Below are positions 1 to 52,062 of a stretch of 52,062 nt of DNA, piece after piece. The notes below the pieces were generated by a model. It saw only the letters and a program-made list of their open reading frames with translations. It did not search any database and was not told the DNA's origin. Made by a program: the position numbers and the translations under genes. How positions within the stretch are numbered: position 1 is the stretch's first letter; the number at the start of each line of letters is the position of its first letter. The DNA is from a virus, in the IMG/VR virus record IMGVR_UViG_3300017963_000331, positions 1 through 52,062 of that record. One strand, 5' to 3'.

Positions 1-1
1 A

Positions 2-2254
2 GACGAAATAACTATCAACGGCAGCACTATCACGAAGCCGAGTTCAACGACGTCGCTTACATTATCCTCAACGAGCACGGTTTCCGGTGTAAGCGCGTAT
101 GGAATGACGCTCTCGATCTCGGCAGTGTCAGACTCAAGTACAGTGTACGGGAACAACTCCTCGCATTACCTTCGGTGCGGCGACGGTCAGCAAGCCAGGG
201 GTCGGCAGACTACGACGCATTTCTATGGAACCGCAGGGTACACCAACATCTGGGCTATCGGCGAGTACATGAGCCTAGTCAAGCAGGAGACTGGAACGTG
301 GGACAACAGTGCGGCATACTACATCCCAGCGGTTAGCGTTGGCACGGAAAACTGGGCAATCTACTGTCATAACGCAATCGCGATCAAAAGTTCGTCAGGC
401 GGAATCGAGCTTGGGTCTAGCCTGGAATCGAAAATCTACCACAACGGCACAAGTCTTGTCGTCGAGTTCGACTCGAACTCAGCGCTTGAAATGCAGAAGT
501 TCGACGCGACGTACACCAGTGTCGAGATCCCAGACCACTCTGAATTTCGTGTCCGTGCCGAAGACACGCTGACCGTCTATCATCCGTTCTCGAAATACTT
601 CTCTTCAACTCAGAGCGGCACCCTGAAGATCAATCTCGGGCGCCCGATGAATGAAGGCGTGATGGGGCACTACGTCATTGACGGGTTCAATTACACACAC
701 GCCGACGACAACGAGGGCCCATGGCAACTCACTATAGGGTTCTATGACACCGGTGGTCTCTTCTACGCACGGAACTGTTCGGTGAACGGGAACCCTCCGT
801 TCCTGTCGGTTCGTCTCGCCATCGAAAACAGTCAGCCGTGCATCCTACTTGGTCATGACGGCCAGACGGCTGGCGAAGAGGCAACGGCGTGGAACTACCC
901 GTGGATCAGTGTGGAACGCATCACAACTACGAACAACTACGGCGACGAGGATATCGAGGACACGAAGGGCGACTGGTCGGCTGAGTTCTCGACGGACGAG
1001 TCGACAGACTGGACGCTGACCGGCGAAGTCGATGTTGATATCTTCTTAGGCCCCGGCTGCACCGTCGAGGACCAAGGCGACGGAACCGTTAAGCTGCTGG
1101 TGAACTCATTGGAACTATCAGCGCCAGAAACTGGAAACACGCCAGCCGTCCTGACCAGCGACATGACTATTTACGTCAAGACAACAGGGAACGATACCAC
1201 CGGTAACGGAACGTCCTCGCTTCCGTATGCCACAATCGGCCGTGCAATCAGCGACCTTTCGAGGAACGTAACGTCAGTAGACACCGACGGAACCGGGAAC
1301 GCGGTAATTATTGATGTGGAAGCCGGCCACTACAGCGAACCGTACACGCTGCTTCCGTGGTATCCCTACGGCGGCTCCGTCTATTTCTACGGCGACTACC
1401 AGGATTGCGACGCATCGACGGCAACGGCATACGGCGCCGTGACGGCGTCCGGCGTCACCGGCTACGACTATATCAACGTCTCCGGCGTCTTGGCCAGCGG
1501 AACGACTGCAACGGTTGGCGATTATCTCGTCGTTCGCTCCGCGACCGGCGGCACGAACCCTCAGCTAGTCGAGGGGTGTCACGAGATTACTGCGTGGAAC
1601 TCAGGGACGCGGGCGTACACCTGCAAGGTGATGCGACGCACCGGAATCACGAATGTGCCGTCCGGGACTATTACGCTGACGACTGCGCATGTGTCCAAGA
1701 CGGTAGTCACGTTCACGGACCACGGAATCCTGGTGAACGGAAGCTTCGCCGGAGGCACGTGGGAGGGATTCACGCTTGTCGGCACTCAGAGCCATTACGG
1801 CGTCTGGTGTCTTGATGGCGGGAAATGCACGCTCGAAGAGCACTTCTCAACCTCGAACTGGAGCATCGGTGCCTACGTGACGCACAAGTCGTACCTGTAC
1901 GCAGACTACACCGTGCATTCGTACAACTCCACTGGGTTCTACATTATCAACGACAGTAGCTGCACGTTCCTTGGTGGCGTGATAAACGGTTCATCGTCTT
2001 TCGCCATTCAGTGCCTTATGGCGTCGGCAATGACCGCTAAGAACGCGCACATTCAGTGCGCGGGGAATTCGTATGTGCTGGTTTGCCAGTCAGCGTCGTA
2101 CCTTGAGTTCGACTCTGGCACGATAACGTACCCGACCTCGACAGCATATTACGGTGCAGCGTATCGAGGCGGCGGGATTGACCTTACGAGCGCCACTCTT
2201 ACTGGTGGTGTCACGGCCGTGGCAGATGCCAATTCCTACATCATCGGACCATAG
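2..2254 (+). CDS. Tail fibre/spike, C-terminal part (continues from the gene at 51370)
   Basis: The frame is open from the first complete codon at position 2, so the gene is cut by the window edge and the ATG at 104 is probably not its start. The product is rich in Ser, Thr, Gly and Asn, as in beta-structured phage adhesins. Around nt 1167-1290 it has a motif (IYVKTTGNDTTGNG, then YATIGRAI) typical of right-handed parallel beta-helix (pectin-lyase-like, DUF1565) repeats, followed by turns of short beta strands to the stop. Joined to the window's right end, codon 2 follows directly in frame, giving a fibre of roughly 980 residues. The likely role is host-surface binding or glycan degradation at the tail tip. 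No catalytic residue can be assigned by eye. Confidence 0.85.
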   Translation, partial: DEITINGSTITKPSSTTSLTLSSTSTVSGVSAYGMTLSISAVSDSSTVYGNNSSHYLRCGDGQQARGRQTTTHFYGTAGYTNIWAIGEYMSLVKQETGTWDNSAAYYIPAVSVGTENWAIYCHNAIAIKSSSGGIELGSSLESKIYHNGTSLVVEFDSNSALEMQKFDATYTSVEIPDHSEFRVRAEDTLTVYHPFSKYFSSTQSGTLKINLGRPMNEGVMGHYVIDGFNYTHADDNEGPWQLTIGFYDTGGLFYARNCSVNGNPPFLSVRLAIENSQPCILLGHDGQTAGEEATAWNYPWISVERITTTNNYGDEDIEDTKGDWSAEFSTDESTDWTLTGEVDVDIFLGPGCTVEDQGDGTVKLLVNSLELSAPETGNTPAVLTSDMTIYVKTTGNDTTGNGTSSLPYATIGRAISDLSRNVTSVDTDGTGNAVIIDVEAGHYSEPYTLLPWYPYGGSVYFYGDYQDCDASTATAYGAVTASGVTGYDYINVSGVLASGTTATVGDYLVVRSATGGTNPQLVEGCHEITAWNSGTRAYTCKVMRRTGITNVPSGTITLTTAHVSKTVVTFTDHGILVNGSFAGGTWEGFTLVGTQSHYGVWCLDGGKCTLEEHFSTSNWSIGAYVTHKSYLYADYTVHSYNSTGFYIINDSSCTFLGGVINGSSSFAIQCLMASAMTAKNAHIQCAGNSYVLVCQSASYLEFDSGTITYPTSTAYYGAAYRGGGIDLTSATLTGGVTAVADANSYIIGP

Positions 2255-2256
2255 CT

Positions 2257-2601
2257 ATGAAAGACAACAGGTTTATGTGGTACGACTGGATCTTGCTCGC
2301 AGCGTTCGCGCTGTTCCTACTGCTCTGCGGCTGCAAGCCGGTGCAGACGAAGCCGAGGGCCCGCAGTGTCAAGGTGCTTTGCTTCACGGCGGCATGGTGC
2401 GGGCCGTGCAAGTACCAGAAGTGTGACGTGCCAGATGTACTGAAAGGATACAATTGGCGGTTCGTGGACGTCGACCAGGAGCCAGCCGTGCAGAAGCACT
2501 ATGAGGTCAGGGCGGTCCCGACCTACGTCATCCTCGTCAACGGAGTAGAGAAGTCGAGGGTGCATAGCGTGAAGGATTTACGGAAAGTCATCGGGAGATA
2601 G
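2257..2601 (+). CDS. Exported thioredoxin-like lipoprotein
   Basis: This 114-residue protein has a hydrophobic N-terminal segment (about 10-24) ending in a lipobox-like LLCGC, which puts the lipidated Cys at residue 26. The thioredoxin fold carries the active site WCGPC (47-51) and the cis-proline motif AVPTY (Pro88). Thioredoxins reduce or exchange disulfides. The lipobox places this one on the outer side of the inner membrane or in the periplasm rather than in the cytoplasm. It begins 2 nt after the fibre gene, with no good Shine-Dalgarno site, suggesting coupled translation, and is followed by a holin-like gene. A role in folding or reducing envelope or lysis proteins is inference. Family and export assignment are strong. 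Confidence 0.9.
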   Translation: MKDNRFMWYDWILLAAFALFLLLCGCKPVQTKPRARSVKVLCFTAAWCGPCKYQKCDVPDVLKGYNWRFVDVDQEPAVQKHYEVRAVPTYVILVNGVEKSRVHSVKDLRKVIGR

Positions 2602-2603
2602 AC

Positions 2604-2846
2604 ATGAAGTTCATTGCGTTAGGAACGGTTGCATCGTGGTTGCTACTCGGGAACACCGTCACCTCGACGACGGGGGTTCAGTACACCGCTCTCGGGCTCC
2701 TGGCCTTTGTGGTGATCTGGTTCTGCATGAAGGGGTTCCCGGCGATCCTCAAGAGCCAGAAGGACGAGCGAGAGCGGCTCGTGGGCGTGATCGAGAAGCT
2801 TGAGCAGGAGATTCGGCTCTTGAACGAGCGGAACCGCAGGGAATAG
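2604..2846 (+). CDS. Small membrane protein, holin-like
   Basis: An 80-residue protein with a weakly hydrophobic N-terminus, one clear membrane segment (about 24-46, containing ALGLLAFVVIWF) and a charged, coiled-coil-like C-terminal tail rich in Arg and Glu. This topology fits a small phage holin or other lysis-timing protein. No holin family is recognisable by sequence. The start has a good ribosome site (GGGAG upstream of 2604). It is the last gene of the late operon, just before the terminator at 2873. It could instead be an unrelated small membrane protein. Confidence 0.7.
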   Translation: MKFIALGTVASWLLLGNTVTSTTGVQYTALGLLAFVVIWFCMKGFPAILKSQKDERERLVGVIEKLEQEIRLLNERNRRE

Positions 2847-2872
2847 GCCGCACGGAAGCCGTGGCGCAACTG

Positions 2873-2902
2873 AAAGGGCTCACCGCGAATGGTGAGCCCT
2901 TT
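2873..2902. terminator. Bidirectional intrinsic terminator between converging operons
   Basis: A perfect 12-bp inverted repeat (AAAGGGCTCACC / GGTGAGCCCTTT) with a 6-nt loop is flanked by A's on the left and T's on the right, so it works in both directions. It lies in the only convergent gap of the genome, after the holin-like gene (plus) and the methyltransferase gene (minus). Confidence 0.93.
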
Positions 2903-2946
2903 TTCAATGGAACGCGTCAGAGTGCCTCTCAGAGCCTCTCACGACC

Positions 2947-3813
2947 CTATTGTACCCTCTTATCCTGTTTCCCTCCGAGGAGGGGTAGATCCTCGACGTC
3001 GCCGGAGAGTTCGCGGATCCAGGTCGGCGGAACCGTTTTCACCGGATCGAGATTGTTGTCTGCCGCGATCTCGTCGCAGTACCCCGAGCTGACCTCGACC
3101 AAGTCGCAGTTGAATTGTTCTGCGATGGAAACCCGCATGGTCGTACCAGTGCCGCCGAATGGATCGAGGACATAACCCCCAACTGGAGTTGACAGTCGTA
3201 GGCAACGCCGCACGAGGTCTTCATTAAGCTGCGTTCGGTGCCATTTACGGCGCTGACGACTATTACCGACAACGCGGGTGAAGTCGAGAAAGCTTTCAAT
3301 GTCCCGCGAGGCGTCGCCCACGAAGACGTCTCCGGGAACACGTCCCCGAGAATCTGCCCGTTTATCACCCATTCGCTGACGCTCGCTCTCAACGCGGATA
3401 GCATCTGGATCGTGATGGGCGCCTTTGTGACGGAGGCGCCAGATGGGCCGCATGTTATTACCGAGATCAGTTTGGCGGTGTTGTCCGAAGGTGAAGTATT
3501 GCGCACAGAACTTGTCCTCCAAGTCTGGGTGAACGGCTTTGAGTGTAGAAATAATTCGAGCAACCGGCCCGATCCATTTCACGTTGAACGAGAACCAGAC
3601 GGTGTCGGCTCTCGCGACAAACTTGGCCAGCCAAGCAGACAGCAGCTCGACGTACTTCCATTCAGGAAGCTTGTCGTCATACTCGTCGTACTTCAAGCCG
3701 ATGTTGTCAGGTGGGTCAGCGAAGATCGTGTGCCACCTCGACCCGAACGCAGGCACGCGCGTGCGGTCAAGGAAGTCGAGGCAGTTGTCGTGTGTGAGCT
3801 GGTAGGTGAGCAT
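2947..3813 (-). CDS. DNA adenine-N6/cytosine-N4 methyltransferase
   Basis: A 288-residue amino-methyltransferase of the N6_N4 family. Catalytic motif IV appears first (ADPPD at 32-36) and the SAM-binding motif I near the C-terminus (DPFGGTGTT, 217-225), the beta-class order. Motif IV ends in Asp where DPPY, SPPY or DPPF is usual, so the aromatic residue that stacks the flipped base is not in the usual place. No restriction endonuclease is nearby, so it acts alone as an orphan enzyme, probably protecting phage DNA or marking it for regulation or packaging. It is the last gene of the minus-strand operon, 2 nt after the SPFH gene. The target sequence cannot be read from the protein. Confidence 0.88.
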   Translation of the reverse strand: MLTYQLTHDNCLDFLDRTRVPAFGSRWHTIFADPPDNIGLKYDEYDDKLPEWKYVELLSAWLAKFVARADTVWFSFNVKWIGPVARIISTLKAVHPDLEDKFCAQYFTFGQHRQTDLGNNMRPIWRLRHKGAHHDPDAIRVESERQRMGDKRADSRGRVPGDVFVGDASRDIESFLDFTRVVGNSRQRRKWHRTQLNEDLVRRCLRLSTPVGGYVLDPFGGTGTTMRVSIAEQFNCDLVEVSSGYCDEIAADNNLDPVKTVPPTWIRELSGDVEDLPLLGGKQDKRVQ

Positions 3814-3815
3814 GG

Positions 3816-4361
3816 CTACTCTGGTGGTGTGTTGAGTGATACGCCCATTATGTTGTAGGTGGCTGCTGTCGAGAAGCTATTCAGCGCGGCACGGTGGACG
3901 TTGACGCCGTACCTTCGCAGGCGAGCCTTGCAGGCTTTCGTGAGATCCTTCTCGATACCGGCCATATCAGGTAGGAGCATATCGAACGGCCATTGCGTGA
4001 TGACCTCGACGATAGCCGCCTGCGCGATGACGTCGACCATTCCGTTGACGTCGTAGTTCTTCTCTCCGCACGCTTTGATGGGGTCTGTGATCTGAAACAC
4101 GATGACCCCGCCGCACGTCACCTCAACGCTGTCCTTCGTCATGAGGGTCTGTGCAGCAAGGTCCAGCGGTTGAACCGCCGTGACGATCTCTTCGTAGTCC
4201 GTCGTCAAGGGCCAGTACCAGCGCCACCCAGGTTGCTTCACGACGACCTTGCCCCACTTCCACTTGAGCATTGCGTGCGTGTTCCGCACCACGACCGGTC
4301 GCGGCACGAAGGACAGTGCAGCCTGAATGATATCGTTTAGCCAGTCCAAGCCCGTGAACAT
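3816..4361 (-). CDS. SPFH/band-7 domain protein
   Basis: A 181-residue protein with a band-7 (stomatin/prohibitin/flotillin) core: an N-terminal hydrophobic patch, then the WYWPLTTDYEEI stretch, a beta-rich middle (SVEVTCGGVIVFQITDP) and an alpha-helical end. It lacks the long C-terminal coiled coil of host homologues. SPFH proteins form membrane-associated rings that scaffold or restrain other enzymes and proteases. Its ATG overlaps the end of the preceding deoxyribosyltransferase gene, so the two are translationally coupled. What it organises here is unknown; partners may be the neighbouring nucleotide enzymes or the host membrane. Confidence 0.8.
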   Translation of the reverse strand: MFTGLDWLNDIIQAALSFVPRPVVVRNTHAMLKWKWGKVVVKQPGWRWYWPLTTDYEEIVTAVQPLDLAAQTLMTKDSVEVTCGGVIVFQITDPIKACGEKNYDVNGMVDVIAQAAIVEVITQWPFDMLLPDMAGIEKDLTKACKARLRRYGVNVHRAALNSFSTAATYNIMGVSLNTPPE

Positions 4362-4816
4362 TACTCGTCTCCTAGGATCGACACGATAAGCTCCATGGCA
4401 ACCTCGTGGCTGTCAACGCGGAAGCCAATCGCCTCAGAGATCATCGGGTGCTCATGCACGTTCCCTTCGGGCATGACAGCCACGACGGGGGTGCGCGTCT
4501 GGAACGCCCACGCGACTTCCATGATGGTGCCGATACTCGGCTTGGTTGCGTCCTTGAAATTGACGAGGAGGAGATCGCACTTGGTGCAGTCGTCGAAGTC
4601 CCTCGTCATGATTCCTCGCGGTGTGGCGAGTGGGTCGAAGTCGTACGACCCGTCGATAACGCCGACCTTCTTCAGGTAGGCTTTGTTGCGCATCGGCGAC
4701 CAACATTCGATGTTGCAACGCTTGAGCTGGTCGACGTAGAGGTCGCGCCAGTCGGTACACTCGCCGTACGTGCAGCCGGAGATCGGTCCAGCCAGATAAA
4801 CTTGTCGTCCTCTCAT
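4361..4816 (-). CDS. Nucleoside 2-deoxyribosyltransferase-like protein
   Basis: A 151-residue Rossmann-like protein opening with VYLAGPISG (6-14), the signature of the nucleoside 2-deoxyribosyltransferase family. The later motif SIGTIMEVAWA (94-104) contains the probable nucleophilic Glu100. Family enzymes swap the base on a 2'-deoxynucleoside, or hydrolyse deoxynucleoside monophosphates. It stands between the MazZ-like dNTP diphosphohydrolase and the SPFH protein, so a role in reshaping the deoxynucleotide pool is likely. A modified-base pathway is possible but not shown. The start has GAGGT 5 nt upstream. Confidence 0.85.
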   Translation of the reverse strand: MRGRQVYLAGPISGCTYGECTDWRDLYVDQLKRCNIECWSPMRNKAYLKKVGVIDGSYDFDPLATPRGIMTRDFDDCTKCDLLLVNFKDATKPSIGTIMEVAWAFQTRTPVVAVMPEGNVHEHPMISEAIGFRVDSHEVAMELIVSILGDE

Positions 4817-4818
4817 AA

Positions 4819-5442
4819 TTACCTCTTGGAGTTGCGTTCGTTGTAGTTACGGATGGTTCCACACTTGCGGCAGAGCCGGTGATAGTCACTGTGCTGAATG
4901 TTCGAGTGCAACGGAATGCCGCAATCCTCGCACTCGCTACTGGTGGGCCAGCCACCGCACGCGGAACAGCCGTTGCCGTTGCACACGCAAACCGGAGTGT
5001 CATCCTTCGGCGAGTCGGCAATGGTATTCTGGTGTGGGTTGTGGTCCTTGAAGAGTTCCTGCAAGTGAGCAACCTTGTCCGACAGATCGTCGATCTGGTT
5101 GGAGACTTGCGTACGCGGGGGTCGGTCGTCGACCAGCTTGCCGCAGACGTTCGCGTCAAGGATGATCGCACAACACGCCATAACGGAAGCAAGGTGCTTG
5201 ACGCGGGTCACTTGATCCTCGTCCTCGCCGTTGGTGAACTTCGCGAGGTGTCGTCTCGCGGCAGCGATGTAGATCGAGGCGCGAACGCCGTCGATTCTCC
5301 AGTTAAACTTCCCGTACTTCAGGGCGCCTTCAAGGAAGCTAGTAGCCATTTCGGCGACGGCAGTATCGGGAACGAGGTCAAGCGGAAGCTTCTTCGATCC
5401 GATGGCGTCCTTCGGGTTGGTTGGTTTAGTCTCTCTACTCAT
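4819..5442 (-). CDS. MazZ-like dATP/dGTP diphosphohydrolase (DUF5664-type) with Cys-rich tail
   Basis: Residues 1-100 match the family now named dATP/dGTP diphosphohydrolase: KDAIGSKKLPL, then GALKYGKFNWR (39-49), RRHLAKF, GEDEDQVT (72-79, metal-binding acids) and HLASVMACC. The founding member MazZ removes pyrophosphate from dATP and dGTP in phages with 2-aminoadenine genomes, but the family is also common in other phages. A linker is followed by a C-terminal Cys-rich region (about 147-200) with several CxxC pairs, presumably zinc-binding. It overlaps the metallophosphoesterase gene by 8 nt. No PurZ homologue is visible in the window, so a full Z-genome pathway cannot be claimed. Confidence 0.82.
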   Translation of the reverse strand: MSRETKPTNPKDAIGSKKLPLDLVPDTAVAEMATSFLEGALKYGKFNWRIDGVRASIYIAAARRHLAKFTNGEDEDQVTRVKHLASVMACCAIILDANVCGKLVDDRPPRTQVSNQIDDLSDKVAHLQELFKDHNPHQNTIADSPKDDTPVCVCNGNGCSACGGWPTSSECEDCGIPLHSNIQHSDYHRLCRKCGTIRNYNERNSKR

Positions 5443-6493
5443 AAGTAGTACCGGCCTTTTCGAGGAAGATGGGAAGTGCAGAGGTCATGCCGTACGCGGA
5501 GTCGATGACGCAGAACGACTGCGTCGGGTGTTGGAAGTCGGCTTTGATCTCGACGGCGAATGGCGAGTACCCGATGAGGCAGCCGTTGCTGACCCACGTC
5601 GAGTAGTTCCAGAGGAACGTATGGTAGTGCCCGAACATGTCGAAGTCAACAGGCTTGACGCCGTTCCACTTTGCGACCGACTTGTTGACCGGGATCGTGA
5701 TCCCACCGACGCCGCCGTTGTACCGCAGCCCGTCGCCGTGGTGATTGCGGACACGTCGCCCCATGCACGTCACCGTGTTATGGTAACCCTTGCCAACGAT
5801 GAAGTTCACGCGCTCGTTGTCGGCGTAGTCGCCAGCGAGGATCGTGTAAAGAAGCCACTCGAACGAGTTCTTATAGCTCGTCTTGATCTGCTTCTTAGGC
5901 GTCGTGCGACCATGGTTGCCGTGGCACGTCGGAATGTAGATAGGCAGCTTCGTCTCCTGCAAGATGAAGTCGATGCCAGCCTGGATCGCCTCGCGAAGCC
6001 AGACGATTGTCTCGACCGGAGACAGCTCGTTCGACTCCTTCAACTCGTCGTGGATGTAGCCGCTCATGAGGTCGCCGAGGAGTGCAAGCCAGAGTTCCTC
6101 GACCGGTGCTAGGTGAGACTGCACGTCCAGTAGTTCGACGATCTTCTGGAAGAACCGCTCGACCCGCTTCCACGCGACGTCGATATTGAACTCATTCTTA
6201 AACGAGACGAGTTCAGCTTCGACGGTTTCTTCGACGTGCCAGTCGGAGGCGAGAACGTAAGCGGCGACGCCTCGCCCCTTGGACTTTGGTTGCTTGCGGT
6301 ATCGCCGCTTCTTCGACACCGCGTCCGCAACACCCAAGAGGATGCCGTTCTGGGTGGCGAGATCCTTCTCGCGCTCCAACGCCATGAGGTATCGCCGCTT
6401 GTACTGTCGAGCCTCGTCGACAGCCTTGGCCAGCTTTACCTCTTCGGATTGGTTCTTCGCTTCCTTGACGAGATCGAGTGCTGACTTAGCCAT
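5435..6493 (-). CDS. Metallophosphoesterase (calcineurin-like), possible nuclease
   Basis: I start this at the ATG at 6493, preceded by AAGGAA; a longer frame exists but its extra 27 residues overlap the upstream gene. The 352-residue protein has a basic, helical N-terminus (1-75) and then all five metallophosphoesterase blocks: SDWHVE (83-88), GDLMSG (140-145), GNHGR (192-196), HHGD (251-254) and GHYH (288-291). This is the SbcD/Mre11-type two-metal site. In a replication operon it is most likely a DNA-end or structure-specific nuclease, but no SbcC/Rad50 partner is encoded, and a phosphatase role cannot be excluded. Confidence 0.88.
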   Translation of the reverse strand: MAKSALDLVKEAKNQSEEVKLAKAVDEARQYKRRYLMALEREKDLATQNGILLGVADAVSKKRRYRKQPKSKGRGVAAYVLASDWHVEETVEAELVSFKNEFNIDVAWKRVERFFQKIVELLDVQSHLAPVEELWLALLGDLMSGYIHDELKESNELSPVETIVWLREAIQAGIDFILQETKLPIYIPTCHGNHGRTTPKKQIKTSYKNSFEWLLYTILAGDYADNERVNFIVGKGYHNTVTCMGRRVRNHHGDGLRYNGGVGGITIPVNKSVAKWNGVKPVDFDMFGHYHTFLWNYSTWVSNGCLIGYSPFAVEIKADFQHPTQSFCVIDSAYGMTSALPIFLEKAGTTYE

Positions 6494-6782
6494 TGCGAAT
6501 GAGTTCCTTGATTTTCTTAGCGACGTTGTGTTGTGAGACTGTGATCCCCAATTCCTCAATAAGGAGTCTCGCAACGGTATTCGGGTGAGAGTTCGGCTCG
6601 TCGATCATAGCGGCGACGACAGCCTCGACGTAATGCTGATCCTTCATCGGAAGAAGATCGAACCACGACTTCTTCGACTTGCACTCAGTCCTGGACTTGG
6701 CGACGAGTGCCTTTGCTTTTGCGCTCACGCTGGTGGTGGTGCGTGCCTTGACGGGCTTACGAGTCGCTTTCTTCCTCGGCAT
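6486..6782 (-). CDS. Small basic protein with putative helix-turn-helix
   Basis: A 98-residue protein whose first 40 residues are Lys/Arg/Ala/Thr-rich and probably disordered. The remainder (NTVARLLIEELGITVSQHNV) resembles a helix-turn-helix or winged-helix DNA-binding unit. It overlaps both neighbours by a few codons, in the typical packing of this operon. Probably a DNA-binding or regulatory protein; no family recognised. Confidence 0.7.
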   Translation of the reverse strand: MPRKKATRKPVKARTTTSVSAKAKALVAKSRTECKSKKSWFDLLPMKDQHYVEAVVAAMIDEPNSHPNTVARLLIEELGITVSQHNVAKKIKELIRNG

Positions 6783-7296
6783 AGTTTTCTCCGGTGATGT
6801 TAGCTAGCAGACGTTCCGCGCGGTCTGCGATATCGTAGAACAGCATATTGCGGACTGTTTCCGCCTTCGCTAGGCCGACTACTTCGTCAGCCAATATGAA
6901 TAGCTCCGTAGCATGGAAGGCGCGAATGTACTTCGGAGTTTCGGTAATCTCGTGTTCGTTCTCCTTCTCGTCTGGAAGCATTACGTTCCCGCACGTGGGG
7001 CACGGATGCGGTGACTCTACGACGCTGGCCAATAGGAATTGGGTTCGCTTGATTGCCTTGACGACGTTGACGGGGAGCTTCAGCTTTGCGGAGATCGCTT
7101 CCTGCGACAGCCCGCCCATTGTCAACAGCCGCACGCGAGCCTTGCGTCGAGACTCTACGTTCTCAGATAGCCTGATGGCGACCCGGATGCGGCGAACCGT
7201 GCTAGCGCTGACGCCCATTGCTTCCGCGATCTCGCCGGTCGGTGCGCCAGCGAAGATCATCTTGTGAATCTGGGTTTCTTTCTGAATGGGAATCAT
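6757..7296 (-). CDS. Transcription regulator-like protein with two helix-turn-helix motifs
   Basis: A 179-residue protein with two consecutive helix-turn-helix units, PTGEIAEAMGVSASTVRRI (about 19-37) and LSQEAISAKLKLPVNVVKAI (63-82), then a CPTC zinc knuckle (99-102) and a helical C-terminus. The arrangement resembles resolvase/sigma-like HTH_23/38 domains, but no catalytic domain is present. It is the best candidate in the window for the factor binding the palindromic operators at 22643 and 23042, though nothing links them directly. Overlaps RusA by 4 nt. Confidence 0.75.
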   Translation of the reverse strand: MIPIQKETQIHKMIFAGAPTGEIAEAMGVSASTVRRIRVAIRLSENVESRRKARVRLLTMGGLSQEAISAKLKLPVNVVKAIKRTQFLLASVVESPHPCPTCGNVMLPDEKENEHEITETPKYIRAFHATELFILADEVVGLAKAETVRNMLFYDIADRAERLLANITGENYAEEESDS

Positions 7297-7676
7297 GCTA
7301 GCCTCGTGATGATAAGCTCAACCCGTGGGTGTTGCTTGTCGATTAACAGGTCGGGAATGTCCCGCACCATCTTGTCGGGTGTATCGTCGCTGACGACCCC
7401 GGCATCAACGATGCCGTCGTAAGTCGACTTCAGCGAGCCCATAGCGTTGTCGACGTCGCGACCTCGCTTGGTCTTGTGGTAGAAGATCGCGTGTACGTGA
7501 CACTTCTCCCACGGCAACGTCTCACACTCCTCTTGCTCTACTGCCTCGGCAGTGACCCGGCGTTGCTTTTTGATTGCGGACGCCTTCTTAAACCGCATCC
7601 CTATTGTACCAGCAGCGCAGTTGGGTTGCAGGACTTTCGGGATGACTGGCAGGATGATTCTTATTTCTTCGTGCAT
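7293..7676 (-). CDS. rusA: RusA-family Holliday junction resolvase
   Basis: A 127-residue protein containing the RusA signature: RGRDVDNAMGSLKSTYDGIV (about 71-90), followed by GVVSDD (93-98). The acidic residues Asp74, Asp76 and the DD at 97-98 fit the metal-binding site that cuts four-way DNA junctions. RusA resolves recombination intermediates and debranches phage DNA before packaging. It overlaps the start region of the primase-polymerase gene by 16 nt. Confidence 0.9.
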   Translation of the reverse strand: MHEEIRIILPVIPKVLQPNCAAGTIGMRFKKASAIKKQRRVTAEAVEQEECETLPWEKCHVHAIFYHKTKRGRDVDNAMGSLKSTYDGIVDAGVVSDDTPDKMVRDIPDLLIDKQHPRVELIITRLA

Positions 7677-9940
7677 CTGTCCACCTCAGCCTCGAACTCC
7701 TTCATCCAGTACCAGTTCGACCTACCGACCTTGCGTGCGATAATAACCTCCTGGTCGAGGAGTGCTTGCACGACGCCCTTGAACTCTCGGAACCACGCGC
7801 TGCAATTATTCGATAGCTTGGAGTGCTGAATGCCAGCGATGCCAGCCCTTGCGACGAAATTCTTCGTTTTGATGAGATTCTTAAAGGCGCGATCGTTGCC
7901 GACTTCTGGTGCGACGCAGCGAATGAAGGAGTTGATGCAGTACCGCACGACACGGCACGCGTAGTGGGCGTCGATCCACTCGATAGTCGAGACGTCGGGG
8001 CTTCGACCGGCAGCCATGATGAGCCCGACGCGGCGAGCGAGTTCCTCTGACTTGTGCCAGAGTTCAGGATAGTGGCCGGTTGCTCCGCGCGAGAACTCAC
8101 GGAGTGCGTGGTACTCGGCTTCAGCCTCGCGGGTGGCGATGTACTCTACTGGGTTAGGAAGCTCATCCTTGCCGCTTGCGTTCGCTGGCGTGTTCATCGC
8201 GTTGATGATCGGGTCGCCTAGTTCGGTCTTGTGGACGTCGCGCAGCTTCCACGAGTGGATTACGTCAAGGATATGCTGCGGTGGGTCGCTAGCGTCGTTG
8301 CCAACATAGGTCGGGGTCGGGTCAGCCGTGAACGTCAGGACGCGAGCGATCCAGCCGTCGACAAGTTCCTCGACAGAGATACCTTCCTTGAGCCGCTCTG
8401 GAGTCGAGGTGCCGTAGAAGCTAACGCACGGCTGCACGATGACTTTCTGCTTCTCACTGTCGGCGTAGCCCTTGCCCTTGATAGTCTTGCTGGCGTTCGA
8501 GTAGAGCTGCATCATGTAGGGTATGATGCCCGCCTTGTGCTCGTTGCCGCCCTTCGTGCCCTTCAGCATATGACCCATTTCATCCCAGAGGAATAGGGTC
8601 GACGGCTCGTTGTAAATCTGAGTCTCAATTGCTGCCGGGGAGGTAACGTCGTCGCCCCCTAGGTTGTCGAAGTAGCCGGTGCGCTCAAGGATCGCGTGGA
8701 CGCCGTCCAGGGCGCCGCTCTTGCCGCACGACGATGGGCCCATGCCAAGCGTGTAGATGTTCGTGCGTGTCCCCCTGGCATCACGCACCTTGCGACCGAA
8801 GATCGTTCCAGCGAGCGACAGGGCGGCTCCCACGGCAAGCCACGGCTGCGCGTAGAGTGCCCGAGAGTTGATGTAGGCGCAGATATCGCCGATGAGCCCG
8901 TGAGGCTGACAGAGGAATTCGAGTTCCTTGTCTGGCTCGACTGGTGCGGGCTCGTGGTAAGCCGCTGGCTCTGTAGAGTACGCGGCTTGGTGTTCAAAGC
9001 CGGGCTCCGGCTCTGCTGTCTTCCCGGCGTCCATGAGCGCGTCGAAGTCGACGTCAGCTTCGGGCGGGAGACTGACGAAGTCTGGGTCGTTCAAGATCCA
9101 GCCATACGGGAACTTGTTGGATGGATTCGCCCTGGCTTGCGGAACCTTGCGCTCGAACTCGTTCCTCTGCGCAGGGTTGCCGTACTCCCACGGGTCAATG
9201 CAACGAGGGTTGTAGTGCTCCCATAGGAACGCGATAGCCTGCGAGTCAGACATGCAGAGCCCGTTGACCGCGCAGTCGGCAGCCCAAAACAGCTTGTTGT
9301 GCCCGCCCTGTCCTTCGATAGCCGGATCGACCTTCTCGAAGTAGGCGACAGCGCGACGCATGAAGTCAGGGTCGCCGACGCTGGCTGTCGAGTGGAAGAG
9401 TGTCGGCGCTGGCTTTGGTTTCTCGGATCGCTTCTTCGGCATCCACGCTGGCCAAGGTTGGATATCGACAGTCCAGGGGTTGAACTCCGGGTGCCACTCG
9501 TACTTGCCCCTAGGCCCGACCGAAGGCGGGAGGAGGACGTAGCCGCCCGTGGCTCGAATGTCGACGTCCTTCAGTATGTGGGCCGCATTGCCAATATCTT
9601 CTTCGGAAGTGAAGTATAGGTGCCAGCCGCCACGCTGCGTGATGCAGATCCAGGTGCGGGGGATCTCGCCAAGTTCTTCGATTGAAGGAAAGCCATTCTT
9701 CCCGCACGTATCGTCAACGTCAATGTCTACGACATAGACGCCGCTAGGCTTCCCGGTTGCAATCCCAATGTTCGCGGTAGGAAGGGTGTCCCACCAGTTA
9801 GCAATAGTCGCCGTGTCATTTGTTGCCTCGTCTCGCCACTTGAAACCCTTCAGCGGAATCTTGTCCCCTGGCGTCAGGGGAAAGATGTTCCACGGAGTGT
9901 TGACCGCGTAGTGCGCGGCTGCCGACTGTAGCTCGTTCAT
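7661..9940 (-). CDS. Bifunctional primase-polymerase / DUF3987-type helicase
   Basis: A 759-residue replication protein. Residues 1-190 form an archaeo-eukaryotic primase (Prim-Pol) domain with acidic motif VDIDVDD (71-77) and the motif RGGWHLYF (103-110). A primase C-terminal region follows (about 190-270), then an acidic linker, then a RecA-like ATPase of the DUF3987 type with Walker A GPSSCGKS (401-408) and Walker B TLFLWDE (448-454). The C-terminus looks like a winged helix. No other DNA polymerase is seen in the window, so this protein may synthesise primers and perhaps DNA, as the Prim-Pol of cyanophage S-2L does, or the phage uses the host polymerase. Start supported by AAGGA upstream of 9940. 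Confidence 0.9.
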   Translation of the reverse strand: MNELQSAAAHYAVNTPWNIFPLTPGDKIPLKGFKWRDEATNDTATIANWWDTLPTANIGIATGKPSGVYVVDIDVDDTCGKNGFPSIEELGEIPRTWICITQRGGWHLYFTSEEDIGNAAHILKDVDIRATGGYVLLPPSVGPRGKYEWHPEFNPWTVDIQPWPAWMPKKRSEKPKPAPTLFHSTASVGDPDFMRRAVAYFEKVDPAIEGQGGHNKLFWAADCAVNGLCMSDSQAIAFLWEHYNPRCIDPWEYGNPAQRNEFERKVPQARANPSNKFPYGWILNDPDFVSLPPEADVDFDALMDAGKTAEPEPGFEHQAAYSTEPAAYHEPAPVEPDKELEFLCQPHGLIGDICAYINSRALYAQPWLAVGAALSLAGTIFGRKVRDARGTRTNIYTLGMGPSSCGKSGALDGVHAILERTGYFDNLGGDDVTSPAAIETQIYNEPSTLFLWDEMGHMLKGTKGGNEHKAGIIPYMMQLYSNASKTIKGKGYADSEKQKVIVQPCVSFYGTSTPERLKEGISVEELVDGWIARVLTFTADPTPTYVGNDASDPPQHILDVIHSWKLRDVHKTELGDPIINAMNTPANASGKDELPNPVEYIATREAEAEYHALREFSRGATGHYPELWHKSEELARRVGLIMAAGRSPDVSTIEWIDAHYACRVVRYCINSFIRCVAPEVGNDRAFKNLIKTKNFVARAGIAGIQHSKLSNNCSAWFREFKGVVQALLDQEVIIARKVGRSNWYWMKEFEAEVDRCTKK

Positions 9941-9941
9941 G

Positions 9942-11570
9942 CTAATCCTTCAAAGGCTCGTTGTACCCGACAACGCGTAAATACTTGCCTTCACGTTTCA
10001 CTGTGATTGTCCTCGTCCACTCCGATATGCGCTGCGAGAAGAACATGTCGTTAAGCGCTTCGGGGACGGTCGGGATCTCGGCATTCTGCCCGAACCTCTC
10101 GCGATACCAGACGCAAGCCTTATGGCGCGCGAAGTTCTCGTGGTCGAGACAGACCCATTCATTGATCCAGCGAATCTGATTGCCGAGGCAGACACGGTAA
10201 CGCACCTTGATCGAGGTTGGTGCCCCTGGCTTGACGTGAGGTGCAACGGTGACGGAGTCGACATTGACCGTCTCGGGCTCGCCGGAGAGGATGCTACGTT
10301 GAGTAGCCTTCGCCTCGTGCATCCGTCGCTCTGCTTCTTCAAGGGCTTCAAGGCGCTCGACCTCTCGCGGTGGTATCGGCGTTCCGCAGGCTGGACAGAT
10401 GCGGAGGGGACGCGGGAATGACTCGTCGCATTTCTGGCAGATGTACATCGGAACCCTCTCGCCCGTTCCGAGAAGGTCTAAGGGTCCATGTTCCTCGATA
10501 CAGCCCGCGTAGTCAAGGACTAGGCAAAATTCCTTGCTTTCATGGAGGCGAAGACCTCGTCCCACCATTTGAGCAAACAACCCTGGTGAGAGGGTAGGAC
10601 GGAGAAGGACAATGGTGTCGATATGAGGTGCGTCGAATCCTTCAGTGAGTACGTTGACGCAACAGACCACTTTAAGAACGCGGTCCTTAAAGGATCTGAT
10701 GATCCTGTCTCGTTCCTTTTTTGGTGTCTTACCAGTGACGGCGGGCGCGTGTATTCCGTACTTAGAAAGTTCCTTGGAAACGCGTTTGCAATGATCGACG
10801 TCAACACAAAAGAATATCGCGCTACGACGCTGTTCAAGCTGCATCTTGGACAGTGCGTCGGATACGGCGGCAGTGACGAGGTCGCCCTTGTTGGTTGCTT
10901 CAGCAAGAGCTGACACAACATAGTCACCTCCAGAGTTTCGCCGCACTCCTGACAGATCGGGGGTCGCCCGCCCAACCTTGGAGCGTAGGTTCGATAAGTA
11001 GCCTTGAGCGATGAGGTCTGTGATCTGTGCGTCATAGCAAACCTTGTTGAGGATGTAGTCGGGATGGCAGATCGGGCCACAACCCATCCGGTACGGCGTC
11101 GCGGTCCAGCCAACGACACGCAGAGCCGGGTTCATATGCGTCGCTTCGGCGATGAACTGCCGATACTTCCCTTGGCCAGCAGGAGGGATGCGGTGAGCTT
11201 CATCGACGAAGAGGAAGTCGAACGGCGCGAACTCGCCAGCCTTCTTATAGATGGAGTCGATGCTAGCGAAGATCATCTGCGAATGGTGATCGCGCTCACC
11301 AAGACCAGCAGAGTAGATACCGATCTCGCAGTCAGTGTAGAACGAGCGCAGCTTCTCGCAATTCTGCCCGACGAGTTCCTTGCGGTGAGCCAGGACGCAG
11401 CCGCGAACGTGCGGAGCCTGAACATACCAGTCGTGCATAAGAGCCGCCATAGTCACCGACTTCCCGGCGCCGGTTGGGAGTACGGCGCACGGGTTGTCGG
11501 TCCTATTGCAGATATGGGCGTGAATGGCTGCGTTGCATTCAGCCTGATATGGGCGAAGCGTGAAGCTCAA
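9942..11570 (-). CDS. SF2 DNA helicase (DEAD/DEAH, RecQ/UvsW-like) with zinc ribbon
   Basis: A 542-residue helicase with Walker A PTGAGKS (32-38), DEAH (123-126), motif III TATP (156-159) and the late arginine-finger motif QMVGRGLR. A four-Cys zinc ribbon (CQKC ... CPAC) follows the second RecA domain, then a beta-rich C-terminal part. It likely unwinds or remodels branched DNA during replication and recombination. It overlaps the upstream nuclease gene by 4 nt (ATGA), and the two may act together as a helicase-nuclease pair. Confidence 0.92.
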   Translation of the reverse strand: MSFTLRPYQAECNAAIHAHICNRTDNPCAVLPTGAGKSVTMAALMHDWYVQAPHVRGCVLAHRKELVGQNCEKLRSFYTDCEIGIYSAGLGERDHHSQMIFASIDSIYKKAGEFAPFDFLFVDEAHRIPPAGQGKYRQFIAEATHMNPALRVVGWTATPYRMGCGPICHPDYILNKVCYDAQITDLIAQGYLSNLRSKVGRATPDLSGVRRNSGGDYVVSALAEATNKGDLVTAAVSDALSKMQLEQRRSAIFFCVDVDHCKRVSKELSKYGIHAPAVTGKTPKKERDRIIRSFKDRVLKVVCCVNVLTEGFDAPHIDTIVLLRPTLSPGLFAQMVGRGLRLHESKEFCLVLDYAGCIEEHGPLDLLGTGERVPMYICQKCDESFPRPLRICPACGTPIPPREVERLEALEEAERRMHEAKATQRSILSGEPETVNVDSVTVAPHVKPGAPTSIKVRYRVCLGNQIRWINEWVCLDHENFARHKACVWYRERFGQNAEIPTVPEALNDMFFSQRISEWTRTITVKREGKYLRVVGYNEPLKD

Positions 11571-12922
11571 TGCTTCTCCTCCATGATGAACGACTTCATG
11601 CAGCCCGTGTCGACGACGACGCAGACTTTGGGACCATCGGGAACCTGGAACTCGATCCCGATCACGTTCAGGTTTTCGTCCTGGTCGAGCGGTTCGAGGG
11701 CTGACATGTCGTAGCCGTAGAGCTGCTTGAACCCTACGCCCGTGTCAGACGCCGCACCATTCCACGAACACCAGCAAGTATCCATATCGGAATAACGCTC
11801 GATGCAGTTTCCACGAGCCTCATGGTGAACGACGTCGGCGCCTTGCTCTCTGGCTCGCTCAACGAGCGGATTACTGAGAGTTGAAACGGAAACAAAACGA
11901 AGTTCGCTCGCTGACCACCCCGCGCCACCTCCCTGTCGCCACTCGGGGCGTCCGCTTGAATCAGGCTCCCGGACTTGGTAGTCAATGTAATCGACCCCGT
12001 TCTCGTCCTGTCCGTAGTTGACTGGTTCGGAGTGGGCATCGACGATGCCCGGCAAGTACAGAAGGCGCTCACAAGCGCGGTCTTGATCCTCGACTGAGAG
12101 TGCCTTCCCAAGCTTATCGCAGGTCCATCGAGCGCCTTCACCTGCGATATCTGGTGTGGCAAAACAGCACTGCCGACAAGACGTTCCCGACGTAGCGCAC
12201 GCTTCGGCTTCGCTGGAGGTGGCATGGCAAATTTCCTTGGCATCGCACCAGCCGCACTGGTAGTAATCGGGGCGATCACTAAGCCGTGGCGGGATCTGGT
12301 TCTGGGTGATGATCCGGCGAGCCTTCTCCATGAGGAGGTCGTAGTGCGCCTGATCGAAATGAACTCGCTCACAATAGAGTTCGTCGGTGTCCTTGTTCAC
12401 GGCGAAGTACAGTGCCCTCTTGAGCCCCTGCTTGCCCATGTACGCCTGCATCTGCGAGTAATGCTGAGGCTTCGACTTCTTCACGCCCTTCTTCTCAAGG
12501 GCAACGAACGACTTGTTGTTGTGTGACTTGGCTTCGAGGAGGTGCCACGTCTTCGGTGCTTCCGGCAGTCCGACCAAGGCACCGTCAGTGTGCCCCGAGA
12601 AGTGCCCGCCGAACTCGCTGATCTCGAACTGCTGGCCAGTGTTCGGGTCAACCTCGTGGACCGTGCAGCCGATCATGCGAAGGTCTTCGACGATTCGAGC
12701 TTCTTCAATGTCGCCCGTGTTGAACAGTCGGTAGATTCGCCCGCCGATATCCTCTTTCGTTGCCTGCCGGAAGCAATACCAGAGGTATCGTTCGCAGGCA
12801 TGACCGATGATCGACGCGCCGAGGTATCCTCGACTCTCTTCGGCGTCGCCCTTGGCTTTCCATGCCGCATAGATCGCATTCACCGTCTCCGACTTCGGCG
12901 GGAGTATGTCTTCAGCGCTCAT
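11567..12922 (-). CDS. Cas4/RecB-like PD-(D/E)XK nuclease with Fe-S cluster motif
   Basis: A 451-residue protein with a RecB-type nuclease core: GHTDG (110-114), LLEAKS (128-133, the E-x-K catalytic pair) and QMQAYM (157-162). Cys43 plus CGWCDAKEIC (Cys223, 226, 232) match the four-Cys iron-sulfur arrangement of Cas4/AddB-like enzymes. More Cys pairs lie near 245-255. The C-terminal 200 residues are an extra domain I do not recognise. It probably resects DNA ends to make single strands for the Sak4/SSB annealing pathway encoded upstream. Confidence 0.85.
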   Translation of the reverse strand: MSAEDILPPKSETVNAIYAAWKAKGDAEESRGYLGASIIGHACERYLWYCFRQATKEDIGGRIYRLFNTGDIEEARIVEDLRMIGCTVHEVDPNTGQQFEISEFGGHFSGHTDGALVGLPEAPKTWHLLEAKSHNNKSFVALEKKGVKKSKPQHYSQMQAYMGKQGLKRALYFAVNKDTDELYCERVHFDQAHYDLLMEKARRIITQNQIPPRLSDRPDYYQCGWCDAKEICHATSSEAEACATSGTSCRQCCFATPDIAGEGARWTCDKLGKALSVEDQDRACERLLYLPGIVDAHSEPVNYGQDENGVDYIDYQVREPDSSGRPEWRQGGGAGWSASELRFVSVSTLSNPLVERAREQGADVVHHEARGNCIERYSDMDTCWCSWNGAASDTGVGFKQLYGYDMSALEPLDQDENLNVIGIEFQVPDGPKVCVVVDTGCMKSFIMEEKH

Positions 12923-13209
12923 ATTTCGCCTCGTGTTGAGCTTGACTTGTCGACTAGAAAGTTCATATGCCCTAGCGGTGTGCTCTGGCTGTACCAGAGG
13001 ATCGTTGGTCGGCAGTCGCAGAAGTCGCCGGGCAGATCGTATCCACTAAGCGACGGATATGGACCGGGACCGTATAGCTCCAGAACCACGTTGGCTTGAC
13101 AGTGATCCTGGTGGACGACTCTGATAGACACGCGATCCTCGGGGCTGTCGGGCAAGACCCCGAGGGCGATCGCGCGTGTTATCATTGGACGCCAAGATGG
13201 GACGGTCAT
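12919..13209 (-). CDS. Uncharacterised small protein
   Basis: I place the start at the ATG at 13209, which overlaps the stop of the upstream gene as ATGA; a longer frame reads back into that gene. The 96-residue product has no recognisable domain, one CDC motif and a mixed alpha/beta composition. Its position between the nuclease and a recombination-operon protein, with 4-nt overlaps on both sides, shows that it belongs to the replication operon. Confidence 0.7.
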   Translation of the reverse strand: MTVPSWRPMITRAIALGVLPDSPEDRVSIRVVHQDHCQANVVLELYGPGPYPSLSGYDLPGDFCDCRPTILWYSQSTPLGHMNFLVDKSSSTRGEI

Positions 13210-13763
13210 TTTGCTTTCGGCTTGATAAGCTCGATACTGATCTTGGCGGGGGTAGCGGTGACGTGCTTGGCGATCTTGTTGAACGTATCCTTGTCGTTCG
13301 CCTCGTACCACTTGTAGCCCTTCTCGTCGAGCTTCACTTCCGTCTTGAGCTTGAGCGGAGGGTACGGCAAGCCGAGTTCACGAACCTTCTCGTGATCGAC
13401 CTTGTAGTTGATCCCGCGAGTAACCTTGACCTTGAGCCCTTCAGAGAGCTTCGAGGATCGCGAGCTGCCGAGCTTGCCGGGCAGCAGCGTCTCAATTGCG
13501 GCCATATTCTCGTCGACCTTGGCTTGTGCGGCGTCGCGCGCCTCCAAGAGCTTCTCGCGGTCGGCTGCTAGCGTCAGCAGCGCCGCCTTGACTTCATCAT
13601 TGACAGCGGGTGACATTGGGTTCCTCTTTTCGTATTCGGAGCACTTCCCATCGAGATTCTTAGATCGACAGTCGACGCCGTTTTCATCGCCGTCACGGAA
13701 GCACCAATAGACGGTGTCGCCGTTGATATCCCGACAGAACTTGCAGTCAACGCAGATATTCAT
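13206..13763 (-). CDS. Uncharacterised replication-operon protein with N-terminal Cys cluster
   Basis: A 185-residue protein. The first 45 residues carry six Cys (CVDCKFC, WCF, DC, KC), which suggests a zinc or metal cluster. A helical stretch (60-95) follows, then a conserved-looking beta-rich domain (KVKVTRGINYKVDHEKVRELGLP and onward) of a type I associate with phage recombination operons, though I cannot name it. Ribosome site GAGGT lies upstream of 13763. Confidence 0.75.
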   Translation of the reverse strand: MNICVDCKFCRDINGDTVYWCFRDGDENGVDCRSKNLDGKCSEYEKRNPMSPAVNDEVKAALLTLAADREKLLEARDAAQAKVDENMAAIETLLPGKLGSSRSSKLSEGLKVKVTRGINYKVDHEKVRELGLPYPPLKLKTEVKLDEKGYKWYEANDKDTFNKIAKHVTATPAKISIELIKPKAK

Positions 13764-13819
13764 GGTTGGACCTCAGAGATTGCCTCTTCTCTGGACCTAC
13801 GACGCGTCGGTTAATGCTC

Positions 13820-14449
13820 CTACTCTTCCTCTTCGCCTTCCGTTAGCTGGCCAAGGAGGTCATAGAAGTACGTTGCGCCATCCTCGAAGTCCGCTTCTGC
13901 TAGCTGCCAGTCGGCAAGTCCAGCGTTGAACTCGGTCGCGGCAGCTTGATAGTTAGCCTGACACGAGATAAACAGGTTCTTCGCACTGAAGTACTTCGCG
14001 AATGCGGTTGTGTAGCTAGGCGGGCTAGCTTCGTACTTTGCATAGTCGGCGGCAGCGTGGTCAGCCTCCCCCGCCTCCCATCGCGACTCTCCGAGAGTCC
14101 ACGAGCCATTAGGATCGGCTGTAGCGCTAGTGTAGTGAGCCTCGGCGTCTAGCCCATGCGCTGCCCCAAGGTTCATGTAGTAGTCGCCAGCGGCAATCTC
14201 TGCCGAGTTCGCACCGGCAGTGATGCAGAGATCGCGCACGCCATTCGCGCCGTTGATGCAGTAAATGAGTTCAACCATTTCCTGGACCATCGACTCGTAA
14301 CCGCCCTTCGCATCGCCTGCGGTATCAGCGTCAGTCTGCGCGTCGTCTCGTGCGTCGATGCAAGCTTGCTCTCCGCACTCCGGGATCTGGCCAAGCGCTA
14401 CGCCTGACACGAGGAGCATTGTAGCAAGAGCAAAAAGAAAGCGTTTCAT
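13820..14449 (-). CDS. Exported protein of unknown function inside the replication operon
   Basis: The 209-residue product begins with a classic Sec signal peptide (MKRFLFALATMLLVSGVALG, likely cut near residue 20). The mature part is acidic, Ala-, Asp- and Tyr-rich and predicted helical, with a few Cys (ECGEQAC and three later) that could form disulfides, and ends in an acidic tail (EGEEEE). It is the only clearly exported protein of the early block. It has its own leader with direct repeats (14468-14500) and may be separately controlled. A periplasmic or surface role such as superinfection exclusion is inference only. Start supported by AAAGGT. Confidence 0.8.
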   Translation of the reverse strand: MKRFLFALATMLLVSGVALGQIPECGEQACIDARDDAQTDADTAGDAKGGYESMVQEMVELIYCINGANGVRDLCITAGANSAEIAAGDYYMNLGAAHGLDAEAHYTSATADPNGSWTLGESRWEAGEADHAAADYAKYEASPPSYTTAFAKYFSAKNLFISCQANYQAAATEFNAGLADWQLAEADFEDGATYFYDLLGQLTEGEEEE

Positions 14450-14467
14450 AGTTGACCTTTCGGTTAG

Positions 14468-14500
14468 AGATCAGACAAAGTCTAGAGAAGATCAGACAAA
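14468..14500. repeat. Two 12-bp direct repeats in a leader region
   Basis: AGATCAGACAAA occurs at 14468-14479 and 14489-14500, a 21-bp period (two helical turns), directly upstream of the exported-protein gene. The layout suits a regulator binding one DNA face, or duplicated promoter elements (on the minus strand each copy contains TTGTCT and TGATCT). Confidence 0.55.
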
Positions 14501-14505
14501 AGAAA

Positions 14506-14627
14506 GAAGCGACCGTGTCGTGCGAGCTTTATGATATCCGCGAGCATCGTGCGGCTTGACCGTCTGCGGGTCTACCGGGTGTCCGTGCATCGCGTTCGTT
14601 TGTGTCTTCGCTGACTACGGTCGCTTC
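14506..14627 (-). ncRNA. Possible structured RNA between the SSB and exported-protein genes
   Basis: A perfect 11-bp inverted repeat (GAAGCGACCGT at 14506-14516, ACGGTCGCTTC at 14617-14627) encloses 100 nt of non-coding DNA with smaller possible stems. Read on the minus strand, the closing helix is followed by a pyrimidine-rich CTTTCTTTTG run, as at the 3' end of a terminated RNA. The region lies after the SSB stop and before the next gene's leader. It could be a small RNA, a riboswitch-like leader or simply an elaborate terminator. No known RNA family is recognised. Confidence 0.4.
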
Positions 14628-14646
14628 GTTCCCACACCACCAAGCG

Positions 14647-15447
14647 TTATGCCCAAGGCGGCTTACCAGCGGCTTGCGCCGGAGGGGCTGCCTGCTGAGG
14701 CGGGGCTGCGGGGGGCGCAGCTTGGGCGGGAGGGGCGGCAGCCGGAGGGGCTGCGGCGGGAGGCGCGGCTGCCGGTGGTGCAGCAGGGGGCGCCTGTTGG
14801 GCAGGAGGAGCCGCAGGAGGTGCCATCTGGGGCGGGGCGGCTGCCGGGGGTGTCACCGGGGGTGCAACGGGCGGAGCCGCAGCAGGGGCGACAGGAGGGG
14901 CTGTAGGAGGCTGGTAGGCGGCTGCCGGTGGTGCGGCTGCCGGAGGGGCATAGGCTGCCGGGGCTGCCGGAGCCACGGGCGCCGCAGGAGCGGCGGGCGG
15001 AGCCGGGACCGGGGGAGCGGCGAGCATCTTGAGGATGACCGGATCTTGCGGGTGATAGAACCCGTTGATATCGTTCTGGTCCTGCTTCACCTTCACGCTG
15101 ACGTACATCCAACGCCCGATGAGATCGTTGGGGTGCTTGATCTCCGGCAACTCGGTGGCGTAGAGGATCGCGGACAGCTCGCGTCGAGCGATCTTGACAG
15201 CCTTCTCATTCGGGTTGCGAAGGTTCAGCATGATCCAGAGCTTGCGATCCTTGAACGGGATGCCCGTGGTGTGTTCGAGTATCGACACCTGAATCCAGAG
15301 ATACTCGCCGTCCTGCTTCTTCGTGGGTCGCACGTCGACCTCTTCGATCTGCACCGGATACTTGCCGGGCGTGATCGGCTCGAAACCCTTTGCGGGCTCC
15401 TCTTCCTCGCGGTTGTAGCCATTCGGGCCGAAAATGTCATCTAACAT
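14647..15447 (-). CDS. ssb: Single-stranded DNA-binding protein, DUF669-like, with long Pro/Ala tail
   Basis: Residues 1-143 form a beta-rich domain like phage DUF669/OB-fold SSBs (PGKYPVQIEEVDVRPTKKQ, YLWIQVSILEHT, ELSAILYATEL). Residues 144-266 are an almost pure Pro/Ala/Gln low-complexity tail of repeated APPAAP-type units, ending in KPPWA. A disordered linker with an aromatic tip parallels the partner-binding tail of bacterial SSBs, although here it is not acidic. Gene order (Sak4, coiled coil, SSB) supports a role in single-strand annealing recombination and replication. The opposite-strand open frame here is a shadow of the repeats. Confidence 0.8.
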   Translation of the reverse strand: MLDDIFGPNGYNREEEEPAKGFEPITPGKYPVQIEEVDVRPTKKQDGEYLWIQVSILEHTTGIPFKDRKLWIMLNLRNPNEKAVKIARRELSAILYATELPEIKHPNDLIGRWMYVSVKVKQDQNDINGFYHPQDPVILKMLAAPPVPAPPAAPAAPVAPAAPAAYAPPAAAPPAAAYQPPTAPPVAPAAAPPVAPPVTPPAAAPPQMAPPAAPPAQQAPPAAPPAAAPPAAAPPAAAPPAQAAPPAAPPQQAAPPAQAAGKPPWA

Positions 15448-15486
15448 GCGTCGTCTCCAGAGGAAAGAATTGAAACGCGAACTATC

Positions 15487-15492
15487 AGTATA
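15487..15492 (-). promoter_or_regulatory. Possible -10 element before the SSB gene
   Basis: On the minus strand TATACT lies about 40 nt upstream of the SSB start, in the 65-bp gap after the coiled-coil gene, next to a short hairpin (CAAGGC/GCCTTG). No convincing -35 is visible. An internal promoter boosting SSB expression is plausible. Confidence 0.3.
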
Positions 15493-15512
15493 TCAAGGCA
15501 GCCTTGCCGTTG

Positions 15513-15974
15513 CTAGTCCTCCGTGGCAAACATCACAGCAGCCGCTTTCTGCGACAAACCGGCATCACGCAGCTCTTGCTTAGTGAACACTAAATCAGAG
15601 TCGAGGTCTGAATTGCTCGTCTGCTTGGCCAGCCAATGAGTAACGTCTCGTGCGGAGTCTAGGATTCCTGACAGGTGCAACCTAACCTCACCAGCAGACA
15701 CGACCATCTGCGCTGCATAAGCCTTCCACCCGGCAGCTTCGGTCTTGGACGCAGAGAGTTCTGTTTCCACGAGGCGTAGCGCGTTGTACGCTTTCTCCAT
15801 TCTCTCGTTTCGATTGCTGATAATGTCGTCGCGTTCCGCTACCATGAGGTTCAGCTTGTGGACTTCTCGCTGCGAGTCGGCAAGCTTTTTGTTCGTGTCG
15901 ATCACCTCGCCGTTCGTGGTGAGCCCGACCATATCGAGGAGCATCAGAAACAAGTCGAAGATCGTCTTCATCAC
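15513..15974 (-). CDS. Coiled-coil protein, unknown function
   Basis: The 153-residue product has a hydrophobic first 18 residues, then a long heptad-rich helix (about 25-85), then a second helical region. It is co-translated with the Sak4-like ATPase (overlap at 15971-15974) and precedes SSB, so it is probably part of the same DNA-annealing machinery or a membrane tether for it. No family recognised. Confidence 0.7.
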   Translation of the reverse strand: MMKTIFDLFLMLLDMVGLTTNGEVIDTNKKLADSQREVHKLNLMVAERDDIISNRNERMEKAYNALRLVETELSASKTEAAGWKAYAAQMVVSAGEVRLHLSGILDSARDVTHWLAKQTSNSDLDSDLVFTKQELRDAGLSQKAAAVMFATED

Positions 15975-16753
15975 TGCACGTTCCTTGCTGCTTGGACATG
16001 TTGACAGAACGCGTTCCAGTCGAGAGGAATCTCGTACGGGATACGCCCGAAGGGACCACGCCCGCCTCCAGGATGGGACGGCTTCTTCTGCGTGTAGAGG
16101 TAGCGCCCGCCCGTAACGTCGGTGCCGCGCTTGGTCTTCTTCCCGAAGCCCGCATCCTCGCTCTGGAGAATGACCTTGGAGTTAGCAAACAAGATCACGT
16201 CAGCCCAAGCGTAGAGCTGCGTTGCTGCCTTGTGGTGAATGCTCCAGATGAAGGAGTCGTAGCTGCCGACGATGGGATCGTCGATCCTCTTGATTGTGAC
16301 GTGACCAATCAAGATCGAGGCGCAGTTGCGATCACGCCGAAGGACGTCAATCCAGTCAGTGAGGCGGCGCCAATACTTGAGGGTTTCAAGGTAGCCCTTG
16401 CCGTAGCCGTCAAGCACTTTCTCGATGCTATCCTTGTTGTAGTCGTTGCACACCTGTTGATGCAGCAGGGGCTCAAGCGTCGTCGTCGAGTCGATCACGA
16501 TTGTGCCGAAGTCGTGTTGCTGATTGTAGAGCGCTTCGAGCCAGCCGACAGTCTCGTTATACGAGCTGACCGGCTTCTCAAGCTTGGCAACGGGGATATC
16601 GTCGATCCCCTCTTCCCCGTGTACCGGGATGAAGAACGGGCGATCAGATGCGGCAGCGAAGGACGACTTGCCGATCTTCTCCACGCCAAGCAGGATAATT
16701 CTCGGTGGACGTACCACCGCTTCGGTGGTGATCGTCGAAAGATCGAATGCCAT
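15971..16753 (-). CDS. Sak4-like RecA-fold ATPase (single-strand annealing recombinase)
   Basis: A 260-residue P-loop ATPase with Walker A GVEKIGKS (23-30) and Walker B TIVIDS (84-89), followed by DYNKDSIEKVLDGYGKGY and ILIGHVTIKR, typical of phage AAA_24/Sak4 proteins. These promote annealing together with the cognate SSB, encoded two genes downstream. It is the first gene behind the promoter at 16850-16878 and its structured leader. Ribosome site GGAG lies about 9 nt before the ATG. Confidence 0.88.
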   Translation of the reverse strand: MAFDLSTITTEAVVRPPRIILLGVEKIGKSSFAAASDRPFFIPVHGEEGIDDIPVAKLEKPVSSYNETVGWLEALYNQQHDFGTIVIDSTTTLEPLLHQQVCNDYNKDSIEKVLDGYGKGYLETLKYWRRLTDWIDVLRRDRNCASILIGHVTIKRIDDPIVGSYDSFIWSIHHKAATQLYAWADVILFANSKVILQSEDAGFGKKTKRGTDVTGGRYLYTQKKPSHPGGGRGPFGRIPYEIPLDWNAFCQHVQAARNVQ

Positions 16754-16783
16754 TGATTTGCTCCAGAAGGTAAGGGGAAGAAA

Positions 16784-16811
16784 CGAGGGCGGGCCCTTAC
16801 TCCCGCCCTCG
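16784..16811 (-). terminator. Attenuator-like hairpin in the sak4 leader
   Basis: A perfect 10-bp GC-rich stem (CGAGGGCGGG / CCCGCCCTCG) with an 8-nt loop. In the minus-strand RNA it is followed by UUUCUUCCCCUU. It sits between the promoter at 16850-16878 and the sak4 ATG, so it would act as an attenuator of that promoter or of read-through from the small-gene block. The loop (AGUAAGGG) is complementary to CCCUUAC copies on both sides, which allows alternative pairing or a pseudoknot. Confidence 0.65.
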
Positions 16812-16849
16812 CTGGTCCCTCCGGTAAGGGTGAGGAACCTTGAATCAAC

Positions 16850-16878
16850 ATGATAACCGGAACTCCACGCAGTGTCAA
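16850..16878 (-). promoter_or_regulatory. Near-consensus sigma70 promoter for the recombination/replication operon
   Basis: On the minus strand TTGACA (16878-16873), exactly 17 nt, then TATCAT (16855-16850). The -35 overlaps the stop codon of the upstream gene. The predicted start near 16843 gives a leader of about 90 nt before sak4, containing the attenuator-like hairpin. Confidence 0.75.
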
Positions 16879-17252
16879 TTCTGCGGACTGTCGACCGACA
16901 TGAACCCGGAAACGTCGTGGTATTTCGCGAACTCCGCCATACCTGCGGCGTCGCTCATTGCATCCTTTCTGCCACTCTTGCCGGTGTAGGGTCCGCAATC
17001 ACAAGCGGAGCCCTCAGCGTTGATGATCCACCAGCCGTCAGGGCGGAGGGTGATGTACGGGAACCACGACGGATAGCGCCCGGTGAGTTCCGCCCACCTC
17101 TCGGCGCACGCCTTGTTCTGACGCTTGCCTCGCACCTCTGGCGGTTCTGGTCGCCCGTTCTGGAGGAAGTGCAGCTCTGCCTGTTGTCGCCCCGCCTCTT
17201 CTGCCTTGTCGCGTTGGCGGTTCTCCGCGCTTCTTATTCGGTTCCTGGTCAT
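16875..17252 (-). CDS. Uncharacterised protein
   Basis: Start chosen at the ATG at 17252, which overlaps the upstream stop as ATGA and has GGAG upstream. The 125-residue product has a charged helical N-terminus (many Arg, Gln and Glu) and a Trp/Gly-rich second half (WAELTGRYPSWFPYITLRPDGWW). No family recognised. Last gene of the small-gene block before the sak4 promoter. Confidence 0.7.
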   Translation of the reverse strand: MTRNRIRSAENRQRDKAEEAGRQQAELHFLQNGRPEPPEVRGKRQNKACAERWAELTGRYPSWFPYITLRPDGWWIINAEGSACDCGPYTGKSGRKDAMSDAAGMAEFAKYHDVSGFMSVDSPQN

Positions 17253-17488
17253 TCTCTTTCCGTCTCCTCGCAATGCTTACGGGTTTCTTCTACCTTGTCC
17301 CAATCAATAGCAGGCTCGACCTTGGGCAGCGCTAGCTTCTGCTGTAGCCACGTCTTGAACCGTGCGTGATCCTCCGGCGTGCGACTCTTGAGCCCCTGCG
17401 GTGGGGCGTAGCAGTCGCAATACTCCATGTCGTCTCGATCTTCACGCGGACAGATGCCGCGCTTCGTGCAGAGTTGACACTCTAACAT
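17249..17488 (-). CDS. Small Cys-rich protein
   Basis: A 79-residue protein with Cys pairs near the N-terminus (CQLC, GICP, YCDC) that could bind zinc, and a charged helical C-terminus. Coupled to both neighbours by short overlaps. Function unknown. Confidence 0.65.
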   Translation of the reverse strand: MLECQLCTKRGICPREDRDDMEYCDCYAPPQGLKSRTPEDHARFKTWLQQKLALPKVEPAIDWDKVEETRKHCEETERE

Positions 17489-17721
17489 TTCCTCCCCTTC
17501 CAGTATTCGAGGTGAAGCTTGAACCTACGAGCACTCACAGTGAGCGCTGCGCCCTCTGGATGCGTCGCAACAATGGTGCCGTTGCGGGTGACGCCCGAGA
17601 ACCGCGAGGGCTTGCGCTGACCGCACCGCACCCATTGCCCCGGCTGTAGCCGTAGCTGGCCAGCAAGTAACGCCTGCGTAATGCCAGGAGCCCACAAGTC
17701 AATTGTCGGTAGATACTGCAC
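17482..17721 (-). CDS. Uncharacterised small basic protein
   Basis: A 79-residue, beta-rich, basic protein with a stretch GQWVRCGQRKPSRFSGVTRNG that could form a small SH3-like or OB-like barrel. The fold is a guess. It overlaps the next gene by 7 nt. No family recognised. Confidence 0.65.
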   Translation of the reverse strand: MQYLPTIDLWAPGITQALLAGQLRLQPGQWVRCGQRKPSRFSGVTRNGTIVATHPEGAALTVSARRFKLHLEYWKGRKC

Positions 17722-17908
17722 GGCTCAACCTTTCAAGCTGGGTATCATTGTACATGGTCATTATCCGGGACGGCTCGAACACTGGCCGAACGTGGCACAA
17801 GCCACGAGCCAGCAGCGGCGCGCCGGGGTGGGCCCTCGTCCACCTCGCGGCGCTTGTCAGATCAATGAGGCGCACAACCTCACACGGTCTAGCGAGTCGA
17901 TACGACAC
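17699..17908 (-). CDS. Possible small protein with GTG start
   Basis: A 69-codon frame starting at a GTG at 17908 behind a G-rich stretch and overlapping both neighbours by about 20 nt. It contains an LIDLTSAARWTRAHPGAP segment but no recognisable domain. It fills what would otherwise be a 170-bp gap in a tightly packed operon. Frames on the other strand are also open here, so this call is uncertain. Confidence 0.4.
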   Translation of the reverse strand: MSYRLARPCEVVRLIDLTSAARWTRAHPGAPLLARGLCHVRPVFEPSRIMTMYNDTQLERLSRAVSTDN

Positions 17909-18083
17909 GGGCGCGCCCCCCCTCGCTATCGACTGCGACGGACTGCGCCCCTTCGATGAAGTGACACGCCGCGAGTAGGTCGGCAGCCGTTGCGTTGCTG
18001 CCGCTGTCCCGGAGATCCGGCGCGAGGGTTTCGCGAATGTACCCGATGAAGTGGTCGCGCGTCATCAAAAATTCGTGGCTCAT
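17889..18083 (-). CDS. Small uncharacterised protein
   Basis: A 64-residue protein with a good ribosome site (AGAGGAA) before the ATG at 18083, and a helical content (DHFIGYIRETLAPDLRDS). Only 3 nt separate it from the upstream gene. Function unknown. Confidence 0.6.
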   Translation of the reverse strand: MSHEFLMTRDHFIGYIRETLAPDLRDSGSNATAADLLAACHFIEGAQSVAVDSEGGRARVVSTR

Positions 18084-18086
18084 GGT

Positions 18087-18560
18087 CTACGGTTCCTCTG
18101 CGATAATATGGCGTGATGTAAGAAGTTCATCCGTGAGACGATCAGCAAGGCGCGCGGCGTCCTGCGCAACCTCGCGCAGGAGCCTGATTGACTTGTGGAC
18201 CCGTTCCGGGTCGATCTGTTCCCACCAGTCGGAGCCGTCGAAGTCGGCGAAGTCGGGCGCCGCCTCGTCAGTCCATTCGCTGGTTAGACGGTCGCGCGCC
18301 TCTTCGGCTCCCGCCACGATAGCCGCGATCCCATTCCCGGCGCTTGGGAGGATGAAAGACACGATGGTTTTGTTGCGCACGAGCGCGAGGCGCCGCCCGT
18401 TGAGGTCGCTAAAATCGTAGACCTCATATTGCCCGGTTTTGACTTGGTTCATGAGTCGCCCACGCTCCCACCCATCAATGGGTCGATCTTCGGCACTGTT
18501 TGCGTGCCGGTAGTGTGTTGCGATCTCAAGCGCTGCTAGCTGGTCTTTCTGGCTAGTCAT
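18087..18560 (-). CDS. Uncharacterised acidic protein
   Basis: A 157-residue protein with a beta-rich middle (YEVYDFSDLNGRRLALVRN, IVSFILPSAG) and a long helical C-terminus rich in Asp, Glu and Arg. Its start overlaps the radical SAM gene (ATGA at 18557-18560), so the two are translationally coupled. This makes it a candidate partner or substrate-binding protein for that enzyme. No family recognised. Confidence 0.7.
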   Translation of the reverse strand: MTSQKDQLAALEIATHYRHANSAEDRPIDGWERGRLMNQVKTGQYEVYDFSDLNGRRLALVRNKTIVSFILPSAGNGIAAIVAGAEEARDRLTSEWTDEAAPDFADFDGSDWWEQIDPERVHKSIRLLREVAQDAARLADRLTDELLTSRHIIAEEP

Positions 18561-19243
18561 GCCGTCACCCTCTCGCTAATGTCACGGGAACAGTAAGAAT
18601 CAAAATATCCGCTGTCGCTGTCGGGCATTTCCCACCCGTCGATAATGTGCCCCAGCTTGACCGCGTCATCACAACCGCACGCGTAGACGTCGCCGTTAGG
18701 CTTGCAAATTGGACCGTCACAAGGGCAACGGTAGTCGTCGCCTTTCTCGATGCCTAGAACAGTCGTGGCGCGTCCGTTCGCCATAGGTTCATGGTGTTCC
18801 GTTGTGTTGCGAATGCCGACGCGCGAGGGCTCCGATATCTCGCGGTAGCGGTTGTGCTCCAGTCGCACGCGCTCCGCCTCTTCTCGCCATTGCCATTCTA
18901 CCTCTTCGTCAATCGGATCATGGTAGCAATCAAGGGAGAGGTCGGCAGCAATCGCCCCGCACTTGGCCAGCCCGAACAGCATACGCGTGCGCTCCGCGTG
19001 CGTCCCGTTCGTGATTACCATAACGCCGCAAGCTTCAATCCCCGGCGCGGACATAGCAAGCAGAAGGAACTTTTCAAACTGTTTGTGTAGCGTCGGTTCT
19101 CCTCCGCCTAGCGTTATGCTCATATCAGACGCCGCGACTGCTGCGCGGAACACGCGCAGACTCATATCCTCACCTTCCGCAGTGCATGAATAGCAGCAGT
19201 GCTCACAAGACATGTTGCAACGGGTCGTGATCTGAATATACAT
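18557..19243 (-). CDS. Radical SAM enzyme with SPASM-like C-terminal cysteines
   Basis: Start taken at the ATG at 19243, behind GAGGTG. The 228-residue protein opens with QITTRCNMSCEHC: Cys9, Cys13 and Cys16 form the CxxxCxxC site for the radical SAM 4Fe-4S cluster, and GGGEP (46-50) is the SAM-binding motif. The C-terminal part has Cys174, 176, 181, 190, 192 and 219 in a CPCDGPIC...ACGC pattern followed by LGHI, like the SPASM/twitch auxiliary-cluster domain of peptide- and protein-modifying enzymes. It is shorter than typical members. The substrate is unknown; small neighbours are candidates. A nucleotide or DNA-base substrate is also possible. Confidence 0.88.
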   Translation of the reverse strand: MYIQITTRCNMSCEHCCYSCTAEGEDMSLRVFRAAVAASDMSITLGGGEPTLHKQFEKFLLLAMSAPGIEACGVMVITNGTHAERTRMLFGLAKCGAIAADLSLDCYHDPIDEEVEWQWREEAERVRLEHNRYREISEPSRVGIRNTTEHHEPMANGRATTVLGIEKGDDYRCPCDGPICKPNGDVYACGCDDAVKLGHIIDGWEMPDSDSGYFDSYCSRDISERVTA

Positions 19244-19244
19244 T

Positions 19245-19451
19245 CTACACCTCGTCTTTCTGTTCAATGGTCACGAATTCGTCAAGCAGTACCGGCGCCG
19301 CATCGTTGGCGCCCACAACCTGGACCCATAGCCCCCCTTGTTCGTCTAGTTCAAGCTTGATTGACGCCGGGAACTTGCCGAGATAGTCAATCGTGATGCG
19401 CCTATCGGGCTCCTCAAGCGCGACATAGACCGGCTTGCGATGCGCCATCAT
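19245..19451 (-). CDS. Small uncharacterised protein next to the radical SAM gene
   Basis: A 68-residue (or 67, since two consecutive ATGs are present) acidic protein with alternating beta-strand-like segments (YVALEEP, ITIDYLG, IKLELDE). It overlaps the upstream stop and ends 1 nt before the radical SAM start. Its size and position make it a possible binding partner or substrate, without further evidence. Confidence 0.65.
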   Translation of the reverse strand: MMAHRKPVYVALEEPDRRITIDYLGKFPASIKLELDEQGGLWVQVVGANDAAPVLLDEFVTIEQKDEV

Positions 19452-20053
19452 TCCGCGCCCCCTTCCTCTTCAACGGTAATGTTCGGGCTGTATCCGTCGT
19501 GATTTATCAGTGATTCGCGCACCTCGTCCGCGTCAATAGGTGTGTTCGCGCCGTAGAACACGCAATCTATTTCCTCCCCGCAAAGGTACACATTGAAAGC
19601 GCGAGTGGTTCCCTTTGTCTTGGGGTTTCCGTCCGCGTCAAGTTCTAGCGGTTCATGTTCGCGCACGGGCGCCGGTTTCTCTTCCTTGTATTTCGACTTC
19701 AGAAGTATCTGCGCCGCGGTTCTCTTCCCGTTCCATTGCGCCCATAGGTTGCCCGACACGTTCGACAGTACCACTAGCGATAAGTCGAACTTGCGCACGC
19801 CAACGAAAGCCTGCGCCACGTCGCCGAACCATGAATACGGATTCCCGCCACTCCCCCCGCGTTCCGCTATGAGTTGAACGAGCATAGGCGCGACGAGACG
19901 AAACACCATAGACGCGCGCCCCTTCTCCGGCACTAGCTTGACAAGCAGGCTATCGGGACAAGCGCCGCACGTGTCCCCGTCGTTGGGGTTCCACTTATTC
20001 GAGCGCGTATCGGGGCACGAGGATATCAGAACATTGACAATCGGTTTCTGCAT
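19448..20053 (-). CDS. Uncharacterised DNA-metabolism-type protein
   Basis: A 201-residue protein with an N-terminal region containing two close Cys (CGAC) and a mixed alpha/beta core (FDLSLVVLSNVSGNLWAQWNG, IDCVFYGANTP). The acidic C-terminal tail (EEEGGAE) resembles those of phage single-strand-binding or replication accessory proteins, but I cannot name a family. Ribosome site AGGTG lies 5 nt before the ATG. Confidence 0.7.
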   Translation of the reverse strand: MQKPIVNVLISSCPDTRSNKWNPNDGDTCGACPDSLLVKLVPEKGRASMVFRLVAPMLVQLIAERGGSGGNPYSWFGDVAQAFVGVRKFDLSLVVLSNVSGNLWAQWNGKRTAAQILLKSKYKEEKPAPVREHEPLELDADGNPKTKGTTRAFNVYLCGEEIDCVFYGANTPIDADEVRESLINHDGYSPNITVEEEGGAE

Positions 20054-20064
20054 GGTATCACCTA

Positions 20065-20304
20065 TCAGGAAAGAGGGAACGGGGAAACGTAGGGGCGCCG
20101 CATACGGCGCGCCCCTTCTGCGCGGATAACGTCAAGCGCTTCCGCGTATCCTGGCATTGTAATCATTAGCGTGCGCCAGTCAATGCCGAACATTAAACCG
20201 CCTGCGCTTGCCTCATAAACTCGCGCCATGACGCGCGTGTATAGGCGGTTCAACGCGTCAACGGACAAGGTGCGAACGTACGCGGGGAGGGTTGAATGTA
20301 TCAC
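20065..20304 (-). CDS. Small uncharacterised protein (GTG start)
   Basis: A 79-residue frame whose GTG at 20304 is preceded by AAGGAG. The product is largely helical (ALNRLYTRVMARVYEAS). It is spaced only a few nucleotides from the upstream stop. Function unknown. Confidence 0.6.
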   Translation of the reverse strand: MIHSTLPAYVRTLSVDALNRLYTRVMARVYEASAGGLMFGIDWRTLMITMPGYAEALDVIRAEGARRMRRPYVSPFPLS

Positions 20305-20307
20305 GTT

Positions 20308-20676
20308 CTATATCTCCTTGTTGCAATGTTCACAATCGGGCGCCTCGTCCATGTTACAAGTGGCGTCGCAATACTGGACGCGCCAACCGTCGTTGCACTT
20401 CGTGCGTATACTATCAATCACGTTTTCTAGTTCCTCGCGAACGCACGAGGGGCAAAGCGCCGCGCCGTCAGACGTGAAGTAGACAATAGAGTATCCACCC
20501 GGAAACGCGTAATCCCCAGCGCGCAAACAGGCGCGCAAGTCGGCGCCCGTCTTGATATCTCGGGAGTGCCGCGCGTAGTTGCGCCGCACGGGCTGCGCCG
20601 TCCAATTGTCGCGCCTCGTGTCGAATAGCTCACCTTGGAATTCGTGGAAGTAGTCGGGAAGTGTAGCGTGTAGCAT
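20308..20676 (-). CDS. Small Cys-rich phage protein
   Basis: Start at the ATG at 20676 behind AGGTG; a longer frame has no ribosome site. The 122-residue protein has SIVYFTSDGAALCPSC and, at its end, CDATCNMDEAPDCEHC, a pattern of paired Cys seen in many phage accessory proteins and consistent with a zinc-binding fold. Function unknown. Confidence 0.7.
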   Translation of the reverse strand: MLHATLPDYFHEFQGELFDTRRDNWTAQPVRRNYARHSRDIKTGADLRACLRAGDYAFPGGYSIVYFTSDGAALCPSCVREELENVIDSIRTKCNDGWRVQYCDATCNMDEAPDCEHCNKEI

Positions 20677-20727
20677 TCTACCACCTATCAATATGGGTTG
20701 CGTGTCGCGTCGTATGCTGGCCAGTGT

Positions 20728-21225
20728 CTACGCTTCGGGGACGTCGCGCACCTTGACGGGAATACGTCTATAGGTGTTCGGCTCGAATTCGTCAATGCGC
20801 CCGACAGGTTGCGAGAACATGAGGCAGTTATCCCCGAACGGTTGGAATTCGCGCACCTCCCCGACATAGTAGCCCGCAACGTACATTTCGCATAAATCCA
20901 TACCGCTAGCGCTGTCGGGGACGTAACACACGGGGCGCGAGTATATCACGGCGCTTTCCCCCTTGTTGCGCGGGGGTTTCTGGCGCCGAACGTAGGAAAG
21001 AGGAACGCGCGCGAGATACAGCCCGACACGCGTGGTACGTTCGGGATTGCGAGAACCTACGGGTGGGGTGAATGTCTCGACGTAAAGCGCGCCGGGGATG
21101 GTTTCGTTATGCTTTCCACCCGTGCATATCTCTAGTGTGATAGGCTGCGCGCTTGTGACGGAGGGGAGGGATTGCAGCCACTCGGCGCGCTCGCGCGCTT
21201 GCGTTTCGTTGTTGTTGTCGCTCAT
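20728..21225 (-). CDS. Uncharacterised protein
   Basis: A 165-residue, beta-rich protein (ITLEICTGGKH, GLYLARVPLSYVRR, AVIYSRPVCYVP) with few helices after the first 20 residues. The ATG at 21225 overlaps the stop of a 42-codon gene and has GAGGTG 5 nt upstream. No family recognised. Confidence 0.65.
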   Translation of the reverse strand: MSDNNNETQARERAEWLQSLPSVTSAQPITLEICTGGKHNETIPGALYVETFTPPVGSRNPERTTRVGLYLARVPLSYVRRQKPPRNKGESAVIYSRPVCYVPDSASGMDLCEMYVAGYYVGEVREFQPFGDNCLMFSQPVGRIDEFEPNTYRRIPVKVRDVPEA

Positions 21226-21350
21226 GCTTGCACCTCGAAAATGGATTCACCAAAATAGAAAGACAGGAACGCCCCCACGTCTTGATAATGCAAGACGGTT
21301 GGATAGTCGCCCCGATCAGACAGCCAGAACCATTGAATGTACACTACCAC
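21222..21350 (-). CDS. Very small gene (42 codons), GTG start
   Basis: It fills the 127-bp space between two genes exactly. The GTG at 21350 starts just after the TGA of the upstream gene (stop 21353-21355), and its own TGA overlaps the next ATG as ATGA. GAGGTG lies 5 nt before the GTG, matching the site used by its neighbours. The product is aromatic-rich (VYIQWFWLSDRGDYP and later FLSFYFGESIF) and could be a small membrane-associated or protein-binding inhibitor; that role is inference. Confidence 0.65.
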   Translation of the reverse strand: MVVYIQWFWLSDRGDYPTVLHYQDVGAFLSFYFGESIFEVQA

Positions 21351-21352
21351 GT

Positions 21353-21622
21353 TCACACCTCGCGCTTGTCAATAATATGGTTCTCGTCGCGCAGGACGTA
21401 GCGCCCCGCGCGGTTCTCGACGTACGCGCGGAACGTGGTAGGGAACGAGGGCGCGCCCCTACGATGGGAAGCGTAAACCGTTCCTTCTTCGCGTTTGACC
21501 TCGCGTTCATATCCGGGGCGCGGGGGGCAACCGTTCGGAACGAGGGCGCAAGCTTGCGCTTGTGAAATGTACCAACAGCCCGAAGCGTAGCCGATACGGT
21601 TCTTAGTCTTGACTGTGAGCAT
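21353..21622 (-). CDS. Small uncharacterised protein
   Basis: Start at the ATG at 21622 behind AAGGTG with 5-nt spacing. The 89-residue product is basic, with a CWYISQAQACALVPNGCP segment. The C-terminus (NRAGRYVLRDENHIIDKREV) has alternating strands. Function unknown. Its stop and the ribosome site of the next small gene share the same bases. Confidence 0.6.
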   Translation of the reverse strand: MLTVKTKNRIGYASGCWYISQAQACALVPNGCPPRPGYEREVKREEGTVYASHRRGAPSFPTTFRAYVENRAGRYVLRDENHIIDKREV

Positions 21623-21670
21623 ATCAACACCTTGTGAGAAGAGAGAAGAGAGAACCACGCGCGGGGCGTG

Positions 21671-22294
21671 TCAATTGTGAACGTACGCGCGCCCATCGTC
21701 GCCAATCATGAGCCCTTGAGTTCCGTAGGATTTACTGGCATTCGTCAAGCGCTTGCCCACTAACTCCGGCCAATCCCCATCCCAGAAACCGGCGCCGTGT
21801 CCATTGCGCGTCAAGTAGAAATCGTGCCCTGCTTGTTTCTCGCGCCCGTCTATGTCGTCCGCGTGTTCTTCCTGGAACGCGTTGCAATCCGTGATAATCT
21901 CGCGCCGCCCATCGTCGTCTATATCGTTCCAGTCGTGCGTATCGTCGAAAGGCCTATCCTCGCGTGTTCCATCGTCATAATGTTCGGCCCACAACATGCA
22001 CTCCACGTAAGCTTCCGTGAAGTCGTCAAGCCTATGCCACTCGGGAATCGCGGGGCGTTCGTCGTCAAGCTTCCCGGCGCATTCGGCGAAGTGGCGGACG
22101 CATTCCCCTAGCTTGGCGCTAGCCTGGACGGCGCTAGCGCAGTGTGTCACCTCCAAGCAGTAGCGCACCAAGTGCTTGCATGGCCCATCCGTCGACCACA
22201 CGATAGCGCCGTCATAAAGGGACGCAACGATGGTTTCGAGGTCCGCAGGGGCGTGTTGCTTGTTTCCGGCGTAGTCGCGGAATTGTCGTGTCAT
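21671..22294 (-). CDS. Conserved phage protein of unknown function
   Basis: Start taken at the ATG at 22294 (GAGGTG, 5-nt spacing); the longer frame runs back into the first gene. The 207-residue acidic protein ends with HDFYLTRNGHGAGFWDGDWP, then RLTNASKSYG and a final GDDGRAYVHN. I recognise this C-terminal block as recurring in small early proteins of unrelated phages, but its function is not known to me. Confidence 0.75.
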   Translation of the reverse strand: MTRQFRDYAGNKQHAPADLETIVASLYDGAIVWSTDGPCKHLVRYCLEVTHCASAVQASAKLGECVRHFAECAGKLDDERPAIPEWHRLDDFTEAYVECMLWAEHYDDGTREDRPFDDTHDWNDIDDDGRREIITDCNAFQEEHADDIDGREKQAGHDFYLTRNGHGAGFWDGDWPELVGKRLTNASKSYGTQGLMIGDDGRAYVHN

Positions 22295-22349
22295 TGTGTC
22301 ACCTCGTGAGATTGGAACGAGTGGAACGAGAAGGGGGCAACCGTGGGCG

Positions 22350-22583
22350 CTAGATGCACGCGTGGAGAATGTCGTCAAGGGTATCGGATACGTGCAGAAG
22401 AGAGACGTGGGCGATTCCATCGGTTCCAAGTGTCACGAGGGGCGACACGTCGTAGCGCCCCTCCGGTTCCAGGATAACGCGACGAACGTAGTCCGACACC
22501 TCATGAACCGTGAGGGGGCGCGGGAAGGTGAGGGGGAAAGATTGGGTGTCCGTGTCCAGCGTAGCGTTTTGAGTGGCGATCAT
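22350..22583 (-). CDS. First gene of the early operon, uncharacterised
   Basis: Start at the ATG at 22583 behind GAGGTG. The 77-residue product has no recognisable domain (LTVHEVSDYVRRVILEPEG, LLHVSDTLDDILHACI). As the gene closest to the control region it is expected to be expressed earliest, so a host-takeover role is plausible but unsupported by sequence. Confidence 0.65.
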   Translation of the reverse strand: MIATQNATLDTDTQSFPLTFPRPLTVHEVSDYVRRVILEPEGRYDVSPLVTLGTDGIAHVSLLHVSDTLDDILHACI

Positions 22584-22642
22584 TCTAGCACCTCGTGAGG
22601 TTGTGGGAGAGAATCGGGCTGTATTCAAGCATACCTTGCAAT

Positions 22643-22656
22643 TGGCACGCGTGCCA
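22643..22656. promoter_or_regulatory. 14-bp perfect palindrome, putative operator of the early promoter
   Basis: TGGCACGCGTGCCA lies 60 nt upstream of the first early gene. On the minus strand a candidate -10 (TATGCT, about 22630) would place the -35 within the palindrome, so a protein bound here would block that promoter. Confidence 0.5.
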
Positions 22657-22742
22657 GTCTAAAACCGGATAGGGTGATTGTCCTGGTTATGACGCGCGGT
22701 GATGACGCTTGTGCTGGCCAGCTATGCTGGCGCGGTGGTGCG

Positions 22743-22960
22743 GGTTGTAGTGAGGTTCGACTGGGTAAACCTGAACGATGGTAGCGATTGTGAGCCCGCA
22801 GGACCGTTATGACCGGTCATGATGGGGTTGTAGCGGTTGTAGGGAGAGGGTTGTAGTGGTTGTGCGTGGTAGGCGTAGCCCGTGTGGTAGGTGGTGTTGT
22901 TGTGTGGGTTGTAGTGTTGTGTTGTTGTTGCAATCGTTATGACTGGTTGTGAGGGTTGTG
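22743..22960. repeat. G/T-rich iteron-like repeat region, candidate replication origin
   Basis: Five exact copies of GGTTGTAG (22743, 22826, 22835, 22849, 22907) and several GGTTGTG variants (about 22858, 22945, 22953) lie in a strongly G+T-biased stretch. CGTTATGACYGGT occurs twice (22805-22817, 22935-22947), and ATGACCGGTCAT (22809-22820) is a perfect palindrome. The low-complexity frame on the minus strand is not a gene. Iterons in the divergent gap fit an origin or initiator-binding site. Confidence 0.5.
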
Positions 22961-23041
22961 TGGTGTGGTGGTGTGTGTGGTGCGTGCGTGGGGGTGAGGG
23001 TCGGGGCTAGCCCACCCCCTCCCCCTTGAATCCCCCTGCGC

Positions 23042-23080
23042 GTAGTCATATTGACGACAGTGTGTAGTCATATTGACTAC
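23042..23080. promoter_or_regulatory. Tandem 17-bp palindromic operators, 22-bp period
   Basis: GTAGTCA-TAT-TGACTAC (23064-23080) is a perfect palindrome with a 3-nt centre. The copy at 23042-23058 differs by one base. The 22-bp spacing puts both on the same DNA face, as for cooperative binding of a dimeric repressor or activator. Each contains a TTGAC -35-like core. Confidence 0.6.
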
Positions 23081-23257
23081 AGGTTAGAGTGTACGGTGTT
23101 GTGATCGTTATAGATGGACATAGGTTTTGTGTTGGTTGTGAGGATTATAGGGGGGCCCCATGAGATTGTGGTCAACCATTCCTTACGGTGCTCCGGTCAG
23201 GTTGGGGTAGGGTAGCCCGCCTCCGCCCCGTAACGTCAAAACCTTTGAGAATAACGA

Positions 23258-23296
23258 CTTAGGGGCAGATTACGGCTTTCCGGCATATCCCCTAAG
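23258..23296. other. Hairpin in the divergent control region
   Basis: CTTAGGGG (23258-23265) pairs with CCCCTAAG (23289-23296), and an inner CGG-cttt-CCG stem is possible. The element lies between two copies of GGGGGCCCCA (23151-23160 and 23335-23344). Possible leader RNA structure or protein-binding site. Confidence 0.4.
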
Positions 23297-23375
23297 ACAG
23301 AAACCTGGAGAAATGAAGAAATGAGAGATAAGAAGGGGGCCCCACCGTAACGCCGTAATCTCGCCGGGGGAGAGG

Positions 23376-23431
23376 GAGAGGGAGTCTATAAGATGATATA
23401 TAAATATATATATATTATATACTTACGTCTA
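23376..23431. other. Polypurine tract followed by AT-rich stretch (possible DNA unwinding element)
   Basis: About 18 G/A bases (23376-23393) are followed by about 38 bases of nearly pure A/T alternation (23394-23431), the most AT-rich stretch I see in the genome. Next to the iteron-like repeats this resembles the unwinding element of an origin. It also contains several TATAAT-like hexamers. Confidence 0.45.
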
Positions 23432-23487
23432 TTCACCCTTTGGTCGCACCCCTCATAGGTGGCAATTTAATCTACGGCGTCCCCCCC

Positions 23488-23508
23488 GTCAAAACAACGC
23501 ATTTTGAC
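23488..23508. other. 7-bp perfect inverted repeat
   Basis: GTCAAAA (23488-23494) and TTTTGAC (23502-23508) flank a 7-nt loop, between the AT-rich stretch and the first late promoter. Could be an operator or RNA hairpin. Nothing else coding is visible from 23432 to 23626. Confidence 0.35.
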
Positions 23509-23648
23509 CACCGTACTGCCGGAATCTCAGGGCGTTGGTTCGAGCCCGATGCCAGAAGTGTGGCGTTTGAACCGTGAACCCCCTGTTTATACGGTGCGCT
23601 CCCGCGCTGGCAATTATCATAGATTATTGGCCAGCAGGGGAAGGTTTA

Positions 23649-23657
23649 TGGTATGAT
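23649..23657 (+). promoter_or_regulatory. Extended -10 promoter for the first late operon
   Basis: TGGTATGAT fits the extended -10 form TGnTATAAT. A weak -35 (TTGGCC, 23627-23632) is 19 nt away. The predicted start is about 47 nt before the groES-like ATG. Shares TGGTA with the promoters at 30791 and 48856. Confidence 0.55.
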
Positions 23658-23710
23658 GTTGGTTTGAAGAGTGTGTTGTTTGTTTCCCCTATCACTGTTT
23701 GGAGGTTGTT

Positions 23711-24010
23711 ATGTTGGTTCCCAGAAGAGATTCCGTGTTGGTCGAAATGCCAGAAGCGCCCGCCATGTCACCCGGAGGCATCGCGCTGCCGATGAACGTC
23801 AAACTCGACGAACCGGGCAAGCCCCGCGCCGGAACCGTCGTGGCGTTCGGTCGCATGACCGAAGATTACCGCAAGGGCGACAAGGTCTTCTTCACGTTCG
23901 GCTACGAAGTCGTTGAGAACGACAAGACCTACCTCGTCGTCAAGGAAGACGATATCATCGCGAAGTTCCCGCAGAAGACAGCGGCTCCCGCCCTGACTCC
24001 GCGCAAGTAG
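23711..24010 (+). CDS. GroES-like co-chaperonin
   Basis: ATG at 23711 with GGAGG 5 nt upstream; an in-frame TTG at 23699 is less likely. The 99-residue protein matches Cpn10: VPRRDSVLVEM at the N-terminus, a mobile loop carrying GGIAL (22-26) that would bind GroEL, GTVVAFG, KGDKVFFTFGYEV and LVVKEDDIIAKF. The C-terminus has a short extra tail. As with gp31 of T4, it probably replaces host GroES so that the chamber can fold phage proteins such as the capsid protein. It is the first gene of the late block. Confidence 0.93.
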   Translation: MLVPRRDSVLVEMPEAPAMSPGGIALPMNVKLDEPGKPRAGTVVAFGRMTEDYRKGDKVFFTFGYEVVENDKTYLVVKEDDIIAKFPQKTAAPALTPRK

Positions 24011-24060
24011 GGTCTTCGCTCTCACAAGTCACTTCACCCCAAGACACCGAAAGGCCACTC

Positions 24061-25227
24061 ATGGCTGGAAAACAATGTCTCACCCCCGGATGCAGTCACG
24101 TCGCGAAGTCGCGCGGGATCTGCACCAAATGCTACGGCACCCTGCGGGTCAAAGTCCAACGAGGCGAGATCACCTGGGATGGCGCCGTCGTTGCCGGGCT
24201 CTGCAACGCCGCTGGCGATGGACCCCAACCCGGCGAATCCGCAATGGCTGCCGCGATCCGCCGCGCCGAAGAGGCGGGCAAGATCAGGCTGCAACCGGTC
24301 CAACAGATCCCGCAACCCGATCCCGATCAGGAGCCGCCCGTCCAGGTTCCCGCGCCGCAGCAGCCGGTCGCCCCGCCTCCGGTCGTCCAGATGCCCGAGG
24401 TCAACGCCGCACCGGAAGGCTACGGCGAGTTCGATCCGAACGCGAAGCCCGCGCCAACGGCGCCGGAGCCCGCACGGCAGCCGCGAGACGAGCAAGCTCC
24501 CGAGGCGATTGACCCGCTCGATCTGATCGAAGAGGCTGACGACTTCGACGAGACGCCCGAGCAACGCCAACGCCGTCAAGCTATCGAGCGACGGTGGAAG
24601 GCGGAGCAACGCCAGAACTTCATCGAAGAGAATGGCTTCGAGCCGCCCGAGGGTGGCAAGGTCGTTGTGGTCCCTCCGCCGAACACGAGCTACGACCTCA
24701 ACAACGACCCAGATCAACAGGTGACCGGCGTTGGCGCGGGCAACACGCCCAACCCGAATCGCCCGCCCGGCGTCTACTTCGAGCCGCACGACCAAGCGGC
24801 GCCGCAGACGATTGACGGCGAGCCCCTTCTCCCCGGATGGTCGCTCCATCCTGACGGCGTGAACCTCGTCAACCCGCAAGGGCAGGTAGTTCACACTGAC
24901 CCTCGGATTCGGGCTCAACAGAATCCCGCCCCCGCCCCTGCTGGCCAGCCCGCCCCGGCGCCTGGACTTCAGGCTACGATCCCGACACCGGTCAATGTCA
25001 ACGTCCCGACGCCCGGTGGGCAGGTTGCGAACATCCAGGGCGGGCTCATCCTTCCGGCGACGCTTCCATCCAATCCTCCCGCGCAGGCTCCTGCCGATCC
25101 GGTAGCTCCGGCCCAACCGGAAGCCCCGCAGCAGGCCGCGCCTGAAAACACTGGGTTGATTCCGCAAGGACCGCAGCCCATGGACCCGCCGAAGCCTGAC
25201 GGCCAAGCGCCGTGGCTGGAGGAGTAA
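24061..25227 (+). CDS. Pro-rich protein with N-terminal zinc knuckle
   Basis: A 388-residue protein. Residues 1-50 hold Cys6, Cys11, Cys21 and Cys24 (CLTPGC...GICTKC) with a short helix, a zinc-binding unit similar to those in phage HNH/HTH-associated domains. The rest is Pro/Ala/Gln/Glu-rich and probably disordered, with one more ordered part (about 150-260), and ends in QAPWLEE. Ribosome site AAAGG. It lies between the co-chaperonin and the terminase genes; function unknown. The large open frame on the other strand is a composition shadow. Confidence 0.7.
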   Translation: MAGKQCLTPGCSHVAKSRGICTKCYGTLRVKVQRGEITWDGAVVAGLCNAAGDGPQPGESAMAAAIRRAEEAGKIRLQPVQQIPQPDPDQEPPVQVPAPQQPVAPPPVVQMPEVNAAPEGYGEFDPNAKPAPTAPEPARQPRDEQAPEAIDPLDLIEEADDFDETPEQRQRRQAIERRWKAEQRQNFIEENGFEPPEGGKVVVVPPPNTSYDLNNDPDQQVTGVGAGNTPNPNRPPGVYFEPHDQAAPQTIDGEPLLPGWSLHPDGVNLVNPQGQVVHTDPRIRAQQNPAPAPAGQPAPAPGLQATIPTPVNVNVPTPGGQVANIQGGLILPATLPSNPPAQAPADPVAPAQPEAPQQAAPENTGLIPQGPQPMDPPKPDGQAPWLEE

Positions 25228-25409
25228 TGAGGTACGCCCTTACGGTTGTGCTCCACACGGTCGACGACAAAGGCGAGGGCATCGACGTCCCCGCCGACGA
25301 ACTCGCCGTTCAAGTGGAGCGTTTACTCAATGACGAATGGATAGACGACGGCAACGACGTCGATGTGCAGATCGTCGAGGCTGAAGTCGAGGCGAGGTCT
25401 GACTTGTGA
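25227..25409 (+). CDS. Small acidic protein
   Basis: A 60-residue protein starting at the ATG at 25227, which overlaps the previous stop (TAATG) behind GGAG. Acidic, with a beta-alpha-beta pattern (RYALTVVLHTVDDKG, LAVQVERLLND, VDVQIVEAEVEA) like a small ferredoxin-type fold. Function unknown. Confidence 0.65.
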   Translation: MRYALTVVLHTVDDKGEGIDVPADELAVQVERLLNDEWIDDGNDVDVQIVEAEVEARSDL

Positions 25410-25774
25410 AAGCTTTTACCGCGTGCCCGCAGTGCGGGAAGATCGTGACCGTTCGCAGGAACGGCAAGGTAAAGTTCCACCGCGTCAAGGTGTGGGACGA
25501 GAAAACCCAGACCGGGCGACACGCCCGGTGCTCCGGCACGAACCAGAAGGTTTCGTGCGAACACGCATGGATGACCTATCAGGCGGCAGAGGAAGCCATT
25601 GGAAAGCAACGAGACGCAACTATGAAGGAGTTGACAGATGCCGCGAAGAGACTTAGTGAAGCAGATCATGAAGCGAAAGCGAGACGACGCGAGGCAGAGG
25701 AGGGAGGATCAGGCGTTGCCGCCGTCGAGCGACCTGGGCTCATCCTCCCCGGCCAACGAGGATACCACGTCTGA
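25406..25774 (+). CDS. Zinc-ribbon protein (GTG start)
   Basis: A 122-residue protein beginning at a GTG that overlaps the previous stop. An N-terminal zinc ribbon (CPQCGKIV at 7-14, second half CSGTN) is followed by a long charged helix. Similar small Cys2-type proteins lie upstream of terminase genes in other phages. Its last 137 nt are overlapped by the next gene in another frame. Confidence 0.65.
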   Translation: MKAFTACPQCGKIVTVRRNGKVKFHRVKVWDEKTQTGRHARCSGTNQKVSCEHAWMTYQAAEEAIGKQRDATMKELTDAAKRLSEADHEAKARRREAEEGGSGVAAVERPGLILPGQRGYHV

Positions 25775-26330
25775 CTTCTTCGATGGCATCGCCGAACTCG
25801 ACGAGATCCTTGAGGACACCAACAAGCAGACTGACGACAGCGTTTGCGACTGCTGTGGCGAAGAGGATCTCAACCTGAAGACGGACGCTGGTAATGTCAC
25901 GCTCGAAGAGGCCGCACGCGCCCCGCTACTCATGGACGCGGAGGAGACGCACGAAGGAACCGTCTCAGAGGTCATGGATGCCGCCGACCCGAACGCTGAC
26001 CCGTGTAGCATCGCCTACTGGATCAAGCCGGAGGATCGCGAGCCGAAGCGTGTCTTCGAGTCGACGCCGAATGGTTCGGAGCCCAACGCATTCTACGATG
26101 GAGTGCTTGGCGAGGAGAAGCCGAGTAACGTCTACGACGCAGGGACGCAGCAACTCAACACTGGCCTTGACCAGGGGATCATGAGAAGTCATGGCGAAGA
26201 AGAAAAGGAAACGCCCCAGTTGGAAGGTCTACACGAAGGCGGAGCGACGAGAGGCAGTGAAGAGACTGGAGACGGAGACGAAGAAAGCCGTCTACACGGA
26301 TCTCCAGACGACACCTCGGACGCTGAATAA
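25638..26330 (+). CDS. Acidic protein overlapping both neighbours
   Basis: ATG at 25638 with a strong ribosome site (AAGGAG, 7-nt spacing). The 230-residue product has a basic start, one CDCCG cluster and a very acidic, probably disordered remainder. It overlaps the preceding gene by 137 nt and the following one by 140 nt, in different frames. The middle 400 nt are not covered by another gene, and its ribosome site is good, so I consider it real, though its ends may be passively open. Confidence 0.6.
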   Translation: MPRRDLVKQIMKRKRDDARQRREDQALPPSSDLGSSSPANEDTTSDFFDGIAELDEILEDTNKQTDDSVCDCCGEEDLNLKTDAGNVTLEEAARAPLLMDAEETHEGTVSEVMDAADPNADPCSIAYWIKPEDREPKRVFESTPNGSEPNAFYDGVLGEEKPSNVYDAGTQQLNTGLDQGIMRSHGEEEKETPQLEGLHEGGATRGSEETGDGDEESRLHGSPDDTSDAE

Positions 26331-27033
26331 GTGGATCGAGGAGTTCAAGGATGAAGAGGTGTCGATCCCAGAGGGCCCATCGAGCATCGGAACCATTACG
26401 GATTTCGTGAAGAGAGTTCGGTCGGTCCTCTGGGGCATCGACAAGACGCAGTACGACCGCTGGGTTGACCGCGTCTGTTACTTCGAGCACAATGGATACT
26501 CGAAGGGTCAAGCTCAAGTGCGGGCGGCAAAGGAGTTCCCGGCGTGCCGCCCGTTCTTTCGTGAGTACGACATTCGGCAGTTCGACCGTGACTCGGGCTC
26601 TCATCCCGATATCGTTTTCTTCGGCGATGAGAAGCGGGCACGCGAGATTGTCAACCTTGAAAAGGATATGTCGTACCGCGACAACATGCGATGGGCTGCC
26701 GCCGCTGCTGGCCAGCATCTTCGTACCGGTGAGGAGTTTTATGAGATCCCTAACGATACTGCGTTTTATTTGTACCAGCAGGCGTTGGGTGACCCGAAAG
26801 ATTTCATGACAAAGTTCGGAACCATGGAGGGTCGCGAAGACATGGAGGCTATACTTGAGAAGTCGACGCGGAAACTAGCCGACCGCGCGGTGAATGAAAT
26901 CGACAAGTGGCTAGGTGAACTCGAAGAGACGGTAGTGAACGATGGCAAAGCGCCAAAGGAAGCTTCAAGACTATTCATCGAAGAAGCGTTCAAAGGGATC
27001 GAGCCGCGCAGGCAAGACCCCGTTCACGACTGA
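26191..27033 (+). CDS. Putative terminase small subunit
   Basis: A 280-residue protein with a basic N-terminus and a helix-turn-helix-like segment (TKAERREAVKRLETETKKAV, then TTPRTLNKWIEEF). A mixed helical middle follows, then a Lys/Glu-rich helical C-terminus. Its position immediately upstream of the large terminase and the DNA-binding N-terminus suggest the packaging-site recognition subunit. Sequence similarity alone would not prove it. Confidence 0.55.
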   Translation: MAKKKRKRPSWKVYTKAERREAVKRLETETKKAVYTDLQTTPRTLNKWIEEFKDEEVSIPEGPSSIGTITDFVKRVRSVLWGIDKTQYDRWVDRVCYFEHNGYSKGQAQVRAAKEFPACRPFFREYDIRQFDRDSGSHPDIVFFGDEKRAREIVNLEKDMSYRDNMRWAAAAAGQHLRTGEEFYEIPNDTAFYLYQQALGDPKDFMTKFGTMEGREDMEAILEKSTRKLADRAVNEIDKWLGELEETVVNDGKAPKEASRLFIEEAFKGIEPRRQDPVHD

Positions 27034-27244
27034 CGTTTGCAAAGTATGCGGGAACCGCTTAAAGGTTACCTGTTCCTTAGATATTGGATCGGTGGTCATG
27101 GCTTCGGCTCACGGCGTCTCATGTCGTCATGAGCCGGAGGCAACCACCCTTGCTAGCCGCTTCTCTTTCTACTGCGGAGAAGTGTGCAAGGAACAGGACG
27201 ATGGCGCAGGTCGCAACACCGTGGCGGAACCGTGTACCAACTGA
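26942..27244 (+). CDS. Small Cys-rich protein overlapping the terminase genes
   Basis: A 100-residue frame with a basic N-terminus and a regular Cys pattern (VCKVCGNRL, VTC, SCRHE, YCGEVC) that suggests a zinc-binding fold rather than a random frame. It overlaps the end of the preceding gene by 92 nt and the start of the large terminase by 44 nt. The ribosome site is weak, so the exact start is uncertain. Confidence 0.55.
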   Translation: MAKRQRKLQDYSSKKRSKGSSRAGKTPFTTDVCKVCGNRLKVTCSLDIGSVVMASAHGVSCRHEPEATTLASRFSFYCGEVCKEQDDGAGRNTVAEPCTN

Positions 27245-29039
27245 GTATCGACAGAACCTTCTATGGCGACGCGAGGTCCACGAACGCGCGGCAGAGGATA
27301 AGAACTTCCGCGAGGGCATGATACAAGCCTGCCGCGAAGATCCGATATTCTGGCTGAACGGATTCGCGCACACCTACGACCCTCGCGTCGAGCCATTCCC
27401 CAAGATCCCGTTTATCCTCTATCCGTTCCAGGAGGAGGCGATCCTACGCATCATCAAAGCCGTAGGAAACCACGACCTCCTCATCGAGAAGTCTCGCGAC
27501 ATGGGCGCGTCATGGATCAACATGGCGGCTATCGCGTATCTCTGGCGTTTCCGCGAGGACCAGTCGTTCCTCATGGTGTCTCGTGTCGAGGATTACGTCG
27601 ACAAGGCGGGAAACCCCAAGGCGTTGTTCTGGAAGTTCGACTACCTCATCGACAACATGCCAGCATGGCTCCAGCCGTACGGCTACGACAAGTCGAAGCA
27701 CCGCTCCAAGATGCACATTGTCAATCCCGAGACTGGCTCTGTCGTAGATGGGGAGTCGACAAACCAGAGAGTGGCTCGCGGTGACCGTCGTACGGCGATC
27801 CTCCTCGACGAGTTCGCGGCTGTCGAGCAAGGCCAGTCGGTCTTGTCTGCGACGCGTGACGCAACCCCGTGTCGTCTGTTCAACTCGACGCCAGAGGGAA
27901 CGAATAACGCATTCTACGACACGCGTAAGAAGATGATGGAACTCGGCGGAGACAACATCCTTCGCCTTCACTGGTCAGAGCACCCCGGCAAGGCGATGGG
28001 GCTCTACACGACTGGCGACAACGGTGAGTTCAAGCAGCTCGACATTACGCACACCTACTCGGAAGACTTCCGGCCCCGCCTCGACGGAAAGATCAGGAGC
28101 CCGTGGTACGACTACGAGTGCGACCGCGCAGCGAACCCGCAGGAGATCGCGCAAGAGCTTGACATTGACTACCAGGGCTCTGGCTGGCAGTTCTTCAAGC
28201 CCGCAAAGGTCGAGGAGTACATTAGGGCGAACGTACGACCACCCATCTACGTCGGTGACCTCGATCACATAGCTGAAACCGGCGAGCCCACGAAGTTCAG
28301 GGAGGACGAGGAGGGGCGGCTGAAGGTCTGGACGGTCCTCGACGGCAAGTATGCTTTGCCGACAGACGTGAGGGTCACGATGGGAATCGACATTAGCGCC
28401 GGAACCGGTGCGTCGAATTCAGTGATAACGGGTTACAACTCCAAGACTTACGAGAAGGTGTTCGAGTTCGCGAGCCCGTACATTCGACCGGAGCCGCTTG
28501 GCGTCCAGGCAGTCGCGCTTGCCCGGTGGGCGAACGGAGCGTTTATCATATGGGAACGCAACGGTCCCGGTCGACAGACCGGAGCCAAGATCGTTGAGCT
28601 AGGTTACGGAAACATCTACTTTCAGCGTCAAGAGGAAGCGATCTCGAAGAATGTCTCGAAGATTCCTGGGTGGGCATCGACCCGCGACTCAAAACTTGCA
28701 CTCGTCAGCGAATACCGTGACCGCCTCGAAGCGAACACGGTCGTCAACTATAGCCGGGTCGCAATTGAGGAATGCCTCGAATACATTTACACTCCTGACG
28801 GAAGTGTCGTGCATAGCAGCTCGACCTCGAAGAAAGACCCGACCGGCGCCAAGGCTAACCATGGTGACCGGGTCATTGCCGACGCCCTCGCGGTCAAGGG
28901 ATTCGATGAGCGAAAGTTCAGCCCCGAGGAAGGAAAGAAGCCAGAGGTTCAGTACGGATCTCTCGCTTGGCGAAATCAACAGCGCGAGCTACAGAAGAAG
29001 CTCTCGCCACGTGAACTATCCGACAGTTGGAGATTATGA
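27201..29039 (+). CDS. terL: Terminase large subunit
   Basis: Start chosen at the ATG at 27201 (AAGGA, 8-nt spacing) because 39 extra residues in the longer frame overlap the Cys-rich gene. The 612-residue packaging motor has a non-classical Walker A (EKSRDMGAS, 96-104), Walker B AILLDE (199-204), the coupling motif FNSTPEG and a nuclease domain with the first catalytic Asp in MGIDISAG (394-401) and a late Asp in NHGDRVIADALA. It cuts and pumps genome DNA through the portal. Confidence 0.95.
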   Translation: MAQVATPWRNRVPTEYRQNLLWRREVHERAAEDKNFREGMIQACREDPIFWLNGFAHTYDPRVEPFPKIPFILYPFQEEAILRIIKAVGNHDLLIEKSRDMGASWINMAAIAYLWRFREDQSFLMVSRVEDYVDKAGNPKALFWKFDYLIDNMPAWLQPYGYDKSKHRSKMHIVNPETGSVVDGESTNQRVARGDRRTAILLDEFAAVEQGQSVLSATRDATPCRLFNSTPEGTNNAFYDTRKKMMELGGDNILRLHWSEHPGKAMGLYTTGDNGEFKQLDITHTYSEDFRPRLDGKIRSPWYDYECDRAANPQEIAQELDIDYQGSGWQFFKPAKVEEYIRANVRPPIYVGDLDHIAETGEPTKFREDEEGRLKVWTVLDGKYALPTDVRVTMGIDISAGTGASNSVITGYNSKTYEKVFEFASPYIRPEPLGVQAVALARWANGAFIIWERNGPGRQTGAKIVELGYGNIYFQRQEEAISKNVSKIPGWASTRDSKLALVSEYRDRLEANTVVNYSRVAIEECLEYIYTPDGSVVHSSSTSKKDPTGAKANHGDRVIADALAVKGFDERKFSPEEGKKPEVQYGSLAWRNQQRELQKKLSPRELSDSWRL

Positions 29040-30727
29040 TGGTTGCACTGTACATGAATGAGTCGCGATTCAGTCGCTTGACTCCGGCTATCGACTGGTC
29101 GCTTCAGCAGATGCAGTTCCCGCGTAAGGAGCGCTTCGATGCGTTCCAGCAGTTCTGCGGATCACACTACGCCGAGGGCGGAGCCGAAAAGCTGGTTCCG
29201 GTGAACTTCCTCGCGCTCGCCGTCATGATCTATGTTCGGCGTCTCGCCGCGAAAGCCCCAACGGCTTTGCTGACGGCTGAAGACAAGCACCTTCGCCCGA
29301 TGGCGCAGGACTTCCAGGAAGCCTTGAACCTGATCCCAGGCGAGATCGGGCTCGTTCACACGCTGCGTCAATGGGTCACCGAGGCGATGTTCTCGCCGTG
29401 GGGCGTGTTGAAGTGCGGCCTAGCGAACGGCAAGACGTTCGTTGAGCTTGCAACGCTGGACGACTACTTCATCGACATGTCGGCTACCAGGATGGATACA
29501 ATCGACTTCGAGGGCAACGACTACTGGATGGACTACGACGAGATCATGGAGAACAAGGCGTACGTCAACAAGCATAGGCTTGGCCACGACGAGCGAACGC
29601 CCACGGGTCCGAACGGCGAGCGGAAGACGCAAGGGATCTCCGCTAGCGGAACCATGACGACCTACAAAAAGAAGAAGCATCTGCGTGACGTCTGGCTGCC
29701 TGACAAGGGGCTCTTGGTCACTTACACGGTCCAGGACAAGCGGGTCATTCGCGAGGCTGACCTCAATGAGCTTCGGCACTCGCCGTACCACAAGCTCTCC
29801 TTCACGACCGTCCCTGGCCAGCTCATGCCGCTGCCGACCGTCTCGCTCTGGCGTGACCTTCACGACCTCGGCAACTCGCTGTTCCGCACGCTTGCCAATG
29901 GCGCCGACTCGCAGAAGACCGTGCTTGGCTTCAACGGCGACAACGAGGGCGTGACGAACTTCCAGGGCGCACGCAACGGTGATGGTATCAACTTCAACGG
30001 ACCCGACCCGAAGGTTCTCAAGGCTGGTGGCATCGAGCCGCAGACGATGATGTTCTTCCTTCAGACCCGCGACCTCATGTCGTACTTTGCGAATAACCTC
30101 GACTCGATTGGTGGTCTTGGTGCGCAGACGGAGACGGCGGCGCAGGACAAGCTTATCTCTGGAGCCGCGAACGCGCAGCTCGACGACATGAGCGACCAGA
30201 CTATCGAGGCAACCGAGACTCTCTTCGAGTCGATTGCCTACTACGAGTACACGGACCCGACGAAGAAGCGAATACTTCAGAAGAAGATTCCCGGCACCGA
30301 CTTCACTATCCCGGTTGAGTTCGGCCCGGCGCAGCGTCGCAACGCAAGCTTCGAGTCGTTCTACTTGAAGCTCGACGTCTACTCCATGGCGAAGGACAGC
30401 CCGCAAGAGAAGCTCATGAAGCTGAAGGGCTTCGTGCAGGAGTTCATCATTCCGCTCGAACCGTTCATCACTGCCGGTGGCGGGACGGTAGACGTCAAGG
30501 CGATCCTCAAGCGCGCAGGAGAGTATGCGCAGTTCCCGGAGGCTGACGAGTTCGTTGTGTTCGTTGACCTCCCGGAGAGCGCGATGGGACAGGCACTAGG
30601 CGCTGGTGGCGGGCGACCGCAACACACCACGCACACGTCGACTCGGCAGGGCTCGCCGGGACCGACGCCGCAGAGTGCGTCTCAGCAGATGCAGCAGCAG
30701 CTCATGAGTATGTCGGCTGCGTCATAA
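29036..30727 (+). CDS. Portal protein
   Basis: About 563 residues. The ATG at 29036 overlaps the terminase stop (ATGA), and GGAG lies just upstream; ATG 29039 is an equally possible start. The N-terminal part (ERFDAFQQFCGSHYAEG) and the long helical regions match podovirus-type portals. The C-terminal 60 residues are Gly/Gln/Ser-rich. It forms the dodecameric DNA channel at the capsid vertex. Position between terminase and scaffold agrees. Confidence 0.88.
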   Translation: MMVALYMNESRFSRLTPAIDWSLQQMQFPRKERFDAFQQFCGSHYAEGGAEKLVPVNFLALAVMIYVRRLAAKAPTALLTAEDKHLRPMAQDFQEALNLIPGEIGLVHTLRQWVTEAMFSPWGVLKCGLANGKTFVELATLDDYFIDMSATRMDTIDFEGNDYWMDYDEIMENKAYVNKHRLGHDERTPTGPNGERKTQGISASGTMTTYKKKKHLRDVWLPDKGLLVTYTVQDKRVIREADLNELRHSPYHKLSFTTVPGQLMPLPTVSLWRDLHDLGNSLFRTLANGADSQKTVLGFNGDNEGVTNFQGARNGDGINFNGPDPKVLKAGGIEPQTMMFFLQTRDLMSYFANNLDSIGGLGAQTETAAQDKLISGAANAQLDDMSDQTIEATETLFESIAYYEYTDPTKKRILQKKIPGTDFTIPVEFGPAQRRNASFESFYLKLDVYSMAKDSPQEKLMKLKGFVQEFIIPLEPFITAGGGTVDVKAILKRAGEYAQFPEADEFVVFVDLPESAMGQALGAGGGRPQHTTHTSTRQGSPGPTPQSASQQMQQQLMSMSAAS

Positions 30728-30746
30728 CCCCTATTTCCCAGTGTCA

Positions 30747-30767
30747 GGTGACCGGTGGTCGGTCACC
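30747..30767. other. 8-bp stem-loop after the portal gene
   Basis: GGTGACCG (30747-30754) and CGGTCACC (30760-30767) with a 5-nt loop, 20 nt after the portal stop and 24 nt before the extended -10. No T run follows, so an operator or RNA-processing site is as likely as a terminator. Confidence 0.45.
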
Positions 30768-30790
30768 ATGGCACCGGTCAACTCGTAGCA

Positions 30791-30799
30791 TGGTAGACT
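30791..30799 (+). promoter_or_regulatory. Extended -10 promoter, predicted leaderless start
   Basis: TGGTAGACT (-10 TAGACT, 30794-30799) ends 6 nt before the ATG at 30806, so transcription would begin at or next to the start codon. No Shine-Dalgarno site is visible. No good -35. Confidence 0.5.
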
Positions 30800-30805
30800 A
30801 CCTCA

Positions 30806-31165
30806 ATGCCAACTTACTGTTACACAAACGAGAGCGGCGACACCATCGAGCGGTTCTTCCATATGAGTGAAGAGTTGCCGACGATGGTTGTCAGCAATGA
30901 GCATGGGCTCGACGACATGCACTATCACCGCGACTACTCGGCGGAGAAGAAGTGCTTGCAAACCGAGACGGCGCCCGGCTGGCCAATGCCGCCGTGCAAC
31001 TCGTCGGGCGTTCAGCCGGAGCAAGCACAAGAGCTGCGTGACCACTTGAAGAAGCACGGAGTTCCGACAGAGGTGACCCCGCAGGGTGATCCTATTTACC
31101 GTACTCCCACGCACCAGAAGAGAGCACTTGCGTGCCGTGGGATGCACAACAAGGCTGCAATCTGA
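30806..31165 (+). CDS. Small zinc-ribbon-like structural-operon protein
   Basis: A 119-residue protein starting MPTYCYTNESGDTIERFF, which resembles the N-terminal strand pair of FmdB-type regulatory proteins, although only scattered Cys remain. The rest is His- and Pro-rich and ends in a basic helix. Such genes often sit between portal and scaffold in podovirus-like phages. Function unknown. Probably translated from a leaderless mRNA. Confidence 0.65.
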   Translation: MPTYCYTNESGDTIERFFHMSEELPTMVVSNEHGLDDMHYHRDYSAEKKCLQTETAPGWPMPPCNSSGVQPEQAQELRDHLKKHGVPTEVTPQGDPIYRTPTHQKRALACRGMHNKAAI

Positions 31166-31176
31166 AGAGAGAAATC

Positions 31177-32256
31177 ATGGCGATCCCAGCAGAATTTACA
31201 GCAGAAATCGAGCAAGCCGCGACCGTAGCTGGTCAGACCGCAGCGTCCAACGCAAAGGACGAGGGCGGAGGAACAGGTGAAACCGCGTTTGTTCAAAACC
31301 CCGAAGAGGAGAAGAACGATGGCGGCAATCCTAACGTGGCTGGCGAAAGCGGCGGAAGTGATCCTGGCGCTGGCGAGGGCGGTCAAGCTGGTACGGAAGG
31401 CGAAGGAAACGTGGGAACTTCCGCCGAAGGATCAGTGGATGACGCCGGAGGAGGCGGGACTGACGGAGACGCAGGAAATGCCGGTGATGGGGGAACCTCC
31501 CACGCCAATCAAGGCGGAGTCTCAAGCGCGACCTTGGCCCGAGCGATCCGCGCGGGATTACGAATAGACGAAGCCCTCGCACTCGGCAGCGATGCGAAGG
31601 TGAACGAGATCGCAGACAGCATGGAAGCTGACCGCGTGGCGCAGCTCGAAGCCGAACAGGCGGAGGCTGACGCTGAAGCAGAGCAGGAGCGTATCAACGA
31701 GGAGCGGAAGAAGCTGAATGAGTCGTTCCCGACTCTCGACCCGGACGAAACCGACCCGAAGGTGATCGAAGCGTTCAACAAGATGCAGGAGCGGTTCGTC
31801 AAGCAGCAAGAGCAGCTCGACGCGTTCCAGCAGCAGCAGGTTCAGCAAAGTCAGGTAGCCGAAGCCGCTCAACAGCGAGAGCTTGCGAAGTGGTTCGGCG
31901 ACCAACTCGGTGACTTGAACAAGACGTTCAAGGAATCGCTTGGTAAGGACGTTTGGGAAGACGTCTCGCTTGACAGTGCGAAGGGTGACCTGATCGCATC
32001 GAAGATGGCGGCTCTCGTGGGCAGCTACACTTCGATGGGTCAGAAGGCGCCGTCCCGCGAGGAGATTTTCGCGGACGCGGCAAGGCTGGTGCTCAAGGAT
32101 GACTTCGTGCGAGCGGAAGAAGCACGGCTGGCGAAGCAGGTAGAGAAGCGTAAGGAAATGGAGATCAATCCTCCAGGTGGAAGCAAAGGCAAGACTGAAA
32201 AGTCGCCGGTTGACGCGACCGCAGACCTAATCAACAAGCGGTTCTTCAATCGGTAG
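31177..32256 (+). CDS. Scaffolding protein
   Basis: 359 residues from the ATG at 31177 (AAGAGAG upstream). Acidic, with a Gly/Asp-rich disordered stretch (about 25-120), a long coiled coil rich in Glu, Gln and Ala (150-260) and a basic C-terminus (KSPVDATADLINKRFFNR), the usual signature of a capsid scaffold that binds coat protein through its C-terminal helix. Lies directly before the major capsid gene. Confidence 0.82.
   Translation: MAIPAEFTAEIEQAATVAGQTAASNAKDEGGGTGETAFVQNPEEEKNDGGNPNVAGESGGSDPGAGEGGQAGTEGEGNVGTSAEGSVDDAGGGGTDGDAGNAGDGGTSHANQGGVSSATLARAIRAGLRIDEALALGSDAKVNEIADSMEADRVAQLEAEQAEADAEAEQERINEERKKLNESFPTLDPDETDPKVIEAFNKMQERFVKQQEQLDAFQQQQVQQSQVAEAAQQRELAKWFGDQLGDLNKTFKESLGKDVWEDVSLDSAKGDLIASKMAALVGSYTSMGQKAPSREEIFADAARLVLKDDFVRAEEARLAKQVEKRKEMEINPPGGSKGKTEKSPVDATADLINKRFFNR
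31319..31567 (+). CDS. Possible overprinted small protein inside the scaffold gene
   Basis: An 82-codon frame, +1 relative to the scaffold, with its own ATG and a strong ribosome site (AGGAG, 7-nt spacing). The product begins with an amphipathic or hydrophobic helix (AAILTWLAKAAEVILALARAV) and continues with a plausible, non-repetitive sequence, while the scaffold frame over the same bases is Gly/Asp low complexity. Could be a genuine overlapping gene or chance. Confidence 0.4.
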   Translation: MAAILTWLAKAAEVILALARAVKLVRKAKETWELPPKDQWMTPEEAGLTETQEMPVMGEPPTPIKAESQARPWPERSARDYE

Positions 32257-32273
32257 AAAAAAGGGTTTTATTC

Positions 32274-33320
32274 ATGGCTGGACTGCAATTCGCAGACATT
32301 GACGATGCCGTACTGTTGACGCAGGAAAACCTCATCAAGCGAGGCGCGTTCCTCGACATGCAGACGGATCTTCAAGACCACGTCGCCGTTCGGGAAATGT
32401 GGAAGGGTCGCCAGAAGAAGTTCGACGGGGGTCACCCGTGGGAGTTCCAGGCGCAGATCGACCACAACTACTCGGCACGCGCCGTGGCGATGTACGAGAC
32501 GGACGGAACCGCGATGAGCGACACGATGATCTCGGGCTCCGTCACGCCCCGGCACATCAACGCTCACTACATCTACGACCAACGCGAGCCCGCCTTCCAG
32601 CGTGGCGGTCACGCGGTCGTTGACCTCATCCAGACGCGTTACGTCGCGATGATGGTTTCTCTCTACGAGTACCTTGAAGCGGTGCTCTGGGGCAAGCCGA
32701 CTGACTCGACCGACACGCTCACCCCGTTCGGTATCGCCTATTGGGTCGTGAAGAACGCGACAGAAGGCTTCACCGGTGGGAATCCGACCGGGTTCTCCGA
32801 TGGTCGTGCCGGGATCGACTCGGCGACCTACACCCGCTTCAAAAACTGGAGCGCCTCCTACGCTGAGATCAGCAAGCCTGACCTCATCCGTAAGATGCGT
32901 CGCGCCGCTCGCAAGACGAAGTTCCGCTCCGTCGTGTCGCACGCGCAGCCCGATCTGGGTTCCATGAAGAACGGCATCTACACGAACGACGTGGTCCTCG
33001 GCATCATGGAAGAGTTGCTCGAAGACCAGAACATGAACCTCGGCAACGATCTGGCCAGCAAGGACGGTCGGACCATGTTCAAGTCCAGCCCGGTGATCTA
33101 CGCGCCGTACCTGGACAACGACACCGAGAACCCCGTGTACATGCTCGATTGGAAGTGGCTCGCCATCGGCGTCATGCCCGGTTGGGAGGAAAACCTCACG
33201 AAGCCCTACATGGTGCCCAACAAGCACTTGGTGCGGCGCGTGGACCTCGACGCGACCTTGCAGATGATCTGCACGAACCTGCGTCGGCAAGCGGTGTTGT
33301 ACAACCCCGCCTTATCTTGA
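32274..33320 (+). CDS. Major capsid protein
   Basis: A 348-residue protein following the scaffold, with ribosome site AAGGG. It shows no signal or catalytic motif. Pattern and length fit an HK97-fold coat protein of the podovirus (P22-like/N4-like) type: N-terminal helix (LTQENLIKRGAFLDMQ), central domain (FKNWSASYAEISKPDLIRKMRRAARKT), and a C-terminal WLAIGVMPGWEENLTK stretch. Assigned mainly by order and composition, with high confidence. Confidence 0.88.
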   Translation: MAGLQFADIDDAVLLTQENLIKRGAFLDMQTDLQDHVAVREMWKGRQKKFDGGHPWEFQAQIDHNYSARAVAMYETDGTAMSDTMISGSVTPRHINAHYIYDQREPAFQRGGHAVVDLIQTRYVAMMVSLYEYLEAVLWGKPTDSTDTLTPFGIAYWVVKNATEGFTGGNPTGFSDGRAGIDSATYTRFKNWSASYAEISKPDLIRKMRRAARKTKFRSVVSHAQPDLGSMKNGIYTNDVVLGIMEELLEDQNMNLGNDLASKDGRTMFKSSPVIYAPYLDNDTENPVYMLDWKWLAIGVMPGWEENLTKPYMVPNKHLVRRVDLDATLQMICTNLRRQAVLYNPALS

Positions 33321-33327
33321 TCTTGGT

Positions 33328-33351
33328 CCCCGGTAGCATCGGCTACCGGGG
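33328..33351 (+). terminator. 10-bp hairpin after the capsid gene
   Basis: CCCCGGTAGC / GCTACCGGGG with a 4-nt loop. No T run follows, so it is more likely a partial terminator or 3'-end stabiliser that adjusts the level of downstream transcript relative to the capsid mRNA. Confidence 0.55.
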
Positions 33352-33402
33352 TGGGTGACTGCGAACTGAACTACAACAAGTCTCTAACATAGGGAAAACA
33401 TC

Positions 33403-34227
33403 ATGGGTGCCTCTCAAGCTCTCAATGCCCACATCGAAAAGGCTCCGGCCAATCCGCTTTTCGTGTGGTTCACCGGATCGACTGCGTTGCTCGAAGGTCA
33501 GGGCGTGTGCTATGACTTCGACAGCGGGACTGCAACCGCCTACGATGGCAAGCGACTCAACCGGGTCGAGCTGCCTTCGCAGACGAACAACCGATGGTTC
33601 GCTGGCGTCGCGCGGCGAGCTTACGCCGCTTCGAGCGGCGGGCAGTTCATCGAGATTTACGGCCCCGGCTCGACGTGCAACATCCTGTCGAAGGTCAGTA
33701 ACACGCTGGGTTCCGGTCGGACCACGTGCATCGCGGGCGGAACCTACGCTGGCTACTTCGAGCGAGCCGGTTTCGAGGGGAAGGGCTCCGCCATTCCGCT
33801 CCAGACCGTAGACCGTTCGAGCACTGCCGGTAAGTGCATGGCGCGTCTCGAAGAGGGCCCCGAGTCGGGTCTGATCGAAGTCGTGACTGCGGCTGCCGGT
33901 GCCAACGTCTTCATGGTTGGTGGCGTCACCTACATTGTGGGTGCCTCCGTCGCCGCTGACGCGACCTTCACCTTGGCCGATGGCACCTTGCCCGGTCAGA
34001 AGAAGATGTTCGTCGTCGTCGACACCGCTGTCACCACGAACGATGCCGTGATTACCGTCACGAGCGGGATTCTCGGTGGCATGTCGGGCGCTGCCGCCAA
34101 TGGAACCGACGCGCTGTCCACCATCACCCTCAATGCGCTCCAGGAGTATTGCTCGCTCGAATGGACTGCTGCGGGGACGGCTGGTGTCTGGGCGCCGATC
34201 TCAACGGCAGGCGCGACCCTCGCCTGA
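33403..34227 (+). CDS. Capsid decoration or head-associated structural protein
   Basis: A 274-residue, beta-rich, Gly/Ala/Thr/Ser-rich protein. The order (right after the coat protein, before the head-tail adaptor) and composition suggest a decoration protein resembling the DUF2190 type in its C-terminal half (AAGANVFMVGGVTYIVG, VVDTAVTTNDAVITVT). A short repeat-like Thr/Ala pattern is present. Strong stem-loops flank it, so it may be expressed at its own level. Confidence 0.65.
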   Translation: MGASQALNAHIEKAPANPLFVWFTGSTALLEGQGVCYDFDSGTATAYDGKRLNRVELPSQTNNRWFAGVARRAYAASSGGQFIEIYGPGSTCNILSKVSNTLGSGRTTCIAGGTYAGYFERAGFEGKGSAIPLQTVDRSSTAGKCMARLEEGPESGLIEVVTAAAGANVFMVGGVTYIVGASVAADATFTLADGTLPGQKKMFVVVDTAVTTNDAVITVTSGILGGMSGAAANGTDALSTITLNALQEYCSLEWTAAGTAGVWAPISTAGATLA

Positions 34228-34254
34228 TAGGGGAAGTTCGTTGCAACGGACAGT

Positions 34255-34293
34255 CGGGGGCGGGTTTCTCTTCCCCGCCCCCGGCTACTTTTT
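34255..34293 (+). terminator. Intrinsic terminator
   Basis: A perfect 10-bp GC stem (CGGGGGCGGG / CCCGCCCCCG), a 9-nt loop, then GCTACTTTTT. Lies between the decoration gene and the head-tail adaptor gene; the strongest plus-strand terminator inside the late block. Confidence 0.85.
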
Positions 34294-34311
34294 CATTCAA
34301 CGAGGTTTCTC

Positions 34312-35088
34312 ATGGCTGAATCTGGACTATCACTTGGGCTGCCTGACTTCAAGGCTGAAGTCGGTGAACTCATCGGGTACGGTCGCTCCGGCTGGTCCTC
34401 TGCGCAAGAGGCGGCGATTGACCGTGTCGTGAATTCAGGCATCCGTAGGGTGTACTACCCTCCAGCAGTGCATGAGTCTGTAGTCGGCTACGAGTGGACG
34501 TGGCTACGCCCGTACACGACGCTCTCGATGGTCAGCGGAACCGAGGACTACGACCTCCCCGACGACTTCGCGAGGTTCATTGGGCCGATCCATTACCCGG
34601 CAGCAGAGTACAAGGAAGCCGTGGTCATTATCCCCACTTCGCAGATCGAGGAGTATCGGTCTGGAGTGTCGACGACCGGCTACCCGCGTTACGCGTGCGA
34701 ACGCTGGAAGTCTTCGACAGGTAGCACTGGCCAGCGGAAGGAAGTCTGCTTCTGGCCGGAGCCCGACATTACGAAGACGATGAAGTACCAGTACGAGGCG
34801 TATCAAGGCGCGTTGAGCGCCACATACCCGTACCCTCTCGGCGGCATGAAGCTCTCCGAGTTGTACATGGAAAGCTGCCTTGCGATTGTCGAGAGCCGTC
34901 TCAACGACAGCCCCGGCATCCATAATCGCGACTACGCCGCACTCCTGATCGACGCTGTTGAGCGCGACAAAAAGAACGGGGCGCAGATTTACGGAGCGAT
35001 GGGGCAGAATACGACGGAGTCCGGTAAGTTCCGCAGGGGGCATACCGGTGGAACATATTCAATCACCTACAAGGGAGAAGACGTCTGA
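34312..35088 (+). CDS. Head-tail adaptor (tail tubular A/gp4-like)
   Basis: A 258-residue protein with GAGG before the ATG. Its pattern (AAIDRVVNSGIRRVYYP, EDYDLPDDFARFIGPI, LYMESCLAIVESRLND, and the C-terminal helical region) is that of podovirus connector proteins of the tail-tubular-A/P22 gp4 group, which sit under the portal and bind the nozzle. Together with the nozzle-like protein at 36129 and the lack of a tape measure, this identifies a short-tailed virion. Confidence 0.78.
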   Translation: MAESGLSLGLPDFKAEVGELIGYGRSGWSSAQEAAIDRVVNSGIRRVYYPPAVHESVVGYEWTWLRPYTTLSMVSGTEDYDLPDDFARFIGPIHYPAAEYKEAVVIIPTSQIEEYRSGVSTTGYPRYACERWKSSTGSTGQRKEVCFWPEPDITKTMKYQYEAYQGALSATYPYPLGGMKLSELYMESCLAIVESRLNDSPGIHNRDYAALLIDAVERDKKNGAQIYGAMGQNTTESGKFRRGHTGGTYSITYKGEDV

Positions 35089-35321
35089 TGGCGAAGAGTA
35101 AAGCCGAAATCGCCGCAGCGAAACGCAGAGCGGCTGCGACTCCCTCTGGCTTGTCCAGGCTGACGCGTGCATTGCAGGCGAACCGCAAGGACAAGGCGTC
35201 CGTAGCGCAGGGAAAGAAGAACCGCAAGGGAATCCAGACGCCATCCAAGGATGAGAAGAAGCGCGTCAGGCATCGCCTTGAACTGAAGTACCCCCGAACC
35301 TACAAGGGAGGCGGGCGATGA
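35088..35321 (+). CDS. Small very basic protein
   Basis: A 77-residue Lys/Arg/Ala-rich protein whose ATG overlaps the preceding stop (TGATG) and whose stop overlaps the next start. Probably disordered and nucleic-acid- or virion-binding. Function unknown. Confidence 0.65.
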   Translation: MAKSKAEIAAAKRRAAATPSGLSRLTRALQANRKDKASVAQGKKNRKGIQTPSKDEKKRVRHRLELKYPRTYKGGGR

Positions 35322-35614
35322 CCCAGCTAGCCGGAGGGAAAGCAACAGGAACCGCAGCGAGCGCCGAAATGCTCGCTGCTGACAACTACCGTGACAGCGT
35401 GACGATCATGCTGTACGACGACACGGCTCCAGTCGCCATTGGAATTGGCGAGGCAGCCGTTGCTGACGAGGGCGTCGTCCTGCGAGAGCTTGGCGACTCT
35501 GTCGAGATTCGCGGCTACGCCGCAATCAAGCAGATCAATATCATCGGCAACGGTGGTATCGTGACGTATCAGACCGGGCCGGTGACGGCTCGCCTGAACG
35601 GCTACCTCGCGTGA
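35318..35614 (+). CDS. Small virion protein
   Basis: A 98-residue protein with a 4-nt overlap upstream. Mostly beta (DSVTIMLYDDTAPVAIGIG, VVLRELGDSVEIRG, INIIGNGG). Composition resembles small head or tail decoration proteins. Function unknown. Confidence 0.65.
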   Translation: MTQLAGGKATGTAASAEMLAADNYRDSVTIMLYDDTAPVAIGIGEAAVADEGVVLRELGDSVEIRGYAAIKQINIIGNGGIVTYQTGPVTARLNGYLA

Positions 35615-35655
35615 TGTAGCCGGGACTGAAGTGAAACCTTTTTCGGAGAAGACTT

Positions 35656-36048
35656 ATGCTGGCGCGAGTAACTTCGTTGCTGCGGCGTAACACTGTTTAC
35701 GCAGATGCCAGAGTCCTTGCTCAAGGTGCCCCTGCTGCGGGTGGCGATGAGGCAACGACCCTGACAATCGCCAACCTGTTGGCGAAGCTCATCACGGTCA
35801 CGCCCACCGCAGCGCGGGCGTACACCCTTCCGACCGGAACCCTCACCGAGGCGGGCGTCAACCTGCGTGTCGGCGAGTCGTTCGACTGGTCGCTGATTAA
35901 CCTCGCCGCTGCGACGCACGCGGTCACTGTCACGGCTGGCACGGCTCACACCGTAGTCGGAACCATGGCGGTTGCCGCTGCATCGTCCGGCATGTTCCGA
36001 ACGCGGAAGACTGACGTGAACACGTTCGTCACCTACCGCATCGCCTGA
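35656..36048 (+). CDS. Small beta-rich structural protein
   Basis: A 130-residue protein with GGAG before the ATG. Ala/Thr/Val-rich beta structure (TVTPTAARAYTLPTGTLTE, VTVTAGTAHTVVGTMAVAAA) typical of phage decoration or head-fibre domains. Followed by a 13-bp hairpin. Confidence 0.65.
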   Translation: MLARVTSLLRRNTVYADARVLAQGAPAAGGDEATTLTIANLLAKLITVTPTAARAYTLPTGTLTEAGVNLRVGESFDWSLINLAAATHAVTVTAGTAHTVVGTMAVAAASSGMFRTRKTDVNTFVTYRIA

Positions 36049-36058
36049 TGGGACAAGG

Positions 36059-36089
36059 ATACCAGCGCCCGTACTGCGGGCGCTGGTAT
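36059..36089 (+). terminator. 13-bp hairpin
   Basis: ATACCAGCGCCCG / CGGGCGCTGGTAT with a 5-nt loop. The following bases (TCCTATCC) are not a clean T tract, so it may be a weak terminator or an RNA-stabilising element before the nozzle-like gene. Confidence 0.6.
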
Positions 36090-36128
36090 TCCTATCCACC
36101 TGAACATTCTCACTTAGGAATATGAGCT

Positions 36129-38459
36129 ATGGCGAACCATCGCAAGCTACACGTCGATTTCCCTCTTGGTGGCTTGGACCGCTCTGGTCCCTACCGTCAG
36201 CAGCCGCCCTTCACTACCACCGACATGCGAAACGTGCGAGCATACGGCACGGCGGAAGGTAGACGCCGTGGGGGTTCCCGCCCCGGTCTGGTTGAGTCCC
36301 ATAGAACCGATATCGGGGGCTCCGTCCGTATGCTCCACAATATGCAGCTCACGCTGTCTGATGGTTTCACGGCGTGGAGCGATAACTTTGATGGGTCGTC
36401 CATGGGGGATGCGTGGTCGCAGGCTAGCTGGTCGTCGAACCAGCCGTCGATCCTTCCAGGTGCGCTAGCCTCGATTGACAACAGTGTCGCCGACGCTGCG
36501 TCTGTGAGGGATCAGATCACGACCCTTGACACTTCCAACTCGTACGCAGTCGAAGCGTTCCTTGTGCCGTGGGATGGCGCGTGGCACGGGTCTTACTCGA
36601 TCTATCTTCGGCTCGACAACACGACGCCCGCCTTCGAGACGGACGGCGTTGAGGTGAAGCTCACCATGACTGGGTCGAGCGGCAACATTACCGCAGAACT
36701 CAATTCATACCTTGCCTCCGTGAAGACCGTCACTGACTCCGATACGATTGCGTTCACTGAAGCTAGCCCCGGCTGGCTCACGGTGGTCGTGAGCGGGACG
36801 ACTGTGACGGTGTACTTCCAGGGCACGCAGATTCTTACCGGCACGGTTGGAGCGCAGACCGGCACTCGCGTCGGGCTTGGGCTCGAATGCACTGTCGACG
36901 GTGGGCTTTGCCTCATGAACACATTCCGCGTCCAGTATTACTCGACGTCCACTTTGCCCGCTTCCCGTACTCTGCTTGTCGCATCGGCAGACGGGAACCT
37001 CTGGTACGAAGAGTTCTATGGCGTTATGACGCAACTGTCCACGAACCTGTCGCTACGGGATGACGTACGCCTCTCTTCAGCGCAGGGCGGGCAGTTGCTC
37101 TACATCTGTGACTACGGGCTTGCGAAGGACGGCACCGATGGTACGGTGAGTGGTACGACGTTTGACGACGTCGCAGGAACGGACTGGTCCGCGATAGGAG
37201 CCAACATTTATGATTACGTGGTCGTGCTTGACAACGTCACGGGGGATACGGCAGCAGGCGTCTATGCGATCTCCGCGATTGCTGCCGGTTCCATTACCTT
37301 GGCCAGCGCACCCGGCGATGGAACGTGCTCATACCGGGTCGAGCGGCAGATCAAAGTCTATGACCATGAAGCGGGTACGCTTTCATTGCTCACGGCAACG
37401 GCTGGGCAGATACCGACCGGAAACCACCTCATGGTGCGTTATCTGGATCGCCTATTTATCGGCGGTGGCGACCTCGCACCTAACGCATGGTTCGCTTCCA
37501 AGCAAGGGGATTATACCGATTGGGACTACACCGACGAAACATCGCAGCGGGCGATCTATGGGCCGACGAGCGAACAGGGCGTTCCTGGACCGCCTTTGAC
37601 GGCGTTCGCCGCGACGTCCGACGATTACCTCATCATTTCGTGCGCTACGCAGTGCCATCGCATGAGGGGCGATCCTGCGTATGGTGGTAGCATGGACGTC
37701 TTGAGTGAGACTATCGGAACCGTCGACTCTCACGCGTGGGCCCACGGACCATCGGGCGAGTATGTCTTCCTGTCTCGCGACGGACTGTACGCCATCGGTG
37801 CCGGTGGGAATACGTTCCCAATCCCTCTGTCGCGTGAGGTCTTGCCTCGCGAGTTCCGTAATCTCGATATCGAGATCATGGAAGCGACGATGGGGTACGA
37901 CATTCAGGGCAGGGGTATTCACGTATTCCTTACGCCGGAGGATAGCAATGATCGCATTCACTGGTGGTTCGACTGGGAAGGAAAGACCTTTTGGCCACTT
38001 ACACTCCAGAGCAGTCACGAACCTACTTCCGTTTGCGTTGTGCAATCAACATCTATTGAAGCTTCGGGAGTTATCCTGGGTAGCAAGGATGGCAAGCTAC
38101 GCATGTTCAACGACCTCGCAGCGAACGACTGCGGGACCGCGTTCTCCGCGTGGGTCTTGCTAGGCCCGATCGCGCTCAACAACGACGGAGAGCTTGGCAA
38201 CATTATCACGATTGACGCCGTCATGGGCTCCGAGAGTGGCAATGTGTCGTGGGCTCTGCTTGTTGCCGACACGTTCCAGGAAGTGGCGTCTGCAACCGCA
38301 GCGCAGACCGGCACGTTCGTTGCCGGGCTCAACTACACTGTTCGACCGTCCGTGCGTGGTCAAGCGTTCTCGCTGAAGCTCACGTCGGTCGCTCACAATC
38401 GGTTTATGTGTGAGAACATCCTCGTCGTGACACGGCGGGCGGGTAGAAGGAGAATCTAA
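36129..38459 (+). CDS. Tail nozzle-like protein (tail tubular B type) with inserted lectin-like domain
   Basis: A 776-residue protein. The N-terminus (DFPLGGLDRSGPYRQQPPF, then DMRNVRAYG) and the C-terminal beta-propeller-like repeats (DDYLIISCATQCHRMRGDP, GEYVFLSRDGLYAIG) are those of podovirus tail nozzle proteins. Residues about 88-275 look like an inserted concanavalin/LamG-type beta sandwich (WSDNFDGSSMGDAWSQASW, WHGSYSIYLRLDN, NTFRVQYYST) that could bind a sugar. It forms the end of the short tail tube. Ribosome site TAGGA. Confidence 0.75.
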   Translation: MANHRKLHVDFPLGGLDRSGPYRQQPPFTTTDMRNVRAYGTAEGRRRGGSRPGLVESHRTDIGGSVRMLHNMQLTLSDGFTAWSDNFDGSSMGDAWSQASWSSNQPSILPGALASIDNSVADAASVRDQITTLDTSNSYAVEAFLVPWDGAWHGSYSIYLRLDNTTPAFETDGVEVKLTMTGSSGNITAELNSYLASVKTVTDSDTIAFTEASPGWLTVVVSGTTVTVYFQGTQILTGTVGAQTGTRVGLGLECTVDGGLCLMNTFRVQYYSTSTLPASRTLLVASADGNLWYEEFYGVMTQLSTNLSLRDDVRLSSAQGGQLLYICDYGLAKDGTDGTVSGTTFDDVAGTDWSAIGANIYDYVVVLDNVTGDTAAGVYAISAIAAGSITLASAPGDGTCSYRVERQIKVYDHEAGTLSLLTATAGQIPTGNHLMVRYLDRLFIGGGDLAPNAWFASKQGDYTDWDYTDETSQRAIYGPTSEQGVPGPPLTAFAATSDDYLIISCATQCHRMRGDPAYGGSMDVLSETIGTVDSHAWAHGPSGEYVFLSRDGLYAIGAGGNTFPIPLSREVLPREFRNLDIEIMEATMGYDIQGRGIHVFLTPEDSNDRIHWWFDWEGKTFWPLTLQSSHEPTSVCVVQSTSIEASGVILGSKDGKLRMFNDLAANDCGTAFSAWVLLGPIALNNDGELGNIITIDAVMGSESGNVSWALLVADTFQEVASATAAQTGTFVAGLNYTVRPSVRGQAFSLKLTSVAHNRFMCENILVVTRRAGRRRI

Positions 38460-41400
38460 ATGGCTGACAGGAGAAAGCGGGTTCCTAATCCGCACTCGCC
38501 GGTCGAAATGCGCCGTGCGGTCGCCCACCTCAACGATGACGTCGAGACTGTCGAGGGTGACCTTGCTGCGTTCATCATCCTCGTAGCTGCGACATACGTT
38601 CCATACACCGGCGCCCATAGCGACGTCGACCTCGGCTCGCAGAACTTCACGACGACCGGCGACATGTTCGCGAACGAGCTGACGCTGACCGACGACGCGA
38701 ACTGCGTCAACGTACTGGCCAGCGGCACGGTCTACGCCAACCAGATCGCCATCAACACTCCGACGCCGTTCGCGACTGCGAAGGCTCATATCGTCGGTGC
38801 AAACGGGGTAGTGACCGACTCTGATGCGCACTCGGACGATCCGATTGTGCTTGAGAACAACGACGACTGCAATATCAACTCGATCTCGAATCCAGCGAAG
38901 TGGGGTACGTTCCTGTTTAGCGATGACGTTCGTGGCGTTGCTGCGTTCGGATGGAATCACAACACGAACATGTTCTCACTGTTCTGTAGCGATGGATCGA
39001 CTACGGCGAACCAGACTAACCAGACCATCTTTAACGTGCATAGCACTGGCGTCGGCATCGGCGGTCCAGGAAATGGTGCGCAGACGAAGTCGTCTACGGA
39101 AGTCCTGCGGCTGTACGGAACGACGTACGACACGCACTGGTACTACGGTTCAGACGAGGACGTTTACATTCGCCCTGGAAAAGCTACTGGTAACGTCTAC
39201 ATCTGCGACCAGGGCAACGACGTTTACATTGGAAACAGTAGCACTGTTTACGTTAGCGGCAGCGTCGAGGTCACTGGAGACGTGTCGTGCGTGAATATCA
39301 CGCAGACTGGGTACATCACTGGCACAGACTATATCCAGTTCGACACGACGTTCTCTGACGGTTCGGCTGAGGGACGACTCCAGTGGAACTCTGACGACGG
39401 AACGCTCGAAGTCGGTATGCCGGGCGGCAATGTGAACTTGCAGATCGGGCAGGAGATCATCTTTCGCGTCAGGAATACGACGGGTAGTACGATCAATAAC
39501 GGCGACATTGTTCGTGTGACCGGCGCTACCGGTAACATGCTACTTGTCGGCCTCGCAGACAACACGAGTGTGTACCCTGGCAACCAGCCGATGGCAATGG
39601 CTACCGAGGATATCGCGCACAATGCGAACGGATACGTGACGGTGTTCGGTGCGGTGCGTGACATGGACACGAGCGCGTGGGCCGAGGGAACGTACTTGTA
39701 TCTCGGCACTGCTGGCGGAATGACCTCGACGGTCCCGACTGCACCGGCTGCGAAAGCTCTCGTGGCTGTCGTCGCGAGGCAGCACGCCACCGAGGGTGCA
39801 GTTGTCTTCAGGTGGGCTACGCCGTTCGCGATGCACACGATTAGCGACGTCCACGCTCCGAACGGAGACGAGGACGAGGGTGAGATCCTCTACTGGAACG
39901 CAACGAACTCTCGATACGAGCTTGGTAATCACGACAGCATTACTGGTCGCGACTCGCTCACGGCTCACGAGCAGTACGGCGACCTCAATACCGGATGGAA
40001 CCCGACAGCGTTCTCAGACGTGACGATCTCTGTTGACGCTGGCACCAGGACGCTCACAGTCACGCCGACAGGGGCTTCCGCTGAGTATTGGATCGCTGGC
40101 ACGGAATACTCGATCACCTCGGCTGATAGCGTCGTGTGGGGCGACACGGATGGTATGTGGTTCATCTACTACGAGGGCGGAACACTGACCGCCTCGCAGA
40201 CGCCATGGGACTTCGGTGACGACAAGGCGTTCACCGTGTTGCTCTACTGGAACTCGACGGACGGGAATATCGTCGGGTGGGCGCCAGAGCTACACTCGTG
40301 GAGAATGAACGACAAGCTGCACGAGTACCTTCACGAGACGTTCGGCTGCCGGTGGTCGAGTGGTCTTGGCGTCGCGATCAATGGCGACTACCTAGACGTC
40401 GGCACTGGCGAATTGTACGACGAAGACATTGAGTGCAACATTACCGACGACCTAGGCTCTGGCTGGTTCGATCAGACCCTCACGAACTTGAGCGCACCGA
40501 TCTTGTGGCGTGAAGGCACGCCCGGCGTCTGGCGGATTCAGGCGGCATCGACTACGCCAGTCCTGTTGGCCAGCAACATCCCGCAGATCAACATCGACAC
40601 TGCCGGAACGTGGTCGCTAGATGACGTGACTGTCAACCGATACTTCGCTATGTGGGTTATCGCTTCGACTCGTAGCGACTACCCGGTGTTCCTCGTCCCC
40701 GGTCAGGAGGACGGCGCTTCGCTGTCGGATGCGAGGGATGGGAATCAACTCGCTGACATGGAGTTCGGCGACTTGCCGGTCGTAGAGACGAAGGTCATTG
40801 CACGTGTGATCTGTCAGCGCCAAGTAGGATCTCCGTACTACAACCTCGTCGAGGTCGCTGACTACCGCAACGTCGTTGATGAGCCAAGTGGAACGGCAGC
40901 GGTCATTGGCGACCATGGCAACCTGATCGGTCTTGGCGACGTCGCGGACCATCCGGGGTATTCGCTTATCGACGGAACGCGGGACTTCACTGGCGTGGTC
41001 GTTGGCGTTACGCCGACGCTCGACACGCACCTCGCGACCAAGGGCTATACGGATGACTATGCTGACGGTGTCATGACGACGCACTTGGCAACATACAATC
41101 ACGACAACTACGATACCGCGTACTCGTGGGGCGACCACGACGGGCTCTACGATCCAGTCGGCTCTGCGTCCGCTGCCGTCGCTACTCACGAGTCGACATG
41201 GGACCATGATCTCTTCGGGGTTGACGCAATCGCTGTCACGAATGGTGACACGGCGTCCATGTCAATCGGCATGGCTGCATATGTGAGCGGCGCTGACACG
41301 GTGAAGCGTGCCAAGGCTGACGCGTCTGGTACGGCTCGCGTAGCCGGTCTGATGGTCGCGACGACTGGGGCGGCTGGCTCTGGACATATCAAGACCGAAG

Positions 41401-41612
41401 GCACTCTGACCGCCACTACGGGTGAATGGGACGCGATTGCGGGCACAACTGGTGGACTGACAGCAGGCACGCTATACTATCTAAGTTCCGGCACTGCTGG
41501 ATATCTGACCTCAACGGCACCCACGTCGGTGGGCCAGTTCGTTACAGAGATCGGCGAAGCAATGTCAACGACCAAGATGAGAATTAGCATCCGAAGAACG
41601 ATAGGTTTGTAA
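38460..41612 (+). CDS. Tail fibre or appendage protein
   Basis: A 1,050-residue Thr/Gly/Asp/Asn-rich protein beginning directly after the nozzle stop. It has a short basic N-terminus for attachment, long beta-structured shaft regions, then C-terminal domains including repeated helical heptads (THLATKGYTDDYADGVMTTHLATYNHDNYDT, quoted here only as positions about 860-890) and a beta domain at the end. Related short motifs recur in the second fibre gene (51370). Likely receptor-binding. No enzyme motif seen. Confidence 0.75.
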   Translation: MADRRKRVPNPHSPVEMRRAVAHLNDDVETVEGDLAAFIILVAATYVPYTGAHSDVDLGSQNFTTTGDMFANELTLTDDANCVNVLASGTVYANQIAINTPTPFATAKAHIVGANGVVTDSDAHSDDPIVLENNDDCNINSISNPAKWGTFLFSDDVRGVAAFGWNHNTNMFSLFCSDGSTTANQTNQTIFNVHSTGVGIGGPGNGAQTKSSTEVLRLYGTTYDTHWYYGSDEDVYIRPGKATGNVYICDQGNDVYIGNSSTVYVSGSVEVTGDVSCVNITQTGYITGTDYIQFDTTFSDGSAEGRLQWNSDDGTLEVGMPGGNVNLQIGQEIIFRVRNTTGSTINNGDIVRVTGATGNMLLVGLADNTSVYPGNQPMAMATEDIAHNANGYVTVFGAVRDMDTSAWAEGTYLYLGTAGGMTSTVPTAPAAKALVAVVARQHATEGAVVFRWATPFAMHTISDVHAPNGDEDEGEILYWNATNSRYELGNHDSITGRDSLTAHEQYGDLNTGWNPTAFSDVTISVDAGTRTLTVTPTGASAEYWIAGTEYSITSADSVVWGDTDGMWFIYYEGGTLTASQTPWDFGDDKAFTVLLYWNSTDGNIVGWAPELHSWRMNDKLHEYLHETFGCRWSSGLGVAINGDYLDVGTGELYDEDIECNITDDLGSGWFDQTLTNLSAPILWREGTPGVWRIQAASTTPVLLASNIPQINIDTAGTWSLDDVTVNRYFAMWVIASTRSDYPVFLVPGQEDGASLSDARDGNQLADMEFGDLPVVETKVIARVICQRQVGSPYYNLVEVADYRNVVDEPSGTAAVIGDHGNLIGLGDVADHPGYSLIDGTRDFTGVVVGVTPTLDTHLATKGYTDDYADGVMTTHLATYNHDNYDTAYSWGDHDGLYDPVGSASAAVATHESTWDHDLFGVDAIAVTNGDTASMSIGMAAYVSGADTVKRAKADASGTARVAGLMVATTGAAGSGHIKTEGTLTATTGEWDAIAGTTGGLTAGTLYYLSSGTAGYLTSTAPTSVGQFVTEIGEAMSTTKMRISIRRTIGL

Positions 41613-42811
41613 TGGGCGGAGCATATACCTCGAAGCCTGACGCAACGACAGCCGTTGATGTGCCTCCCGATTGGAACCCGGAGTGGACGCATCCCGGTCC
41701 TTGGCCCCCTGGCTACACGCCAACGCTTACTATCGTGTCTACCGGCGCCGCGACCATCGCGTACAACGGCTCGATCAATGCTATCTCGACGCTCTACGAC
41801 AACGACTCGTACAAGACGACTGACCCCGGCGAGAGCCTAACGTACTCCGCGACAATGAACGGCGCGGTAGTCGGGATGCGGTGGAGCGGCGGATCGACGT
41901 ACTACACGACGTTGACGCAGGTGTTCGCCGACCTTGGCTCCGGGTTCTACGGAAACGACAGGACGATTGAATTCGATCTTGAGGAGAGCGACGAGGAGCG
42001 CAGTGTCATCGTAACGATAGCCGGAACTCCGTTCGATCAGTCGGTGAGCGATACGGTTATCGCGACGATAGAGGCAGCCAGTGGGACCATCAGGTTCTAC
42101 GGGACGGTCACCTATTCGACAGGGCAGGGCGTTCCGAATGTGTACGTTAGTGTGAATTACTACGTTCCTCCGTTCGGGTTCCCAGTCAATAAGAATACCG
42201 TGACCGACGAGAATGGCGAGTGGGAAGTCGAGCATGACTACGTTGAGGGTAACTTGTACAGCGTGTCTGCGTGGGCGCAGAGCGGAAGCGACGCACTGCT
42301 GGATCAAGACTCGTTCAGCTTGTTCGCACAAGACCCAGTCGACGACGAGGACGAGGAGGTGAACCTCCAGTACGCACAGTTTGCTTCTGGTGCAACGCTC
42401 GTCATGTCTGTTAGCGGGTCGTCCCCTGGTGTCGATGAAGCGAATATCGGCAGGCTGAATAGTAGCGGCGGAAGCAACTCAGCCGAAATGGAGTTGATTC
42501 AAAGCAACAGCGGGTGGACGCCAGACGACACGTACTGGACGATGGTGCATGACCCTGACGGTACGGGGACCGTGACGGTCGACTACGACGCGTACAACGC
42601 GTCGATGAATGGAGGAGGGAACCTTAGCCTTTACGCATACTGCACGACCGGTGGTAGCACCACGACGAGTGCAACCGTCACTGTCGAGCTGAACGACGGG
42701 AACGGCAGTCAGGTATTCAGCGATAGCGTTGTTGGTACTGATCCTGGTGGAGGTGGCGGCAACACACTACAATGGCTCACGTTCGATGAAACTGGCGGAA
42801 CTGAAATCTAG
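41612..42811 (+). CDS. Ig-like/beta-sandwich structural protein
   Basis: A 399-residue protein, overlapping the fibre gene by one base. A Pro/Trp-rich N-terminus (VPPDWNPEWTHPGPWPPG) precedes an Ig-like region (LTIVSTGAATIAYNGS) and a region like carboxypeptidase-regulatory or Cna-B repeats (FYGTVTYSTGQGVPNVYVSV, TDENGEWEVEHDYVEG). A second beta domain and a Gly-rich end follow. Such domains decorate phage virions and may contact cell-surface sugars. Exact role unknown. Confidence 0.7.
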   Translation: MGGAYTSKPDATTAVDVPPDWNPEWTHPGPWPPGYTPTLTIVSTGAATIAYNGSINAISTLYDNDSYKTTDPGESLTYSATMNGAVVGMRWSGGSTYYTTLTQVFADLGSGFYGNDRTIEFDLEESDEERSVIVTIAGTPFDQSVSDTVIATIEAASGTIRFYGTVTYSTGQGVPNVYVSVNYYVPPFGFPVNKNTVTDENGEWEVEHDYVEGNLYSVSAWAQSGSDALLDQDSFSLFAQDPVDDEDEEVNLQYAQFASGATLVMSVSGSSPGVDEANIGRLNSSGGSNSAEMELIQSNSGWTPDDTYWTMVHDPDGTGTVTVDYDAYNASMNGGGNLSLYAYCTTGGSTTTSATVTVELNDGNGSQVFSDSVVGTDPGGGGGNTLQWLTFDETGGTEI

Positions 42812-42821
42812 GAGACAGATA

Positions 42822-43508
42822 ATGGCTACTCCTCAACAGCGAGCGAACGCCGCTCGCGCGAAAGAAGATGCACGGCTGGCTGCGGCCAGGAGTCGTTCGT
42901 ACGGCTCGCATCGCGACACGTCGCAAGACATTGGGTTCCGCAGTCTCCAGCAGACTTGGAACACGCCCACGGTTGTGTCAGCTCGCACCGACACTCCGCA
43001 GGCGCAGGCCGACTCGGAGATCCGAATGTTGCAGACGCAACTCCTGAAGTCGAAGCTTCAGGGTCCGACTGCCGGTGTGCAGTCTGGCATGGCGTCGCTT
43101 GTGAATCAGTACAACCGTGCGTTCCAAGCCGCCAAGACTCAGAACGAGCAACGGTTCCAGCAGATGCTTGGCATTGCTGACGCAACCACGCAGCAGCGCG
43201 CGGCTGATATTCGTTCGCAGGGCACTGCCCGAATCGGCGATATCCGTCAGCGGTTGTCTCGGTCTGGTCTTGGCGGCACGTCGGTCGGCAACGTCGAGGA
43301 GCAGGGAGTCGAGCGGTCGACAAGCTCGCAGCTCAACCTCCTCGCCGATCAGATGCAGGGAACCAAGCTTGGCATCCTGAATCAGATGCAGCCCGCCTTC
43401 CCGGATCTCGCGGCAACTCAGTCCACATTGGCCGGTGTGGCAAGTCAGTATGAAGGCGGCACCGGGTTGCCTTCGCTCCTTCAGTCCCTCTCGAAACTCA
43501 AGAGCTGA
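42822..43508 (+). CDS. Putative internal/ejection protein, short
   Basis: 228 residues from the ATG at 42822 (AGGAG upstream). The sequence is Gln/Ala/Arg-rich and helical, with an N-terminal basic stretch and the segment QFNLLADQMQGTKLGI-like heptads; no membrane segment. Its place between the fibres and two larger helical proteins matches the internal core/ejection proteins of short-tailed phages. Confidence 0.6.
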   Translation: MATPQQRANAARAKEDARLAAARSRSYGSHRDTSQDIGFRSLQQTWNTPTVVSARTDTPQAQADSEIRMLQTQLLKSKLQGPTAGVQSGMASLVNQYNRAFQAAKTQNEQRFQQMLGIADATTQQRAADIRSQGTARIGDIRQRLSRSGLGGTSVGNVEEQGVERSTSSQLNLLADQMQGTKLGILNQMQPAFPDLAATQSTLAGVASQYEGGTGLPSLLQSLSKLKS

Positions 43509-43510
43509 AA

Positions 43511-44575
43511 ATGACCAGAGCACCAATCATCGGAAGCGTGCAGCAGGGGAGCCAGGGCGCCGGTCAGATGCTAGCGCAGGCTGGCCAAGGCTCCCTGAAC
43601 CGCCTGACGCGGGCTTACCAGGAACAGCAGCGACTCGACAACGCGCAGGTTCAAGCTGAGGCGCAGCGTGCGCAGCAGCGAGACTTGCAGGCGACCTCGA
43701 TAGCCGCTGCCCATCAACAGCAGATCGCGGGCATCGACGCGCAGCAGGAGAACCAGCGGTTCCTTGCTGACGAGCAGATGAAGCGAATGGTTGTCGGAGC
43801 AGGGCTTGAGGAGGAAGCCAGGGTCCAGGCGTTCGAGAACTCGCTGACCGTTGCTCGCGAACAGGCGAGGCAGCAGGCGGCTACGTTTGACCGGAAGTTC
43901 ACGATGGAACAGCGTGTCCAGGACGCGCGGTTCGCTCGTGCCGAACAGATGATCGAGGATGCAGACTACCTCGACGACCGGCAGAAGCAGATCGCCCTAA
44001 CGCGTCTCGCGGAAGCCAGGGCGACGAACTCGCGACCGACCGAGGTGCTTGGCGATCCGAACGCCAAGACGTTCCCGGAGGGTCAGGGCATCGGTGAGTT
44101 CTGGACCGATGAGGCAACCGGTGCTCTCATGTCTCGTGAAGCGAACGGCGATCCACGGATGCACGCCGACTACACGAAGACACGTGCCGGTCAGGCTGAG
44201 GCTCTGCAAGCCGAGGCGCAGATCAAGCAGGCAGAGATCGCCGTCGAACGCGAGCAGGCTATCTTCACGTCGGAGCTGAAGCAGCGCGAGACGATGGCGC
44301 TTGAGGTCGCGAAGTACGCAGCCGGGACAGACAAGGAAGGGAATCACCCCGGTCCAGATTCCGTGAAGAAGTTCGCTGACACAATGCGTCAGTACATGGG
44401 TGGAGGTCAGCAGCAGTCCTTCGACGCTCCGCCTGAAGTCCTTCAGAGTGCCGAATTGATTAAACAGTTCCAGGCCAGCGGCGCGTCGTTCGCGTCGCTT
44501 TCTCGCGAAGAACAACGTCAGCTTGAGAATGCCGCTCGCCAGACGAAGCGGTGGAGACTCCAAAATGCCAATTGA
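43511..44575 (+). CDS. Putative internal/ejection protein, coiled coil
   Basis: A 354-residue, Gln/Ala/Glu-rich, almost fully helical protein with long coiled-coil segments (about 25-180 and 230-290) and no hydrophobic segment. Starts 2 nt after the previous stop. The composition fits virion core proteins that leave the capsid with the DNA. Confidence 0.62.
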   Translation: MTRAPIIGSVQQGSQGAGQMLAQAGQGSLNRLTRAYQEQQRLDNAQVQAEAQRAQQRDLQATSIAAAHQQQIAGIDAQQENQRFLADEQMKRMVVGAGLEEEARVQAFENSLTVAREQARQQAATFDRKFTMEQRVQDARFARAEQMIEDADYLDDRQKQIALTRLAEARATNSRPTEVLGDPNAKTFPEGQGIGEFWTDEATGALMSREANGDPRMHADYTKTRAGQAEALQAEAQIKQAEIAVEREQAIFTSELKQRETMALEVAKYAAGTDKEGNHPGPDSVKKFADTMRQYMGGGQQQSFDAPPEVLQSAELIKQFQASGASFASLSREEQRQLENAARQTKRWRLQNAN

Positions 44576-47500
44576 TAAAGACGTCTTCGATGCAGCCGAT
44601 GCAATCCTGAACCAAGGTGCTAGGCCGATGCCGAGGGAGATCGTGGCGGGTGCCGACGATATTCTGAAGCAAGCCGACTCACAGCAGGTCAGGATGCAGC
44701 GGCACGCGGAAGCGGACCTCAAGGCTCGCGAGGGTAGGTTCCTCGGGTCGCCGTTCATGCGCACCGTCACGATGAAGGCTGGTGCGACTGGTGGCGGTTT
44801 GCTTGCGAGGTTCACGGGGCACGAGGATGCCGCGAACCGCGTGCATCGCTTGTCGGCAGCCTACACCAAGGCTCATCAGGAAATGCTAAAGCAGCAAGAG
44901 TTCCCAGGTGTCGACGCGGTTGCACAGAAGACGTTGCAGATTGGTACTGAAATGACGGCGCAGGCGCCGTTCATTGGGCTCGCCGCATTCGGCGGTGCCC
45001 CTGCGATCATCGGTCAGGCTGCCGTCACGACAGCCGACCGGTCTTACACTGACGCGCTGGACGCTGGCAAGTCGCCGCGAGCCGCTGCGCAACACGCCAT
45101 CGGTATGGGCGTGATCGAGGGCGGGATCACGAGCGCGTTCCAGATGCTAGGTCTTGGTGGTGTCGAGAAGGTCTTGGGCCGAACGGCGAAGCCCGCCATG
45201 ACTGCTGGTGTGAAAGAGACTGCGAAGCGGTTCGGCATCACGACCGGGCAAGAGCTTGTCGAGGAGTTGAGTATCAGCCTTGGCCAAGCGATGTTCGAGG
45301 ATCACGTGACCGGCGTCGCGCCGAAAGGGTGGGAGCGATTCAAGGCGACCGCTGGCGACGTCGCGTTGCAGACTATCTTCACGTCGCTCGCCTACTCGGC
45401 GCCGGGCGAGATCAGCAACGCTGGTCGGCAGAAGCTCATCGACGGTCGCGGGAAGATTCTTCAGATCGCCAACGAGGGCAGGGCTCCGACCCGCAAGGAA
45501 TGGAAGTCAATGGGCTTCTCGCGGTTCAGCGGGCTCACTGAACAGTCGCGGCTCGATGCGGTCACGGAAATGGCAGATCAGCTTCAGCAGGCGTACCTTA
45601 GCCGGTTGCAGGAGCCGGAGGGTCCGCAGATGGAGATCCCGCAGGAGTTCGAGGCGTTCATGATGGAGCCAGCCGGGCCCGAGGGAGCCCCATCTGGCCA
45701 GCAGGAGGCAGCCCCGGTTCAGCCGGAAGCCGCCCCGGTCAGCCCAACTTCAGCCGAAGTTCAGCCGGAAGCCGCGCCAGTGGCCCCAGTTGAGCCGGTA
45801 GCGGCACCGGAGGCTCCTCCGGCTGTCGAGACTCCCACGGAGCCGGAGACGCTCCAGGGCGACGAGACGGGGACTGCGAGGCGGTTTACGGAGGCACTGC
45901 GGGCCGACGTCGAGCTTCCGGGGCTTGAGGACGCCGTGCCCGAGGAGCGGCAGCAGTGGGTGGACGACGCGATAGCCAGGGGCGAGAAAGACCCTGACTG
46001 GACCGACAAGCTACTCAACACCCTCGGGAACAATAAGAAGCGGGTGCTTACCAAGGTCGAGGTCGCCGGGCTTGGAATCCATATCCGCAAGCTGAAGAAC
46101 GACGTCGAGGCTCTGCGCGAGCAAGCGAAGTCGGATGATATCTATGTCGCGGAGCAAGCCCGCCATGAAATGGCGGAAGCAATCCATCAGATCAACCTCG
46201 TCACCGAGAAGACGAAGGGCGGGCTGACGGAGAACGCACGCGCACTCAATGCGGCAGCTCTGGCGTTCAGCAAGGACTTCACGTTCTCGACCATCGCTGC
46301 GCGTGAGGCAGCCGAGAAGGGCGCCCCGCTCAACCGGAAAGAGATCAACGAGATTTCGAGGCTTACCGATCTGATCGCGAAGAAGGACAAGACGATCGCG
46401 CAGCTCGAAGAGAATGTTCGCACGTCGTCCGTCGCGACTGCGGTGCGTGATGCTCGTCGCCGTGGCGGCGTGAAGCGACCGTCCAGGAAGAAGGTCCAGA
46501 AGCAGAAGAAGGTTCGCGACGCAATCAGCGCGTTCAAGTCCGTTGCGTTCGAGGGCGGCAAGCTCGCCGACTTCGTTAAGGCGGAAGCTGGTGCGTTCAA
46601 CATCGACGCCATCTTGGCCGGTGTCAAGGTCATCGAAGCCGCAGTCGATCTCGGGGCTACGACGTTCTCGGAGTTTTGGGCGGAGAACGTGAGCGACCTC
46701 GGGTTTGAGGCGCGTGCGCTGTTCAAGTCTGCGTGGGGCAAAGCGCAGCATGACGGCATCATTCCGCAGATGGCATTCAGGAAGGACAACTACGCGGACA
46801 TTGCGAAGTACGCCAGAAAGATGTTGAACGCGGTCGTCGATGGCGGGGTTGTCGACACCGACGAGGTGATCGCCGAGGTCCACGAGGAAATGAGCAAGGT
46901 GGTCGCCGACTTCACGAAGGCGAACACGATTGACGCGATTACCGGTCAGGGTAACTTCAAGCCCGGCAAGCGCGGTCGCACTGCGGCGCAGCAAGCTGTC
47001 GCCGATATCAAGCAGCAGCTCAAGCTTCAGCGAGAGCTGGAGAGTATCGAGGCTGGCGCCGTTCCGACGACGACGCCTCGCACTCCGAAGCAGGACGCCC
47101 CGGCAGTCGCGGCTCTGAAGAACGAGATTGCGGACGCTAAGGCGAACTCGCAGAACATCGCAGACGACAAGGCTCGTCGCGCGGAGAACGCAAGGATCGC
47201 GAAGCTGGAACAGAAGCTCGCGGACGTCCAGGCTGGCAAGGTCGAGCTACCGGCCAGGAAGGCGAAGGCTGAGGATTCGGATGCCGTTAAGAATCTGAAG
47301 AAGCAACTGAAGGAAGCCGAGGACACGTCGCCGGTCTTGAAGCGTATGCGTGCCGCACGCCGCGAGGGCGACTACACCGAGACGCTTGAGCGGCAGCTCG
47401 CGGACTACCAGCGGCGCCTCGACGAGGATGACATTCAGCCGACGCCGACACGACCGACGCCGACGTCAGATCGTATCAAGCAGCTCAAGCATGAGGTCGA

Positions 47501-48839
47501 GGTTGCCAAGGGTGAGATCGCGCGTCGCCGCAAGATCCACGCGAAGAAGAATCAGACGCGAACGCAGAAGGCTTTCTCGCATCTAGCGAAGACCGTCGAC
47601 ACCGGGCGCACGCTGATCCTTAGTCTCGACCTCCCGCTCATGCGTCAGGCGGCTACGTGGACGTTCAAGCAGGCTGCGACTGGCAACCTGAAGAAGCTGC
47701 GTGCGATGGCGAGGGACGCCGTATCGGCTGCGAGGTCTGATGAGAACCTGTTCGCGCAGATGGAGGATATCCGCAACGACGAGAATGCGGAGCACTACGA
47801 GGCAATGGGGATCGACTTCACCGACATGGCGACGGAGATCGAGCACCAGGAGGAAATGTTCGCCGGTGGTTACCTCAACGAGCTTCGCCGTAGCGGAGTG
47901 CCGGTCGTCGCGCACGCAGCCGGTGGTGTCGTCGCAACGAACCGTATGCACGTGTCAATCCTGAATCATATCCGCAAGGACTACGCTGACACGTTCCTCT
48001 ACACGATGATTCCCGGTGGTCCGCAGAACATGACCGCAGCGCAGGCGAAGATCATCGGTTCGACGATCAACTCCGCCACGGGTCGCGGTAGCCTCGGGCC
48101 GTTCGAGCAGCACGCGAGCATGATGGTCACCGTGTTCCTGGCACCCAAGTACGTCGTGTCGAGGTTCCGCACGCTGATCGAGATCCCGTTCCGCCTCGCG
48201 ACCGGCATCGGGCACACGCCCGAGACTCGGAAGTTCGTCGCGAAGGAAGTCGGCTTGACGATGGCGGGTGTTGCTGCACTGCATTCGCTAGCAGTCCTCG
48301 CGAAGCTTGGCGCCGGTGAAGAACTCGAAGAGGCGCTGCCGGAGATCGACCCGCGATCTTCCGCCGCTGGTAAGATCCAGTTCGGTAACACGACCATCGA
48401 CCCGATGTTCGGTCTGTCGCAGTCGCTCGTGTTCCCTACGCGATCATTGGCCGGTCAGTACAAGCAACGTGGCAGTGGTGAGATCAAGCCACTTCGCAAG
48501 CCGTGGATCGGCGAGGGCGAGGGTCCGGGATTCGGCGAGTTCGACATGAAGGACGTGTGGGCTGGCTTCCTCCAGTCGAAGCTGTCTCCGTGGTTGGGCT
48601 CGACGCTCGATGCCGCAGCCAAGGAAGATATCATCGGGCGTGAGGTCACGGCTGGTGGGCTCCTGGTCGGGAACACGCTACCCATCCCGATCCGCGATAT
48701 CTACAGTGCCATGAAGGCGTTGGGCGTTCCCGGTGGTACGGCGGCAGCCGTCCTAATGTGGACCGGCATGGGGATGCAGACCTACGAAGAGAGAGCGAGC
48801 GGTAAGTCCGCTCCAGATCCGTACGCGGTCACAGAGTGA
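44565..48839 (+). CDS. Large internal virion/ejection protein (polyvalent-type)
   Basis: 1,424 residues from the ATG at 44565 (the longer frame starts inside the previous gene). An N-terminal amphipathic region with hydrophobic helices (about 130-220: APFIGLAAFGGAPAIIG) is followed by a Pro/Ala/Glu linker (about 360-430), then long coiled coils and charged helices (480-1,000), and a C-terminal part with more hydrophobic helices. Length, position and helices that could cross a membrane suggest a protein injected with the genome that forms a channel. Some similarity in style to polyvalent proteins of mobile elements. No catalytic motif recognised. Confidence 0.65.
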   Translation: MPIDKDVFDAADAILNQGARPMPREIVAGADDILKQADSQQVRMQRHAEADLKAREGRFLGSPFMRTVTMKAGATGGGLLARFTGHEDAANRVHRLSAAYTKAHQEMLKQQEFPGVDAVAQKTLQIGTEMTAQAPFIGLAAFGGAPAIIGQAAVTTADRSYTDALDAGKSPRAAAQHAIGMGVIEGGITSAFQMLGLGGVEKVLGRTAKPAMTAGVKETAKRFGITTGQELVEELSISLGQAMFEDHVTGVAPKGWERFKATAGDVALQTIFTSLAYSAPGEISNAGRQKLIDGRGKILQIANEGRAPTRKEWKSMGFSRFSGLTEQSRLDAVTEMADQLQQAYLSRLQEPEGPQMEIPQEFEAFMMEPAGPEGAPSGQQEAAPVQPEAAPVSPTSAEVQPEAAPVAPVEPVAAPEAPPAVETPTEPETLQGDETGTARRFTEALRADVELPGLEDAVPEERQQWVDDAIARGEKDPDWTDKLLNTLGNNKKRVLTKVEVAGLGIHIRKLKNDVEALREQAKSDDIYVAEQARHEMAEAIHQINLVTEKTKGGLTENARALNAAALAFSKDFTFSTIAAREAAEKGAPLNRKEINEISRLTDLIAKKDKTIAQLEENVRTSSVATAVRDARRRGGVKRPSRKKVQKQKKVRDAISAFKSVAFEGGKLADFVKAEAGAFNIDAILAGVKVIEAAVDLGATTFSEFWAENVSDLGFEARALFKSAWGKAQHDGIIPQMAFRKDNYADIAKYARKMLNAVVDGGVVDTDEVIAEVHEEMSKVVADFTKANTIDAITGQGNFKPGKRGRTAAQQAVADIKQQLKLQRELESIEAGAVPTTTPRTPKQDAPAVAALKNEIADAKANSQNIADDKARRAENARIAKLEQKLADVQAGKVELPARKAKAEDSDAVKNLKKQLKEAEDTSPVLKRMRAARREGDYTETLERQLADYQRRLDEDDIQPTPTRPTPTSDRIKQLKHEVEVAKGEIARRRKIHAKKNQTRTQKAFSHLAKTVDTGRTLILSLDLPLMRQAATWTFKQAATGNLKKLRAMARDAVSAARSDENLFAQMEDIRNDENAEHYEAMGIDFTDMATEIEHQEEMFAGGYLNELRRSGVPVVAHAAGGVVATNRMHVSILNHIRKDYADTFLYTMIPGGPQNMTAAQAKIIGSTINSATGRGSLGPFEQHASMMVTVFLAPKYVVSRFRTLIEIPFRLATGIGHTPETRKFVAKEVGLTMAGVAALHSLAVLAKLGAGEELEEALPEIDPRSSAAGKIQFGNTTIDPMFGLSQSLVFPTRSLAGQYKQRGSGEIKPLRKPWIGEGEGPGFGEFDMKDVWAGFLQSKLSPWLGSTLDAAAKEDIIGREVTAGGLLVGNTLPIPIRDIYSAMKALGVPGGTAAAVLMWTGMGMQTYEERASGKSAPDPYAVTE

Positions 48840-48864
48840 CAAGCGACCCCCAGTATGGTAGGAT
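48836..48864 (+). promoter_or_regulatory. Promoter with -35, 17-nt spacer and extended -10, predicted leaderless
   Basis: GTGACA (48836-48841), 17 nt, TAGGAT (48859-48864) inside TGGTAGGAT. It ends 6 nt before the ATG at 48871, the same spacing as at 30799. The -35 overlaps the stop of the previous gene. Confidence 0.65.
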
Positions 48865-48870
48865 ATTGGC

Positions 48871-49494
48871 ATGAGCTACGAAGACATGAAACCCGGCGAC
48901 ATTATCGGATTCTCCGGCGCAGGCTGGATCAGCTCCGGTATCAATGTGGTGACCTACGGCTTGCCGTGGTGGTCTATCTCTCACGTTGGGATCATCGGTG
49001 AGGATGTAACGCACCCTCGTACCGATGTTGCTCTCTACAAGGAATTCGAGCTGCCTCTATTGCTGTTCGAGTCCACCGAGTTCCCGAACCAGGAGCCGTG
49101 CGAAATTACCCGTGAGCCGATCTGCGGCACGCAGGCGCACGACTGTCGCTGGGTCGTGAACCAGTACAAGGGTGCAGCGTGGCACTACAAGCTCACGAGG
49201 GAGCTGTACCCTCACGAGAGAGCACGACTGTCGAGGTATCTCAATGCGACGTGCGGCACTCCTTATGACGTCCTCGGCGCAATGAGGTCGGGAGGGATGC
49301 TATTTGCTTGGGCTGAGGCGTTGTTCAGAACGCAGAACGCGAACAAGCTTTTCTGTTCCGAGTGGGTAGCCGCTGCCGCACAAAACGTCGGCATCTTGCA
49401 GACGTCGTCTTTCTCGGGATGGTCCCCTAACTATCTCGTTCGCTACTTACGCAGGATGGGTTGGTTGCACAAGCCAGAGAGGCTACCAAGATGA
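48871..49494 (+). CDS. Permuted papain-fold (NlpC/P60-like, YiiX-type) amidase
   Basis: A 207-residue protein opening MSYEDMKPGDIIGFSG. It has the permuted catalytic order of the YiiX/LRAT-like NlpC group: His38 in SISHVGII, Glu67 in LLLFESTE and the nucleophile Cys162 in LFCSEWVA. Members cleave peptide or amide bonds, often in peptidoglycan or lipids. No signal peptide. As the first gene of the lysis/fibre transcription unit it is the best endolysin candidate, although a virion-associated role is possible. Confidence 0.82.
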   Translation: MSYEDMKPGDIIGFSGAGWISSGINVVTYGLPWWSISHVGIIGEDVTHPRTDVALYKEFELPLLLFESTEFPNQEPCEITREPICGTQAHDCRWVVNQYKGAAWHYKLTRELYPHERARLSRYLNATCGTPYDVLGAMRSGGMLFAWAEALFRTQNANKLFCSEWVAAAAQNVGILQTSSFSGWSPNYLVRYLRRMGWLHKPERLPR

Positions 49495-50144
49495 AGCGTG
49501 GAACGGAATTGCTAGTGCCTGTCGCCATTGTTGTCGCTGCGGTGATCGTCGTCACATATGATGGCGATAACCCTCTCGGCGCCATCACATATGGTGACAA
49601 GGCAGTCCTCGAACGACCGGTCGTGAACATACCCCACAAGCTCCGCCAAGGCAATTGGCTTAGGCGCGGCACCAGGGCTGACGGTTCATGCTGTCACGCA
49701 GCTTTTATTTCGTTGCTGCGATGGCAAGGACAGTACCGTCTGGCTGACAGGTGGCGACGTCAACATTCAGGTGGCGAGTATACGTTCACGATGATGGAAG
49801 AACTCGACGACGCAGATGTTCCGTACGCGTGGTGTCAGAACGGAGACGTCGGCTTCCTTGAGTGGGCGATCCGCACGAGGCGGGGAGCATGTATCCAGTA
49901 CATGGACGATCCGAAGCGGTTCATGAGTCTACCGAAGAACAAAAGATGCTATCATATGGTGAATCTGGTCGATCTGACGCCCAAGTACGCCTGCATCCTT
50001 GACAACAACGACCCCCGTAGATTCAAATGGATGGACCGCGATCAATTCCTCTGGAATTGGAAAGCGTCCGAAGGTTGGGCTTTCACGCCCGTTTATTCAC
50101 CGGCAGCTCCGCTGCCTCCCCGTTACAGAAGGGATACGTTATGA
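49491..50144 (+). CDS. Membrane-anchored C39-like cysteine peptidase
   Basis: Start at the ATG at 49491, overlapping the previous stop. The 217-residue protein has an N-terminal membrane anchor (about 7-23, LLVPVAIVVAAVIVV) and then a papain-like domain of the C39 type: Cys67/Cys68 and His69 in GSCCHAA, and His155 in CYHMVNLVD followed by ILDNNDP (Asp171, Asn172). Together with the preceding amidase it gives two cysteine hydrolases in the lysis region. Its substrate (peptidoglycan cross-link or protein) is unknown. Confidence 0.75.
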   Translation: MKRGTELLVPVAIVVAAVIVVTYDGDNPLGAITYGDKAVLERPVVNIPHKLRQGNWLRRGTRADGSCCHAAFISLLRWQGQYRLADRWRRQHSGGEYTFTMMEELDDADVPYAWCQNGDVGFLEWAIRTRRGACIQYMDDPKRFMSLPKNKRCYHMVNLVDLTPKYACILDNNDPRRFKWMDRDQFLWNWKASEGWAFTPVYSPAAPLPPRYRRDTL

Positions 50145-50800
50145 ATCCTCGTTTCAAGATTGGCTTGGTAGGGGCGATCATCGTCGCTCTTGCTTGCGTC
50201 TGCTTCGCAGGCGAAACCCAGGAGCGTGTTGCTCCTCCGAATGACGCAGACGTACTGCACCTGTCAGTCGTTGGCATCGTCAACAACGCCGATTACCAAC
50301 GCGTACTGTCCTGGTTCCAGAATGACGCAGACCTCGCGTCGCTCCGCAAGGGAACCCACTTCCACGCCGTCAAGGCTGGCTCCGCGATCTATGATGAACG
50401 ATACCGACCCAACATCAAAGGGCTGCCGACAGTCCGCTTGCAGAATGCTAAGGGGGTCATTCTCTACGAGAGTGCCGGTGCAGCGATTCCGAAGTCGCCC
50501 TCCGAACTCCTGAATGCCATTGCAAGCAAGACGGGGCAGGTATTCGACCCTCCGCTTCTACCGTGGCGACGCAAGATCCAGAACAACTGCGACAACGGTC
50601 AGTGCGGCCCGCAGCAAGAGTTCACGCCCGAGGAGATCATGGAGGAGGAGTTCAGTTTCGGTGAGCCGCCCCTGCCGTTCAGTGAGCCTGAACCGGAGCC
50701 CGCTGTCCCCGCGTGGGTGATCGTCGTATTGGCGCTGGCATCGGCGCTTGGTGGCGGGGTTGGAGCCGTGATCGGTTCCGTGAAGAAAGAAATGGGCTGA
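50141..50800 (+). CDS. Membrane protein with degenerate thioredoxin-like domain
   Basis: Start at the ATG at 50141, overlapping the previous stop (ATGA). The 219-residue protein has a signal peptide (about 1-23), a thioredoxin-like domain with the cis-proline strand KGLPTVRLQNAKG but no CXXC active site, then a CDNGQC motif, a Glu/Pro-rich linker (FSEPEPEPAVP) and a C-terminal transmembrane helix (about 192-213). It is probably anchored in the inner membrane facing the periplasm. Function unknown; a structural partner of the thioredoxin lipoprotein at 2257 is conceivable. Confidence 0.75.
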   Translation: MNPRFKIGLVGAIIVALACVCFAGETQERVAPPNDADVLHLSVVGIVNNADYQRVLSWFQNDADLASLRKGTHFHAVKAGSAIYDERYRPNIKGLPTVRLQNAKGVILYESAGAAIPKSPSELLNAIASKTGQVFDPPLLPWRRKIQNNCDNGQCGPQQEFTPEEIMEEEFSFGEPPLPFSEPEPEPAVPAWVIVVLALASALGGGVGAVIGSVKKEMG

Positions 50801-50906
50801 CCCACACACGGGGTGCCTTCGGGATGCTGCGGCATAGGGTTCACGCCCTCCCCCGTATTTTGTTCGTTCACAACTACCTACCTGTTTTCGTGAAAGAGAC
50901 TCTACT

Positions 50907-51293
50907 ATGACTCCTGTTGAAATCGTTTTGCTCTGTCTGTTGTGCGCCGGTGCCTGCTGGGTCGTCGGTAAGAAGCTGTTCGAGAAGGACACCGAGATCG
51001 AAGGTCGTCGCCGTGGAGCTGGCCAGCTCGCTATCGCACTCGGCAAGTACGGACTGAAACGTATCCCGGACTTCCTTGTCGACTACTCCGTTGGCGACTA
51101 CTCCGGCTGCGCCGTGAAGATCAAGCAACTCGCCGATCTGTTCCTGTCCGGTGAGACTGCGATCACCGAGGAATTCGACGGCGTGTTCAAACAAGTCTTG
51201 TTCAACAAGATGCAGACCGTCGAGGGCCGCGCCTTCGTCGATGCGATCTTGAAAGAAGCAAGAGAAGCGGTGGGCGAAGCGAAGCCCGAATAA
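50907..51293 (+). CDS. Single-span membrane protein
   Basis: 128 residues with an N-terminal transmembrane helix (about 5-20, EIVLLCLLCAGACWVVG) and a soluble helical C-terminal domain (LGKYGLKRIPDFLVDYSVG). Separated from the preceding gene by a 106-bp gap with possible weak stems (outer ACGGGG/CCCCGT). Could be a spanin-like or holin-associated protein. No family recognised. Confidence 0.65.
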   Translation: MTPVEIVLLCLLCAGACWVVGKKLFEKDTEIEGRRRGAGQLAIALGKYGLKRIPDFLVDYSVGDYSGCAVKIKQLADLFLSGETAITEEFDGVFKQVLFNKMQTVEGRAFVDAILKEAREAVGEAKPE

Positions 51294-51327
51294 GTAGTAC
51301 GACGCGACGCGACAAACCTTTGGACCG

Positions 51328-51361
51328 ACAGCTCGCTCGACTCAGTCGGGCGGGCTGTTTC
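51328..51361 (+). terminator. Intrinsic terminator before the split fibre gene
   Basis: A long stem (ACAGCTCGCTCGA / TCGGGCGGGCTGT, two G-U pairs) with a 5-nt loop is followed by TTTC and ATTTAC. It would reduce read-through into the fibre gene or provide a 3' end for the membrane-protein transcript. Confidence 0.7.
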
Positions 51362-51369
51362 TCATTTAC

Positions 51370-52056
51370 TTGGAGAACGATCCTATGGCTAATTACCGAC
51401 CACTCGTCATCGTTGCCGGTCAGGTCATGCAACTATCTGACTCTGACGTCCTCTACTGCGAGGACGCGACCGTAAACGATTACCTCAACGTCAACGGCTC
51501 GATAGCGGTCGGCAACATGGGCCTAGCCGGGACTACGTTCTCGTGCTCCGGTGTCCTCGGAATCGACGCGTCCTTCGGTGTCCTGATCGGCGACACCGCG
51601 TCTTCGTACCAGGGGCAGCTCTCAGTCAACGCGGACAGGAGCGGCTCTGGTATCCAGATGGCGCAGTCGTATGAGGGCACGATAACCTCGACGGACAGCC
51701 ACGCGTACGGATCGTGGCACAATACCGAACTCGTCCCGGCGAACAACCAGAACGTGTACGGCACCGTGTGGTCCTGGCAGGTTGACTCTGGCGCCGCGAA
51801 TACGATTGCTGAGGTAAACGCAGCGTATGTCGGCGGAGTATCCGACAACGGAACCGGAACGGTCAACACGTGTATCGGATTGCGGCTCAAGACCCAGAAC
51901 GCCGGGTCGCTAGCAAACTGGTCGCTCTACTGCGAGGGCGACGCGTACTTCGGCTCTGACGTTGTCTTCGGGGCGTTCACGCTGACGTACCCGACCGCTG
52001 ACAACCAGATCCTACAAGCGACCGGCCGACACTGCCGCATGGACGACGGACATTGA
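51370..52056 (+). CDS. Tail fibre/spike, N-terminal part (continues at position 2; frameshift near 52020)
   Basis: ATG at 51370 with GGAG upstream. The product starts YRPLVIVAGQVMQLSDSD, an N-terminal attachment-type motif shared by many phage fibres, followed by beta-rich shaft segments. In the frame given it ends at a TGA at 52054-52056. However, a +1 shift around 52019-52025 opens a frame (ADTAAWTTDIEG) that continues without a stop across the window end into DEITINGSTITK at position 2. The join makes a protein of about 980 residues. A sequence or assembly indel is the simplest explanation; a programmed frameshift is possible. Confidence 0.8.
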   Translation: MENDPMANYRPLVIVAGQVMQLSDSDVLYCEDATVNDYLNVNGSIAVGNMGLAGTTFSCSGVLGIDASFGVLIGDTASSYQGQLSVNADRSGSGIQMAQSYEGTITSTDSHAYGSWHNTELVPANNQNVYGTVWSWQVDSGAANTIAEVNAAYVGGVSDNGTGTVNTCIGLRLKTQNAGSLANWSLYCEGDAYFGSDVVFGAFTLTYPTADNQILQATGRHCRMDDGH

Positions 52057-52062
52057 GGGGCT

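Follow-up and report, generated by a model that had tools for sequence, protein, structure and literature searches.

Two adjacent phage genes, one for a DUF5664 protein and one for an enzyme of the nucleoside deoxyribosyltransferase (NDT) superfamily, recur together in many phages that lack PurZ, and PurZ is absent wherever tested. Judging from sequence, we hold with somewhat better than even confidence that the two proteins would form the core of a selective disposal route, in which chosen dNTPs are taken to dNMPs and then to free base and deoxyribose-5-phosphate (dR5P), with the SPFH and methyltransferase genes beside them standing outside this core. The pair is best read as a variant of the DUF5664/DmtZ route that does without PurZ.

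Genes at the end of the replication operon

The window (the whole stretch of DNA analyzed) is a linear IMG/VR virus record of 52,062 bases without end repeats. Its replication operon, on the minus strand, holds genes for Sak4, SSB, a Cas4-like exonuclease, a helicase, Prim-Pol, RusA, an HTH protein, and an exonuclease. The terminal genes, all on the minus strand, encode the DUF5664 protein (207 aa, 4819–5442; PF18909, E 6e-25), the NDT-superfamily enzyme (151 aa, 4361–4816; PF05014, E 4.5e-8, and PF15891, E 8e-8), a mini-SPFH (Band 7) protein (181 aa, 3816–4361; PF01145, E 1.4e-16), and a predicted beta-class N6/N4 DNA methyltransferase (2947–3813; PF01555, E 2.1e-20). The place and order of this tightly packed set at the distal end are as given in a preliminary description of the DNA: spacing is 2 nt between DUF5664 and NDT, −1 nt between NDT and SPFH, and 2 nt between SPFH and methyltransferase. 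The exonuclease gene, coding for an SbcD-like metallophosphoesterase (5435–6574, minus strand; phrog_284, E 1.4e-38), lies directly upstream and overlaps the DUF5664 gene by 8 nt.

A plus-strand unit faces the operon end convergently; its thioredoxin-like gene (2257–2601) encodes a lipoprotein and adjoins the tail module. In the same place a relative (L027, 11644–12663, minus strand) has a longer protein in which thioredoxin-like and trypsin-like parts can be read by eye. At about 2877–2905, inspection by eye shows a perfect GC-rich hairpin with T's after it, which is absent from the list of the terminator scan; promoter and terminator scanning of the window gave little more than scanning of shuffled sequence. 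Elsewhere, a radical-SAM protein (18557–19267, minus strand; PF04055, E 8e-10) has no specific family match. A queuosine or 7-deazaguanine link through this gene was considered and rejected, there being no specific QueE match in NCBIfam and no QueC, QueD, or FolE found.

The DUF5664 protein scores 87.5 bits against PF18909 (cut-off 27). It aligns with the assayed DUF5664 protein of Arthrobacter phage Wayne at 32% identity over 93 aa (E 4e-10), and the motifs GA.KY..NWR, RH, GE..D, HLA, and DDR are common to both. The stand-alone Wayne enzyme converts dATP, dUTP, and dGTP to dNMPs, with a kcat on dATP of 0.48 per second (2026, PMC12884076). Given this homology and the kept motifs, it is fair to infer that the window protein is a metal-dependent dATP/dUTP/dGTP pyrophosphohydrolase (dNTP to dNMP and PPi); the same cannot be said of the MazZ-like identity first proposed for it. 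That name had been carried over: the protein has a match to PF18909 but none in Pfam to PF04447 (MazZ/DUF550) or a MazG-type domain, and PF18909 owes its MazZ-type Pfam name to phage SH-Ab 15497, in which one protein joins DUF5664 to DUF550 (PMC12884076). A structural match to MazZ was likewise rejected, since Foldseek against S-2L MazZ (7ody) returned E 8.7 on a weak model (pTM 0.45) for which Foldseek matches no fold. The family is widespread, matching 447 GenBank phage records, and its genes there are often labeled "endolysin; inhibits RNA polymerase" (for example NC_047861 and NC_041912), apparently a propagated naming error; the same label reaches the window protein through PHROG 2252 and was set aside as a naming artefact.

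For the neighboring enzyme, the AF2 model (pLDDT 95.9) has NDT, MilB, YtoQ, and DNPH1 structures as its top Foldseek matches; the lowest E-values belong to nucleoside NDTs (7m5h, CtNDT), and MilB equals the nucleoside NDTs in TM (0.71) with a lower rmsd. Tyr7, Asp73, Ser94, Gly96, and Glu100 are invariant across 33 aligned sequences; R43, K45, R72, and H123 are further invariant residues. Fold and catalytic Tyr/Asp/Glu place the enzyme in the NDT superfamily. It does not fit the nucleoside type, in which Asp occupies position −6 from the nucleophile, on the 5'-OH side (as in NDT 7m5h); here Ser94 is invariant among 33 relatives. Ser or Thr at −6, on the 5'-phosphate side, is the pattern of (d)NMP N-glycosidases: BlsM and BcmB have Ser, as does Wayne, and DmtZ of Gordonia phage Ghobes has Thr. 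By analogy with DNPH1, this Ser would contact the phosphate. Its agreement with BlsM and BcmB points to dNMP over deoxynucleoside substrates. The active site thus resembles those of nucleoside-monophosphate glycosidases rather than nucleoside transferases, and the protein is a predicted dNMP N-glycosidase and/or dR5P transferase. It is not DmtZ, because BLAST finds no significant match between them and the position of DmtZ Asp12 is Ser/Thr here (Ser13 in the window protein).

Two contigs carry a further, diverged NDT-superfamily paralogue whose residue at −6 is Ala (L025, 10456–11061, HACGTYEE; L033, 6051–6590, YAFGTIEE), adjoining NDT or DeoC; these paralogues probably act on a different substrate. 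Aminobacter phage Erebus (L017) has an NDT-superfamily gene (5001–5387) with a similar PS.GT.ME motif, within a 7-deazaguanine DNA-modification cluster. The chromosome of Sphingomonas sp. QA11 also holds a relative of NDT (L251), which may point to a prophage.

Recurrence of the pair and its neighbors

A single-sequence scan of viral contigs with the NDT-like protein found no relative; an alignment-based scan found 187, of which 80 relatives, dereplicated to 69 loci, form the linkage set. DUF5664 lies in the flank of 9 of the 69, in every case on the same strand and within 1.5 kb of NDT, usually abutting it (9/9, null mean 1.99; permutation p ≤ 5e-5). These pairs occur in both gene orders and mostly in unrelated flanks, apart from some overlap that stems from shadow ORFs and the exonuclease. 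Of the Pfam families beside NDT, PF18909 ranks first (8 of 130 neighbors), ahead of dNMP kinase, methyltransferase, dCMP deaminase, and ThyX, and it scores above cut-off in 12 of 50 NDT records versus none of 46 random viral records (p = 3e-4). Starting from DUF5664, linkage is weak, with a window-type NDT at 2 of 89 loci and none at the other 87; about 87% of NDT loci are without DUF5664. PurZ (PF00709), which the preliminary description had failed to see, is indeed absent from the window, and from 20 related contigs, and is present in the Wayne and Ghobes controls. The same description had proposed a four-gene cassette, to be checked for co-conservation in relatives. That check dissolves the cassette: among the loci examined, DUF5664, NDT, SPFH, and methyltransferase stand together in the window only, and the finding should narrow to an exonuclease/DUF5664/NDT neighborhood.

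The closest relatives (L027, L055, and L057) have a Cas4–helicase–PrimPol–RusA block in common with the window at 33–58% identity, and all three keep an NDT gene at the operon end. The order in L055 is exonuclease, DUF5664, DeoC, NDT; upstream of NDT, L027 and L057 carry a strongly diverged DUF5664-like gene that stays under the Pfam cut-off. L027 also has an ATP-grasp gene resembling D-Ala-D-Ala ligase directly upstream of NDT (9045–10001), and in it a LAGLIDADG endonuclease (7768–8154) separates the DUF5664-like gene from the exonuclease.

DeoC is found at 3 of the 69 NDT loci and is missing from the window. It lies directly upstream of NDT in L055 (9183–9992) and L025 (9315–10004) and beside the NDT paralogue in L033 (5234–5884). 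Pfam supports the assignment in L055 (E 7.9e-9) and also in the L033 and L025 contigs, the latter two retaining the active-site stretches VKTSTGF and VKASGG. Set against 21 of 50,697 phage records, the enrichment has a Fisher p of 5e-6, a comparison that spans different search methods and collections; set against 0 of 46 random records it is not significant alone (p = 0.27). The whole-record search (PF01791) found two contigs and missed the L055 copy, and its negatives are lower bounds. DeoC consumes deoxyribose-5-phosphate, and its place beside NDT therefore fits a dNMP glycosidase, which would release that sugar. The exonuclease family of the window appears at 13 of the 69 loci, several times directly beside NDT, and the related phrog_704 stands upstream in L021, L043, and L047; the SbcD-like exonuclease is likely part of the recurrent neighborhood.

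The SPFH protein has stomatin matches in the PDB, an N-terminal hydrophobic stretch, and a PF01145 match over residues 24–169 of 181, after which too few residues remain for a C-terminal coiled-coil or oligomerization region. Its mini-SPFH family occurs in at least 59 viral contigs (L179–L237), by a search with a narrow alignment. PF18909 is present in 25 of 49 mini-SPFH records versus 0 of 46 random ones; all 23 nearby SPFH–DUF5664 pairs are convergent and come from one phage lineage with common flanking genes, and for these reasons the linkage was rejected as functional evidence. A window-type NDT occurs in only 2 of the 49 records; the exonuclease–NDT–SPFH order is repeated in L059, the only other place where SPFH directly follows NDT. 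With a DUF5664 link from a single lineage and a rare NDT link, the scaffold role once suggested for SPFH loses its footing, and the protein is probably accessory, outside the core.

The methyltransferase has the beta-class motif order and the FGGTG SAM motif, with an unusual DPPD instead of DPPY at motif IV. Its FADPPDNI motif is common only to the window, L013, L025, and L033; L025 and L033 carry NDT and DeoC too. NDT–methyltransferase distances are below chance (p = 0.0015); since several different kinds of methyltransferase are involved, this may hold for operon ends in general. SPFH and methyltransferase look like loosely attached cargo beside the core pair.

Among the open-access papers searched, DUF5664 in phages is mentioned only in PMC12884076, and none brings nucleoside deoxyribosyltransferase and deoxyribose-phosphate aldolase together in a phage context.

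Proposed route and alternatives

The activities and substrates that we would assign to the window proteins, and the direction and purpose of the pathway, can be sketched as follows. DUF5664 would convert selected dNTPs to dNMP and PPi; the NDT-like enzyme would then cut the N-glycosidic bond of the dNMP by way of a covalent Glu100–deoxyribose-5-phosphate intermediate, giving free base and dR5P. The latter could be degraded by DeoC, host-encoded or, in relatives, phage-encoded, and some transfer of dR5P to another base may occur. The purpose would be to clear an unwanted dNTP or dNMP from the pool during phage replication, the unwanted nucleotide being host-type or modified and perhaps fed by the neighboring exonuclease. 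The two-step route of the preliminary description thus survives in part: PMC12884076 and the recurrence of the pair without PurZ make it plausible that an NDT-superfamily enzyme takes over from a dNTP pyrophosphohydrolase. The rebuilding of deoxynucleosides that it also envisaged gives way, since Ser at −6 and the DeoC neighbors point to dNMP becoming base and dR5P; the mechanism should shift to dNMP cleavage or exchange.

Exchange would mean that the NDT-like enzyme moves dR5P to another base, as DmtZ does with the Z base after DutZ/DUF5664 (PMC12884076), to yield an unusual dNMP and an unusual DNA base without PurZ. The Erebus relative in its 7-deazaguanine cluster and the dNMP kinase often found beside NDT speak for this, and we nevertheless consider it unlikely: the scanned window ORFs contain no base-making gene (PurZ, QueC/D/E, FolE, or hydroxymethylase), the DmtZ specificity residue Asp12 is Ser/Thr here with no BLAST similarity to DmtZ, and the DeoC neighbors suggest release of free dR5P. 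It is equally doubtful that DUF5664 and a dNMP-type NDT, with DeoC in relatives, selectively dismantle or rebuild one dNMP independently of PurZ so as to leave an altered pool or an undescribed base in phage DNA. Another reading is pool sanitation. DNPH1 destroys hmdUMP, and the pair could in the same way destroy non-canonical or modified nucleotides such as dUTP or methylated dNMPs released by host DNA breakdown, coupled to the adjacent exonuclease. Exonucleases of the phrog_284/704 families near NDT in many loci are consistent with such sanitation, as is the activity of Wayne DUF5664 on dUTP too (PMC12884076), but the exonuclease may be merely a common replication gene, and we give the idea little credence.

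To the same slight degree we credit the view that the distal end of the operon simply gathers small nucleotide-metabolism and accessory genes that act in no joint pathway. The restriction of the four-gene set to the window, the single-lineage origin of the SPFH–DUF5664 link, and the many different neighbors of NDT would all follow from it; the non-random distances (DUF5664 and methyltransferase alike) and the recurrent DeoC neighbors argue the other way. Highly improbable is classical salvage, a true nucleoside 2-deoxyribosyltransferase swapping bases on unphosphorylated deoxynucleosides: the best Foldseek E-values do fall on nucleoside NDTs, but an invariant Ser replaces the Asp of 7m5h, MilB fits at the same TM with lower rmsd, and the substrate of DeoC is phosphorylated deoxyribose.

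A stand-alone DUF5664 enzyme and a dNMP-acting DmtZ have been characterized in Z-DNA phages. Selective disposal by the DUF5664–NDT pair would extend beyond them: recurrence in PurZ-less phages, at times with the aldolase for the sugar product, suggests that removing chosen deoxynucleotides is a more widespread strategy, and the Z-phage route could have been put together out of it. The pair also helps in naming two large sets of phage genes that lack annotation.

Comparison with known systems

The DUF5664 protein has its reaction type, dNTP to dNMP and PPi, in common with MazZ/DUF550 (PF04447) of cyanophage S-2L and Acinetobacter phage SH-Ab 15497; unlike those enzymes, it matches PF18909 only, without the MazZ domain, and has no PurZ beside it. 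The NDT-like enzyme shares fold, catalytic Glu, and Ser at −6 (in the BlsM and BcmB alignments) with DNPH1 (Rcl), MilB, and BlsM, and differs in a Foldseek sequence identity of 12–19% and in the additional invariant R43, K45, R72, and H123; its Tyr7 is found in DmtZ, whereas BlsM has Phe there. Phage-encoded Band 7 proteins are known from the T4-like phages 44RR, Aeh1, and RB43 (PMC1524935) and from Bruynoghevirus (PMC8540360), for which an HflK/C-like role has been speculated (PMC1524935; PMC8540360); unlike them, the mini-SPFH of the window is too short for a C-terminal coiled coil and lies in a replication operon.

The nearest parallel is the DUF5664 and DmtZ route of the PurZ0 phages, Arthrobacter phage Wayne and Gordonia phage Ghobes, in which DmtZ acts with the Z base at the dNMP level (PMC12884076). 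As in the Wayne set, a DUF5664 gene and an NDT-superfamily gene lie close together beside replication genes, and conversion of dNTP to dNMP would be followed by predicted action on the dNMP. Unlike the PurZ0 phages, the window is without PurZ0, and neither DutZ nor DNA polymerase I was found; DpoZ (Pol I) and DatZ/DutZ have no Pfam match in the scanned ORFs of a record that is possibly incomplete and has some short ORFs outside the scan. The NDT-like protein belongs to a different branch from DmtZ, without Asp12, and relatives of the window, unlike the DUF5664/DmtZ set, have DeoC and the exonuclease as neighbors.
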